A stretch of DNA of 64,000 bases from Ceratodon purpureus. Its lineage: Eukaryota; Streptophyta; Bryopsida; Pseudoditrichales; Ditrichaceae. Below are positions 1-64,000 of the stretch, in pieces (the stretch's first letter is position 1; every line of letters begins with the position of its first letter). The DNA lies in NCBI GenBank assembly GCA_014871385.1, contig CM026426.1, positions 75,926,934 to 75,990,933 on the forward strand, given 5' to 3'. Both the position numbers and the translations under genes were made by a program. Below the pieces are notes generated by a model, which worked only from the letters and a program-made list of their open reading frames with translations, made no database searches and was not told the origin of the DNA.

Positions 1-21
1 CTACCGACTATCGGGTCCACA

Positions 22-675
22 ATGGTAGCAAAGGCTGCACGAAGCAATCAGTACATTCCTCAAGTTTCACTGGACACACGCTATGCCCCGGTCATGAGAC
101 GAGGTTCTACGCAAGTGGAGCTGTGCATGAGGAGCTCGTTTCCAACACGGAGGTTGCGTGGAGACACGAACATTGACTTGTGGATCAATGGAGACATTTA
201 CCCTGCTGATCCAGTGACAGGGAAGCCACCTCCAATCAAGTCGCTAAAAGAGTTCATTGAATTCATATGTCATGGAGAGCAGGGTCTTTGCGGATATACA
301 TTCAGGCTGCTCGATCATTGTGTACATGGTCCTACACAGGAGGAGATGTGGATCCAGTTGACACAGTTGAGCGAAGAAGTGCTTCAGCTTAGAGGCGAAG
401 CTCTGGCGAGCAACTCAAGTGCAGCCGAAGATGTCCAATTGGAGAGAATGTGTAGCCTTGAGTTAGAGAAGACATGCACGGATTTGCAAGCTGAATTACA
501 GGCTGTCCGTGATTGCCATGGCCAAAGGGTGGAGCAATTGGAGCGCCATGTGCGGGGTCTCGAAGAAGACGTTGACCGCTGCCAGCGGAGGGCCAGTTTC
601 GAGAAGGAGACCCCCATGGGCATGCGAAGTAGGATTTGTACTCTTAGAAGGATTCACGAGTTAAAACCTGGATAA
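22..675 (+). CDS. hypothetical coiled-coil protein
   Basis: Open frame of 217 codons from the first ATG. Residues 1-105 are a compact non-repetitive segment rich in Arg, Cys and aromatics. Residues about 105-195 are heptad-like and rich in Leu, Glu and Gln, with several LEEDV/LERHV-type stretches, so a coiled coil is likely. No catalytic motif is visible. A donor-like junction follows the frame poorly, so the 3' end may be an exon edge rather than the true stop, and the 5' part may lie outside the window. Codon periodicity and length make it more likely coding than chance. I do not recognise the family; it sits just upstream of a decayed transposase-like gene and may be its partner, which is inference only. 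Confidence 0.45.
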   Translation: MVAKAARSNQYIPQVSLDTRYAPVMRRGSTQVELCMRSSFPTRRLRGDTNIDLWINGDIYPADPVTGKPPPIKSLKEFIEFICHGEQGLCGYTFRLLDHCVHGPTQEEMWIQLTQLSEEVLQLRGEALASNSSAAEDVQLERMCSLELEKTCTDLQAELQAVRDCHGQRVEQLERHVRGLEEDVDRCQRRASFEKETPMGMRSRICTLRRIHELKPG

Positions 676-873
676 GGTGGAACAAAAGCAAGAGTGAAGC
701 TTGTGCGGACAGTGCTGCAACCAGATGTGGTGCATTTTGTTGTCCACAGGAACTGAGAGGACCGTCGGTGCTCTCGACTTCGGGGGGATAAAGAGTCCCA
801 AAATAGGACTGCAGTAGCACTAGCTCGGATTCTGTCACGGCATGAAGGTATAGCTCTCGCTTCTCAGCCTGCA
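676..873. other. short spacer between two plus-strand frames
   Basis: No frame, RNA gene or repeat that I can support. Confidence 0.3.
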
Positions 874-2361
874 ATGGCACATGTTCAGTCAGAGATTGCG
901 AAGAATGTGCTTAAAATTCTTAAATCAATTGGTAAGACTATTGGACCGGACAAAATTCTTGATGCTTGCGATGAGGCATGGGTTTCCCATCGGGGATATG
1001 GTGCTCTCTACGAATCTGTGAAGGCTCCCATTGCTGGTCTGAACAAAGGAGTCTCCGGGAGTATTTTGCCGAGCCCCTATCATGTAAAACTGCTTTGGCA
1101 GGAGTTAAATGCAAACCTGCCACAGTATATTGGCGAATACTACCATGCTGAAAGACGACTTACGCTGCGAGCAAGTTCTAAGAAGAACAAGAAGTCCGAG
1201 GACATGGTAAAAGAAGTCGTGTTGACTGAGAAGAATTCCCTATTCACAGACCTTGAGGTGGTCCAAAGAAGCATGGTGATCTTCTACGGCATCACAGAAG
1301 AAGGTAACGTAATCACCTCAGACTGTTGTTTTCAGAGTTTGCTGTCAGCAGGGTTATTTATCAATTAACTATGACTTACACATCTACTCGCCATGTTTCC
1401 ACAGAGTTAAGAGGGGCACCGCTGGTATCTGTCATGAAATTGGACGACGCCGAGATTGTCAATGGCAAGAAATTTGAACGGGTGAGCATCACGTTGATGA
1501 ATAGGGCGCTTGACCCAGACATTCAGAGGAACCATGCCCTGTTTTTCTCAGTCCAATCGGAGCACAAAATCTGGCCTGTGGAAACCTTTCAAGTGAAAAA
1601 AGAGTCCTACGAAGTTCTCTCGTGGATAATTTGGTAAATCCAAATTTCCATCTGTGATTGCAGCACAGTCCAGTGGCGAGAAACTCATGTTCCCTGAAGT
1701 AGGAGAATTCCATATGGAGTGGCATCTCGCTGCGGACATGAAGACGATCAAGTGTATGTACGGGCTTCAGTTGGTGCCGTCGTGTGCAATGAAATGCATA
1801 TACTGCAAGTAGAAGAGGGCTAAACCTACCGTAGGGACGGCAAGCCAGGTGAGTGCTGCCATCAGAAAACGTGGGAAACCGAACTGGGTGGGGGGACTGT
1901 TTGCCAACTCTGTGGAGCCAGAACCTTGTGACATGCGTGCACATACAAGGTGGAGGCCTATCTTGCCATCGTTGCACAGAGTGCACATTTGTACACTCCA
2001 TGCCCAGGTTCGCCTAGCGGAGAAGATTGTGCATCAACACATCATTTATGTCTGGAACATACAAGATCAAACACTGAGGGCTACAGCAATAGAGCAAATG
2101 GAGAAGTCCTTGTCAGCTATCGGGGCTCACGGTGGCAACGTGGAGATTAGAAAGGATTCGAAAATGAGTGGCATCACAGGGAATGTGCCACAGAAACCAT
2201 CTTTCAGTGGGGTTGTTGCTAGCAGACTATATAGACCAAGCGTTTGGTCTGGAAACGACAAGGTATGGAAAGACATATGTCAAGCAGAGAGCAATAATAG
2301 TGGCGGCGGTGCACATCTGTTAGCCTGGATAGTGATGGAGTATTCTGAGACCAATACGTAG
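874..2361 (+). pseudogene. DDE-transposase-like multi-exon gene, broken
   Basis: Exon 1 (874-1303) ends at an AG|GTAACG donor. Exon 2 starts after the acceptor at 1404 and runs to about 1636; the junction keeps the frame. A third block (about 1666-2361) is one open frame apart from a TAG at 1810-1812. Visible landmarks in order: KLDDAEI near the start of exon 2; SEHKIWP; then EFHMEWHLAADMK followed by a C-x2-C pair (CIYCK) in block 3; then a CTLHAQVRLAEK helix and a GGNVEI/KDSKMSG segment. The order 'Asp in a beta strand, second Asp in a SADMK-like strand, Cys pair, CxLHA helix' resembles a family of DDE/RNase H-fold transposon proteins known mainly as uncharacterised ORFs in animals and algae. 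That assignment comes from memory of the pattern, not from a search. The exon 2 to block 3 junction does not keep phase in my reading, and with the stop this points to decay. Confidence 0.5.
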
Positions 2362-3104
2362 AATACCAGGGAGAAGAAAACAGCGTCTTACGAGGCTGCT
2401 AGAAGGGAAAGGGTTGGGTCTAGATGACAAGCGGGATAACTAACCGAGACACCGAGGCTCAAGTCCAGGGTGATGGTTACGCTTCGTTACCCTAGGAAGT
2501 CAACCGACTGCCAAGACGTATAAGCGTTTGGGTGGTGCCAAGGAGTGCTTGGGGCCCAAGACAGAAGACAGGAGGGAAAGACTAGCTAAACACCGTGCAG
2601 TAACGCCAAGAGAAAGAACACACAGCGAGTGAAGCAAGCATTCGATAGACAAAGCATAAGGCAAGACAAGGGATGGCCGAAACAGAGAGTATAGGTTTAT
2701 TGCGTATGAGTGATGGTGTGGAGTCTTAACAAGTATAGAGTCTAGAGGGCCGAGAGAGAGAAGATGATCCCTAGTAGAAAATGCCCTGATGTCCTTGGTA
2801 GTTTGAGCGTACTGTTCTAAGAGACTAACTTGGAGGTCATGGAAAAACTAGAGATCCTGACTGCTGTGCGGCTTCTAATTCTTATACTCTCCTAACCATG
2901 CTATTCCTGGTTGTACTATAAGTCTAACTCCCTGTTCGCTACGGTGCTGCTTGTTAACTTCCTGTTCGTCATATGGCATCTTCACTCCTGATCTTGCTAT
3001 GCTGTACTGGTTGTCCTTGCTTTGTTCGCCATGGAGCCCGTGCCTTTGGACGGGTAACATTTTGCCTCTTGTTGTAGAGTGCAAACCGTCCCTGGTTTGC
3101 TTGG
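2362..3104. other. spacer with possible diverged LTR remnant
   Basis: No supportable gene. Read on the minus strand, about 2400-2900 is pyrimidine-rich with an AATAAA-containing stretch near 2697. It lies just downstream of the retroelement frames, where a 3' LTR would be expected. I could not align it convincingly to the candidate 5' LTR at 6.3-6.9 kb. Confidence 0.2.
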
Positions 3105-4841
3105 CTAATGCTTGGATCTGCGCCCTACAGGTCTACGATCGGGGCGAGTTGCTTCACGGGGTACTTGGGCATTTCGTCTTGGAGGGTCTTGATTGCCGAA
3201 GATCATGGCTATGGCGGCCGCGACACCCCGATGCAGCAAGTTATGCCTGGTCCAGGATGTACGGGCATGTTGGTAAATGTCAAACACTGTTTTTCCCAAG
3301 AGTTTATTACACGCTAGGCATTGAACATTGTCTGCTTCAGGGTCAGAATATCTATTAGCCTAATCAGGGTGAGCAGCAAAGTAATCTTTGACTGCAGTGA
3401 TGGCTACTTCCAAATTTTCCTCTGTGTCACTATCCTCGCTACCCTCTCCCTCCATCTCATATTCCTCTTCCAATTTTTGCAAGGCAATTTTATGGTCGCG
3501 GAAAGATCTAGGTTGAGCAGATACCGGTGGAATGGATTGACTTGAAGCCTCATGGTCAGTTGGAGTCGGCAGCCTGGAGGAACTTGGAGCGGGTACTGAC
3601 AGGGGCGATGCTTGAGGTGTGTCTTCTGTGTCGGTGGGGACATCGGGGATGTGTACGTGGTCGGGCTCCTCAAAGCTAACTGTGGCATGGATCGCAGGGG
3701 CTTGGTGTATGGTGATGGCCGTTGAAGCAACCACGTTGGATGTGTTGTCTGGTTGTGGCTCCACGGTTTCCATGGCTTCAAGGGACATGACATCCAGATC
3801 CATGTCCCAGGTCGGCTCTGACTGTTCGAGATCCAAATCCACCATGGCATTGTCAATGCAGGTATGAAGGAAATCTTGAGCGGGTTCTGCTGATGCTGGT
3901 GGAGTCTCCCACAGCATGCGGTGGGCATTGGTGGCGATAAGTTTGGCAGCACTCTGCATCCAATTCGGCTTGTTTACTTCGAAATTAATCATGGCGTTTT
4001 CAGTCTCTATGCGTGCTTGTTGAAGACGGGCGAGCTCCTCGGTAGTCTTTGGTTCCATGGATGATGTTCCTACTCCTTGGGTGGGGGTTCTAGTGAGGGC
4101 TTTGTACTGGGCTAATGTTGCGGCGTTTTGCTGTTCCAAACGTAGGGCTATATGTATCTCTGCTAAGGGCACCTAATTAGGGTTGGCTTGTAAGACCAAA
4201 GCCTCTGGTTCAGGTGACAGTCCTTTTAGCCAATTAGTACCGGCGTGGTTTCGGATTTGGTCGGCCTTGACTCAGGTTACGCAACTGTCGACAGAGATAA
4301 CTATAATTCGTCCCTGTCTATGTATCCAAATTTGGTTTCTAGCCCAGTCGTGAATGGCGTTCATGTCTCTCAGCCATGGGCGTCTTAGGATGATGGGAAA
4401 ATTGCTGCGCTCAAACATTTCAATTATGACAAAAGTAGCTGGTGTTGTGACACCATGGGTGGTTATGGCTACTGACAATATTCCCAAGGGTGTGATTGGG
4501 GCATAATTGGCCATTCGAAGGATAAATTGTGCAGCTTTGGGACGAGGCAGTCCTAGGTTTTCTCTTAACTGATTACTCATAACATTGACGCCTAAGCCTC
4601 CATCGACTAGTACATTATTTAGTTCGTTCTGGCCAAGTTGTATCCTGATGACTGCGGCGTCAGGGTCCAGAGTCGTGGAATTGACTTCAATTACCTTGGG
4701 ATCCTTAGACAAGCTAGGTAGTGCAGCCTGTTGTAGGTATTTGTGAAATTCAAAGCTGATTTGAATCAGTTTAGACAGCGTTATTGTGACATTGGCATTA
4801 TCCATGATTTGTTGCAAACTACTAGGTTGTGGCGTTTCCAA
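3105..4841 (-). pseudogene. retropepsin-like protease plus acidic linker and Cys/His tail, with three in-frame stops
   Basis: Three open stretches (4841-4272, 4172-3360, 3299-3105) lie in the same frame, separated only by single stop codons: TGA near 4272, TAG near 4173 and TAG near 3360. The first stretch carries an aspartic-protease-like signature: a VLVDGG strand where D-S/T-G is expected, then LGLPRP, TPLG and an ILRRPWL strand in place of the usual ILGRPWL. The middle stretch is Pro/Ser/Thr-rich and acidic, without a recognisable domain. The last stretch holds CLACNK followed by YQH and TRH, spacing that fits a C2H2-like zinc finger. The DGG variant and the stops suggest an inactive copy. 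Programmed readthrough of three stops is possible but less likely. Confidence 0.6.
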
Positions 4842-6224
4842 TTCCTCTTGTAGGTCCTTCCGGATTTGATGTAGCCTTTCCTAGTGATTGGGTGGGAAGG
4901 GCTTTCTATGTTCGACAACGTGGTCGTCTGGTTTGGGATTGTTAACTGTCTAAGACCGCGTTGAAACGGCAGCGGTGGTAATGGCAGCGACCTCAGCTCC
5001 TGCTCCATGTACTTCTGTAATGGTGACTCCTCCTCTCCTTTGGGAGGATCCTTGGCCGTCCTTGGGAGGTGGGGGTGGATTGGCTGTTGTGGAGGCCCAT
5101 CTTTGGCGCAGTAATCGGCATTGCCCTCTTCAGTGATGTAAGGATCCACATTCCCAGCACCCATCGTTTTGGGTGGGCTGAAAAGCATCCACCTCGATTT
5201 TTTTGCCTGCATGGCGGCAGTGGCAGGTCTTGGACGTCTAGCGCCGTCCATGCGTTGGTTATTGTTAGCGAACCAGCACCGGCCGCCATGAATTTTCCCA
5301 CAGTTGCCACATGGAATCGGGGTAAGTCTAGCGTCTGGTCTCATAGCCGGGAGGGGCAATAGTGGTGTTTGAAGCCTGTGTAAAGCTCCTAACTTGCGAC
5401 TAATGTCATTGGCAGCGTCAAGGATGTCTTGTAATTTTTTGACACCACGAATCACAATGCCTTGTTGGATCCACGGTAATAAACCTTTTTTGAACCATTC
5501 GCATAAATAATCTTCCTCCGGTTTTTGGTTAAGTTTGTCTGATAGTTGCTTGAATCTATCATAAAACTTATCCACAGGTTTGTCCTTGCTTTCAGTAATG
5601 CTACCAAGCGCTCTGAGGATCTGAGAACTGGTTTTTAGTTTCCTGAATTTGTGTAAAAAACTAGCCTCCATATCCTCACATCTGGACAGGGGGTGTTCTG
5701 TTTCAAAGTCAATGTACCAGTTTATGTGGTTTCCTTGCAGCGTGGTCCCAAATATATTTTGTAAGTCGGCTAGGTTAGTGACTCCGTTGGTTCTTGCAAT
5801 GACTTTGAAGCGTCTGATATGCCAATCTAGGGTCGGCCGTGTCATCAAACACTGGGTAAGGTATCTTAGGCAGCTTGGTATAATGTTTGTGACTGCCTAG
5901 GCTATGTGATGTGGCTGCAGTGGGATTTTCTCTGGGTAGCGTGGCCGATTGGAATTCCTCAGCGGGGTGTTGAGATGCTTGGCCGGCTAGGTTTAGGGGT
6001 GACTCGTCCAGCGGTCCGAGAGTCCTACTACTCTGAAGGTTTTGGTATTGTACGCTTAACATTTCCAGCTTAGCATTGGTGGCATCGTTCTTGGCAGCGT
6101 GGTCAGTCATTTGATGCTTCATCCATTCTAGAAATTCTTTGGTGCCCTCAGGGTCGTCCTGTACCGTGGCGTCCTTGCCCTCATTGTTGCGGGCAGCTTC
6201 GGCTACGACTTTTCTAGGAGGCAT
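4781..6224 (-). pseudogene. Ty3-type gag polyprotein, frameshifted
   Basis: The first stretch (6224-5775, ATG start) has an MPPRK basic start and a Gln/Asn-rich helical segment, ending in the PYPVFDD region that usually precedes the capsid core. The second stretch (5848-4781) continues in another frame with the capsid-like core: an INWYIDFE helix, then SRCEDMEASFLHKFR, DKPVDKFYDRFKQL and a GLLPWIQQGI segment, matching the layout of retrotransposon gag domains. A zinc knuckle follows, with CGNCGK then H and C (C-x2-C-x3-H-x3-C), one residue shorter than the classic knuckle. One frameshift near 5840 separates the halves. The end overlaps the protease frame by about 60 bases, as in a -1 frameshift layout. 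Confidence 0.65.
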
Positions 6225-6266
6225 GGTGTCTCGGACTTCCTAGTTTCCCTTAATTCACAATTCCAT

Positions 6267-6286
6267 CCCCAGCATGGTCGCCAAAA
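6267..6286 (-). promoter_or_regulatory. primer-binding-like site and inner LTR edge
   Basis: On the minus strand the candidate LTR ends in a CA dinucleotide at about 6288, followed by TTTTGGCGACCATGCTGGGG. This is similar in form to the primer sites of Athila/Tat-type plant elements. The matching tRNA cannot be fixed without a search. Confidence 0.4.
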
Positions 6287-6287
6287 T

Positions 6288-6900
6288 GTTAGACTGGATT
6301 CGGAGCATGGAGAGAGTGAACAAAGAAAACAGGGAGAGCGTGGGAAAAAGAGGAACACTCTGGCTACAGTTGATATCCGGACAGAGTTCAACGACCGAGA
6401 CGTCCAAGGGGCCGAGTGTCACAGGGGCGGGACGCCTTGGCGTTAGGGTTTGGGCAGAGAGTTTTTGGAGTGATATGGGTGAGGTGAGACAGGGAGTGTG
6501 TTAGAGACAAGGTTCGGCTTAGACTGCAAGGAAAGGAAGGCAGATCGTGGCGACTATGGTGTCTTAATTCGCAGAGGAAGGGCAGCGCAAAGAAACAGAA
6601 GAGCAAGGGATAGAGAGAGTAAGCAAGCAGACAGTAAGGCAGCAAGCAAGAAGTCAAGCAAGGGAACAAGGGTTTGGACAAAATAGGTCTTTGTCTTAGT
6701 CAAAACTTTGGGCATTAGAGCTTTACAAAACAGTGTTGTCCAAGTACTAGGTAGAAGCGTCTTATCAACCTAAGACTAAGCTCTTTAGCAAAATTCTGAG
6801 AGAGGTTGCCTAGTTTTGTTCCTACGCCTTTATACTAAAAGGACGTCCATGGAAGCTGCTGTAAACTCCCAGTCCTTGCCGTTTGTTGCCGTCTGCGACT
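6288..6900 (-). repeat. candidate 5' LTR of the retroelement
   Basis: Pyrimidine-rich leader-like sequence on the minus strand containing many CTCTC, TTGCTTG and CCCTTG runs. A TATA-like box (GTATAAAGG on the minus strand, about 6828-6836) lies upstream of it, the usual U3/R order. The small frames here are low-complexity Ser/Leu/Pro strings that I treat as non-coding. The outer boundary was not found. Confidence 0.4.
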
Positions 6901-7193
6901 ATAGTGAGGTGGCGAATGTTCTGAGGTAACACCCCTCCAGCAAATGCATAGTTTCCTTCTCCACCTCCGCTCCAGGCTCATTCACCCAACTACTCCCCTG
7001 AAGCTGCTGCTCCCGCCTCAATCTCCGCCTCTCAACCCACTCCCAAAACACATTCTCTCCCTCCACAATAGGCAAGTACACGCTAGTTAGCGAATTACAC
7101 TGATACGTAATGAGGAACGGCGACACGCCCGCCCTTGGTGTACCACACGCCCCTGCATGGTGTATGTGAACGCACACTCAATTCAACCCAACT
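6901..7193. other. spacer
   Basis: A short open frame on the minus strand (7177-6899) has no recognisable content. It may be part of the LTR or flank. Confidence 0.25.
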
Positions 7194-7256
7194 TATACAA
7201 CCCAACGCAACCCAACGCAACCCAACCCAACCCAACCCAACTCAACCCAACCCAAT
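7194..7256. repeat. degenerate (CAACC)n microsatellite
   Basis: Repeated CAACCCAACC and CAACGCAACC units. It is a five-base satellite, not a telomere repeat. Confidence 0.85.
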
Positions 7257-7261
7257 TCAAG

Positions 7262-10200
7262 GGCTTCCCCTAAATTTAACCACGATTCTCCAGCCATGAA
7301 AATCCAGCATAATCCAATATGAAAAAACGCAAATGCTCAAGCTGATTCCCTCAAATTGTCTAGAGAATTGTAATCATTGAATGCTAGGTTCTAAGCCCTA
7401 ATCCTCCTGACAAAATTCTTCTCAACTCATTTACGGCACCGGCCATGAAAATTTGGCACAACGGTCTCGCCTCACATAAGCGACTCGTGCTAAGACGTAG
7501 GGCTAATGACGACGACAGTCACGATGCTGACGATTTTCTTTTAAATTTTTTTGCGGTAAAACCGTCTCCAAAATCCTTGTCGACGGAATTATCACTGAGG
7601 CGGTGAAGGAATGACAATGTAAAAAGGTGTACCATGTCTTTCAAACACCAACTTTGTTAATATTCCTTTGGTGTAACGGATTCACATAGTGTTCGTCCCA
7701 ATTCAATATTGGTACGATATAAATACCTAATGTTTTGGACATTCTACATAGCGTTTTGAGTAGTGTTATCAATGTCTCCTCGCTCTTCAAGGCCTAGTCC
7801 AATTGCGCCTTCTTTCGTACTTGAGGACTTGTTTTGCTATATGCTTCCGCAGTCTTACCATTGGGCCTTACTAAGCTTCGCAAAGCGATTCGTGAATTTG
7901 AAAGGTCTGCGTGCACTGAAAGGGCCGATTTATACTTAAGGCCCTATTGAGGGCTTACCCAAACTCTTCAAATTTTAAGCAATAGGATTGTTCAATTTTT
8001 TCAAATTGGGCCTAAGGATCTTATAGTAGGGTGAATCAGAACTTCAATTTATCCTATGTGGCATCCTATATATATATATATACATCTTGAGCATTATAAC
8101 GTACATATATAGAGGAAATTTGATGGTCAATGATGGTACCTTTAAATATTATTCCTCATAATTTGATCATCTATATGAAGTGATTTCATTCAATCTTTTT
8201 TTTAAGTGTTGATAAGAGTGGACGTCATGATAATGTCAATGTATCACTCATGGATGTCCAACTATTTAAGATTTCTGCTGACAATGATGTGATTTTAACA
8301 TTTAGAAATTTGAAGTAGGATTCAATTCTTTCATAAAAACCATAATTGAGTTGACCACAAGTTTTGAAGACTAAGTTTTATATGTTCGATAGTGGCATTT
8401 AAAATAGTGTTTTGTTGTTTTTTTGTTGGCAATTTGGATACAGTGATTTGTATACAATTTTCAGATATAACCACTTTAACAATAACCTCATGAAAAGCAT
8501 CTACCCACTTTAGTATTGTTGGTAATTTCAAAAGAAAATTATAGAAGGTAATTGTGGCTTCTAATACTAGATTTGGATTTAGGAAAGTGATCATTTTTAA
8601 TGTATGATCATAGAATTTGATGCTCAAGAAGTTTGATCATGAATTTGGGCGCATAGTTTGATCATAAATTTTGATGTATTGAAATTTTGGAATGATGTTT
8701 GATCATTTAGTTTGATCCTGAAATTTGTCAGTTAAGTAAATCAAAGTAACAAAGTTGGATTGTTGAGTTTCATCAAGAGGTCTTATATCTAACTTTATCC
8801 TCATATTTTAGACCCGCCAATGTTAAATTGTTATGCAATCTAAGCCTCATGTCATTCTCATTGATTTATATCTCTCTTTTTATCTTTTTATTTAAGCTAG
8901 ATTTTACAAAAGATAAAGTGAATAATCTTAAAAGTTCTAAAACTGTGATATGATTTTACCTTTAATAATAACAGTGAAGCATTTTTATCAATAGAAGTAA
9001 ATTTCAAATTGAATTATGCATTAAAATTGATGTCAAGAACCCGTTATTTTATTTCAAGGTATAATTTGAATAATACTTTACACTCTTCATTTTTTAAAAT
9101 TTTGAATTTTTTAAAATTTTAAAATTTATTTTATTATTTATTAGGGCATTTGATTAATTAATTTTTGTACATTTTTTAATTATGATGGTAAGATAACTAT
9201 TGGCTATACTTAAACCGCTACGTTTAAGGACATAATATAGCAATCATGAATTGTTGTATCAATGTTAGCAAAGTATTCTAGTTGAATATGATATTTGCCT
9301 CAACTTTCAGGTACATCATATATTATGTGAGGTACAAAATTGCTTCAGAATTGTACATGGTAGGTGGTAGTTAAACGATAGTTAATCAATGCAAGACATT
9401 GGTTGTCCATTCTATTTATGATATCTTCCATTAAACTTATCATCATTTGTAGTTTCCATATATGAAAATTAACTCCATATAGCTTCAAAAAATCTACATT
9501 GTCTTTGTATCTTCCCTCCTTTTTTTTTTGTCGTAAACCTTGATGTTGGCCTCCATGGATGTGTCATAGTTGTTGGTTACTTCTGTATAAGTTGAGTGGT
9601 TTCTTTGCAAACATTCTCAAGCTTCACATTGAATGCACCTTTGTCATAATTATAAATTTGAACGTATGCATCTTTGATAATTGCAAGTCAATGAATATGA
9701 AACATGCAAAAAACATAGTAGAGTTGTTTTAGATTTATAAAGAGGTTGTAGGAGAGAGTTCAAGTAGAAAAACCATTGCAAATTTGCATTATCTAGGTCT
9801 AGACTATACTATAGTGAATGGCATCAAGGGAATTGTAATATAGACAGTTTGAGCTAGAATGGAATATGAGTAGATGGTGGAGGAAGAAGAAATTCTAAAT
9901 TGTCTTCCAACCAATTGAAAGAATTCTATGTAGTATCATAACAAAGCACAACAACAAGATCTTTGCGAAATAGAGGATGCTTTTTTTAATGATGCAAATT
10001 GTAGATTAAAAGACATTCCAGAAGAAAAAGATACTAGCCACGGTGGGGCAAATCGTGCAGCAACTAAAGTTTGCGTGATGGCTAAATTCATAGGGTAATG
10101 AAGCCTTAAGCTTGTGACATGCATACTTGTCCCTATACTAGATAAGTGTGTGAATCTTGTAGCATTGTTATAGCAATTTTGGGCTAACCATTTGAATCAT

Positions 10201-11090
10201 TGCTATGAGTGTATAGATAGTATAACAACAATACTCATAGCGCTAACTCAAATGCTTAAGGAAATGGAAGTCAAGAAATTAAAGGCTCTCAACGTTGGTC
10301 TCCAATGGAATACGTGTTTTGGCCTTTACCTAGTGTACATCCATTCGTTACTAGCTTTTATGATATATTGGATTGACACATTGCTTTCTTTGCAATTATT
10401 GTAAGAAAGGTCATTTTGATTCCTTTCCATCTAGTTATTTTGTTATTTCTTTTCCTTTTCCCAATTTTGAATGAAGTTTTACGTGCTTTAGAATGAGATG
10501 ATTTAAATGACTTATATTTTGTTTTGGAATTAAGCTTGGCTAAAAAGTAAAACATTACTAGTTTGTTTCATATAAAAATTAAGTTTGAATGAGTTGAAAT
10601 GGTCATAAAGAGACCTTATACTAGAAGTTTCTATTGAATACTCTCTATTGCTTCTTTTATTTATTTTCTATGTTTTTTCAAATTTAACATTGATAATATC
10701 GATGGAAGCAATAGTTACGGTGATAGTTACAGTGATTGGAACTTCATTGCCAATGGTAACGTATGTCTATTCATCTTCATGTCTCTCTCTGCACAAACTT
10801 TGCAAGTTCCTTGTTGCTCATGTTGGCAATGAAGTCAAAATAAGTCTTAGTATGGTTGTATACATGTTGTGTATCTGTAATTGGTAAAATTTACAAATAG
10901 TGGTAAGTCATGGAAATAGGTCTTTTTGTTTAGCTTTTAACGTAACTAAAGGTCACTGTAGTAAGTAAAGAATCATAGAATGCAAAGTATTTCCTTAAAA
11001 GAATCTCTTTATAACTTCCAATGTTTTTATTACCCCAAGTATCACATCACCAAAGTAATTCATACTCTCAATTGGTTTAAAGGTAATGGG
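7262..11090. other. AT-rich intergenic spacer
   Basis: Long AT-rich tract with no supportable gene; the few frames are short and without conserved content. It contains a short TA run near 8068-8082 and four copies of GTTTGATCAT-like words between 8631 and 8725. It probably represents old decayed repeats. Confidence 0.5.
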
Positions 11091-11093
11091 AGT

Positions 11094-12318
11094 TCAATTT
11101 GACAAGTACCATCTCTTGGTTTATTGCCATCACTCCCTTCCATGTTTAATTAGACAATGCATTTATTATGCATTTGCAAGTTCATTCATTACTAGGTTAG
11201 AATCTGGTGTTCTACCTATTGATGCCTATGAATGATGCTTTGGGATATGTTATGATAGATTAACTTATCTCAAGCAACTCCTTCCTTGTCTTGATCTTTT
11301 TCCTTCCATCCATCGCATTTCAATTAGACATGTAATTACTCATTCACATTCAACCTTATTCCAAGTCTACCATTCATTTCAATTATACTCCTCAATTGCA
11401 TTACTCAATTTCACTACAATGACTATACTATTTTCCCAATTGAATACATTTAAGTTTTATTATAATGAAAACTAATAATCACCAAGGTTGATCACTCCTT
11501 AATAATTAATTCCACTTTTATCCATCAATGTACTCAGTCTATCTATCATGTTCTAAGTCATTCTCACTCTTCCATTTCAGATGGCCAATCTAATTTAAAA
11601 GACTATCAAGTAATACTCAATTCACTGTTCCAGTACTCACATGGAATTCTCACTCTTCCATAATTCTCATTCATAACAATGCAATGTCAATTGGACAAAC
11701 TGCTGTATTTACTATCTGGAATTTCTATCTTCCAATACACTCAGTAAATCTCCATTCACCCTGAGTTCAATTAGACAAATTCTCCCACTTTGCACATTGC
11801 TCCCTCAGCATCTTCATTTTCAAATAGACAGTATCCAGTGTGAGTCACCACATTCAGTGTAACTCTCACCCACTCTCCACTGTGTCAATTAAACATGAAA
11901 GTCAATTTGACAATGTATGTATGCACATGGACGCATGCTGGACCACCATCCTGTCCATTTGACCAGTATCAACTAGACATTATGCCATATGCCATAGAAT
12001 TCAATAGTCAATTAGACAGTAGCCAGTTTGATCCAATTCTCCATTCTGTTTCTACAGTCTACAGATAATTTCACTATTCAGCAGGACTATAGTGTCAATT
12101 CAACAAAGAGCATTGCAAATCAATTACACAATAAGCTACTCAGATTCAAGTTGACAATCAATTAGACAATGGAATTCTATTTTTATTTTTTTTATATAAT
12201 GTGACTATCACTCACACAGTGTTGTGTGGTGTGGTGAAGTAATTCCTTCTTCTGCCTTGTTTCCTAGTTATGCCTTAATTCCCAAAAGGTGTGCCTGTAG
12301 GTAGAGTCAATTTGACAA
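11094..12318 (+). repeat. interspersed TCAATTAGACA motif field
   Basis: The word TCAATTAGACA or close variants (TCAATTTGACA, TCAATTGGACA, TCAATTAAACA) recurs about 15 times, nearly always on the plus strand. Positions include 11094, 11147, 11320, 11687, 11767, 11820, 11885, 11902, 11968, 12008, 12094, 12120, 12158 and 12308. Spacing is irregular, from tens to a few hundred bases. Sequence between copies is not obviously conserved. No gene is seen here. Confidence 0.6.
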
Positions 12319-12343
12319 GTCGTGTCTCCTAAATTCTACACTA

Positions 12344-12790
12344 CAGTCAAACCTCGATAAGTATTACCTCGATAAGTGTTAAAACTCTATATGTGTTATG
12401 GAGATTTCCGCTCCCTTAAAATTAAGACTAGTAAGTGTTATGTGTTAAGTGCTATGTAATGTTGTGCTCCCGACTTTGTTAATTTTACCTCAATAAGTGA
12501 TAACTTTATAGAAAAGGACTTTTGTAAGAACCATAGTTTGGAGGGAGATAACTTTGAGGTCAAGCAATAGTTTCTAGTTTCCATTTTAGAAACAAATAGA
12601 TTGGTACATGTATTTTTAAGATCATAAAGTAAAAGATCATATATTTTAAGTTCATAAAGTAAAAGATAAAGTAAAAGATAAGTCCATAAAGTAAAAGGTA
12701 AGTTCATAAAGTAAAAGATAAGTGTTACTTTTCCCTAAGTGTTAACAAAAAGTATGCTCTCAACCGTTAACACTTATCGAGGTTTGACTG
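12344..12790. mobile_element. Emigrant/pogo-like MITE, 447 bp
   Basis: Terminal inverted repeats start CAGTCAAACCTCGATAAGT at the left and match the reverse complement at the right, flanked on both sides by TA (12342-12343 and 12791-12792). The termini resemble those of Emigrant and related pogo/Tc1-type plant MITEs, which insert at TA. The left end has a second direct ACCTCGATAAGT 14-15 bases inside. The interior is AT-rich, with repeated AAGTAAAAGATA words at about 12655-12722, and has no transposase. Confidence 0.85.
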
Positions 12791-13472
12791 TATGTCCATT
12801 TGACTCTCAATCAGATTTCTACAGTCACCAACTACATGGAATTCAAATTGACTTGGTAACTCAGTCCTGTTTACACTGTATTTCTCAAAAGGGGCTTTTC
12901 TCAAAAAAAGTCAGCTCACAGTATCTCTTAAGAATGCTTGCAATGAGCCTCCGGTTTTTATAAACAAAGTGGATGTATGTCTATTCTTTTGCATAGTCAT
13001 GTTTGAGATATGTTTAAACTGGAGGAGGAACTGAAGAGTGAATAGTGTTAACGTAATCTCCTTGTTGAGCATCATCTTCTAGAACTTCACATTTATTGAG
13101 AAATCCACGACCTTGGCCATGGTCTTCACTCTAGATTTTTGTAGGAAGAAAATGGAATAACCATGCATTATAGTTACATACTGTAACCCAAAAAATACTA
13201 GCAATGCAAATGTGATTAATATATATAAGACAAGGCATGTATGTAGTAGTCACCAAGACAAAATCAGAAGATAAGACACAAGTGTAAATGCTAGAACAGA
13301 AATATGTGCCAAGGAAGTATGTAGATGAAGACAAGAAATAAGTGTCTAAGAATTGAGAGGATTGGAAATGAGAGTTAGGGCTAAACGAAGAAGTAGTAGG
13401 CGGTTCATCAAAATGAAGCTTCAGATTGAAAAATTGGAAAACCAAGGATAGAGTAAATTTGTATAAGTACTA
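12791..13472. other. AT-rich spacer
   Basis: Short frames only (for example 13445-13131 minus, low-complexity Ser/Phe/Tyr). Two more TTTGACT/ATTGACT words continue the motif field of the preceding kilobase. Confidence 0.35.
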
Positions 13473-13512
13473 CAGTCTAACCTCATAAATACAACACATG
13501 TTTATACAACAC
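13473..13512 (+). repeat. single end of a second Emigrant-like element
   Basis: CAGTCTAACCTCATAAATAC preceded by TA closely resembles the 12344 terminus. No matching right end was found in the next kilobase, so this is a solo or degraded end. Confidence 0.45.
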
Positions 13513-13984
13513 CTTCAATATTATGACGCATTTTTGCATAATCATAGTTTTTGTTAGAAAGATTCCTTTGTTTTATGACTGCAATACTTAATAAAATAAT
13601 ATTTGTAATCTTTAATAGCTATGATTAAGAGGTAATCAATGCTAAAATTTCTCTCATCTATGTTATGTATGTCTAAAATACATCTACTTTTACTTGGAAA
13701 CTACTTAAAAACTTTACATATCATTAAAAACTTAATGAAAATTATGGCTAGGATGTTAGTGTAAAATGGTCATACTCATGGCTAGAGTGGCCTCCTATCT
13801 ATACTAACATATAGCGTCATACTCATATAACATGAATTTGGTATCTCTACGTCCCAATCTTACAAGTGTACTTTAGTCTTCGGATAAAGACATAATAGCA
13901 TCTTTCAAATTTCGATACAAGAAGAAAGTATTGTAGTGGATATTATTAGAGTACAATGATAGAACATTAGGGAAAAAATAAGGT
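13513..13984. other. AT-rich spacer
   Basis: No coding or structured feature that I can support. Confidence 0.3.
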
Positions 13985-14230
13985 CACAAAGGGGCCATAC
14001 AAACTAGCAGGTGAGAAAAAGAGAGGGTGTTCGTGCACTTTTGACAGGGTACCAATGGTGCCACCGTAGTGCCATCAATGCCGGTGAGAGGGGTCGAACC
14101 AATGACCTCGGGCTCTCGCGTGTGTTGAGCGTTGCTACAGCGGCAGCGGTGATAGCATGCGGAGCCTGTAGGCATAGATCCCAAGCGGGCCAGGTTGTTG
14201 CAGCAACTGTCTGGAAACGCATTCAACGAG
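13985..14230 (-). repeat. diverged relic of the B-box fold-back element
   Basis: On the minus strand this shares an ordered series of words with the two fold-back elements at 41.0 and 45.2 kb: CTGTAGCAAC, then CACACGC, GAGGTCATTGGTTCGA plus CCC, GGTGGCACCA, CTGTCAAAAGTGC and a T-rich stretch ending TCTCAC. The outer inverted repeats are not recognisable. The open frames through here are short and are better explained as repeat sequence. Confidence 0.65.
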
Positions 14231-14559
14231 GAAGTTATGAGCCAACCCACCTACCTCCTCTATGGACGATGTGTATTGCTCCATCTATGCCGAAGTTGTT
14301 GCCAGCGGTTAGGGAAATTGGGTGCAGCCAACACGGGTTAGTGAACTATACATCGTGCTTGCAACATCATGTATGGTTAGGTATATGTTTTATCCTCCCC
14401 AGACCAGTCTGTAACCTTCTCCCTTGAGGAATGCAAGTCTACTTCTAGAACATCTTGCTGCCAGCAAAGATTAGGGTTCAAGACAATGGCAACTTTCACA
14501 AAATAGTACAACAACGTGGCAGCCACATGTACAAAATGCAAATACAATAGGATGTCATT
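14231..14559. other. spacer
   Basis: No supportable feature. Confidence 0.3.
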
Positions 14560-14744
14560 CATCATAAGTGTCCAGAAAAAGGAGGTTTGGTTTCCACAAG
14601 GTCTGACCCCTCACTATCAGAACTACTTACACACATCTGACAGCAAGTACTTGCTGCCACCGCAGTTGAGAGCATAGAGCTGGAAATCAAGGCAGCACAT
14701 GAAAATAAAACGTCGAACAACATCAATGCCGCTAATACTAATCC
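14560..14744 (-). pseudogene. 3' exon remnant cut off by the CACTA insertion
   Basis: A 62-codon minus-strand frame, Ser- and Cys-rich, ends at 14562 and runs right up to the target duplication GCT of the CACTA element. It is the continuation, on the far side of the element, of the coiled-coil/zinc-finger pseudogene at 17.7-18.9 kb. Its function is not recognisable. Confidence 0.35.
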
Positions 14745-15224
14745 GCTCACTAGAGCAGAACAGTGTCCAAAGTGACGTCGTTTAACGCAGTTTTTAACGC
14801 GATTTAACGCAGTTTAACGTGGACAATTTTTTTGACACAAAAATGGCAAAAAGGTCACGGACGTCACTTTGGTTTGACGTGCTGCGTCAACCTTATGTTA
14901 AACCAGTTAACAGGAGTTAACGTGGTGCGTCAAAAGTGACGCAAACACGAATTATGGAAGTTACCCAGGGTGAGTAACTTTGAGAGTAAGTTTTTTGCCA
15001 CGTGAGCAATTCCCTCCTTTTTGCATTCCACGTTGCATGTGACATGGACATTTCCCAATGTTATTTAATTTGAGGTCAGGTATGACGTGGGCAAGGCTCC
15101 GTCGTCCTGATGGATGAAAAATTTGCTGATGTAGCATGGAAATCTGACGTGTCATTTAGGTTTCCAATGGCCAAGATTGTGACACGTGGAGTGATTGTGG
15201 ATTAAGGATATATTTTCGCATCAA

Positions 15225-15981
15225 ATTTGGGATGGGGGGAAGCACAATAAAGTGGACCACAAAAGTGCTTAGCTCATTGTCAATTTCAGCCCGTTGTGTA
15301 AACACGCAAGAAAGTGGCATCTAAAACTTCTTGATGGGAAATTAAGTTTGGGATACGGAAAGTGGACTTGATGTACTACAACTTCCAAAATTTGCGTTCG
15401 TAGTTGTTGAGTTGAGACACCTCTATGAACACCACAAAGTTGAACAAAGTGAATGCAGTCATTTGGAATAGTGACCGTATTACATTGTAGTTTTGACAGT
15501 AATCACTTTTGACTTCGCGGGGCCCTTCGTTTGTACATTACGCTTGTAGAAATGATCACGGTGGCCATGTTTGCAATCCTAGATTGGCGAGAAGTATTTC
15601 TGGGACGTTTTTAAAACACTGTTTTTGGTGAAACTTTTTGTGAGGTTTTTTTCACCAAACATTGTTTTTTAAATTGGAAAAAACATCCTCTAAAGACAAT
15701 AGAGGGCCCCAAATGAAGAAATTAAGACTTTGGAAAAGTTCATTTTCATGATTTAGAATTAGCGGTCAAATTAAGTTACAATTGAAGATGTTTTTTTTGT
15801 GGAGATACATGAAAGATACCTTATGACATCTTAAAAAGTGACTAAAATGCTCAAAAACTACACCAAAATGCTCAAAATCAGCTTTGAGCTATAAAAAACA
15901 GCACACTTCATATTCACTTCCTAGTGATCACATATTGCACTTGGTGGTCCACTTTATTGTGCTTCCCCCCGGATTTGGGAT
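15225..15981. mobile_element. nested Mutator-type MITE, 739 bp, with 9-bp target duplication
   Basis: The element spans 15234-15972. The direct repeat ATTTGGGAT is present at 15225-15233 and 15973-15981. The inverted ends are GGGGGGAAGCACAATAAAG at the left and its reverse complement at the right, continuing into GTGGACCAC. A 9-bp duplication with G-rich inverted ends is typical of Mutator-like elements. There is no coding capacity. Confidence 0.88.
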
Positions 15982-16050
15982 ATGTTGTGTTTATGTAAAC
16001 GCAGTGTGACGTTAACTTTGACGTTGTTTGACGTTAACTTTGACGTTGTT

Positions 16051-16262
16051 TGACGCTCATAAACAAGTGTGTCACTTATTTTAACGCGTTTACGGAAACG
16101 TCTTTAGACGTAGGATGATGTTTGCCAAGTCAATAGTGACGCATTCAATTTGAAATTTGTGTAAAAAGAAACACAATATACTGTTCAACTTGACGCTGAT
16201 AAACACATATGTCACATATTTTAACGCGTTTCAGAGAACGTCTTTAGACGTAGGATGACGTA
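16051..16262 (+). repeat. two 140-bp direct repeats inside the CACTA 3' half
   Basis: TGACGCTCATAAACA at 16051 and TGACGCTGATAAACA at 16191 each start a block that continues through TTTTAACGCGTTT and GTCTTTAGACGTAGGATGA. Just upstream, GACGTTAACTTTGACGTTGTTT is repeated twice in tandem. Confidence 0.8.
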
Positions 16263-16419
16263 ACGTAAGGGGCTGCTCATGCTGGATCCTTCTTAATCTA
16301 CACACCCCTCATCACTGTGCTCACACTGAGTTCATAGCAAGACATCATCCAAGAAACAAGGGAAGAATGGAGACAAGAAGAAGATGGCGAACAAGAATAT
16401 AGTTAGGAGAAACCCCAAA

Positions 16420-16445
16420 CCCCCCCTCCCCCCCCCCCCCCCCCC
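16420..16445 (+). repeat. poly-C tract
   Basis: 26-base run of C broken by one T at 16427. It could fold as an i-motif, or on the other strand a G-quadruplex, and is a likely assembly-error site. Confidence 0.9.
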
Positions 16446-16990
16446 TAAATTTTGTTGAAGTACCTTTCAGTTTATGGGTTACCATTATTCCATCCTAGCT
16501 CAGATTAAGGCGTGCCTTAGCTTCTTGGAAAGCTAAGTTGATTGTGCATCTACCCTCAAAATCTCAAGATCATAGGATCAAAATTTAAAGGCAGATAGCT
16601 AAAAATCCGAGACCCTTCCTCCAGTCGCACTCCTTTGACAACCCCAACTTGAGGAGGCAATATCTCATTCCCTATAACTCAAAATTGGACGTGCTTACTG
16701 CCATTGGAAAGCCCTACAAGAGATCTACAACTCTTTCAAATCTCAATCTACTTGAACAAGAAACAAGGGACTGAGAAGGAAAACAATGGGAGACACTCTA
16801 TGGAGTAAGAAGAAAACACAAAAAGCTTGACAATAAGCTCTCAAATACAAGATAAGAAGCCGCCGAAGTGGCGGCTTACCCTAACCCTACCAAGGCTCAA
16901 AGCCCTAATCTAAGACCTTCATGGATGAATGTTTCCACCAAAGAATGAACAATGGAAACATGAGTTAACATGTACATCACCAAAATCCTA

Positions 16991-17365
16991 GCGGCCACGT
17001 CACATCTGACACGTCAGCTATGTGATTACGTTTCTTGAAACACAATTTAACGCAATTTATGCCACCTTAAACATGCGTGTCACTATTGACACCCCCTAGG
17101 ATGTTGATCAAGTCAAACCATAGCGCCACGTCAGTCACGGCCTCCATGCACATGTGACACGTCAACTATGTCAATATGTTTCTTGAAATGCAGTGTGACG
17201 CGTTTTATGTCACCCAAAACGCGCGCGTCACTATTGACACCCTCTAGGATTCGAATCCTACATTTCAGGTCAGCAGGTCATTCCACGTAGGATGTGTTAA
17301 TATGTTTTTAGTAACACAGTTGAACGTTTCTTATGTCACCCTAAACGCATTCTATGTTAAAAGAA
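16991..17365 (+). repeat. three subterminal repeats of about 130-145 bp
   Basis: Blocks starting at about 16991, 17125 and 17270 share the order GCCACGTCA, GACACGTCA, a TTTCTTGAAA-like word, TTTAACGC or TGACGCG, TGTCACCCTAAAC-like words and CACTATTGACACCC. Copies differ by many substitutions. They lie in the right subterminal zone of the CACTA element. Confidence 0.7.
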
Positions 17366-17709
17366 ACGTGCTGATGTGGAATGTGACTAAATTTAACCAT
17401 TAAAAAACTACTGAGACGTAAAAAACTCTTTGAAAAAGTTACTTTCCACAATGCAGATTTATGTTTAAGTTGACGCAATGTCATTCAAGTTGTTATTTTT
17501 AACACTAAACCGTTACTTCAAAATTTAAGTTGACACTCTTTGATAGAAGCCGTTAAAGCAACGTCAAAGGTGACGCGTGCACGTTAAAACGTTGAATGTG
17601 CAATATGTTTATTTGGATCACATTTCCACACTAATTTCCATAAATCCAGGTTTATGTTTCTGATGACGCAGTTTAACGCAGGACAGAATGTTGTCCTGCT
17701 CTAGTGGCT

Positions 17710-18900
17710 ATGGCATTATCTACAAAAAAAAACAAAAATCTATGGCACTGCTGAGGTTTCGATGGCGTCAATAAGCTGGTCAATGGCAGCTCCATCCGGG
17801 CCTCCCTCTGTCTCCTCGCACTGTGTGACACTGCCACTGCGTCTACCTCTATCTGCGCGTGTGTCCTCGGCGTTCACACGTGTAGGGGCTTGTGTCACCT
17901 GGAGGAAGCTCAAGTTGTCTAATCTCTGAGTGTTGGCAACACCATCGGCATCCCCTATGTGTGCTGGCAGCAACTCCGCGGATTCCACGGACTCAATGGA
18001 GGTCTTGGTGATGACAAACGGATCTGAAGCCTTCTTAGGGCCATCAAAACGGGCCTTCTTCCTGACTTGGTCTTCCTCCTCGGATGGAAGAGAAGTACGC
18101 TTAGCCGCCCTCTTGCTGCCAGCAAAGGAGCTCTGGAAGTCTGGTACAGCCACCTCGGACTTGAGAACCTCCTGAAGATCATGGAGCTCCGTTTGAGCTC
18201 ACTCATGCAATGGAAATCCCTACTGCCCAAGCCACCCCCCACTCAAGGAGCAGCAACAACGACTACACTTGGCGTCAAGGGAGACGACAACCTCAAACAT
18301 GCAATGTGGGTGTGCTAAGCAACGGCATGTCAAGGGTACACAAGCGGTGTCAACAAAGTACCGGTCAGAGAAGGGGCAAGGGTCTGAAATCCGGATGGGC
18401 AGGGCTCGAAACTCGGATGGCAGGTGTGCGAGCACATTCTTTGGCCATATGAATGTTGCTGCCAGCTTAAGGGACATGATCTCTACATTAAAAACCCCGA
18501 CCTCAGCCTTGGACTTCTTCATATCCCCCACCAATGCTGTCAACTGCTTCTCCTTGGTGTCAATGAGTTGCTGGGCTTCTTAGGCAGCCTTACTTGCATT
18601 GCACTGTTGATCACCACCAAGACGGGCTAAAGCATTGAACCGCCTCTTCTCTCCAGCGTTGCTAGCGGCCCTTGCTTTCTTGCTCGCAGCACGGTGGGCG
18701 GCCACATCTTCATAGAACCGATTCTCCTCATCCTCCTTCTCCCTCAAGAAAGCCTTCTGGTTTCACAAATCTCCAAATTTGCTCCCTCTGAGCCTCCTTC
18801 TTGGCAAGGTCGGCCTGTGCTCTTGCCTTCTTGATCCAGGCCTAGTCTAACTTCGCCTTTGGATCCGAGGTGGGTCGGTTTTCATCTTTGCTGTCATCAG
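17710..18900 (-). pseudogene. coiled-coil and zinc-finger gene of the repeated family, copy 1, broken
   Basis: Read on the minus strand: a Lys/Glu/Ala-rich coiled-coil region (about 18900-18480; words such as QADLAKKEAQ, REKEDEENRFYEDV and KEKQLTALV) with an in-frame TAA near 18580 and at least one frameshift. Then comes a Cys/His cluster (TCRCLAHPHC then C-x2-C, about 18400-18270), similar in layout to the finger of the copy at 21-23 kb. Last is a basic nuclear-type exon (18153-17740; KRAAKRTSL, RKKARF) ending in a stop. The same order, coiled coil then finger then basic C-terminal exon, occurs in the 21-24 kb copy. The CACTA element at 14748-17706 lies directly downstream of it. Function is unknown; a transposon accessory protein is my guess. 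Confidence 0.5.
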
Positions 18901-19293
18901 GGGAAGACTTGGATGCCTTTGTTCCTCACTCACCAAGGCCGCCTTCGCCTTCAGCCCGCTTTGAGTGCGACTTCGCGCTCCCTCTACTCCAGGCCTTCCC
19001 TTGTTGCTGCTCCCAATAACAAGGACGCCGTCGCTAGGTTCAGTGCTGAGTCCCTCAATGGCCAAGGATGTGTTGTTAGCAAAGGGCTTGTCATCGATGT
19101 GGCAAGCAAGTAGGTTGATAAGGGTGAAAGTACACCAGACCGATGTTACTTTTGGTAAAATGCTATTGTATCGATTGTACTCTAAAGTACTATATTCTGT
19201 CAAGAGTACTAATTCTGGGTCACCATTGGTCGTCGGATGAAGGGATAGGGTTGATGGCACGAGCATCGTCCGATCTGGCTCTGTCTGCGTCAC
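18901..19293 (-). other. possible upstream part of the same pseudogene
   Basis: An open minus-strand frame (19293-18847) covers this zone, but its last third is the shifted reading of the coiled-coil gene's DDSKDEN/KAKLD segment. The 5' part (19293-19050) is unrecognised, and I do not support it as an independent gene. Confidence 0.3.
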
Positions 19294-19589
19294 ATGGACA
19301 GACTAGCTGCGAGCATCGTGTGCGGGATTCCTAGGAAAAAGAGGACGGTGACAAGCTGATTGCTTTGAATTAGGCTGCAGCATAATTGTGAACAACATTG
19401 TGATGTGGATCTTCCTTGCAACCATAGAGTTGAGATGTAGAAGTTGGTATCTTTAATTTTTTATGTGCCTAAAGCTATGGTTAAGTAAAATTTATGCTTA
19501 TTTTGGATGAATATTAGATGAGAACGGATACATGGTGTGCTTATTGTGATGAAAATTTGTATGTAATTTGAAGTTTGGTGTCCCTATTG
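19294..19589. other. spacer
   Basis: Nothing supportable seen. Confidence 0.3.
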
Positions 19590-20220
19590 AACTGATGTCT
19601 AGAGAAGGATTGAACAATAAAGGACAATTAAAAAAATAAAAATAAAATAAAAATAAGGAAATGAACAAAAAAAAATAATGAATGAATGGATGAAGAAGGA
19701 AAAAATGAAAATTGAATTAATAGATTAGAACTTATAAAAAATAAATAAAAATAAATAAAATGCAAATGAAGTAGAGAACTCATAAGGTGAGTAAATGATA
19801 GATTTAGTCAAGAATTAAGATGTCCTATATACCTAGGTTTAATGTACGCAATACCATGTATTGTATCACAAATGTATCCTATGGAACTATGCCATCTTTG
19901 TAAACCTATCATTTACTCACCTTGTGAGTTCTCCACTTCATTTGCATTTTTTTTTTTTTTTTAATTTTTTTTTTATTTTTTTTTTTTTGTATTTGTATTT
20001 GTTTTTAAAGTTCTAATCTATTGATTTAATTTCGTTTTTTTCTTCTTCATCTATTCATTTTTTATTTATTTTTGGTCCTATTTTATTTATTTATTTATTT
20101 AATTGCCTTTTATTGTTCAACCTTTTTCTAGACATCCTATACCATCTTCGTAAATCTATCAATTAATCACCTTGTGAGTTCTCCACTTCATTTGCATTTT
20201 TTTTTAAAAAAAAATTTTAT

Positions 20221-20266
<46 letters not shown>

Positions 20267-20945
20267 TTTTTAAATGATTGAATTAGTTGATTAAATTTTC
20301 TTGTTTTTTTTTCTGTTTCATCCATTCATTCACAATTTTTTTTTGGTTCATTCCTTATTTTTTTTATTCATTAAATTGTCTTTTATTGATTAGATTTACA
20401 TTATTTAACTATCATGATTCCAATATCAATGAATTTCAAAAGGTTATCAATCCTATACTATCTTTCTAAATTTATCATTTACTCACCCTGTGAGTTCTTT
20501 ACTTTATTTGCATTTTAAATTTTATTTTTTTTTTACTTTTTTTTTTTATATATACGTTCAAATCAATCGATTCAGTTTTTATTTTTCTCTTCTTCATCCA
20601 TTCATTCATTTTTTTCCTACCTATCTTTATTTATGTATTCATTTATTTGTTCTTTCATGTTCAATACTTTTTTGGAACACTTTACCCATCTTCCTAAATT
20701 TATCATCTATGCACCTTGTGAGTTCTCCACTTCTTTTATATTTATTAATATTTTTATCTTTATGTTTTCAAAAAAATAAATTAACCTACTGATTCAATAT
20801 TGATTTGTTTCTTTTCTTCATCCATTCACTCAATATATTTTTTTCTTTTTTTATTTGTCCTTTAATGTTCAATGGGTCTTTGGAATACTTTATCCATCTT
20901 TCTAGATCTATCATTTTACCTTTTTGTGAGCTGTCCATTTCATTA
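19590..20945. repeat. AT-rich satellite: one inverted and five direct units
   Basis: The core words CTATCATTTACTCACC, TGTGAGTTCTCCACTTC and ATTTGCATTTT recur in direct orientation starting near 19898, 20148, 20463, 20691 and 20901, giving unit lengths of about 250, 315, 228 and 210 bases. One unit is present in the opposite orientation at about 19590-19820, so the block begins with a large imperfect hairpin centred near 19860. Length differences come from poly-T/poly-A runs, and all copies are diverged. No genes; the small frames are Phe/Leu/Ser low complexity. Confidence 0.75.
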
Positions 20946-21350
20946 TAATTTCTTTAATTTTTTAAAAAAAGAATCGCCCCGCATGTAGATTTCCTATATC
21001 CTAGGCGTGGAGCATTAGTGAGTTATTCATTTCAGTTGCTAAGTTAGGTGTCAATTCTAGTGGTAACCGGTGGTCACCAGTTGCTGCATCCGCTACTAAA
21101 GCAGGAAACGGGTGACTGCAAATACCTCCAGGGGCTAACCAGTGACTGCTGATCCTCGTCTCGCACCTCAGTTTGGCGGGGGGTAAGTGAATCTTTGTTT
21201 TGAATGAGCTGTTGGTGCCGTGCATTGCTGCGCCCGTTCTGGACGTTGAGGGAGGGGTTTAGCGTGAGCAAGCTTGGCAGGGTTTGGGGTGAGAGTGACT
21301 GTTGGGTTCAGAGCTAGGAGGTTCACTGAGGTGTATGCCATAGCGAGATT
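20946..21350. other. spacer upstream of copy 2
   Basis: Less AT-rich than the satellite. It may include the 5' region of the following gene, but no specific element is supported. Confidence 0.3.
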
Positions 21351-21374
21351 TTGCTGTCAGGGTTTAAGGTCACC

Positions 21375-23007
21375 ATGGACAAGAGCTTGACGGCGCGGAC
21401 AGCGTCAGCTGGGATTGGGCGGAGAAGAGTGGTGCAATCGAAGTCCGGCATATCGAGTAGGAGGGAGGAGTTCGTGACGGAGGCGTGCAACGACAAGGAA
21501 GGGGGCAACGCCAATGTGGTCCGCAACGAGGAGGCAATTCTGGTGTCTAATCGGAAGAAGGTTGGGAGATTTGTGAAGAAGATCCAGTCAATGGAGGACG
21601 TTGAAGCCAAAATCCGGCATTTGAAGGCGCCCCCTTGTGTTCTGACTAGAGAGGATTTTATAGGGAGTACAACCTTCCTCTAGAAGGTGACAACCCACAT
21701 TGGTTCTGAAAGAATACGGTGCGCGCCGAGGCTGTGAAGAAGTTGTTTGGAGGTCGTTACGGAGATTTCGGCCGCGCCGGATTCTATTGGCTGAATTGCA
21801 AGGTACTTAGGGTCGTGGCGCGGGTGAAATTCCTACACCCTATCCTGTACCAGCATGGACTAGGAGAAATCCCAAACAACGTCAAGGTGAAGTTTGCGGA
21901 GGGGGTCACGTTCGAATACGAGGAAGGTGCTAGGTTCGTGGATTGGTGTGCCTTTGGGGCAAAGACAAACGAGCGCCAACGGTCAAGGTACAAGTAGGAT
22001 CTTTCAAAACTTTTGGCGTTGAGGAAGTCGTTTGAAGGGAAGGGTCCTGTCGATGTGTGAGGAAACGAGTGGCGCAACATCAAAGTGGAGCCTGGAATGG
22101 AGGGGGAGCGTGAATAGGGACCTTTGACAGCAAGAGGAAGCCGCTGCCTGTGAAGTAGGAGGCAGTGGAAGCGAGTTTAGGGTCCTGCCTTGGAGAGACT
22201 GGGAATTGTGATGGGAATTTCGAGAGTGGGATGGATTCTGGCGTGTGTGTGCAGAGTAGTGTACAAGATTGTAGTGAGATATTAGTGGGCTGGAGGAAGG
22301 GATTAGTGCATGAGAGGCTGAAGGAGTTAGAGGGATTGATGGGGGTGTTGCACTTAGAATTAAAGGCATTTGCCGTGAAGAAGGTCCACTGTTTGGAGAG
22401 GACGGAGGCAGCGAGGTCGAAGTGCAAGCAAAGAATCTGCTTGGTGAATAGTTGCAAGCATCAGATGCAGCAAAAAAAAGTCCGCATTGACGTGCTTGAG
22501 GCGGAGGGTGCAAGCTCTGTCCGGGAGAAGATCAAGATGGAAGGGATTGAGGAGCAGCTTGAGGAGGAAGAGGCTCAGATGCGGGTGGACTTGGCTGAAC
22601 AAAAAGCAGCCGAATTGGAGCTCGAGAGGGTGGCAGCAATGCTTGAGGGGAGACAAAAGTTATTCGATGCACTATCAGCCGAGAACTTCCAACTGAAGCG
22701 AGGGAAGAGCAACGCGTCCATCAGGCCATGTCCTATGGTGTACTCGCAGGCCATTGATGCGCCCATCGTTGGGAGTCCTAAAGTTTTTGGTTCAATTGCA
22801 ATTACATCCTGCTGCGTGTGTCTATTTCCCTTCCCTTGTAATGATGTTGTTCTATCTAGTTGTAGACAACTTTACCACCCTTTCTGTGCTTCTGTGGTGT
22901 TCGTTAATTGCGGTGCGTACTTGGCGAAGGGCTGCGGAGCAATTCCCCATCCGGACTGGTACAGTAGCTTCGGGTGGGGACATCCATCTATAGAGATGCG
23001 TGATTGA
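21375..23007 (+). pseudogene. coiled-coil and zinc-finger gene of the repeated family, copy 2, frameshifted
   Basis: Three consecutive plus-strand frames form one decayed gene. 21375-21683 is a basic N-terminal region with GRRRVVQ. 21719-21997 holds a globular part whose RVVARVKFLHP...KFAEGVTFEYE...VDWCAFG pattern lines up with RMVRRIRFLYQ...HFGRGLLAERK...VNWAGYA in the 49.5-kb gene. 22165-23007 holds a long Glu/Lys/Leu coiled coil (about residues 40-185) and then a finger: CCVC, CND, SC, YHPFC, CGAY, KGCG, ending in WYSSFGWG. The finger has RING/PHD-like Cys/His spacing. Stops at 21683 and 21997 and frame changes mark it as broken. Confidence 0.6.
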
Positions 23008-23710
23008 GGGAGAAAGCTAGGCGTGTTAGAGGAGAGGAGCTGAGTTCTCCAAGCAAGGGCAGATTGTGCAAATCCAATGTTGCCATCAAATGGTATGTTA
23101 ATTGTCAATTATGTGCGAATGTTTTGCTCAGTACAAATGGGTCACTGTTTGTAATATCCGTATATATTGTATAGTTCAAGTACTATGTTGTGGAATTTGC
23201 AAACTTGTAGAGTACTTAGCAAAGTCTAGATGTACTTATGTCTAGAATTAAACCTTCAAATTGCAGCAATTTTTTGTGAATGTACTTTTCTTGGATACAA
23301 TCCATATGCGCGTGCACTACTTTCTAGTATGTATGATATATTGAGTACACTATGGTCAATGAGGATACAATGTCTACACGAGTTGAATTTCTAGTATAAT
23401 AAAACTATGATACATACTTTCATTGTCTTCCATGTTATAGTCCTAAATGTATAGTACTTTGTGAATGCAGTAATAAAGTCACTATGCCCTTGTACCAAGT
23501 TCCTAGCCTAGGTACATAATTCTTGTACTCACTATACTTTTGTCAATTTTACGTACCTAATGTATGACGCTGAGCCTACTGTTTGTATCCTTGCTCTAAT
23601 ATTAGTACATAATGTACATTGGAGTCTAGTTCAAGGTACTAGGAAGTTATTTTTTTTTATTCGTTCAAGCAAAGTTAGTACTTTTTGATTAAATTTAATT
23701 ATATCTTTGA
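23008..23710. other. probable intron or spacer within copy 2
   Basis: AT-rich with no frame, ending in a TTGCCACAG acceptor-like site at about 23730, just before the next open frame. Confidence 0.35.
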
Positions 23711-24640
23711 ATGATTGCCACAGAGTCTTCAAGCTTCTCCTTCCATGCGCCTGCTGCAACGCTACCTATTGTGTTGGAAGAGAGATCAAGCCAGATTTAC
23801 GATTGTCATCCCGGAGTGCAAGTTGACAGATTGTTGCCGGTGTCGTTGCAACATGGCCCTTCTAGGACGTTGTCGAAGCATAATGGGACTGGAGCGAAGC
23901 GGAAGAGGGATGAACCACCTCTCTTTGAGTGCTTGGAGGGAGAAGGTGTTGGGAGAACACGACCTTCGGAGCGAGAGTTGGACTCTAAAGATGAGTCCTC
24001 AAGTGATGAAGACGGTGACCAAAAGATGCCCATCCTTCCCTCGAGTTACGGGACAACCACGTCAACGTACAAGAGTGCAGAGGTAGAAGCTGCTGAATCT
24101 TTGGAGGGAACGTTGCCGGTTTTTAAGTCCTGCAACCCAGACTTCATCAACCCCGTACTTGCAAAGGACCGTTATCAAGAGCAACCCGAGGAGAAGGCTA
24201 AGTGTAAATCTCCTACCCAAATAATAGATATGGAGGATAGAGATGACCTCGTTGCTCCCGTACACTTTCTATTACTGATTTAGGTTCTCAATAGAGGTGC
24301 TATTCAGAGAGGAGTAGAGAGTCGCGGCAAGAAAGTCAAACAAACCGTCCCTTGCTCTTAGCAGAACCCTCCTGGTGAAGAGGTTGCGCTTGAAAATCTA
24401 CACTCCGTAGATAAGAGCACCACTCAGCTATTTCATGAAGCTCTTATTGGTGGAAGGATGTAGAACCAAAAATCCAAATTGCGACAAAAAGGATCACGAT
24501 GGCACGTGCGAAGGAGCTTCTAGAAGCTGTAGATGGCGGTGATGAGGCATCTTCCGGGAGCTCGAGAAAGAAGAAAACATAAAAGAAACGTAAGGTAGGT
24601 GGGGCGGCGTCCAAGGGCCGGAAGTAGCAGCGCTAGAGAT
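23711..24640 (+). pseudogene. C-terminal exon of copy 2, several stops
   Basis: From the acceptor near 23730 the frame is open for about 185 codons with an AKRKRDEP basic patch and a Ser/Asp/Glu-rich middle (SKDESSSDEDGD). It then continues in the same frame past TAG stops near 24283, 24361 and 24463. A short downstream frame (about 24499-24590) ends in a Lys/Arg-rich tail. The position after the finger and the basic/acidic make-up match the last exon of copy 1 at 17.7-18.2 kb. Acidic plus basic composition suggests a nuclear protein; no enzymatic motif is seen. Confidence 0.45.
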
Positions 24641-24990
24641 AGATATTCTCTGTCAATTTTGGTAGATTTTGTCAAGGATTTACGACATGTAGTTAACTTT
24701 GGCCCAACATTCTATTGTAACCTCGTTTGGGGGGTTCACCTCAATGAATGCACATTGTCGCATAACATTTGTGGGAATGTGGGCTGTTGAGATGGGAAAC
24801 CTACCAAGACCAGTCTAGTTATGTGATTGATGATTTGTCTAAGAGAAGACCCCAATCCCTCTTGTTTTCTCTGAATTTTCTTTGCCTAGTTTTCAATACA
24901 TCAACAAGAGCATTGTATACAACCAGACACATGTGAATCCAACCTCGTCCAATCTAGGCAAGGGATCCACTACTTGAATCCTCAGCTCTC
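24641..24990. other. spacer
   Basis: No supportable gene. Confidence 0.3.
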
Positions 24991-24992
24991 AG

Positions 24993-25145
24993 GTGCTGGC
25001 GAGGAGCTGATCCTTCCGCTCTTGGGAGCCGGCTCCTGGAGTCACCCCCTTTCGTCAAGGGTAAGCGGAAATGATGAGTTTCTTTACCTCTTTCTTTGAT
25101 TTACTCCATTCTCCCGTTCCTACTGTGAGGGTGCCAAGTGTTGTT
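24993..25145 (+). repeat. GC-rich hairpin module, copy 1
   Basis: Shares GGCG(A/G)GGAGCTGA, an inverted pair around GGAGCCGGCTCC, TTCGTCA then GGTAAGCG and GAGTT..TTTACC, and a later GTGCCAAGTG word with the block at 29203-29350. The GGTAAGCG junction looks like a splice donor. The module directly precedes the tandem repeat at 25262. Confidence 0.7.
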
Positions 25146-25261
25146 TGTTTGTCTCGTTCCGAAAAGGCTGTCGAGGCGGAAGATTCAGTTTGTACAGGAC
25201 ACATGTTGAATCAGGGATTCAGGTCCGAGGATGCTATGCAAGGAGTCTGTGAGTTGTTCTC

Positions 25262-25690
25262 TACGGTGGACACATGGTTATATCTGGTTTCAGTTCTCGG
25301 GAATTAGAAAGTGCTTTAGGAGTTGTTATTGATTGTATACATTTGGTGTTATCTGGTTTCAATTCCCGGGAGGATGATTAAGGAGTCTGGGAGTCAAAGC
25401 CGTGGATGGACACACGGGTTTTTTTTTATTCAGTTCACGGGGGTGGGCAAGTGGTTGGGGAGTTGTGATCGATTGTTCACATTTGGTGTTATTTGGATTC
25501 AGTTCCCGGGAGGGTGGATCAAGAGTCTGGGAGTTGACTTCGACGATTGACACACGGTTCTCTGATAATTCAGTTCCCGGTGGTGAAATGTGTTTTGGGA
25601 GGTGTTCATGATTTTTGACATATGGTATTATGTCGCTTCAGTTCCCAAGAGGATGTTTGGGATTCTGGGAGTCGTAGTCGATGACAGGCA
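25262..25690 (+). repeat. 70/140-bp tandem repeat, about three 140-bp units
   Basis: ATTTGGTGTTAT at 25341 recurs at 25481 and, more diverged, at 25621. GGACACA(T/C)GG at about 25268 recurs at 25408 and 25548. Each 140-bp unit contains two related 70-bp halves, each carrying a CAGTTCCCGGGAGG-type word. Short frames here are repeat translation. Confidence 0.85.
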
Positions 25691-26850
25691 TGTTTTGTAT
25701 TCTAAAATACTTGTCGTTAGCAAACAAATATTTTAAGATCCTGCCATTTGTTTTAGAGGTGTTTCTGGTTGTTTTTGGTAACTCTTTTGATACATAAACG
25801 TAAAGAACAATATTAAAACGGTGAGGGTAAGCAATAGAGCAGTACCTTGAACAAGACATTAATTGCAAAAACTGTTTTTTGCCATTTATCAAGTACAAAT
25901 GTTTTGGCAGAGGTTTCTAAAATCGGCTGACATTAGCCGAAATAGCTGTCAATTGTACCTTCGCACTTCTTGAATGCCTCGCTTCTACCCGGAATCGGAA
26001 AATAAAACATGTTGGAGCAGTATCCTTTCCTGACATAATTACAGGTCTTGTTGTAAGACCATAACTATGTCTTATCCCTCCGCCCTTCATTTACCAATTT
26101 AGCTCCCCTGACGTAGACACACATCGTGAAGTTTTCAGAACCAAATTTACGCCATGTTTAATATCCTAACCAAATAAATAAATAAAAATAACAATAACAA
26201 TAGAAACAAAAAAAACAGTAACAGCAAGATTGTTTACCACATTGACGTGTATAAAAAATGAATATGCAATCGATAGTTTCGGTTATTACATTAACAACAA
26301 CTATTAAAATTAATGCCCCTACTCACGTGACCTAAAGCCTAAAGGCGTACATATTGAGCGGGTAAGATTACTATACACACCTTATGTGAAGTCCATGCAC
26401 CTTATATCACTTCAATTTCAGTTTAGAAGTTCTCTTCGATACCTCCACGATGTAGTCACTTCCCCACATCACAAGAGCGTCGTTGCTTGTATGTGTTTCC
26501 CGTGCTTGAGTTTTAAAGTCCTTGTTTGGTTGTTTGCTTGGATGCATAACCTTGACCCCTGTTTTGTAGACTTTCACAATCTCAACTAGCCGTAGGCCTG
26601 GCTCCCACTTTATTTGGCGCCAAGGTGATGATTGGATTTTTTCTTGGTGGTCTTAAAGCTGTACGCAAATTTCCCTAATGCAAATGGTTCCCCAATTCTC
26701 GACGGGTGTAGCACTCAAACGACCTTGTGTACTCCAAGTGGCGCCTTTTTCTGAGATCTCAAATGAATTTAATTTCATTAGATGTACACTGCATACATTT
26801 AAACCAAACAAATCTTCCCAATCAACATTTCAGTAGAAAAGACAAAGTAC
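25691..26850. other. spacer downstream of gene B
   Basis: No gene supported. TTTGGCGCCAAGG near 26616 resembles an E2F-type site, but its context gives no support. Confidence 0.35.
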
Positions 26851-29195
26851 CTGCTGCCCTTGAGGAGTAAGGTCTGTTGGCGGATGAAAGTCTGCAAATT
26901 TAGATTTCCTAATCTTCAAAGCTTTGTCGTCGGAGATTGACAAAACATACTTCCCCTTTGACATCACCGGGTAGAGGACAGACCCATCGTCTGAGAATGA
27001 AGTCACTATTCCCCGCTCTGCATTTTCTAAATTTAGCGGATTCAATTGTGCGGCAACACCACTGTCTGCAACCGTGACTGTTTCTTCTTGGTCTGATGTC
27101 TTCGACATCTCTGAAACCCTGGTAGTTGTCTCTCCATCTCCTGCCAGAAACCAGATTTACGTTAAAAAAACCGTGACCGCCCATATTTCACTACGTACAT
27201 TTTAACAATTTGAGGTACACATGAGAGGAAGGTAAGGTAGATGTTGAATAAAATGAACACCAGATGTAGACCATCATAAACCAGTTTGCTATGGCTAGAG
27301 TCAAACAAACAAATGATGTAAATAACTTGCAAGTGAAATTATACCAGATCATATAAGAAAATATATTCACATTTTATGCGAGTATGGATCCGTAGACTGA
27401 ACACTATATTTCCCCTTAGAACGACGACATTCTGTTGTTTCCACACGGGATATACAAATAAAGATTTATGATTGCGAACTTACCTATACAATAAGGGTCC
27501 TCCTCATTGTTTTTCTCCTCAATTTCAGGTCTTTCTACTACGCCCGCAGTTGAGGAGTTAGGTGGTGCAGCATTAGACATACGAACTTGACCAACATCAT
27601 CCTGCTCTAGTTCATTGCCCAAGGGCGTTAGCTTTGGAACAGAGGTAATGTCTTCAATCCTCTTTGTCGATCTATCTGTAGTCTGTATTAAAAACGGCAT
27701 TCAGAAAGTGTTACTTAAACACGTAGCATTTATTTTTTCATTAATCTCATAGCAAAGTAACGTCAAATGTGATGGGAAGGTACCGACCTCTTTCTGATTT
27801 TCAGGACAACCAACTATGCTTGTCGAGTCCTGGTTCAACATGAGCCGTAACTGCCCCAAAATCTCCGAGAAATCACTTCTTCCTTGAAGTTCTTTCAGAA
27901 TGTCACTCACAACACTTGTCGGATGAGAAATTGCGTCTTTCACTTGTACTGGATTGTGAGAATGCTGGTTAATTTCACTACTGCTTGCTCTAGTGGATGT
28001 ACTCAGATCCTTGTCCCCCTGTAATACATCTCAATGATGCCAATAATAAGAAAATTAAAATGTTTGAAGATTGTGAAGTACGTCAACGTCAGTTCATAAA
28101 ATTGATAACAGGTGGGCTAGTTCTCTAGTGATTTAATATACAGCGAAAAGCTAAACTTTGCCAAACCTCATTCAGTAACGACGGAATGCGCTCGGCCGTA
28201 TTAAAGATGATATTAACTTCGTCTGTAGCTGCCGCTTGATGCGACGCATTCACATCTTCATCTGGAACGTTGTAACGTGAAATGCTACCGTCGCCGAATT
28301 GTGTAGTTGTTTGGCATGCAACCTGCATCAGACATTCCCCTTCCTTGATCATACATCATCATTTTAAATAATATAATAACATCAATATACCGACCACATT
28401 GTAGACGAAACAGTGGAATACATTTAAAATATGATATCTAGAACGGGCATTAACAACACAAATGTTTTTTGAGGAAAGATTCGGAAAGATTGTTCTGTGG
28501 CAGTGATTGCAAAATTTGCCGTTGTCTTTGGACTCCACCAATTTGCATAGCAAGACGCTCTTGAGCTTTGTTAGCATTCATCACTTTCAGTCTCTGTGAA
28601 TTGCTGCTGCCGACAGGACTTGTCTAGTATGCTACCAGCGCGCGGTATCTGTTTTCCTCCAAACCGGAATGTCTCCCCCGGTTTCCTCCCAATGTTTACG
28701 GTACAGCGATCGGTCTTTCTCCAATCGCTTTCTCATATAATCTGTGAACCAGTTTTTCCTTGAAGGAGGATCAAACTCATATGAACCTCTAACTATATTT
28801 TCGGCCTTTACAAACTGGTGGTTGTCGTTATCATAATGTATCTGTGCGGAGTCTACAAATGTATTCATCAAACTCTTCACAAGTGAGGTAACTCTCAGAT
28901 TATTTGCAACAATGTTACCTCCTCCATCTGTCTTGATTTGGTATCCTCGAATAATCACGACTTGCATAATGAGGGCGCCTGGAAACGACTGTGCACAGTC
29001 CATATATTTTTCAGCGTCCACAGCGGGTAATCTGTTTTTTGCACCTTGTAAGGCCATTGTTTCAGGTGTTGGGGATGTATGCACTGTATCCATTCCAGCT
29101 GATGCGAATAGGGGAGTGGGTGGAACAATGGTGCAGTCCGAAGGATCTAGGGGAGACCTGAAAACTTCTCTAGTCACTACGGCAAACTTCTGCAC
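26851..29195 (-). pseudogene. multi-exon gene B (paralogue of gene A), transposon-type
   Basis: Five minus-strand blocks: 29195 to about 28455 (frameshift near 28615), 28322-28167, 28018-27788, 27682-27484 and 27140-26851. All but the first begin after AG acceptors and end at GT donors (GTTTGG, GTCGGT, GTAAGT, GTACTT). The first block carries SYEFDPPSRKNWFTDYM, then R..YRKHW and a W near the end, matching gene A's FTFDPPLRDGYVGEYL...R.CYWRKHG...W. The resemblance to plant Ptta/En-Spm 'transposase 24' regions is from memory and weak. Later blocks are acidic or Ser-rich linkers, ending in a segment like gene A's NLS exon (SDDKALKIRK, LTPQGQQ). The N-terminal part present in gene A is missing, replaced by the GC-rich module at 29203. 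Confidence 0.5.
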
Positions 29196-29202
29196 CTGGG
29201 GG

Positions 29203-29350
29203 TTGGGCGGGGAGCTGAGCCTCCTGCTTCCGGGGGAGGGCTCCCCAAGCCACTCCCCTTCGTCACGGTAAGCGCGGAATCCGAGTTATTTTACCGGTTC
29301 TGAGTTTTACCTCGTAGCTCTGTTACTGTTCTAGCTTTGCCAAGTGGTGG
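29203..29350 (+). repeat. GC-rich hairpin module, copy 2
   Basis: Homologous to 24993-25145 (see that entry). The hairpin here pairs GGGGAG with CTCCCC and GCTT with AAGC. It abuts the 5' side of gene B. An open frame on this strand reads through into GGELSLLLPGEGS, comparable with GEELILPLLGAGS in copy 1, so the module may once have been coding. Confidence 0.65.
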
Positions 29351-30742
29351 TTTCTCATCTGCAATCTAAGGTTCTCGGATTGTTCAGCTTCACTGACGTG
29401 AGGACATGTGGGAGTTGGGAGTGAATTTCTCTCCCTCTTCACTGGTTCTCGTCCTGCCACTTGTGGTCAATCAAATGGTTTTTTTATCTAGGTATTATCA
29501 GGTTTGTATTGTCGATCAATTCGTTTTTAATCTTTGGCTGCTGATCGGAATTAGAAGTTGCCAATGTCAGCTACGGCAAGTAGAATAAACGGTGAGTTTC
29601 CAACGAGACTTGAAAGTTCTTCACATGTTTATCATCCCTGAAACAATTGACTAGTTAAATAAAACCATCTTGACAAACATGAATTAGAAAATTAACATAA
29701 TCCAACACATAAATTGTGAACAAATCAGAATCATACCTGCATTTGAGGTGCACTTTGGTAGCTTGGGGACCATGTCTATCATCCTTGGAGGCTGTGCATA
29801 CACACAATTGTTCAGCTCGCTCTCAAAATACCATCGACGTATTCTGAACAAACCCTTCCTGATCGCATGGTTCACAACAAGGATGTGAGTAAACACCAAG
29901 GAAACGATATCGTGGGTAGAAGACTCACCTTTGCTCCCACAGCTCCTGCATTAGTTTGTAGGTGACCCTAGCGAGGCCCTGCACCCGGTGGCATTCCTGG
30001 CGACGGCAGACCACCTGTTTCCAACATGCCAATTGTGTTAACAACAAACATGATTCTCCTGAAACATTTAGCTCATTGATCTCGGAAATGAGCGCCCTAG
30101 GCATAGACGTTAGCGCTAATCTCTATCCACCCTACCGCCAACATCAATTGCTGAACTAAAGCCCTAGCAACCACAAAATCCATCTCGACATGAAGGCCAT
30201 CTCAAAAATCACAATTACAACAAAACGCTCTCATTGCGTCTGAAATTGGAGGCGCTGTCCGACCAGCAAATTATTAGGTAGAACTGCTCCTGCTTCGCCT
30301 ACTTCGAGGCCGGCAGCACCTGCTGTGAATGGCAAGCGGAATGCTGGAACCCTAGCAAGCGCCCTAAGCGTCGCCCAATGCACAAAAAAAACTACAAACT
30401 CATGATCGCCACATGCGTCCTTCCACCGAGCTCTAAACCAACTTCTAAAATGGCAGGTGTAGAAAAATCAACGCCACCCGTAGGACAAATGTCGTTCCGC
30501 TGCAGAGAAGGGAGGAAACCCTACATTCGAAGGAAGAGCATTCGAGCTTACAGAGAGCATTCCTAACAGACTCAATGAGGTAAATCATCTGAGAGAACAC
30601 ATGGTGCTGCCACGGCAACATGCCAAGGTAAAAACTATTGAACTAGAAGTTGCTCTCGACTCCTGGGAGCGAAACCCCTTAAACTAGGACACAGCGACAC
30701 ACCTGATTGGTCCCCTCTTTCCTTGAACATCGGAAGCCCTGG
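29351..30742. other. spacer
   Basis: Short frames only; nothing recognised. Confidence 0.35.
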
Positions 30743-30767
30743 CTCCCGGGGGTGCCACCCCCGGGAG
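30743..30767. repeat. perfect 11-bp hairpin
   Basis: CTCCCGGGGGT and ACCCCCGGGAG separated by GCC, in a locally GC-rich patch. It is not followed by a T run, so it is not a bacterial-type terminator. It may belong to the same GC-rich module family as 24993 and 29203. Confidence 0.75.
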
Positions 30768-31544
30768 GACAATGCACTCGCTCCCTGAATCCGTAGTTTG
30801 CCGTAGTGAGTACATCTTTCCTTCCTCGAGACGCTGCTGCCCACATGAAGAGTATGCGACGCATGGTTTCGTAGCCCTGAACTTCGACCACCTGTGTCGT
30901 TCCCTTGAATTGTATTGTTGACATGGGAGTCGGTTGTATCGATGGCAGCTACCATCTCTCTCTGCCATTATTTCATGGTTTAGTGAGATTCATATACATC
31001 GTGAAGAATGTTTACAATTGTTTACACTTGAAAGGACTTCCGGGCCACAATAACGTGCACACTAGTAGAGATACAGGCCTTCTCTAGGTCACTTCGATAC
31101 CGGGTGAGTGGTGGTCCATGACGTTTCCATCGCGATGGAAAGTACTTTTTGCCTGTGAGCCCCGTGTGACTCGACCATATAATCCAACCAACAACCTTGA
31201 GTCTTGCGGGAAGACGGGCGAACTGTGCGCTTACTCGCGAGTCCCTTGTATCTTCTTTTTATCCTCCATGTCCGTCGTTTTTTCTTCGGTCACTCTTCCC
31301 TGCCCGCCTGGGGTGAAAAAAAACGCGACTGACAGCGTGGCGCCGACATTGCCACATGTCGGTTACCTACGTAGTGGGCTGTTCGTTTTAAGACCGTCGG
31401 ATGAAAGTCGCAGTTGCCACAGAGAGCCCCACGATCAAATAAAATATGACCGTAAGATGTAATGAACACCATCCGTAGGATGTAATTTTCCCGGACCCCA
31501 CGATTTAATTGATCCTGACCGACCGATATTACGAAGACCCTTGA
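30768..31544. other. spacer
   Basis: No supportable feature. A 114-codon plus-strand frame at 31118-31462 has no recognised content. Confidence 0.3.
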
Positions 31545-31672
31545 CCGGATATATACTTCATTATCCGGGCATATATCGACGCCGGTTATGTTCCATGGCC
31601 GGTCATATACTTACAACCGGTTATATACTCTATGTGCTTTCCGGATATAAACCACCACCGGTTATGTACCCC
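31545..31672 (+). repeat. seven-copy CCGG(N)TATATA minisatellite
   Basis: CCGG followed by a TATA-type word occurs at 31545, 31565, 31582, 31599, 31617, 31641 and 31658, with spacings of 20, 17, 17, 18, 24 and 17 bases. Consensus CCGGTTATATAC. Overlapping frames are repeat translation. Confidence 0.8.
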
Positions 31673-32612
31673 ACTTCTAAATTATCGTGGGCCATTATCT
31701 CAATCTGTAGAGGCCGTTCGATTCAAGAGAACGTGCGCCATTCGATCAGTAGCACGCTGGACCATTCAATCAATGTACTCTCCACCGCTCGCTTTCGGGT
31801 CACACCACTATCGTATCTGTTTTGTCCTACCTACTACTAGCTACGTCGTCGAATGGTGTTTTGATTCACGCCGCTTCAGACGCCGGAGTATACAAAAGCG
31901 GAGATGACTGCGAGAGGTGGCCCCTCTTCATTCGCGAACGCTGTGTGCCGCGCGAATTCGATGGCACCGCAAGTACTGTCACGTCGACATATACGAGGTG
32001 CAACTGGAGTCCCTCTTGCGGTGGAATATCACTCGACCAATCGGAAGCGTCGCGGCCCGACAAAATCTCTACACGCAGTGTTTTGTATTGGCTCCCGCGA
32101 TTCCCTGCGACAACGGTAACGGTTTCCGCTTTCAATGGCGCAACCAATTATATTCCCTGGTCGTAAGCGTTTACGAATTTGATATTTGTCGTGTATGATT
32201 ATGCCGACATATACTGTGTTTTCTATGTGCTGATAATGTGCAAAAGGCTATGGTATCAAGGCGAGCTTTTTTTTTTTTTTATTCTCAAAGCAATAACAGC
32301 GGGAATAGTTTGAATGCCGTAAGCAGTTGCGCTCATATATTGTCTACGGCGTTCAGATCTACATGGTGTTACACATTCAAAGATGAACCTATATCAACGC
32401 ATTCCAATATGAATTCGCACATACGGTCATTCATGACGCAACTTCATCTGACTAAGATTGACTAAGCTACTAAGACAACCGCGGATAATTCATTGCGTCC
32501 GAAGATGATATAATGGTAGAGGCGTCAAGAAACGTACATTAGTGTTGCTTCCATATTCCATGGTCCGTCTTATCAGCACACAAACTGCACATGACATACT
32601 GATAAGACCAAA
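31673..32612. other. spacer with overlapping short frames
   Basis: Several 60-115 codon frames overlap on both strands at 31.8-32.2 kb, none with conserved content. No gene is supported. Confidence 0.3.
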
Positions 32613-32899
32613 CTATTTGACCTCTAGGAGATAATCTGTATTCCATAACATCCAGCCACCGCCCTCATGGTTTGATGATATTGCATCCTTGACTATGCGG
32701 ACGTTCTTCTGCTTTGCCGCATACATGGGAGTGACTCCCGGGACTAAGACGTTCTGTACATGGACCCACTGAGTCCCAATCTCACAAGGCATGTCCGTTG
32801 GAATCTTTGATTTCGCCATCTTATAGTGAACTCCCGATCGCCCCTCAGCAATTGCAGACCCGTGGTGCTCGGGGTGCAATATCCACACATCCTTGTGTA
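32613..32899 (-). CDS. exon downstream of the insertion in gene A
   Basis: A 91-codon frame ending in a stop at 32613. Pattern: HGSAIAEGR, a basic strand, WVHVQNVLVPGV, PMY, then VKDAISS and a WMLWNTDYL end. This small beta-rich layout (AEGR..., V.V..V, ...P, ..A..., W) is like a C-terminal domain common in plant En/Spm- and Ptta-type transposon proteins; the assignment is tentative. The frame is open up to and across the target duplication at 32900-32908, so the Mutator-like element may have split this exon or the intron just before it. Confidence 0.45.
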
Positions 32900-33643
32900 G
32901 GCGAATGGGGGACGATTCTAAAGTGCGAGCGGTGAGCGGTGAGCGGAGAGCAGAGAGATTACGGTATTTTATGGAGTAACAATTTTTTGCTTTTTAAAAA
33001 TTCTAAATGTAGTTCGGAATGTGACCTATGGCCGTGGACAATTTCAGTGAAATGACTGAAGGACGTAGATCTATGACCGTGGAAATCTTGGTGTTGGGAT
33101 CAGTGGATAGTACGGGCCAACACCCGTGGAATGCTGTCATAAGAACTGTTCGGTCGGTGCTTATTTTGCAAACAATGGTCCGAAGTACAAAATCTATCAC
33201 TCTTTTATGACAGTTGGGAATTTGTGTCTTTCTAAACATGCTAAAGTGACCTTTCATATGTCAAGAACCTTTCAACCGGTCACCTCCTCAAATGCCTTTG
33301 ACGATTCAAAACATCGAACTTCATTTATTGATCAGTTCTTGCCTAGACTCAAACGAGTGAATGACTGCTTGAATTTCAGTTGAATACATCGTGATCCTTT
33401 TGGAACACAATATTTGTCTTCCAGTAATTCCTCTATTACAAATTCCAGGCACAATCAAAAAATAACATTGTTGCACATAGTGATAGTTCTCGCCCATTCG
33501 TAAATATGCAAAACCAGGTCTCTAAGAATCAACTTCGTTCTCTGATTTTTTTACTGTTCTTAGATTTTCATTGCGTACATGCTTCGCGACCAAATACACA
33601 TAGTCCCCTTTAGATTCAAAACGCATCTCCTCATCCGGTTATA

Positions 33644-34315
33644 GTGAATTGTGCCGAAAAGAAAGCCGCCAATGGACTAGTGAGAATGATATACAGTTTC
33701 TCTAAAAATCTTAGTCCAAATTCGGTAACTCTTCTTGGTTCTCCGCTTCAACAACGTATGAATTTGGAAATGTTCAGAAACAATCTGTTCTACAGATTTA
33801 CGTACGAAACCAGGAGTTGGAATTGTGTGGAATCCTATATTGTTGAGCCTGTCTGCGTTTATGAAAATCCAAAAGTGCTGAGCAAGCGGAACAAGTTGGC
33901 AGGATACTCGGACGATGATTGTCCAATCTGTGATGAATGGCCGCATTCTGAGGAACCTCAATGTCGTTGGAGAATTCAGGCCGACGGAGTATACGTCTCT
34001 CAGTTCAGTCCTCCTCGAGGTTGTAAGCACTTTCTGAAGAAGGGCCAGTTTGGGGAAAATCCATACACCTGGGAATTGATTGATAGACTTGGCGACTACT
34101 TTGTTTCAATACTTAATGACCTCGACCACGAATTGATGCTGGTTTACGGGCCAGTAAATGGTGCTACAACAGTCAGAAATGAGTCAGAGGAGGCAGAAGA
34201 CGAAGAAGAGCCATCCACTATCACTTTATCATCTTCTGAAGACGAAGAAGACTGTGAAGAAGAGCGTTGTATCGTACGCTCTTTGAGTACATTGGAGGAT
34301 ATTTTGGATATGTGA
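33644..34315 (+). CDS. unknown acidic-tail protein carried by the Mutator-like element
   Basis: 223 codons from a GTG, or from an acceptor-like TATAG just before it; no ATG start near the 5' end. Visible: a Cys/His cluster (CPICDEWPH, then C and, 35 residues on, GCKHF), a WELIDRLGDYFVSILNDL helix, and a very acidic C-terminal tail (EEAEDEEEP, SSEDEEDCEEE). The frame ends inside a 38-bp tandem duplication that repeats the stop codon. I do not recognise the family. The intact length and lack of internal stops stand out in this decayed window. Candidate captured host gene fragment or element accessory gene. Confidence 0.5.
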   Translation: MNCAEKKAANGLVRMIYSFSKNLSPNSVTLLGSPLQQRMNLEMFRNNLFYRFTYETRSWNCVESYIVEPVCVYENPKVLSKRNKLAGYSDDDCPICDEWPHSEEPQCRWRIQADGVYVSQFSPPRGCKHFLKKGQFGENPYTWELIDRLGDYFVSILNDLDHELMLVYGPVNGATTVRNESEEAEDEEEPSTITLSSSEDEEDCEEERCIVRSLSTLEDILDM

Positions 34316-34360
34316 GTTAGAGGAGTACATTGGAGGATATTTTGGATATGTGAGTTAGAG
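34285..34360 (+). repeat. 38-bp tandem duplication over the ORF stop
   Basis: GAGTACATTGGAGGATAT starts at 34285 and again at 34323; two near-perfect copies, recent by appearance. Confidence 0.9.
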
Positions 34361-36258
34361 GCAATAGCGAGTAGATAGAGAACTTTTATGTACCTTTCTA
34401 CTTTATTAACATCTCCTTCCATTTTTTATGTTCATTTTAGTAGCTTCAAAGTGTCCAAATTTGAACGCGTCATGCGCTTCAGAATGTGATACACCTCTCA
34501 GCATTCGTCAAACAACTTCGTCAATGTTATGATAATGAGCTCTATGTTCGAAACCTTATGTCTCACCCAATAAGAGTAAGTGATGCAATTAGTGTGTAAA
34601 TCATTCTACTTGATTGAACTCAACACCGAGTATGCTCAGCCCTTATTAAATGTCTGACGCATTACGACATTAATATCCTATACCATTGCGTAGTGAATGA
34701 TAGCATGCATTAGAACAATTACATAACAAAGCAATTTTGAAATCCTGAAATGGACCGTGTAGGACCGAGCACAGTAGGATCCAAAAGTAGATGGACTAAT
34801 GACCAAGATTAGTGGGCTTTCTTTTTACTAATTCAGTCTATCTTATAATCTCATTTATCCCTTCCACTCCCAAGTTCATCCTCACTCCCATCCTCATTTT
34901 CATTCTTTTTCCTTTTCCCCGTTTCCTTTTCCTTTTTTCCATTTATCCCTTCCATTCATCATGTGAGCAAACATTATGCCCACAGTGGCCATCCACAGGA
35001 CTCTGCTCGGCCCCAACCACTCTTGAATTGCATTGTTAAAGTCCTCATTACAGCTCACACAATATCCACGCGTTTTGGCTAGGGGAGTCTGCTCGGCCTC
35101 AACCTGTGGTGAATATCATACTTAATCTCGTCATGCGAGCTCACATGAGGGAATCAATATGTACAAGTGCTTTACAACTTTGTTCGAAACAGGTCAGCCC
35201 TGGGGTTGGCATCCCTTAAACCGCTTTTCTTTTTAGAATTGTTTCTCCATTATAATGCATTACTCTTATTGGAACTCTCAGGGTTTTAGTTTCATATTAG
35301 GATTCTGTAATGTACCCCACTCTTTACGTTACAATTTTTTAATCTAACTTTGTAGTCATATTTATCCCTTTGAAATTTACAGATTGCTGGGTCCCAGTCC
35401 TTATCTTATTCAGCACAAAATCCAGGCCTCCCTCCCTCTATAGAACTTATACAACCTTGCTCCGGAATTTTACTCTATGCTTCTCTTTTCTTTTTTTCAT
35501 GCTTATTCTTTTCTTAAGTTCTTTTTCCCCTTTTTTGTAAATGTTATAAAACTTATTCCATTTCTTTCTTAAATTGTTTTTCTCTTCATGCTTATTTAAT
35601 TTTTATTTTAATTCCCTTTCTTTTTTATATTAAATGGTCTACGACTTATTTGTTTTTTTTTTTGGGGAGAGGAAACCCACAAAGCCATCTCCTACATTTG
35701 AATCACAAAATCTCCATTCTCACAGGTCTGCTCTATAATTTAAGTTTGTTCTTTTTAGGGTAGATTTAAGATGAAGTTGCTTAATTATATCCATGCAGTC
35801 CTGACATCAAGTAATCTTATTCGCAATCACACTAATTATTTTTATTTTTTACCCATGCAGTCACACTAATTAATGCAATCACATTAATTTCTGCTTCAAG
35901 TAGTCAGCACTTACCCGGCTGTCGAGACCGCAGCACTTCAAACTGTCGAGACCAAATTATTAACCACATTATTAACTCGCAAACCACATTATTAACTCGC
36001 AAAGCAAAGCACATTATCCCATAAGCATTGGCCTAACCGGATTTTACTTCGATATAACCAAACCTGCAACATTATAATTTCGTCACTTGGGCAGTGGCTT
36101 CGGTGTGTTATACTTCTCGAGAGAAAGCAATGGAAGTCGTACCTCGCAAAGAATAATCGCCGGGGCCATTCCCAAACTGACATAAACAAATTCAAATCGG
36201 ATAAAAAAAAAATCTGATAGAAGAAAAATCTGCAGTTGCTGAGCAGTCTTTTTATCTC
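34361..36258. other. AT-rich interior of the Mutator-like element
   Basis: T-rich, with no gene supported (the 75-codon frame at 34812 is low-complexity Phe/Pro/Leu). Confidence 0.35.
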
Positions 36259-36342
36259 TCTTTCTACCTAGACCTTAAATAATAATAATAGACTCAGCGT
36301 CTTTCTACCTAGACCTTATAATAATAATAGACTCAGCGACTA
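36259..36342 (+). repeat. 41-bp tandem repeat, two copies
   Basis: TCTTTCTACCTAGACCTTA at 36259 and 36300, each followed by AATAATAGACTCAGCG. A more diverged third copy may lie near 36412. Confidence 0.8.
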
Positions 36343-36538
36343 AATTAAAATCCATTCTATTAATGGAAACAATTCCAAATAGTCTAATAGTGATCAACAA
36401 TTTATCCTTTATCTCTCTTACTTGGCTATACTTTATATTGATAATAGACTTAGATACTAAGTAAAGGATAAGACTGTATTCATAAAAAATTCCTAAATGA
36501 TCTCATAGTCTTCATTACCTAAATCTGTATCCATGCAT

Positions 36539-36583
36539 GCACGGGAATAGGCACGCACGGGAATAGGCACGCACGGTGATAGG
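36539..36583 (+). repeat. 16-bp tandem repeat, nearly three copies
   Basis: GCACGGGAATAGGCAC repeated in tandem, the third copy being GCACGGTGATAGG. Confidence 0.85.
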
Positions 36584-36920
36584 TGTTTTTAAGGTCATAC
36601 TTTTTGAAAATAAAAATTAAAATAAAACCAACATGCTGCAGTTGTAGAGTGTGAGAAACTTCACCAAAAACATCAAAATATCCGCAAAGTTACTGCTCAC
36701 CGCTCTCCGCTCACCGCTCAACGCTCGCAGAATAGCATTTCCCGGCGAATGGGGTCCCGCAACGTCCAGCCGGTTCAACATCAGGTCAAGATCAACTAAT
36801 TAAATTGACAGTTCTTACCAGCAGTGTTCATGCTGTTGAATATCATAGCGAAGTCCATCCGTGGCATTGTCATCAATGCACATATAAGCGATGACATCTA
36901 CAGCGGACGACATAACATAC

Positions 36921-39330
36921 CTGCCCGGATCGGGGGCTCATGCTCTCGTTTGGCATCCCCTCTGTCAATCGGCGTGGGCAACGTTTCTGCCTCGCAAGTT
37001 TTTGTTTCACGATCCTTGCAGCCTCCAATAAAGCATCTTTATCGACCGCAATATCTAATAGTAGCCCACTGTTGACGTCAGCCAAAGATGTCTCCGGCCT
37101 CCTTTTAGTGCCCCTCCCTACTTCGTCGTTTGGAGGTTGCCCTCGTCTTTTTGTAGCCGGTGGAGCATCTTCTGAAAAGACAAATACTCGTACGTGCAGT
37201 CAGTCATGCGGTTGCCATTTTATGCTAATCATTAATTAACCGTTACATCATTGGGGTTCGGAAATGCACTTACCGACTACAGATTTTCCCTTGTCAGCGA
37301 TGGTCGGGGCCGTAAAAAAAGCGATGTCGTCCGAGTCTGGGTCGTCCACCGCCGTTGCTGGCACTTGATTCGCTTCTTCTACGGAGTCTGGGACTGAGTA
37401 GAATACCTCGTCTGTGGCAGCTGCCATCTCCAAGGCTGGCTTAATAACTGGGGTTTCCAGAGAATCCGAAGGTGACGATGCCATGTCCACACGACGGCGC
37501 CCATACCGTCCAGGCAGAGAAAGGTTCTTCACGGTGTCCGTGATAAGTTCGACTTGTTTTTTAAACGCGTCCCCGATCTCGATCTTCTTAGAAACTACGG
37601 TTTTCGTAATCTCTGATTTCCGCTCCAGTGCTGCCGGCTTCGTCTTCCTTCGATGTAGATCTACAACCACGTCTCTGAGTTCGCTTTGGAGGGACTCCAG
37701 AAGGCTCGTCAGTGAGTCTGGTGTCCTATCTTGTAGTAGTGTCTCTAACACAACTGCTGGAGACCGAGGACTCGGAGGACCCATGGATGACTCCGGAAAA
37801 TTGTCGTTCCCGGAAATGACGTAGCTCATGGCTCGCTCGGGGCTGCGCGGCTTTGGTATCGCCTCCTCGATGCACACGTTCATACGGCCAACTTGGTGAC
37901 GGTGCATTGTACGATCTCCTTGTTGTGCCATGGTGAGCAAACATCTCAGCCACTCCTTAATCTCACGATAATCAGTCCAGAAAAACGGGATTTTTATTCG
38001 AGACAAACCCTATTAAACACTGTAAATAGGCACCCTTGTGTTGCATGCTACCTTTACCATTATCCAAACAGCATGTTCCTATTCTCTGTAGCTGAACTGA
38101 TCATCGTTCTTCTTCTAGACATGCAAACAATAACACGACATCTACGCATTGTGCACAAGGCACTTACCTCTTCGTCTAGCCTGTTATCAGGACGCTGTGG
38201 CATTTGGGGAGCACCATCGGCTGGCCTCCTTGCATTGCGTTGGAGACGCAGGTTGCATATCCTCTGACTCTCGCCGTCCGCAGCCTCCGCAGTCCATTGC
38301 GCTACGAGAGCTGGGAATCGCTTTGCTGGACACTGTGGATGACGTCTTCCATGCTTCCTCCAGTAGCAACGCCATTGATAGCGCGTCCATGAGAGTGCTT
38401 CTTGCAGGTATTCCCCTACATATCCATCCCGGAGAGGTGGGTCGAATGTAAATTGGTTGCTTAAGTCATGCTCAATAAGCTCGAAAGATATGTCTGGGTG
38501 ATGGCTAAACTCCTTTACACTCACGTCGAGTACCTTGCCAGCTATGTCCCGTATGGCCCTATTCAAAACGGTTTTCAACGCAGTGACATTACCTTCCCTG
38601 CCAGTCAGAATGAGCGTCCTCTCTCCCAGTCCATGGTTGCGCTGCCTTCTAAGATATTCGGACCTCTGACGTCGCATGAAGTTGCGCCTCTCATTCGGAG
38701 ATGTTGATAGCCCTGGGCTTTGGAACGGAACTGCCGACGCTGCAAACAACCCAGCCCTTACTGGAGAGGCTACTCGTCTCGGACTGTCATTCACGTTTAG
38801 CGACTGCAAAGGTGTTGCCGCGTCTGATGTTGCTGCTGCGCTCCTGATTGGAACTCTTCGACTCCCACCACCGACTTCGACTGCGGACATGCATGGGCTA
38901 TCAGATGGCGCTACTCGACTGTTCGTCGGTGTTTCGGTGTTCACAGGTGCTGCGCGATCGGATTCACCGCCAGCCTCGGTTACATAGTGGCGTGGTAAAG
39001 TTTGATCTGCTCCAGCTGCATGGATGCCGATAGAGTCCACACAAGGCGTGCCGCCATTAGCAGACGTACTCCCGATCTCATTGACGATGACGCACAAGGG
39101 GGGACTGTTTGATTGCTACGAGCCACGCTGTAAAACTCGAACATTTGCTGCAGAACAGGGTGCGAAAGAAGCTCCGACGGCAACTGCGGGACCGATGACG
39201 AGGCCGATGCATTCGCGTGAAGCTGGGGAATGGGATCAGGCATTGCAGCGCTAGTATTTACTGTGGCTGTCATGGATGCGTCCTGAGTGAGAATGTGGGC
39301 GTCCATGATTACCGTTACCTGCATCGACAT
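36921..39330 (-). pseudogene. multi-exon gene A, transposon-type, frameshifted
   Basis: Three exons. Exon a (39330-38168, donor GTAAGT) has a Ser/Ala/Pro-rich N-terminus, then RRNFMRRQRSEYLRRQR, GERTLILTGREG and a core FTFDPPLRDGYVGEYL followed by YWRKHG and a conserved W. A one-base slip in a C6 run near 39100 splits exon a into two frames. Exon b (about 38009-37274, donor GTAAGT) holds a helical Leu/Glu segment (LLESLQSELRDVV) and a Ser/Asp linker. Exon c (37171-36921, donor GTATGT) starts with a bipartite nuclear signal (TKRRGQ...GTKRRP) and ends in a Lys/Arg helix; the b-c junction keeps the frame. It continues to the exon at 32613-32899 beyond the Mutator-like element. Gene B shares the core motif and exon order. 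A plausible role is DNA-binding subunit of a transposase, as inference. Confidence 0.55.
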
Positions 39331-40629
39331 TCAAGTCACGAACAATGTCAGCAAAACCAGGTGCACCACTGTTAGGAGCTCCGCTCTACTACCAACAAGT
39401 ACGGCATTATGTTACACATACTCCGCGCGGATACTGAATGGCAGAGGAAAAGCAGTAAGCAGCCAAGTACCTTAACAACGTTCTAGAGGTGGCGCTCCTT
39501 GGAATGTCAACAGAGCCTGGAAGAACAAAGTTGTGGCAGACCTAGCCGAGGATATGAGCTCTCTCTCCTTTGGAAGACCGAGGTTTTCAACTGCATGGCC
39601 TCAGTACGTCAGTCTCAGCGACAGCCGTCCGTAGGACGTAGAGACTTCAGTCACGGCGAAAGGTATTTTTCTTCATGCGCTACTTGAGGTTTATCTGCGG
39701 TATCAGGTCTTGACTATAATACCGTGCATTAAAATCTATTGTCCCAATGGCAAATGAATGTCATCATACTCATCCTGCCTACTATGGCATATTAGGCATC
39801 CCACAGTTGTTGTGGAAGGTTAGCCTTGAGGGGATGATGTCGTGTCTTTTCTGTTGACATCACACCTGGCGCTACCATAATCGGGCAACTTGCTAGCTCC
39901 AACCAGTCCTCAGTATACCTAGCGGGTCCTTGTGCATAGACGCCACGTCTGTAACCTTATTGGCCATCCCCGGGTTGCGCCCCTCCGATCCACCCCTATC
40001 CCTGAGTCGATGCTTAGACCCAGACCCACACGCCCTGGTCACTGCGAAGCGCCCGTATGAGCGCACATACCCTCCCGTTACTTCAGGATGGTCGCATAGC
40101 CACAAGTGGTATCCTTCAATCTGTAAACCCGGACGAGTCCTCTTGACTTCGCGTCATCTTTCTATTCCTAGCCTGTACAGGTTGTGAGGAGTTAACTGGG
40201 TTGCGACATTTCTCCTTGTCTCGGAGCAGTATTGATGGAGCGCATTTTCCAGAAACGGGTCTTCTACATGCCAAGGTATCCGTAAGTTTCGCTTATTGTA
40301 ACGTCTTAATTTTCCTATCCTGTTATGTGTTTGTCTATGGAAGTCGCAGTGTTAATTTGTGTCTCCCAATTTCATGGCTTTATGTAGGGTTGCCTTTTTA
40401 GGTTACGCGATTTACACTTTGTGTTATTAGATTCAAGACATTCTCCATATCTTGAACACAACAGTAGAATCGGTCTGTTCAGAGCACCTCTGGAGCGTGT
40501 GGGCTGTGTAGTCCTCCGTTGCTTGGGTGAATTATTTTCTAGAGATCTGAGTCTTTACCCGCCTTAGCACACACGTTATTCACGTCTTTGATGTTCTCTC
40601 TGTTACAGTAGCACATAGTTACAGGCAAC
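39331..40629. other. spacer between gene A and the CACTA transposase gene
   Basis: No gene or clear repeat. The left end of the autonomous-type CACTA element should lie here, but no CACTA terminus with a partner was found. Confidence 0.35.
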
Positions 40630-40968
40630 ATGGCGAGACCGCGAGGTTCAGCAAGTCTCCCCATTTCACATGCTACCCGCGTTCGAGACCGAGACGCGAA
40701 ACTACTTAGACGGGAGATAGCACTATCAAGCAGTGGAACGGACAAGAGGATACTATGTCCTTGTCAAGTGTGCAACCGGGGATTGCGGACACTCTACTCA
40801 CCACCGACCGTCCGAAGACATGTCCGCTGGTATGGATACCATCCGTGGCAACGCGGTGCTACCCAGGTAAGCAATAGTGCCTCGGGGTTCTAGCAATTTA
40901 TCTTTGCTGCCTGTTTTATTGAGTAGTTAGTGGGTATTTGTTCATATAAAAGATAACTATTTTTCTAG

Positions 40969-41357
40969 CATTACGTGCAAAATGGGGACTAGAAAAGGCC
41001 GTGTAAGCCTGCCCTTTGTAGGTGAACCCCCTGCCCCCCGCTGGCAGCAGATGCCAGAATCGCTGCCCGCACGCACCTCGGTGGCGCGTCCTGAACAAAG
41101 GTCCTCGGAATATGCGAGCTGACATGATCGGGTTGGCTCAGAGTTTGGTCCAAAGTGGGTAGATGCTGTCGGCCCGCCACTGTAGCAACACCCTCCACAC
41201 GCCTCACGAGGAGGTCATTGGTTCGAGCCCCCGTGGCGGTTGCTGGCACCTCGGTGGCACAGCAAGTGCCATGTCAAAAAGTACGCGGGCAGCGGCCATT
41301 TTTTTCTCTCACGTGCCGCTTACACGGCCTTTTCTAGACCTGTTTTTGCACGTAATG
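40969..41357. mobile_element. fold-back element with B-box-like core, copy 1, 389 bp
   Basis: Ends CATTACGTGCAAAA and its inverse, then a shared inverted block CTAGAAAAGGCCGTGTAAGC; the inverted ends total about 40 bases. The interior holds GAGGTCATTGGTTCGAGCCCC, whose GGTTCGAGCCC differs at one base from the tRNA B-box consensus GGTTCGANTCC. A TGGCTCAGAG word 85-90 bases upstream is A-box-like but too far for a tRNA. It lies in the first intron of the CACTA transposase gene. No target duplication is identified. Confidence 0.88.
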
Positions 41358-44300
41358 GATCATTAATTTGCACTACTATCCCCTTCTGCGATGGAACTGT
41401 GTGCCTAAATATATTTTGTCGCTAAGAGTTGCAACTGTGTCGTCAGGGGGTGGAACCCGAAGAATCCAATGAGGAGTGGGAGTCTTATATTCGTAGGGAG
41501 CACGGGGAGATAGCCGCACGGCGGATAGATGCAGAACCAGAGGCTGAAGCCGCCAATGTGGATGTTATTGAGGTCCTTCAAGAGGCGTTTGGTACTGGAG
41601 ATCAGATACGCGACGAGGCAGCTGAGCAAGCAAATGCACAAGAAGAAGAGGCTTTAGCGGATGGCGAGGGAGGTGACGGAAATGACAATGGTCAACCGCA
41701 GGAAAATCCAGAGGAAGAAGACGTCTTAGATGGTGATCAGTCTGACTATGATGGGATAGACGTAGACGACATCCCGTAGGGAGATCCTGACGCCGTGGAT
41801 CAACGAACTGCCGTAGACATGGAGAGGTTACAGGAATTTGCCAGGGTTCCTTTATTCAATGGATCTACCCTTACTACCCTAAAGGCGGTTATACTGTTAT
41901 TGAACCTCTTCAGGTCGAACAATTCGACTAACGTACAAACAGACCAATCTTTTGCATTGCTACACAGGGTACTCCTACCGCAACCCAGCACACTGCCCGA
42001 CTCGGAATATGCGGCATCCCAGCTTCTTCGGAAGATGGGACTCGAGTTTCACATCATAGATGTATGTCCAAACAATTGTGTGTTGTTCCGTGGTGTCTTT
42101 AAGGAGCATCTTCTGTGTCCTAGTTGCGGTAGCATGAAGAGAAGGAGGCACGGTAGGTCATGGGTATCGCAGAAGGTACTACGACATTTCCCCCTCATAC
42201 CCAAGCTGAATCGGATGTGGAGGAGCATACTTCTTGCAGCGTCGATGACCTGGCTAGGTCGGGAGCGCAGGGACGATGGATTGGTTCAAAGTGTAGCAGA
42301 ATTGAAGGAGATGCGCGAGATTCAGCCGAGATGGCCTAAGTTTTGCGCTGACCCACGTCGGCTTTTTCTGTCATTGGCAACGGATGGGATGAACCCATTT
42401 TCCGAGAAAAGAAGTGTCTACTCAACATGGCCGGTCACCCTAAGGAATCACAACCTACCCCCGTGGTTGTCGATAAAGAGGTATTTTATTATGCTTTCGA
42501 TCTTGATTCCAAGCCCTCGCAGTCCAACTGGGGACGACTTCGACACATTGATCGAACCATTAGTTGAAGAGCTCGAGAAGTTGTGGTTCGAAGGGATTGT
42601 CTTGCGTGACACATCAGCTTTCCGTGGCCAAGAATATTTCCATCTCAAAGTGATGCTTATATTTTGTGTCCACGATTTCCCAGCCTACGGCATGGTGGCG
42701 GGATGTGTGACTAAGGGGTATCGAGGGTGACTTTTTGCGGCCCATTCACTGTCTCAAGGAGGTCCCGTTTTTAAAAAAAAAATGTTTATGAGGACGAGGC
42801 TCGACGTCATTTACGGGACGATCATCCCCTGCGCGTTTCAACACCGACGACTTCCAAGGGAGAGTGGAGCTTCAGGCCGCACCACCTCGAGTCACAAGAG
42901 ACGAGGTTGTTGCATTTGCTGATTTCAGGCAGCGGTGGTTAGATGCTGGTGGTGTCCCAGGTGCCCCGGCTGATCCTATGCGACTAACGGGCATCAAGCA
43001 GCGTTCCATTCTTTACCGCCTTCGGTACTGGGCCGTAAGAGCCGCCATCTTATACCATGATATCTTACTAGGAACCACTTTTTATATGGCTGTTCATTCA
43101 TTTTCTCGAACCTTGGATAGACATAGCTAGTTGATAATGCCGTTATTGGTACTTTCTGTTTATACCGCGCATATACTTATTTCTTGTTCTTACATTTGGT
43201 GCCTTTTACAGAGCCTTCGTATCCGCCACAGCATCGATGTGATGCATGTGGAGAAAAACATATCCGCGTCCATTCTCGGTTTTATTCTAGGTGACAAGGA
43301 CAACCTGGCTGTCAGAAAGGACATGGAGGATGCTGGGATTCGCCATGGCCTTCATTTGCGAGCACGGCCAGGTAGAAGCGACTACTTGAAGCCTCAAGCT
43401 CCGTACTCTCTTAGACCATCTGAGACAGCTACCTTTTTACGACGTGTTGGCTCCATAAAGGTGCCTTCTATGTACAGCTCCTCGATGCTGCGGCACTTGT
43501 CCAACAGGAAACTTCACGGGCTCAAAAGCCACGATCACCATATCATCCTCCAGGATATCCTACCGGCCTGCATCAAAGGTCTACTGCATCCGTGAGCATG
43601 TGACGCCGTTATTAGGCTGGGCCATTGTTTCAAGATGGTTTGCCAGAAAACTATTGACCCTACCCAGCTTAGTTCTCTGAAGGAGTACGTAGCGGAGACC
43701 ATGTGTCTTCTCGAAGTTTGGTTTCCACCATCCTTCTTCGACATAATGCCTCATCTCCTCCTTCACCTCGTGGAAGAGTTAGAGTGGCTTGGACCAGTGC
43801 ACTCAAGATGGTGCTATGCCGCCGAACGTTACCTGTTCGTCTTCAAAAATTACGTGAGGAACAGGGCTAAACCCGAGGCCTCGATAGCAACGGGTTATAT
43901 GTATGCCGAGGCATTAGGGTTAATGGAGGAGCATCTGTCCCTATACCTGGGCTATAAGCGAATCTGGGATCCAGAAGAGGATGAGAAGAATAACGGTGAG
44001 GTGCTCGAGGGAGCACCCACGTACAGACAATTAACCGATACTGAGTTGCGCACTTGACACAAGTTCGTCATCACGAAATCCGTGCATACAGAGGGTCTTC
44101 GAAGGTTATTTAACTCGGATCCATTATACTACGATAGCACGCTTTAAATCAGTCCCATAGTTTTCAATGTTTAATGATGATGGTGTACTGTATACTTGTC
44201 TTTCTCATGCATGTCTAATTATATGGATGACTTAATCGGTCATTCAGGGAGTACGACACCGCAAGGGACGCTCATAGATCCGTATCACGGAATAGAGCGT

Positions 44301-45222
44301 TTGCACCCTTCCCCCGTTGGCTTGACACACGAGTAGAAGAAATGCGCGCCGCCGGAGAAATGGTCAGCCCCGAGCTCAGGCATTTATCAAATCTCCCACA
44401 GTCAGTAGTTGCGGAACACAAAGGAGCAACTGCTTTCGGTAACCACTATAGGATAGAAGACCCGATGTTAGGTAACCCCTTCAAGACATTTGATTCTGGA
44501 ATGGCGTGCCTTGCGTTCACGGAATGTAGGGCGTCTGATGCTGATAAGAGACCGGTTGTTGCGAACTTGAAGTACGTGGGTATCATTCGGAAAATTATTC
44601 AGGTTGATTACTACGTCTTGAAAGTGATAGTTTTCAGAGGCTCGTGGATTAAGCCGAACTTGGCTGGTCATCCAACGATGCGGCAGGATGACCACGGCTT
44701 CTGGCTCATCAAGAGAGACGCATCACAGAATGCCTCCGCGGACCCTTACATAATGCCCGAGCATGCCTCGCAGGTACTTGTGTAGTGCCGTTTGTATATC
44801 AGTTCCTTTCATTTAATGCTTTGTCAAATCAGTTTCTATATGTCTAATAGTTTGCCGAGTTGAACTCAATCCAAGAGCACTGACTATGCACTATCGTATC
44901 AGGTTTTTTTTGCTCCAGACAGTGAGAATCGTGCTTGGAGCATTGTCATTCAAAAGGAGCCTAGGTCAAGACACACCGCCGAGGAGGTGGATGAGGCCGT
45001 GATCGGTGCATCCGGCTATGCATCTTCAGTGTTGTCGGGCGATCCGGTAAATCGCGGGGGCAGTGTGAATGGGGCCCAAGGTGCAGAAGAAGGTGTGAAC
45101 GTCCGAGGGCAAGAGGTGCATATGGTCGACGCTCTGATGGAAGACAGCCAAGCACCCGACGGCATACACGAAATGGAACATGTCGACGAGTATGAAGACA
45201 AAGAAGACAAGGAACATCCTCC

Positions 45223-45622
45223 CATTAGGTGTAATTTGGGGTCTCCAAAAGGCCGTGTAAGCCTGCCCTTTCTAGGTGAACCCCCTGCTTTGGGCACCTC
45301 TGCCGCTGGCAGCGGATGCCAGAGTTGCTGCCCGCACAGGACTGCGTGGCGCACTCACAACAAAGGTCCTCGGAATATTAGTTGAGACATGAATGAAAGG
45401 CTTGGGGTTTGGTCCCAAATGGTCAGATTGTGTCAGCCCGGCACTGTAGCTTGTGCCCTCCACACGCCTCGTGGGGAGGTCATTGGTTCGAGCCCCCGTG
45501 GCGGTTGCTGGCACCACGGTGGCACAGGACGTGCCATGTCAAAAAGTACGCGGGCAGCGCCCGTTTTTTTCTCTCACGTGCCGCTTACACGGCCTTTTGG
45601 AGACCCCAAATTACACCTAATG
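45223..45622. mobile_element. fold-back element with B-box-like core, copy 2, 400 bp
   Basis: About 40 bases at each end are perfect inverted copies: CATTAGGTGTAATTTGGGG then TCTCCAAAAGGCCGTGTAAGC at the left, and the exact inverse at the right. The interior aligns with copy 1 through the B-box word and a GTGCCATGTCAAAAAG segment. It is inserted in the last exon of the CACTA transposase, about a dozen codons before a stop at about 45654. The near-identity of the ends suggests recent movement or hairpin-driven correction. Confidence 0.92.
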
Positions 45623-45656
45623 TGAAGAAGCCAAAGCATTTGGAGATGGGCTAGTT

Positions 45657-46269
45657 GGTTAGATCGTTTTCACACAATTCCCGGGGGAAAATTGACCGTC
45701 GCATGGGTTTAGCCGAAGGTGAACCACCGTTCACACTGCACGGATGGACATGCAGACGTGTTAAAGATTGGAGACAGTCTAAAAGTCAAGAAGTCAGAAC
45801 ATGAAATGGAGGATACGGTTTAAAGCATGGAGTAGTAGCGGAGTCTTATCGTATTCAGGAGTGTGGTTGCTCTCGCACACCGTTGGTGTAAGTTCCGCAC
45901 AGGGCGGGATTAATGTTTTTAATATTGGTTTTTGAATGACGTCTTTATATTACATGGAATGGTATACACAAAATAAGAATGATGAATTTATTCGACATGT
46001 CCACTTTCTTAATAGACTACACTATACAAACGAATGCAACGAAGGCTTCCCCTCAAGCTAAAATGTTCCTTTGGTTTTGAATCGTTCAGTTCATATAGAG
46101 TATACAATGAAATGGTCTCCCCTGACTTGATTAGGTTCCGCAGATCCAAGGCGTTTGACGCTCTGGGCCATCGCTGATGATGTAGTATTATAACGCGGAT
46201 GCCGTGTTTAACGCTTTGAATTAGCAAACCCCACTATTCTGCTGGGTTGTTGATGTGAAACCGAGGACA
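45657..46269. other. spacer, probably 3' part of the CACTA element
   Basis: No gene. A GGGCTAGTTGGTTAGA word at 45648 resembles a tRNA A box but no tRNA follows. Confidence 0.35.
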
Positions 46270-46618
46270 GGGTCTAATTTTCTTTACTGACTACTTGTTT
46301 GATGCCACCTGGTAGGATGCCGATGAAGTGCTGACTTATTATTGGAACTCGGTAATGTTCCACTATCGTCTCGAAAGTGGCCGAAAGCAACGGGGATACT
46401 TGCAATCGTTTCCGACCTTTCAGGAAATTTTCCGAAAGACACTGCCAGTGACTCAGAGAATTTGGCAGACGTGACGGCCACATCGTAATGTGGAAGAGGC
46501 AACGCTATGGCAAGTGGAGTGGAGGAGCGCTGTTTACTCAACCGACACTATGTGTGTCCACAAGCAGTGAGTTCCGTAAAAAAGTGCCACCTGCGAAAGA
46601 ATCAGACACACGGAAGGT
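46270..46618 (+). other. possible coding remnant with splice donor
   Basis: One plus-strand frame reads ESGRKQRGYLQSFPTFQ then FRKTLPVTQRIW, between stops, and a nearby frame (46488-46618) reaches a consensus GGAAG|GTAAGT donor. The basic/aromatic composition looks transposase-like, but I cannot place it in a family. Confidence 0.25.
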
Positions 46619-49505
46619 AAGTCTCATAAGTTCCGCCTGTTGTGAACCTCTTGATCCACGGCAGTTAAGCTCGGGTTCATGTCCCTGGTCAATCACTTTT
46701 CAGAGTTCTAAACATTTAGTTAAACAGTATGGCCAGCGATAGCAAGGATAGGCAGGAGGATTCCACCGATGACAAGTCAAAATCGAGTTCAGTAGCACAG
46801 GTGATATCTAAATCAACTCAAGCCGACGCACTGTAACGGTGTATGAGTCGTTTTCAGTATGCATCTACTGATTCGTTTTTGAATGATATGAGGAGGCGAT
46901 TCCTATTGCATTACACTCTACATTAATGTAAAGTATAGTTTATAAGATGGACGTGTCATAAATGTATTCGTTGTTGGACAGTCTCCGCTGAATAGCCGTT
47001 AATCGCAACAGTACTCTTTGTCATTGTGATTAGCAGCGCGCGAGTTGTTGTTCGGATCCAACAGTTCATTGCACTATTCAGTGCATTGAATGTTTACGAA
47101 GCAAGTGGGGAAGCCCTAGACCTCGATGCACGTGTCTGTTGAGGGTACAGCGTACAGTTGGCTTCGATTTTGCAGTGCGCCGGCAGCGACTTCGTTGCAA
47201 CTGCGGATGGAAGAACGCCAGGGTTCTTCCTAGTTGGATGTGCAGATGCAGGATTAGAAGAAACTGATAGTGTGGGCGCAGATGTTATGCCTGGGAATGT
47301 TGTGGGTTTTTCTTCTTGAGGACCCAACTGTAATTTTTCTTATGTCGGGTCATTAGGAAAGGGGGATTGCATTCGGGTGGTGCAACCGTACGTTGCGCAC
47401 AATTTGGACTCCATACCTTGGGGATGATATGTTGAAGGCCATAGGATATTGGATACTGATGATAATAGGGGTGACCAAACTGTCCATATGAAATCCCAAT
47501 TTATCTCAACTGAAGTAAAATTTATTCTGGGTTAAACGTATGTAACGGAGGGCACTTATATAGATGATTGTTCCCATTAAGATAGGGGAAAACACAGATA
47601 GTCTTTCCTTAAGGACGTGAATCTGTGATATGTCTGTAAATTAACGTCTGTACAGGTTGGATTCGAGCACGAGTTGTAAGCCACAGGACCTGGAGATGCG
47701 ACAGTGAAGCAGCGAAGACACTTGGGACAACACTGCTGACGTTCTTTAACACTGAGGTACGGAATTCATTAATTAATTTAACCACGAATTCTGTGGTGAC
47801 ATAGTATGTGTCTAGTACTTAAAACCATACAATACATCCATGATAGCTTGTCGAAGAGACGTACAATTTTACAGAATCTAAAGTACATTGTTGAAGTAAT
47901 ATGTTCTCAATTTCAAACTTCAAATAATGAATTCAAAGAACCCCCCCCCCTCACTTTTAAAATATAAATTCACATTTGAATCATTTAGGTAAGATCATAA
48001 ATTTGTATATTTTTCTACTGTCTTTGTCACTGTCCTACCGTACTATTCTACAGCAATACATTTATCGATACGTGTTATATGGTACAGATACCGAATGTCA
48101 GATGTTAAATAAGACTGTTTGTCAGTAACTGTGCATATTAGAGCATTTATGAAGATTTATTTTATCCAGAGCCATGTCCTTAATTCTGTGTAATGAACGC
48201 AGTTACCCAGAAAGGGATACATGGACCAGTACTTTTAGAATGTATGACCTGACATTATTATCATGGGGCATATTATTGATATTAATGGGGATGCTCCTTA
48301 CTATGTAGACCAATGGAGCGCAGCAACTCGTGAATGAGTCACTGAGTCCCACACTGTTAACTTATTTCCCAACTTTACCGACTTCACGAATGTGCAGAGA
48401 TAAGTTATTATGACCCTGGTTTTGGTTTCTCTAAAAAATAGGTAATTGAATTTTTTTGGTTATATGGCACAGACTTGGATTCGTATTATTGGTTGATTTG
48501 CTTAATGAATCAAGCTGCATTAAAAGTATTTAAAAAGAAAATATAAAACAAAAAGTAAACATCCGTAGGTCGCATGATTAGACATCATTATCATAGACTG
48601 TAATTTCTTCATTGAGTCTTACATACGTGAATGGGTGGGGGGGGGGGAGGGGGGTATGGGTGGTGGTGCGTGGGATGGATGGTGTCAAATCTAATTGTTG
48701 AAAAAAACAGTTCACATGGTGAAGTTTGATATGACAAGTTGTCGCTTTCCATGCGTGACGTTTTAGTAACTGTGGTTTTAAGGAGTGTCAGTGTGCGTGC
48801 CATTGAATGATCCCAGCTCTGCACACGTCTAGCAGAAAGAACGAATCGGCGGTAGCCCACAACTGATCTGACAGCACCGATTTGAGCTCAGGGGTAATGG
48901 GAACATCCTGCCATCAACGACGTGGCATCCAACTACTGGAAGAAACCTGAACGATGAAGCAACAAAATGTCGATTGTCACGGTGGTGGGCGGGCAATGAT
49001 AACCCAGGTGACAGCCCCGATCAGCAATGATGCCTTGTCAAATCTATGTCCCTATGTTTTCCAGTGTTGGTAGGTACCATAGGACAGAACAAGGGGGTAC
49101 TAGATGGGGTTTAGGGAGGCTAAGGGCAGCCGGGTGGAAAGGAATGTGGGAGGACATAAGAGGGAGGCGCAAAAGGGTCACTTTGCATTTTCCAGAGCTC
49201 GTCTTTGAGAGCAGCTGAACGCATCGCTGGGTTGGGAGGACAAGTTTACCGAGTGCACACACCGGGTTGTTGAGGAGCGCATCACTCTGTCTTTGCTGAC
49301 GAGTATGCTCGCTTCTATCATTTCTGGTAGCGTTTTCCCTTATGCACTTGAATGATCTTCACATCTGAGCGATGTGAGTACGCTAACCGCGGATAGAGTG
49401 TTGATTTGGTGAATCCTCCAGCGTTGTGGTGTTCTGTGAAGCTTACAACTTGCTTGCGCATTGTGTTGATAGGTGCGGCATATTCTGTGTCAGACGCACA
49501 CGACG
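46619..49505. other. AT-rich spacer with homopolymer tracts
   Basis: No gene supported. It contains a C10 run at 47941-47950 and a G-rich tract at 48634-48655 (12-13 consecutive G followed by GGGGGG), a potential quadruplex. Confidence 0.4.
48634..48672 (+). repeat. G-rich tract, possible G-quadruplex
   Basis: GGGTGGGGGGGGGGGGAG followed by GGGGGGTATGGGTGGTGG. Enough G runs for a quadruplex, and a likely assembly weak point. Confidence 0.8.
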
Positions 49506-51661
49506 ATGGTGAACACGCGGGCGAAGAGACATAGGGAGGTGGCGGTGCCGAGCACCAATGAGACCGCAAAGGAGGACATGAGCAAGGGCTCGCTATGGTG
49601 GTTTCGGGTGATAATGGGGTTGAACGCCATTGGGTTCATCCCCGGAACCACTCTTAGGGAGGAGCACGTATCCCAAGAGGAGTATGTCGAGTTTTGGGGC
49701 GCGAAGAAATCCAACAACGGAGCGAAATACAAGGACAAGGTGTCGACGAAGATGGTGAGGCGCATAAGATTTCTATACCAACGCGTCTTCGAGCGGCCAA
49801 TCGGCTCAGTGGATGCCTTGCTTTACCACTTCGGGAGGGGTTTGCTGGCAGAGCGCAAGGGGATTCCGGTTAATTGGGCAGGGTACGCAAGGAAAATGAC
49901 GCACATGGGTACTAGAGATGTCGCATACCTAGGTGGAAACGTTGTTTCGCCATGTGCGTTGTCCTGGGGTGGCGCGGCGTTTGTCTTTGAGACAATGGAA
50001 GAGCGCAAACAGAGGACGGACCCGTCGAGGTGGCCGAGGAACGAAGTGAACGGGGATAGTGGCGACGACGAGGAAGGAAGCGCTGAAGACTGGCCTATCA
50101 ACGTAATTCACGGACGAGATGCGAAATCATGTAGAGGGAAAGAAGCTGAGGTGAAGACGGCGCCAATCAGTTCGTGCGTAGGTGGAGTGTTGTCAACCGC
50201 GCAGCCCACCCCAACAGGTGAGTAAAATCGTTGCACCGCGGTCAGTGCTTGTAGATTTTTAAATTTTTCATTGTACAGGTGTCCAATGGTCTAGGGAGAT
50301 TGTGTTGTCGTTGTCGTGAATTGGTTGCGATGTATACTGAGAAGGTAACGTTCGTGACATGTACAGAGCATCATGCACCCGCGAAGTTTTGCGATTCAGT
50401 AGATGTATGTACTCAAACCGATGGCTCCGGCGACAATGTGTTCAATGTCCCCGCCGAGCAGTTACCATCGTGCACGAAGAGGAACCCACTGATCAGAGGG
50501 GCGGGCGGAGACATACTATGCATTCCAGGAACATCATCTGCCGGATGCAAGAACTTGGTTCCCGGTAAGTGTTTCGCGTTATAGGAAGTTTTGAGAGTCG
50601 CATTTGTTTGAAAACACACGGCTGGTTGATGCCGTGACACTGAAGCTGTTTTTTTAATTTCATATTACATCATATTCGCATGAGACATGTAGATCTAATA
50701 GTAAAAGTGGTAAAGAATTGGACTAACCTTTTGATTCTACGCTTGGGGTGAAGTGGGCCAGTTACAATCGGCCGGAGAGGCACGGTCCGGGTCGGCACCT
50801 TAGGTCAAGGTGGAGGAGGTTTTCAGCGTACAAGTGAAGGTGGAGGTCAACATTGAAGGTAACACCGAACCTGTAGTAGTAAGATTGTAGGCGTGTGCAA
50901 CGTAGTTGGCGGCATTTAGTCAACCCAGGAAACACTGAAATACCAAAACCGACTATCTCTGGTATTTGGGATGTAGCAAAGTCGCTTCCTTTGTTCCATG
51001 GCTTGTTTACAAATATACGGGTCATATGTACTCTAACATTGATTGAATGTGTAGCAGGCCCCCGGGCGGCAGCGATACCCAATATGGTTTTGTTGAAGAG
51101 CTGCAGACTATCGGTGATGCGTTTCATTGTTAGGGCGAAGGATGTACTTCTTTCGCAGAACGTGGCCATCGAAGAAAAGGAGGAGCTTCTTGAGAAAGCT
51201 ATGCAAAACTTACGAGTGAGGGAGATGAGGCAGGAGCGAAAGAAATGGGCGTACATGTCAGAGCTGGAGGTGACGAAGAAGTTGATGACTCCACACCGAC
51301 GCGCAGACCTTTTGGCGGACGACCAGTGTAGAGAGAATGAGGCGCACATGCAGCTTGTTGTGGCAAATGCTCGGCTGCGTTGACGTTCTTGCAGGGTTGC
51401 CAAGTGGCTGTGGAAGAAGCGAAGGCTATCCAGCGGCCCCTGAAAAGGATTTGCACATTGTGGGAGGACAACTTCGACAGGACAGTTTCTGACCTCATGC
51501 GTGAGATGGGGAGAGGAGATGTATCCAGCAAGACTGCATTCGTTAACGTAGGCCTCGTGTGCCACTGTGACGACGAAGAGTGCGAGTTTAAGATATTGAG
51601 TCAGGTCATTTTGGGAGAGCTTAAGATGAATCCGCAGATTGTGCAGGCAGTAGCGAAATAA
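49506..51661 (+). CDS. coiled-coil family gene, copy 3, best preserved
   Basis: Block 1 (49506-50217, ATG; donor GTGAGT) starts MVNTRAKRHREV (basic). It then has a globular region with SLWWFRVIMGLNAIGF, YVEFWGAKK, KMVRRIRFLYQR, LYHFGRGLL and VNWAGYA, ending in a Ser/Asp/Glu linker; this lines up with 21719-21997 of copy 2. Block 2 (50279-50564, donor GTAAGT) is Cys-rich (LCCRCREL, VTCTEHH). Block 3 (about 51060-51383) is a Glu/Lys coiled coil, and block 4 (51380-51661) ends with HCDDEECEF. Blocks 1-2 and 3-4 do not join in phase in my reading, so boundaries or the gene are damaged. The globular region is reminiscent of the 'putative plant transposon protein' domain; low certainty. An antisense frame at 51808-50762 is its shadow. 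Confidence 0.5.
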
Positions 51662-54356
51662 GTGTAGGTGTCCCCGCTTAGGCTTTTTACGTAGCGATGG
51701 GACTATAATAGAAGTCGTGTAAATAGATACTATGTCCTTTCTGTTTCTTTTGTGTAGATTACCGTTAGCATAGAATATGTTTCCATTGTCTGAATTGCAA
51801 CTTGGCATTTAGATTGACTCTATTACTGGAGCAAAATTTTTTAATACACACTTGTGAAAAAAAAGACACCTGTAAATGCTGATGACGTTGAGTTCAGAAT
51901 CTTCAAAAGGTGAATGTATATGTTTGTATTTAATCAGAGTAGTATAGGACTCTAAAAATTGAGGATGCTAGCTCAGACAAAAACATGAATGGTTAAAGAA
52001 AGGGTGAGTGTCCTAGTGATATTGTCATTGTCCCCCATGGTTTATGTGTGTACGATGTAAGATTTTCGAAATGGGAGTACCGTTCTAAAACGAATTTTGT
52101 TTATGAAGATGTAACATTTCGTAATTTCATGGGAACGAACAGGTTTTCCTTGTAGGATGGATAAGATGTAGCCAACAAGGTTACACTGAATGGATGAAAT
52201 AGGGACTCTATTCTGACGGGATAAACTCCATCTCACCTGAGAGGCACGTACCTGAAAAAATTATATTCGAAAGCCTCATTGAGATAAAAACTTTGGTGGG
52301 TCCACACCTCGCAGACATATTGCCACAGTCAATGTCAAAACTTTAAGTAAAAACGAGAATGTATTTAGTGAATGGGTACCGCACAGCACCTCAGAATGTG
52401 AATTCAGTTGGGGGTGGGCCACGATATGCAGCTAGAGTACAAAAAACGGAGGTCTCAAGAATAGGGAGATAACGGTATTGGGCGATAATTCGGAGGGACT
52501 GAAGTATCGAAAAATTATTTCACCTAGCCTGGAAAATCCTGGAGAGGACCGTCCCCTCTCGCTGGAAAAATCCGCAAACCCCTGTAGTGGCAGAAAATCA
52601 GAATACAAACATACGAAAACATATATATATCTCAGTGATGCATGAACCAATTAAATGAACGTGACGAACATCTTGAAATTAGGGACGACCCCCATTGAGC
52701 TTCCTTAGGATTAAACTGTTCTATAATAAAACTAAGGATAAACTGACCAAAAATTAACCTAATATAAAGGTTATAACATAAGAGACGCATCATACCTTAA
52801 CCTCCTCTGGTTAAGTTAGTAAATTTAACAGCATAAAAATGTAATATTAATATAACAGACACTCAATTCATAAATTGTAGGTTTAGGGTAACTTACAAAT
52901 TATGCCGGTCTTTCGAATTGCTTGTAAGAGTTACAAATATGCGTTGAAATTGCAATAATCTACGCCACCCACAAATAAAAATAGAAAAGGAGAAATCATA
53001 TGGAATGCAACCTCGTGAGTACATAAACAATTGCTTAAATTTTAATTGCGGTAGATCCAATTCCTTCTGAGGTTATGCTTTGGCACCGATATACATAAAT
53101 CAATGACTAACTACTACTGACAAACGTTGACGCAGACCCAATCTATGCGCATAGTGAAGGAGAAACGGGAAATTTGTGGACTGGAAGGCGCTTGCTAAGT
53201 ACAAGCTTGCACCGAACGATTGGTGAGTTCTTTATACTTGAAATTGCTCAATTCATTCCAGTTTTTAAAATCCTCTACATGACGAATCCGCGTGCAGACA
53301 ACATTACACACAAGTTGACAATTGAATCAATGTAGCTTTAGGGTTTTGAATTGTGGGTTTACGCATCGAATATGGCCATCAGATCGGTAATGATCTGGTA
53401 AGTCGCAGAGCATGGCTAGTATCGAACAAGAGATACATGTTCGTTTGCGTGAGACATGCGTTTCTAAATACGCTTTAGTAGTCCAGTGTCACCTGTGGTA
53501 GAGTACAGTGTAGATGAGCTGTGTAATAACTTTGTTTGGAAAATTATTGTGCAAGTCCACAATGAATCCTACTTTTCCGATGCGTGGTACTAGTCATAAT
53601 AATCATTCCATGCCCTGCAAACATAATATGAAAACCATAACAGTGGCAAACAGTGCTGAGAGCGTCTGCCAGTGTAGACATCAACAACATACAATTCATT
53701 ATTAGGCTTTTGAAATTTTAATTAAAACAGTAATTTTCCTCTATTAAATCACACATGATAGAACCCTAATGCGCTGAACATGCAAATACACTGAACTCCT
53801 TGTCTCAATAATAAAATCCTACTGTTAAATAAGTAGGAGAACTCTTGTTATATTTTCGATGTTCATTCTTTTACGCTCATATGGATACTGCACTTCGTAT
53901 TTGCAGAAAGGGGTTTACGTCTGAGAATTAATCCAATCGATCCTGCAATGTAAAATAGCAAAAGTGTTGCTTCAATCTCAGGTAATGTAACCCCTCTTCT
54001 TGTTCGCAATGGTTTATCGAGTATGATAAGTTCCATGCATTTCATTACAATTGCTCCTGCCTTTTCTAGTGTCGTTGTGGTTTTTGATTATGACCATCAC
54101 ATTTACCGGGAATGTGTAAAGTAATTATCGGGTTATTTCCTTGGGTTGCGTTTTCATTGTCTGTTAAGGTCAAAACTAAAATAAATTCTGCATGCTACAG
54201 TGAACTAGTAAACATTACCACTTCGTGAATGCTCACAAATACAAGAGATATATGTCATGTGATTAACATCATATCATGAAGATTTTTTTAAGCTTTGACA
54301 TACTCGGGATTTGGTTAAGATTTAATTTCACTTTCTCATCTTGTACTGCAGATCGA
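51662..54356. other. spacer without recognised genes
   Basis: AT-rich; only short frames, no inverted ends or repeats detected. Confidence 0.4.
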
Positions 54357-56900
54357 TGGATACAGGACCTAGACTCCCTCTCACTCATCCTGTCCGGGTG
54401 AGGGCTCTTGAACTTAAACTGTGGGCAAGAGAGATGTCCTACGCAATTACAGAGCAAATACGTACATCACAAAACGCCCTCAAGATTTCTTGCCCATGTA
54501 AATTGTGTGATAGAGGATACAGGCAAGAAAAATACGTTGAGACAGTGCTGAAGCACTAAGACCCAAGGAAAATGTTTGGGCGCGACCCCAAAAACTATGG
54601 ATCTACAAAGGTACACATCCATGAATCCGATTTGTCCATTCTGATATTACGGGTCTAATTTATTGTAAAAACTTACAGTGTTCTTCTTAAAAGATAAGTT
54701 TGCCCTCTGTTCTAAGTATATTCCTCTTGGTAATGTCAGTACACTTTGTTTATCGATTATAAACAAACATGCACTAAGATATTCAAACTCTTTTACTGAA
54801 TAATAGATTATGTGTGTCTTTGTTAGTTACTGCAGTTACAAGAGTACATTGTTCTATGTTTGAGTATGCGGTCTCTTGCGAATTACTACGTGTGGGATAT
54901 CCATGTTCACAGAAAATGCTCAGCGGCATAGATTCTTGAATGTGATGCTTTCAGTGTATTACATTAAAAAACAATGTGTTAATAATTTCCAACTTGAATG
55001 CGACCTCGGTTGATATTGGCAGGGATTCCCATCCGATGAATCAGATGACGAATGGGATTCTAACACCCTTCAAGCATACGGGCGTCTGGCGATGACATCG
55101 TCCACTGATTTAATGCGGCACATGCAGAGGACGAATGCGTATTTGAAGAATGCGTGGCGAATGCTTTAGATACTTACGACGACCTCAATGCTGAGTGGTA
55201 TCACGTTGAGGAAACCGTACAAAAAGAAGACGGAGAAGATGATGTTGACGTCAATGGAAGGACATTTAGGAACGACCTCAGTCATCCGCAGCCTATACCG
55301 GCAGAGAATGATCATCACGCTGGATTAGGTGATGCTCAGCTTAACAGTGATTATGATGAAATGGATACCTCCCGCTCAACAAGAGAAAATGGTGGTGGCA
55401 ACCAGAGTCCGCGTACTGCACAAGATGCAACTACTGACTTTGGTGGACAAGCCGGATCTCAGCATACAAGTGACGGTGAAACAGATGACGATGCTTCAGA
55501 GGAAGCGGAAGACTACATGGAAGCTGACGAACCTACATGGCACAGGAATCCGGAGAATCTAGTCTCACCTGAGGAAGCCTTGATGAGAGACGCTGCCCGA
55601 ACTCCCCTTTATCCTAATGCCAAAGTCTCTTCCTTGAGTGCCGTGATTCTGTTATTAAATTCTCTGCAGATGCATGGGGCATCTTCAATGCTGATAAATG
55701 AAATATTCACTCTGCTTTCAAAGGTTATACTTCCAGAGGTGAATAATCTATCCACGTCGGAATATGAGGCCTCCAGAACGCTGAAAAAGCTTGGACTCAA
55801 CTATGAAATAATTGACGTTTGCCCCAACCAATGTCTACTGTTTAGGGGAGACGAATATGCAGATATGGAAAACTGCCCGAAGTGCGGGGCTGCAAGGCGG
55901 AGGAGATGCGGGGAGACGAATATGCAGATATGGAAAACTGCCCGAAGTGCGGGGCTGCAAGGCGGAGGAGATGCGGCAAGAGCATGATTCCTCGCAGAGT
56001 ACTGCAGTATTTTCCTTTGATTCCCCGGCTTATCCGTTTGTACAAGAATCCAATACTTGCTCAGGCCATGACATACGCTGCAACTCACAAGAGCCTCGAC
56101 AACAAAATGAGAAGTGTTGCACATTCCGAGGTGTGGAGATTTAAAGACACAGAGTACCCTTGGTTTGCAGAAGATCCCAGGAACTTGAGATTAGCATTGG
56201 CAACAGATGGCATCAATCCTTTTTCTGAAAAGAGAAGCACTTATTCAATATGGCCGGTACTTCTTTTAAACTTTAATGTACTTGCACCGTGGTTGACATT
56301 AAAACGCTTCTTTGTCATGTTGACACTCATTATTCCAGGTAAAAAATCCGTAGCTAGTGAATACTTTGACATGTATTTAGAACCATTGCTAGAAGAAATA
56401 AGATTGCTTTGGGAGTAGGAGTCTTGATCAGAGATGCTTCTAGAGATTTTGCTAACTCATTCCACTACCTCCAAGCAGTTCTCATGTTTACAATTCACGA
56501 TTACCCTGCATATGGTATTGTCTCGGGTCTTGTCACAAAAGGTTGTGTATGTTGTGGACCCAATAACTTCTGTAGAAGGTCAAAGTTCTTAGGTAAGAAT
56601 GTTTGGGACAATCAGCATAGAATGTATCTACCTATGTCCCATTATCTGAGAGAAAATGAGAATCAATTTAGAGGCCAGAAAGAGCATAGAGTTGCTCCAC
56701 CACCTATGATTGGAGAACAGACAAAAATGTGCGGTATGTAACGAGAGCGCTGGCTACGTGAAGGGAGGGTGCGTGGCGCGGAGAATGATCCCGTGCGAAG
56801 GCACGGGGTGAAGTGGCTCAGTGCCCTATTCACTCTCCCGTACTGGGAGGTGAGATATTGTCCACCTTCTTATGGTTCAGAGTGCAGATTCTACATTTGT
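54357..56900 (+). pseudogene. CACTA transposase gene, copy 2, diverged and truncated
   Basis: Exon 1 (54357 to about 54610, ATG after a TACTGCAG acceptor) has the CPCKLC finger and a TAA after KH. Exon 2 starts after TTGGCAG near 55020: acidic linker with a frameshift near 55100, then NAKVSSLSAVILLLNSL, EIIDVCPNQCLLFRG and CPKCGAARRRR. A 65-bp tandem duplication at 55845 shifts the frame. From 55910 it resumes with LATDGINPFSEKR, YSIWPV, LTLIIPGKKS, shifts again near 56410, and reads IHDYPAYGI, VTKGCVCCGP and a final LFTLPYWE near 56850. The second half (ID.MH.EKN, DUF4218, DUF4216) is missing. It belongs to a different subfamily from copy 1 by its many substitutions. Confidence 0.85.
55845..55974 (+). 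repeat. 65-bp tandem duplication in the transposase zinc motif
   Basis: GGGGAGACGAATATGC begins at 55845 and 55910; the two copies look identical. 65 is not a multiple of three, so the reading frame is lost. Confidence 0.93.
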
Positions 56901-58448
56901 GTAATTAATGTAGAGAACAAACTCAATTCTGACAGTCACATAATAAGTCCACAGATTTGTTCCGCTTTGGAAGTTGAACTTCAGAGTTCACTGTTTATTT
57001 AGTTTAAACTTCATGCGTCATTCCTCTGACGACAGTGCTTTCCTATGACTGTTTGGCCACAGCATTAGTTCCTTATCTAAACGACAATGTATTGTCCAGT
57101 GCGTTTTTAGTGATGTTACAGACCGATGTTATTCTTTGGAGGATGCCATTATTTGTATGTCGATTATACATTTGACTTCGCAAAAATCTGCTTTGTTGCC
57201 TACTTCAGGTTATTACCGAATACAATCGCTTGTAGTTTATGGTTCATATTGTGTGATGCCTAATACAAGTGCCAGTCACCGTAGAGGACTTTGTACACCT
57301 TCTCTGTGAAGAAGTGGAGGCAGAGTACCGTCGTCTCATTTTACATTGACTGTCAATCTCAAGTGTTTCATTACCCTAGGCTTATTGATTCCATAGTTTA
57401 TATAACGGTTCTAAATTTTCTGGATTCCTGCTTCTCTTATGAAAGGCCAATGAATATTTGTACATGAGGACAGCTCTTCGGAGTGGGTCGTTTAGGGTGT
57501 GGGCTGGCCTATAAAGCGTCAGAATATGAGTCTGGTATGACCCCAGGACCAGAGATGTCTGGCGACGAAAACCAACATCCGTAAGAAGAGGGATGAAACA
57601 TTGTTAGTCCCAAGAAGTACAAATACAGTATGATGACTGCGATGAACTATTCAAGGTCGAAAAATACATCATCCAGTATTTTCTACGGTATAGTGTATAC
57701 TACGGGTATGGTACAAAAGTCATTGCAGTCACATTCATATGGAACTCACACACAAATACCCAATCACATCGAACCACTGGCAAGATTGCCACGACATGAT
57801 AACAGTGGGGAACTAGAGCCAGATCGACGTTACGGAAAATGGGAAATCTAGTAGCGACTCATTGCCCTAGGGGTCCGGTTTCTTTTCAATTAAAAAAAAA
57901 AAGAGAAACAAATCAATGTTAATGCAAAGAAGGCAACAGGGGGAATGCCAAGGGAACCAGGGGTCCGGTTTAGCGTAGACAGTTGCTCAATCGAGCCTCT
58001 GGAGGACGATAATTTGACAGAATTAATCGCAGCGCCAAAAGAAAACGAAGCCCGAGCACAACCATGCAGCAGCATACATAATCCGTACTAAAAGGCAGTC
58101 AGTTGGAAAAATTGGAAGGCTTTGTAGACCACGGCATTAAAAGCTGAAACCAGATAACATCTACGCCATTGCAAGCCCCTGACGAAATTTGCTGAAACAA
58201 CTCACATGGAAGGTTCACCAAGTTACAGATTAAGAATGTAATAGAGATAAGATAATGTGAATCCAATCACCACCATCGAAAACCACCATTGAAAACCCGA
58301 GAATCAGAGTTCAATAATAGTGACTATAAATTCAAGATTTCAAAAATCATAGGTGATTTTTGAAGATAACTGAAAAAAAGACTGCAGTATTAACAATAAA
58401 ATTGAGACTGAAGAACACAAATTAACAGACTGGATATCAAATGTCACC

Positions 58449-58462
58449 TGGCGCGGGCGCCA
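58449..58462. repeat. TGGCGC palindrome 1
   Basis: TGGCGCGGGCGCCA, nearly perfect 14-bp palindrome; one of five in 3.5 kb. Confidence 0.8.
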
Positions 58463-58649
58463 AACGATCAAAGAGATTGCAAACATCAAAACAGTCAACC
58501 ACATTCATAGTACCACACGATAAGGTAGATGATCCATCCGCGAGATCGAACAACCGGTATCTAAATACAATCGTCCTTCACTGATGAGACATTATGGTAA
58601 GATTATATAGCCAACAAACATCTCAATGACATTTAAATTGAATGCATAA

Positions 58650-58663
58650 TGGCGCTAGCGCCA
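58650..58663. repeat. TGGCGC palindrome 2
   Basis: TGGCGCTAGCGCCA, perfect palindrome. Confidence 0.8.
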
Positions 58664-59309
58664 CTTGACAAACACAGCGCAATAGGAAACCTGGATAGTC
58701 AGAACGCTCTAAAAAAACAATTAGGTCCATGTCCAAATTGACACCCGACATCAATTCACCAAAATTTAATAAGATAAGAGTCTTCAAATTTCGATTGAAG
58801 GATATTTTGAATGTACTGACAGAAAAGGGAAAGTCATGTTATCAATAAAGTTGCAATATCTTTAACAAGAGAATTTCCAGATGCGGCTAAAATATATGAA
58901 AGAACTCCTATCATCATCTAAAGCCATTACCGGTGAAGGAGGCAGCGGCATCAAAAATTCATCCTCATGTCCCAGTCATTGAATCCCTACATCTAAACCC
59001 GGGAGCACGGTATCGATAGGCAGCATAAAATCTTAAATCAAAATCCCAGAGGCAGAATCCGTAATGGCGTATTCTAATATAACCATCTGCCAATACACTT
59101 GAATTTCATATTGGCGCATCCCAGATTATGGCCACTGCAGTTCTCGTGATTCGTGAGTACGAGGCAGAGAGCGCAATGTTCCCACAAATATCAATATATA
59201 GCTCCATTGAACGAGCACCTTTCATAGTGAGACTACCCGCCCCAGAAGACCATAGCTAACAACCTCAGAGCATGTCTGTGTGTGTCTCGACTGAGACTCC
59301 GTGTATCAA

Positions 59310-59768
59310 ATGGCACCAAAGAAGAGGAGACCGAGGAAGGCTTCCAGGCATATGAAGCGCCATGGGTCGAGACTGGCCACTGCAACGAGAGAGCGACGGA
59401 GACAAGCACTAAAGAACTGGTTCTCAGGTAAAACGATAGCACATCATCGTTAACTTTTACTTGGCATATCTTTTCAACACCATTGCATGATGCTGCATCG
59501 TTTGGCACACATCTCTCGTTCTAATTATCTAGTTTAGTAATAGTTCTCATTGAGAGTGAGCTTAAATCTTGTGCAGACTGCAGCTGCGCCTGGCACTCAG
59601 AGCTCAGCCGTATGATATCCATGTCGTCGCGAGTTCAAGGCATACAAACTGCTGAAAGTATGAGTCTCGAATCTACCGGCGCCGACATTTATCCGGAGTT
59701 TCGCTTGTAGGAATTGTCTGTCAACAAGGCAGCTGCTGAAGCAGTGAACGAGGAAGGCGGAAGTTCAG
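59310..59768 (+). pseudogene. small basic-N-terminus gene converging on the methyltransferase gene
   Basis: Exon 1 (59310-59427, ATG, CAG|GTAAAA donor) encodes a strongly basic start (MAPKKRRPRKASRHMKRHG, then TRERRRQALKNWF). The acceptor at 59576 joins in phase to exon 2 (59577-59768, donor CAG|GTACAG), which begins CSCAWHSEL and is Ser/Glu-rich, with one TAG at 59708-59710. A downstream exon was not found. The basic region suggests nuclear or DNA binding. No homologue is recognised. It reads toward the methyltransferase gene, ending about 300 bp from it, so the two could be the paired genes of one element. Confidence 0.45.
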
Positions 59769-61126
59769 GTACAGCATCTAAGAACTTCGAAATGATTTCT
59801 AAGTTCTGGGCAGACATAGTGAGGGATAGTGAGTAACTTGACCACTGCTACGGTGAGCACTGAAGGAATACCTTGGACATCCAGTAGTACCATATGCATT
59901 TGAGAATAGTAAGGCTGGTATGTTATTACAATAGCACAAAGATACATAAATGGTGATTCCATAGGAAATCCCTCAGTGTTGATCCTAAGACTATACTAAA
60001 TACATGCTGGCTATGATCACAGCTAGTGAATTGGACATGCGATGTTTAAATTAGCTAGCCATGCCAAACGAACTCTCACTCAACGCAGGATGCGCGTTAG
60101 TGTTGGAGTACGTCCCGTCGAGGTCTTGTAAGTGCTGTTAAAGTGACATGATCCGATTATCCTCCCTCCCAATGTCAGCGCTAGGTTCAACAGAGTCGTC
60201 AGATAGGAACATATAAATGCCATTGCGTCCTCCTCAAGTGCAAAAACATGGCGGCCATTGAGCTCACATGCCTGCACCGATGAACCTGTATAGAACAATA
60301 TATTGTTAGAGTTCTTCCCAGCTAAAAGGAACATTAAGTATTACATCAATGACATCATTTCGCTTACCTACTGCCCTTGTCAAGTCGAGAACGGCACTAC
60401 CCTTTCCGATGCAGATTTCTATCATGGATTCCATGAACGTAGGGGCCTTTTGTTTTGAACTACGGTATAATAATGTCTCCTTACAGCGCAGCAAATTGTC
60501 GTCAGTTACAACATTCTCGAGAACGTTGGACGATTCAGCACTCCAGTCCATGACCTTACTAGCGAATTCGTAAAATCGAAATTTGGTCTGGCTCATACAT
60601 TTCCTTCTAAGAACCTTAGCTTTAAAAAGTCGCTTCTGTGGACACAAGTCAGAGTAGGCCTCTTAGTCATGTTCAAAGTGCATCACTCACGTTTCGGTGG
60701 ACGATTAAAGAAGGGGTGGAGCAAATGAAGGGAAAAAATATTACCCAAGTAGGAAAAACGGTCTGTGATTTACAACGTAGAATGTCCTCAAACACTCCCA
60801 ATCATTAATCCAACTCCCCGACATGAGCAAAGGGTGCTCCTCAGCGGGAAGAAAGAAAAGAATTACACCGGAATCCGCCAAAACAGCTTCTGCAATGTGA
60901 AATATTGCCGGGAACGTTGTCTTCTTAAGCATATTCCAAACCGGCACCTTCGATTCATGCGGCAATGCCCCATTATCGTATCCAGGAACCTTGCTATTGT
61001 CAGGAGTGTCACAAATTATCAGGTCCACGCAATTCCTACTTGCAACATTGTCATGCTGCCGAAGCCTCCCACCGTTAATCTGTCACAAGAACACAACTTT
61101 TAAGGATCTACACCGAATTCATTACC

Positions 61127-61140
61127 TGGCGCCGGCGCCA
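61127..61140. repeat. TGGCGC palindrome 3
   Basis: TGGCGCCGGCGCCA, perfect; just upstream of the 61079 exon, in its preceding intron. Confidence 0.8.
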
Positions 61141-61269
61141 TGACCAAGTACAAAAGCGGGATACCATATATAAATACACGATATGGTAGTTCGTTATCTC
61201 CCCTAGAAGCACCGAACATTGACAGGTAAGAGCTGATGCCAAAACAAGGATATACTACATATGACCAGG

Positions 61270-61283
61270 TGGCGCCGGCGCCA
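61270..61283. repeat. TGGCGC palindrome 4
   Basis: TGGCGCCGGCGCCA, identical to palindrome 3, 143 bases away in the same intron. Confidence 0.8.
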
Positions 61284-61892
61284 AGAGTACAAAATACATG
61301 GAAGAATTCGGCCAAAATTAAGTGCATTGATCAAAGGACCAGACAAAGTCGACAATCGCATAGTCTCTCAGTTCTTTGAGTTACTAAAAATGAACATTAA
61401 GCAAGGAACATCTAATACAAACTGTTAAAAATACGTGCTTAAGCATCCCCATGTTCATGGTACCGGGACTCGGTCCATTCCACCGCACTGGACTACCTCT
61501 CACTGGACTCCACAGGCAAAAACAAAGCATAACATATATAGATGATAAACATGAAATCAGAGGAGTGTTGAACCAAGATCGAGAGTTTGAAAAAGAAGCT
61601 GCATGTCCAAGATTGATGTGGCGTGGGCGTCGTATGCCGAGTAGAAGAATTCTTGGGATCTAATCAACAATCCCCAATAGGAAGGCAGAAGTACAACCGC
61701 ATACCATCTAATATTAACGCACTCAAATTGCAAATGACATAACTAGGTCTCAAAACTGAATAACTAAGATGCGAATTGACGCTCGGAAGTTCAAGAAAAA
61801 TTATGAGCATCAGTGCAGCTCATTCTAACACCAAGGTGAAGCATGCCGAGGCAATGCCAAAGACTAGTAAATCCCCTACCAATGCAGCGAGA

Positions 61893-61906
61893 TGACGCCG
61901 GCGCCA
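61893..61906. repeat. TGGCGC palindrome 5
   Basis: TGACGCCGGCGCCA, one mismatch; near the 5' end of the same intron. Confidence 0.75.
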
Positions 61907-63829
61907 CTCAACAGTTCAGATGACAATCGATTCGATACGCAGCGCAAGGACTCTCTGAACAGAAAAATATCAAGTCAATCATAAAGAACTTCGGACATAT
62001 GAATACCTGCTTGATGGCGGCCAGAAAAGTCCCAAAAACAAAACGATCGATGCCTTCAAGCAAACTCTCGAAAGCAATGTTAATAGTCCGTTCCACTGGG
62101 GCATCCACGCCTTCTATAGGCAGAGCCGAGAATTTCAGATGATGCGATTCATCTGTTCCCGCCTTGGATATCTTCCTTAGCGACCTGGATGACATTTTTT
62201 TTGGGATGGAGGCAGAGGACGAAGGCTTTGACGCGTTACTATCCCTCAATGTGTCCTCAGGTCCCTTAATTGGCCTCGGGCGCAGATCATGGAATAGTTG
62301 AGTGGGTGGTTGCTTGTTGCCTTTAGTAGCACTCACAAGGGTTGTATCCTGGTCTTCCTCGGAACCGAGTCTCATCGAATTCACATCCCGGACTACGTCC
62401 GCAACAATAGCATCTGATTGGTCACCTGGCGGTTGCTGAGGAAGATGCGCCAGTCCAGCTTTGGCAGCAATAAGGACCTGCAGCTCAGTAAACAGCATTG
62501 GTCCGTAATGAGTGTCGAGCACATTGTTAGTAATAATCTCACACTTGTTTATTGGAACGTAAACTCTTTCCAACGAACCGGATATGGCAGAAAGTAGTGT
62601 AGAGGATAGTCTATAAGAAGTACCATCTACCGTTTCAGCTCCTCCATTCCAATCACCTTCCAAATTATCCGTTCCGATCTGCTCCACGATTCGATCAAGG
62701 GTTGAATCAAGAGCCAAAGCCTTCTCGGAGAGCGGGGCAGATTTTACGGCTTCAATCTCCCGTTCGACTCGTTCAAATATCTCCCTGTCACTTGAATCAA
62801 GGAAGTACCGTTCTTGCCCACCACTCTCTATGTACCAACTGAGGTACTTTAGATGAGGCGGACTTTATTCGAAAACATCGAACACGCTCGGCTTTGTCAA
62901 AATCCAGTTTAGAAAAATAGGAAACTTGCTAATGTTGCCATCTTCTTTAGGAATAAGAATGTGTGCCTCAATAATCAAGCGGACAAATCTCATAACAAAC
63001 CGACGAACTGCCATCTCTCCTTTTGCAAATGTCGTTTGGTCCTTCCAGCATTTATCCCTCACGGGTCCACTTTCACCAGCAAAGATTTCCGGAAAATACT
63101 TCTCAAACCCAAACGACATCACGTGATCAAAGTACTCGTCGAACAAAGGCTTCACCACCTCAGGCCGCAAAATTCCGATCCCCTTCTCACCTTTTGATTT
63201 CCCAGATAATTCAATCACCAACTCAAAGGCCCTCGTACCCATCTGATGAAAATAATACGAAACTATCAATTAATGTCGGAACTCGCAAGAACAAAATTCT
63301 CTGGCAAATGAAGTCAAATTACAAAACGAAATGAATGTGCACTTCAAGCGATGGAAGTAGCAATGACTGCAGGAGAAGAACTGCAAATCAGTCCACGAGA
63401 TGTAAGGCTTTAACCCATACTTACATGCTCCCACCACGCACGGCGGTTTAGCCATTTCTGAAATGCAGCTCTAGTAAAATCAAGGTCGGGAAAGTGATAC
63501 TTTAGCTTCAATTCGCTAGAGCTATTCCACAATTTTAGAATCCTTTTAATGTCCACCCCTTGCACACCTACAAGTATGCCAAGATTGTCCACTGTCATCG
63601 CCCCGGCCTTTTTCGAATTTGCGCGTGTGTGGATATCGAGTTCCTCAATAAGGTGGGGTTGGTACTTCGGGTTGCAGAGTCTAAATATCTTCTTCATGTA
63701 GTCGGTCTTCTCTTTTCTACAGGACTGAGCCGCGTCATATTTTGCCTCCTCAATCATTGCCGCGGATGGAATTGGGAATTCGTCCTTCAGCGCCTTGACT
63801 GCTTCACGCTCTGCGAGTATGATATCGCG

Positions 63830-64000
63830 CTGATAACATAGTTATAACATTGTTAGTCCTTGAAAAAATCACAAAATTCCAAAAGTCGATTCTAGCACAA
63901 ACATGATATCTATGTTGAGCAATCTGATCCGACCATCAATCACTAAATCGCACTTATGTTAATGAATGTGAACCTTAGCTCCTTTGGTATAAAAACCACA
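63830..64000. other. window edge, probable intron of the methyltransferase gene
   Basis: The TTATCAG acceptor at 63830-63832 implies that the gene continues upstream beyond the window. Confidence 0.5.

Follow-up and report, generated by a model that had tools for sequence, protein, structure and literature searches.

Among the described systems closest to the moss gene family examined here are the beta-class amino-methyltransferases CcrM, RsrI and DpnA (PF01555), which share with it the order of motif IV before motif I, the AdoMet loop, and profile and alignment matches. These enzymes have (D/S/N)PP(Y/F/W)N as motif IV, whereas the moss family has DTPDN, at least seven exons, a long N-terminal extension, and many copies within a mobile element. 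According to the available text of PMC8885841, the bdelloid rotifer N4CMT resembles the moss family as a bacterial-type PF01555 protein in a eukaryote, with introns and a permuted motif order, but it is an allelic host gene pair with a catalytic SPPY and a chromodomain, while the moss family is mobile, multicopy, and carries DTPD. Pfam scans of the moss family detected no chromodomain (exon 2 was scanned in the window copy only). The Marchantia proteins MpDN4MT1a/b are likewise bacterial-type amino-methyltransferases in a bryophyte, yet the accessible portions of PMC8566409 and PMC8885841 present them as sperm-specific host enzymes without extra N- or C-terminal domains and make no mention of mobility. 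Dinoflagellate and charophyte retrotransposons are described as carrying DNA methyltransferases under purifying selection, a feature shared with the moss element, and adenine methyltransferases are present in DIRS elements (PMC5890265, available in part). However, the retrotransposons studied in that work carry C5-cytosine enzymes, whereas the moss element has inverted termini and a beta-class fold. As described in these partially available sources, in none of N4CMT, MpDN4MT1, or the DNMT retrotransposons do inverted termini, a beta-class fold, and DTPD occur together, and no description of the moss family was found in the literature searched, in which subscription journals were covered only in part.

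The stretch of DNA analyzed here (the window) comprises 64,000 nucleotides of Ceratodon purpureus, C6:75926934-75990933 of an assembly of 362.5 Mb in 151 contigs. On its minus strand, a member of a multicopy family occupies positions 60051-63829 with five coding exons out of a total of at least seven, and the gene is very probably to be identified as a methyltransferase fold residing in a transposon with inverted termini. The features of the window are the following:

57466..57501, minus strand: outer end of the element, CACACCCTAAACGACCCACTCCGAAGA then GCTGTCCTC, followed by unrelated flank; the boundary is sharp at the same bases in relatives
60051..60285, minus strand: exon 5 (last), remainder of the AdoMet loop, SSVQACELNGRHVFALEEDA; decayed
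60286..60367, minus strand: phase-1 intron (GTAAGC...TATACAG) splitting the glycine loop of motif I; junction common to relatives
60368..60635, minus strand: exon 4, with conserved KAPxFME and the first half of motif I, VLDLTRAVG, from 60392
60745..61079, minus strand: exon 3, with DTPDN (60996-61010), the counterpart of motif IV
62007..63242, minus strand: exon 2, a fast-evolving linker region with the stop TAA 62865-62867
63425..63829, minus strand: exon 1 of the preliminary description, the third coding exon of relatives

The peptides quoted in a preliminary description of this DNA are all present on the minus strand as claimed: VDLIICDTPDN, ADSGVILFFLP, and KAPTFMESM...VLDLTRAVG, continuing beyond the intron as SSVQA...GRHVFALEEDA. 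Its in-frame intron within the glycine loop is confirmed by the 60368/60285 junctions in paralogues, removal of the intron preserving the reading frame. The intron-containing gene of five exons that it proposed is eukaryotic and the five exons are there, but 15 relatives possess two further exons upstream of its exon 1, so that the gene has at least seven. Its drawn limit of exon 3 is replaced by an end at 60745, and its exon 5 is correct at the intron junction but shifted in frame after ~60217, the relatives' frame ending at 60051. Junctions in relatives were scored leniently, an AG or GT no more than a few bases away from the edge of the aligned exon being sufficient; on this basis the acceptors of exons 1, 2, 4, and 5 are present in every copy with an alignable exon start (15 or 16 copies) and the exon 3 acceptor in 15 of 16, L041 being the sole copy to have lost it. 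The exon 4 donor scored 0 of 16, which is an artefact: the printed bases (G/GT...) place this junction within the final codon. Since the same exon order recurs in all 15 relatives of the lineage fetched at 10 kb, chance is excluded as a source of the gene model. The first upstream exon of the window copy lies outside the window (C6:75991769-75992382, ~840-1450 bases past its end) and is matched as two overlapping pieces (C6:75991769-75992194 and 75992173-75992382), which suggests that it carries a frameshift.

The C-terminus of the family is assigned to the beta-class amino-methyltransferase fold because the PF01555 cut-off is passed, the profile matches include CcrM and phage enzymes, and motif IV precedes motif I. 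Exons 3-5 of the intact relative L050 reach 33.9 bits against Pfam N6_N4_Mtase (PF01555; cut-off 26.7), and every one of the seven members of a family alignment (A1) matches this profile with an E of 10 or less, the best being 4e-8; scores below the same cut-off of 26.7 were obtained for the first A1 member (22.2 bits) and for the piece from a distant lineage (22 bits). Searched against the PDB, the A1 profile matches CcrM (E 5e-5, positions 17-238) with DTPDN aligned on DPPYN, and hhalign against two phage methyltransferases gives a probability of 94.4% and an E of 8.5e-8 over 200 columns. The order of motif IV before the AdoMet motif I is seen in both the CcrM and the phage alignments, as the preliminary description had expected, and its proposal of a beta-class amino-methyltransferase-like C-terminus is thus borne out in relatives. 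The profile match itself is obtained with L050 but not with the window copy, whose own six pieces yield no methyltransferase match in the Pfam scan and whose joined exons 4 and 5 reach an insignificant E of 0.21 against PF01555. The MT-A70 family gave no match in Pfam scans, and DPPW is absent from 32 loci compared. Across the genome, PF01555 exceeds its cut-off at 33 places (150 scored of 772 candidates), not all of which are shown to be family members; all but three of the 146 matches listed are confined to the C-terminal portion of the profile. The predicted structure of exon 3 alone has a mean pLDDT of 32.7 and is uninformative. The catalytic (D/N/S)PP(Y/F/W) is absent, and the family is therefore classed as a methyltransferase fold and not as a proven enzyme.

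At the motif IV site, 30 of 32 loci (L001-L030, L049, and L050) read DTPD, and the two exceptions (DTPE in L012 and NTPD in L014) are both copies with stops. The aromatic position is Asp in 31 of the 32 and Glu in one, while the first Asp, the second Pro, and the Asn are kept in nearly all copies. Copies with an intact DPPY, which the preliminary description proposed to look for, do not occur among these loci. This constant peptide is encoded with all four Thr, all four Pro, and both Asp codons, so the amino acids are evidently what is selected. Omega could be used for two pairs with finite dS in every exon (L031-L034 and L031-L033), whose highest dS, 2.48 in one exon, approaches saturation; in the other five pairs most exons are saturated. 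In these two pairs, omega is 0.06 and 0.06 for exon 3, 0.02 and 0.04 for exon 4, 0.07 and 0.13 for exon 5, 0.00-0.12 for the three exons before the linker (X0-E1), and 0.24-0.25 for the linker exon 2. These values and the codon usage mark DTPD as the family's own motif, kept by purifying selection, and not as a sign of decay. The preliminary description had read DTPD as a mark of a dead copy, an interpretation ruled out by its presence in 30 of 32 copies, its varied codons, and the low omega (0.06). The distant lineage has QVPDNSPVPG at the motif site (read in L044 and L047), keeping PDN and lacking the first Asp.

The preliminary conclusion that the window copy is dead nevertheless stands, on other evidence. 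Relative to L033, the reference for the decay comparison, exon 2 contains the stop TAA 62865-62867, and a second stop (TAA 60138-60140) lies in exon 5 in the relatives' frame. One base fewer than in relatives is found near the 3' end of exon 3, and again near 60217 in exon 5. Judged from its sequence, the window copy is a dead relic because of the two stops, the two single-base losses, and the split exon outside the window, and not because of DTPD. Other copies are better preserved: in 13 of the 16 compared the aligned exons contain no stop, although the 13 include L049 with split exons and L041 with its lost splice site. The aligned parts span ~1,070-1,110 residues in stop-free complete relatives, a length that counts aligned exons only.

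The N-terminal region contains IPLCR and DGNHR, invariant in six of six aligned sequences from two lineages. The latter fits DGxHR, which presumably marks the ParB/sulfiredoxin fold and serves as a lead for this region. Profile matches are weak (phrog_1033 at E 0.1, DUF1015 at E 0.031) and include a ParB-like family, while no ParB match in Pfam, no relevant match in the PDB, and no hhalign match to P1 ParB were obtained. A ParB identity is accordingly unconfirmed, with no significant profile match in any of the three. Fusion of a long N-terminal region to the methyltransferase fold, as first proposed, finds support in the distant matches to the N-terminal exon: 33 of the 45 are followed on the same strand by a PF01555 exon at a distance of 3.2-5.7 kb, compared with none in the control orientations (all 45 distant rows were set against the first 48 of 146 PF01555 rows). 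The fusion is therefore general, and it is well supported.

A genome search with exon 3 produced 150 scored matches from 1102 first-look candidates, and 83 of the 150, selected by hand and including the window copy, are near full length (at least 96 of 112 residues, 51-100% identity). The distant lineage accounts for 28 of the 150 rows and has open frames of 447 residues. Several of the 16 copies compared are near-identical to one another; L040-L043, for example, lie on four chromosomes and share 99.0-99.8% identity across 8.7-9.1 kb. Outside the moss, no relative was found in IMG/VR (two pattern-based alignment scans) or GTDB (a pattern-based scan). Phage matches are generic methyltransferases (21.7-26.3% identity, among 12 of 251 records), the N-terminal region has nothing comparable in phages, and plasmids contribute 12 records with partial matches. 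Acquisition of the methyltransferase domain from bacteria is plausible, with no donor among the IMG/VR, GTDB, and phage matches examined.

Near-identical copies align up to a sharp break 2-3 kb past the downstream end of the gene, outside which their flanks are unrelated, and the final bases of the element are alike across three subfamilies. A 27-base terminal pattern occurs at 103 places with up to 3 mismatches and at none in the reversed control. Among the 15 closest copies, 13 carry this right end downstream of the gene; an inverted partner upstream of the gene is present for 10 of the 13, where 0.11 would be expected (100 of the 103 places were used). The ten paired termini span 22.5-53.9 kb. 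The preliminary suggestion that the gene was multiplied as part of a transposon agrees both with these partners and with the 83 near-full-length matches, and at 22-54 kb between termini the transposon is larger than was then supposed. For three copies, the same 100 places include no inverted partner within 60 kb: C6:21950721, C11:16117180, and the window copy, whose terminus is at 57466 and whose other side extends beyond the window. Eight short inward pairs of termini (0.9-3.0 kb) leave no room for the gene and look like small non-autonomous derivatives; outward pairs number two. The last 21 bases of the L040 lineage are found at 66 places with 3 mismatches (3 in the reversed control), and no inverted partner of this end lies near that lineage's own copies. 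The end matches left ends of the window's lineage at, for example, C1:718394, C3:5674549, C4:13024817, C5:13515021, and C6:51646126. Searches for known transposases gave 53 Plavaka matches, none inside the ten paired intervals, so that Plavaka is not supported as the class of the element. KDZ gave no match, in a search in which no control genome gave a match either. For Transposase_21 (CACTA), 0 of 150 scored matches fall inside paired intervals, with 1940 candidates in all.

The preferred reading is that the window gene is very probably a decayed copy of a gene carried by giant DNA transposons beside one inverted terminus; counted against it are the lack of a transposase among the matches, the lack of partners for the window copy, for two others of the 13, and for the L040 lineage, the departures at motif IV, the mostly C-terminal coverage of PF01555, and the lack of a significant match for the window's own pieces. 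It is very unlikely that the copies are an ordinary host gene family that happened to be captured within repeats and was multiplied by segmental duplication. Multiple exons are more characteristic of host genes, and the Plavaka, KDZ, and Transposase_21 searches found no transposase within the paired intervals; yet near-identical copies with sharp common boundaries and differing flanks on several chromosomes, inverted termini at comparable distances, and eight short inward terminal pairs without room for the gene against two outward ones do not suit such an origin. Giant-virus insertions occur in some eukaryotes, and the 22-54 kb span and methyltransferase content could recall the remnants of an integrated giant virus carrying methyltransferases, but the introns throughout, the short inverted termini with small derivatives, and the absence of an IMG/VR relative in two pattern-based alignment scans make this very improbable.

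Within the transposon reading, the intact protein would consist of the invariant IPLCR/DGNHR region, the variable linker, and a C-terminal fold with a normal AdoMet loop and DTPDN. It may bind AdoMet and DNA, and would act on the DNA of its own element as this transposes, marking or handling it in one of two ways: the altered motif may methylate an exocyclic amino group, or the fold may serve as a DNA-binding module that responds to AdoMet. That intact copies truly methylate bases is given slightly less than an even chance. The corresponding view, in which DTPDN works as DPPYN in an active amino-methyltransferase with a relaxed motif IV and the element places 6mA or 4mC on its own DNA as a help to transposition or a means of avoiding host silencing, has slightly less than even odds. 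It draws on the first Asp, second Pro, and Asn, which are nearly always kept, on the strong constraint seen in motif IV as well as in its exon and the one after, and on two phage methyltransferases with DLPY, which imply that motif position 2 is not always Pro. The aromatic residue of motif IV stacks on the flipped base, and the Asp (Glu in one locus) at this position in the 32 loci weighs against activity, as does the QVPD of the distant lineage. Ordinary catalysis is thus opposed both by the missing aromatic and by the distant lineage's lack of the first Asp. In bdelloid N4CMT, the change of SPPY to APPA abolished activity, according to the available text of PMC8885841. That the family is instead a pseudo-methyltransferase, with putative AdoMet and DNA binding without methylation, which would recognize DNA for the transposition complex, help to assemble that complex, or act as a repressor, is a serious possibility of somewhat less than even probability. 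Motif I is conserved while motif IV departs in the main and distant lineages alike, and the N-terminal exons are under similar constraint, as such a protein would predict; however, the retained Asp of the main lineage would then be superfluous.

A bolder proposal is offered tentatively, and with more doubt than belief: that plants harbor a class of giant DNA transposons, 22-54 kb in size and recognizable by a gene that joins a DGNHR domain to an amino-methyltransferase fold with a rebuilt active site (DTPDN), which the element itself would use for a putative new methyl-transfer chemistry or for AdoMet-gated DNA handling, and which, when distant lineages are included, may number possibly hundreds of copies in a moss genome. 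In the available text of PMC5890265, the described transposons with DNA methyltransferases are retrotransposons. A DNA transposon of tens of kb with an altered amino-methyltransferase fold under selection would connect mobile elements in land plants with DNA marks other than 5mC, and the question whether these elements write or read 6mA or 4mC would become directly testable. PF01555 matches in bryophyte genomes may then be transposon genes and not host enzymes.

C6 measures 110.5 Mb, 30% of the assembly, while eleven other large contigs measure 16.7-29.0 Mb each. The accessible part of PMC13120521 gives the Ceratodon purpureus genome as 358 or 349.5 Mb, with sex chromosomes making up ~30% of it. 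Given the agreement of these two shares, C6 is probably a sex chromosome of this species, and the window gene is therefore probably sex-chromosomal. The 83 near-full-length exon 3 matches are divided between C6 (40) and other contigs (43), and a stop within exon 3 is present in seven of them, six of which are on C6.

The window carries the following features related to mobile elements:

Window 4781-5896, minus strand: Ty3-type gag (Retrotrans_gag, E 1.9e-7)
Window 41780-42730, plus strand: open frame matching Transposase_21 (tnp2, CACTA type; E 4.7e-43)

By eye, the N-terminal part of the 41780 frame resembles a further plus-strand frame at window 55109-55987, which has no Pfam match and within which a 65-base perfect tandem duplication lies (window 55845-55976). 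The Plavaka-type transposase has 53 matching places across the whole Ceratodon purpureus assembly, none of which falls within the ten studied paired intervals (gene copies flanked by inverted termini).

A second open frame of ~210 residues lies 3' of the gene in several of the fetched loci that hold family copies (e.g., L040, 7443-8024; the intact relative L050, 3064-2432), and is also present in L038, L039, L041-L043, and L049, with 54-59% identity to its L050 counterpart. This frame has no match in Pfam or PHROG, and was not found in the window or in the 10-kb loci of the window copy's subfamily.

The distant lineage is represented by 447-residue frames, comprising L044-L048 and further genome matches to exon 3, in surroundings of GA-rich repeats and masked stretches. 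The copies of this lineage that were read have a frame with the DGNHR motif upstream and the QVPD motif, the counterpart of DTPD (motif IV) in the main lineage.

Among the matches listed, only C8:9595672-9596436 (minus strand) covers nearly the entire PF01555 profile (positions 2-218) in a single stretch; this match contains one TGA, and an N-terminal exon match lies 3.5 kb upstream of it.

Within one intron of the window gene, the palindromic word GGCGCCGGCGCC occurs twice (window 61128-61139 and 61271-61282), with a shorter variant close by (window 61896-61905).
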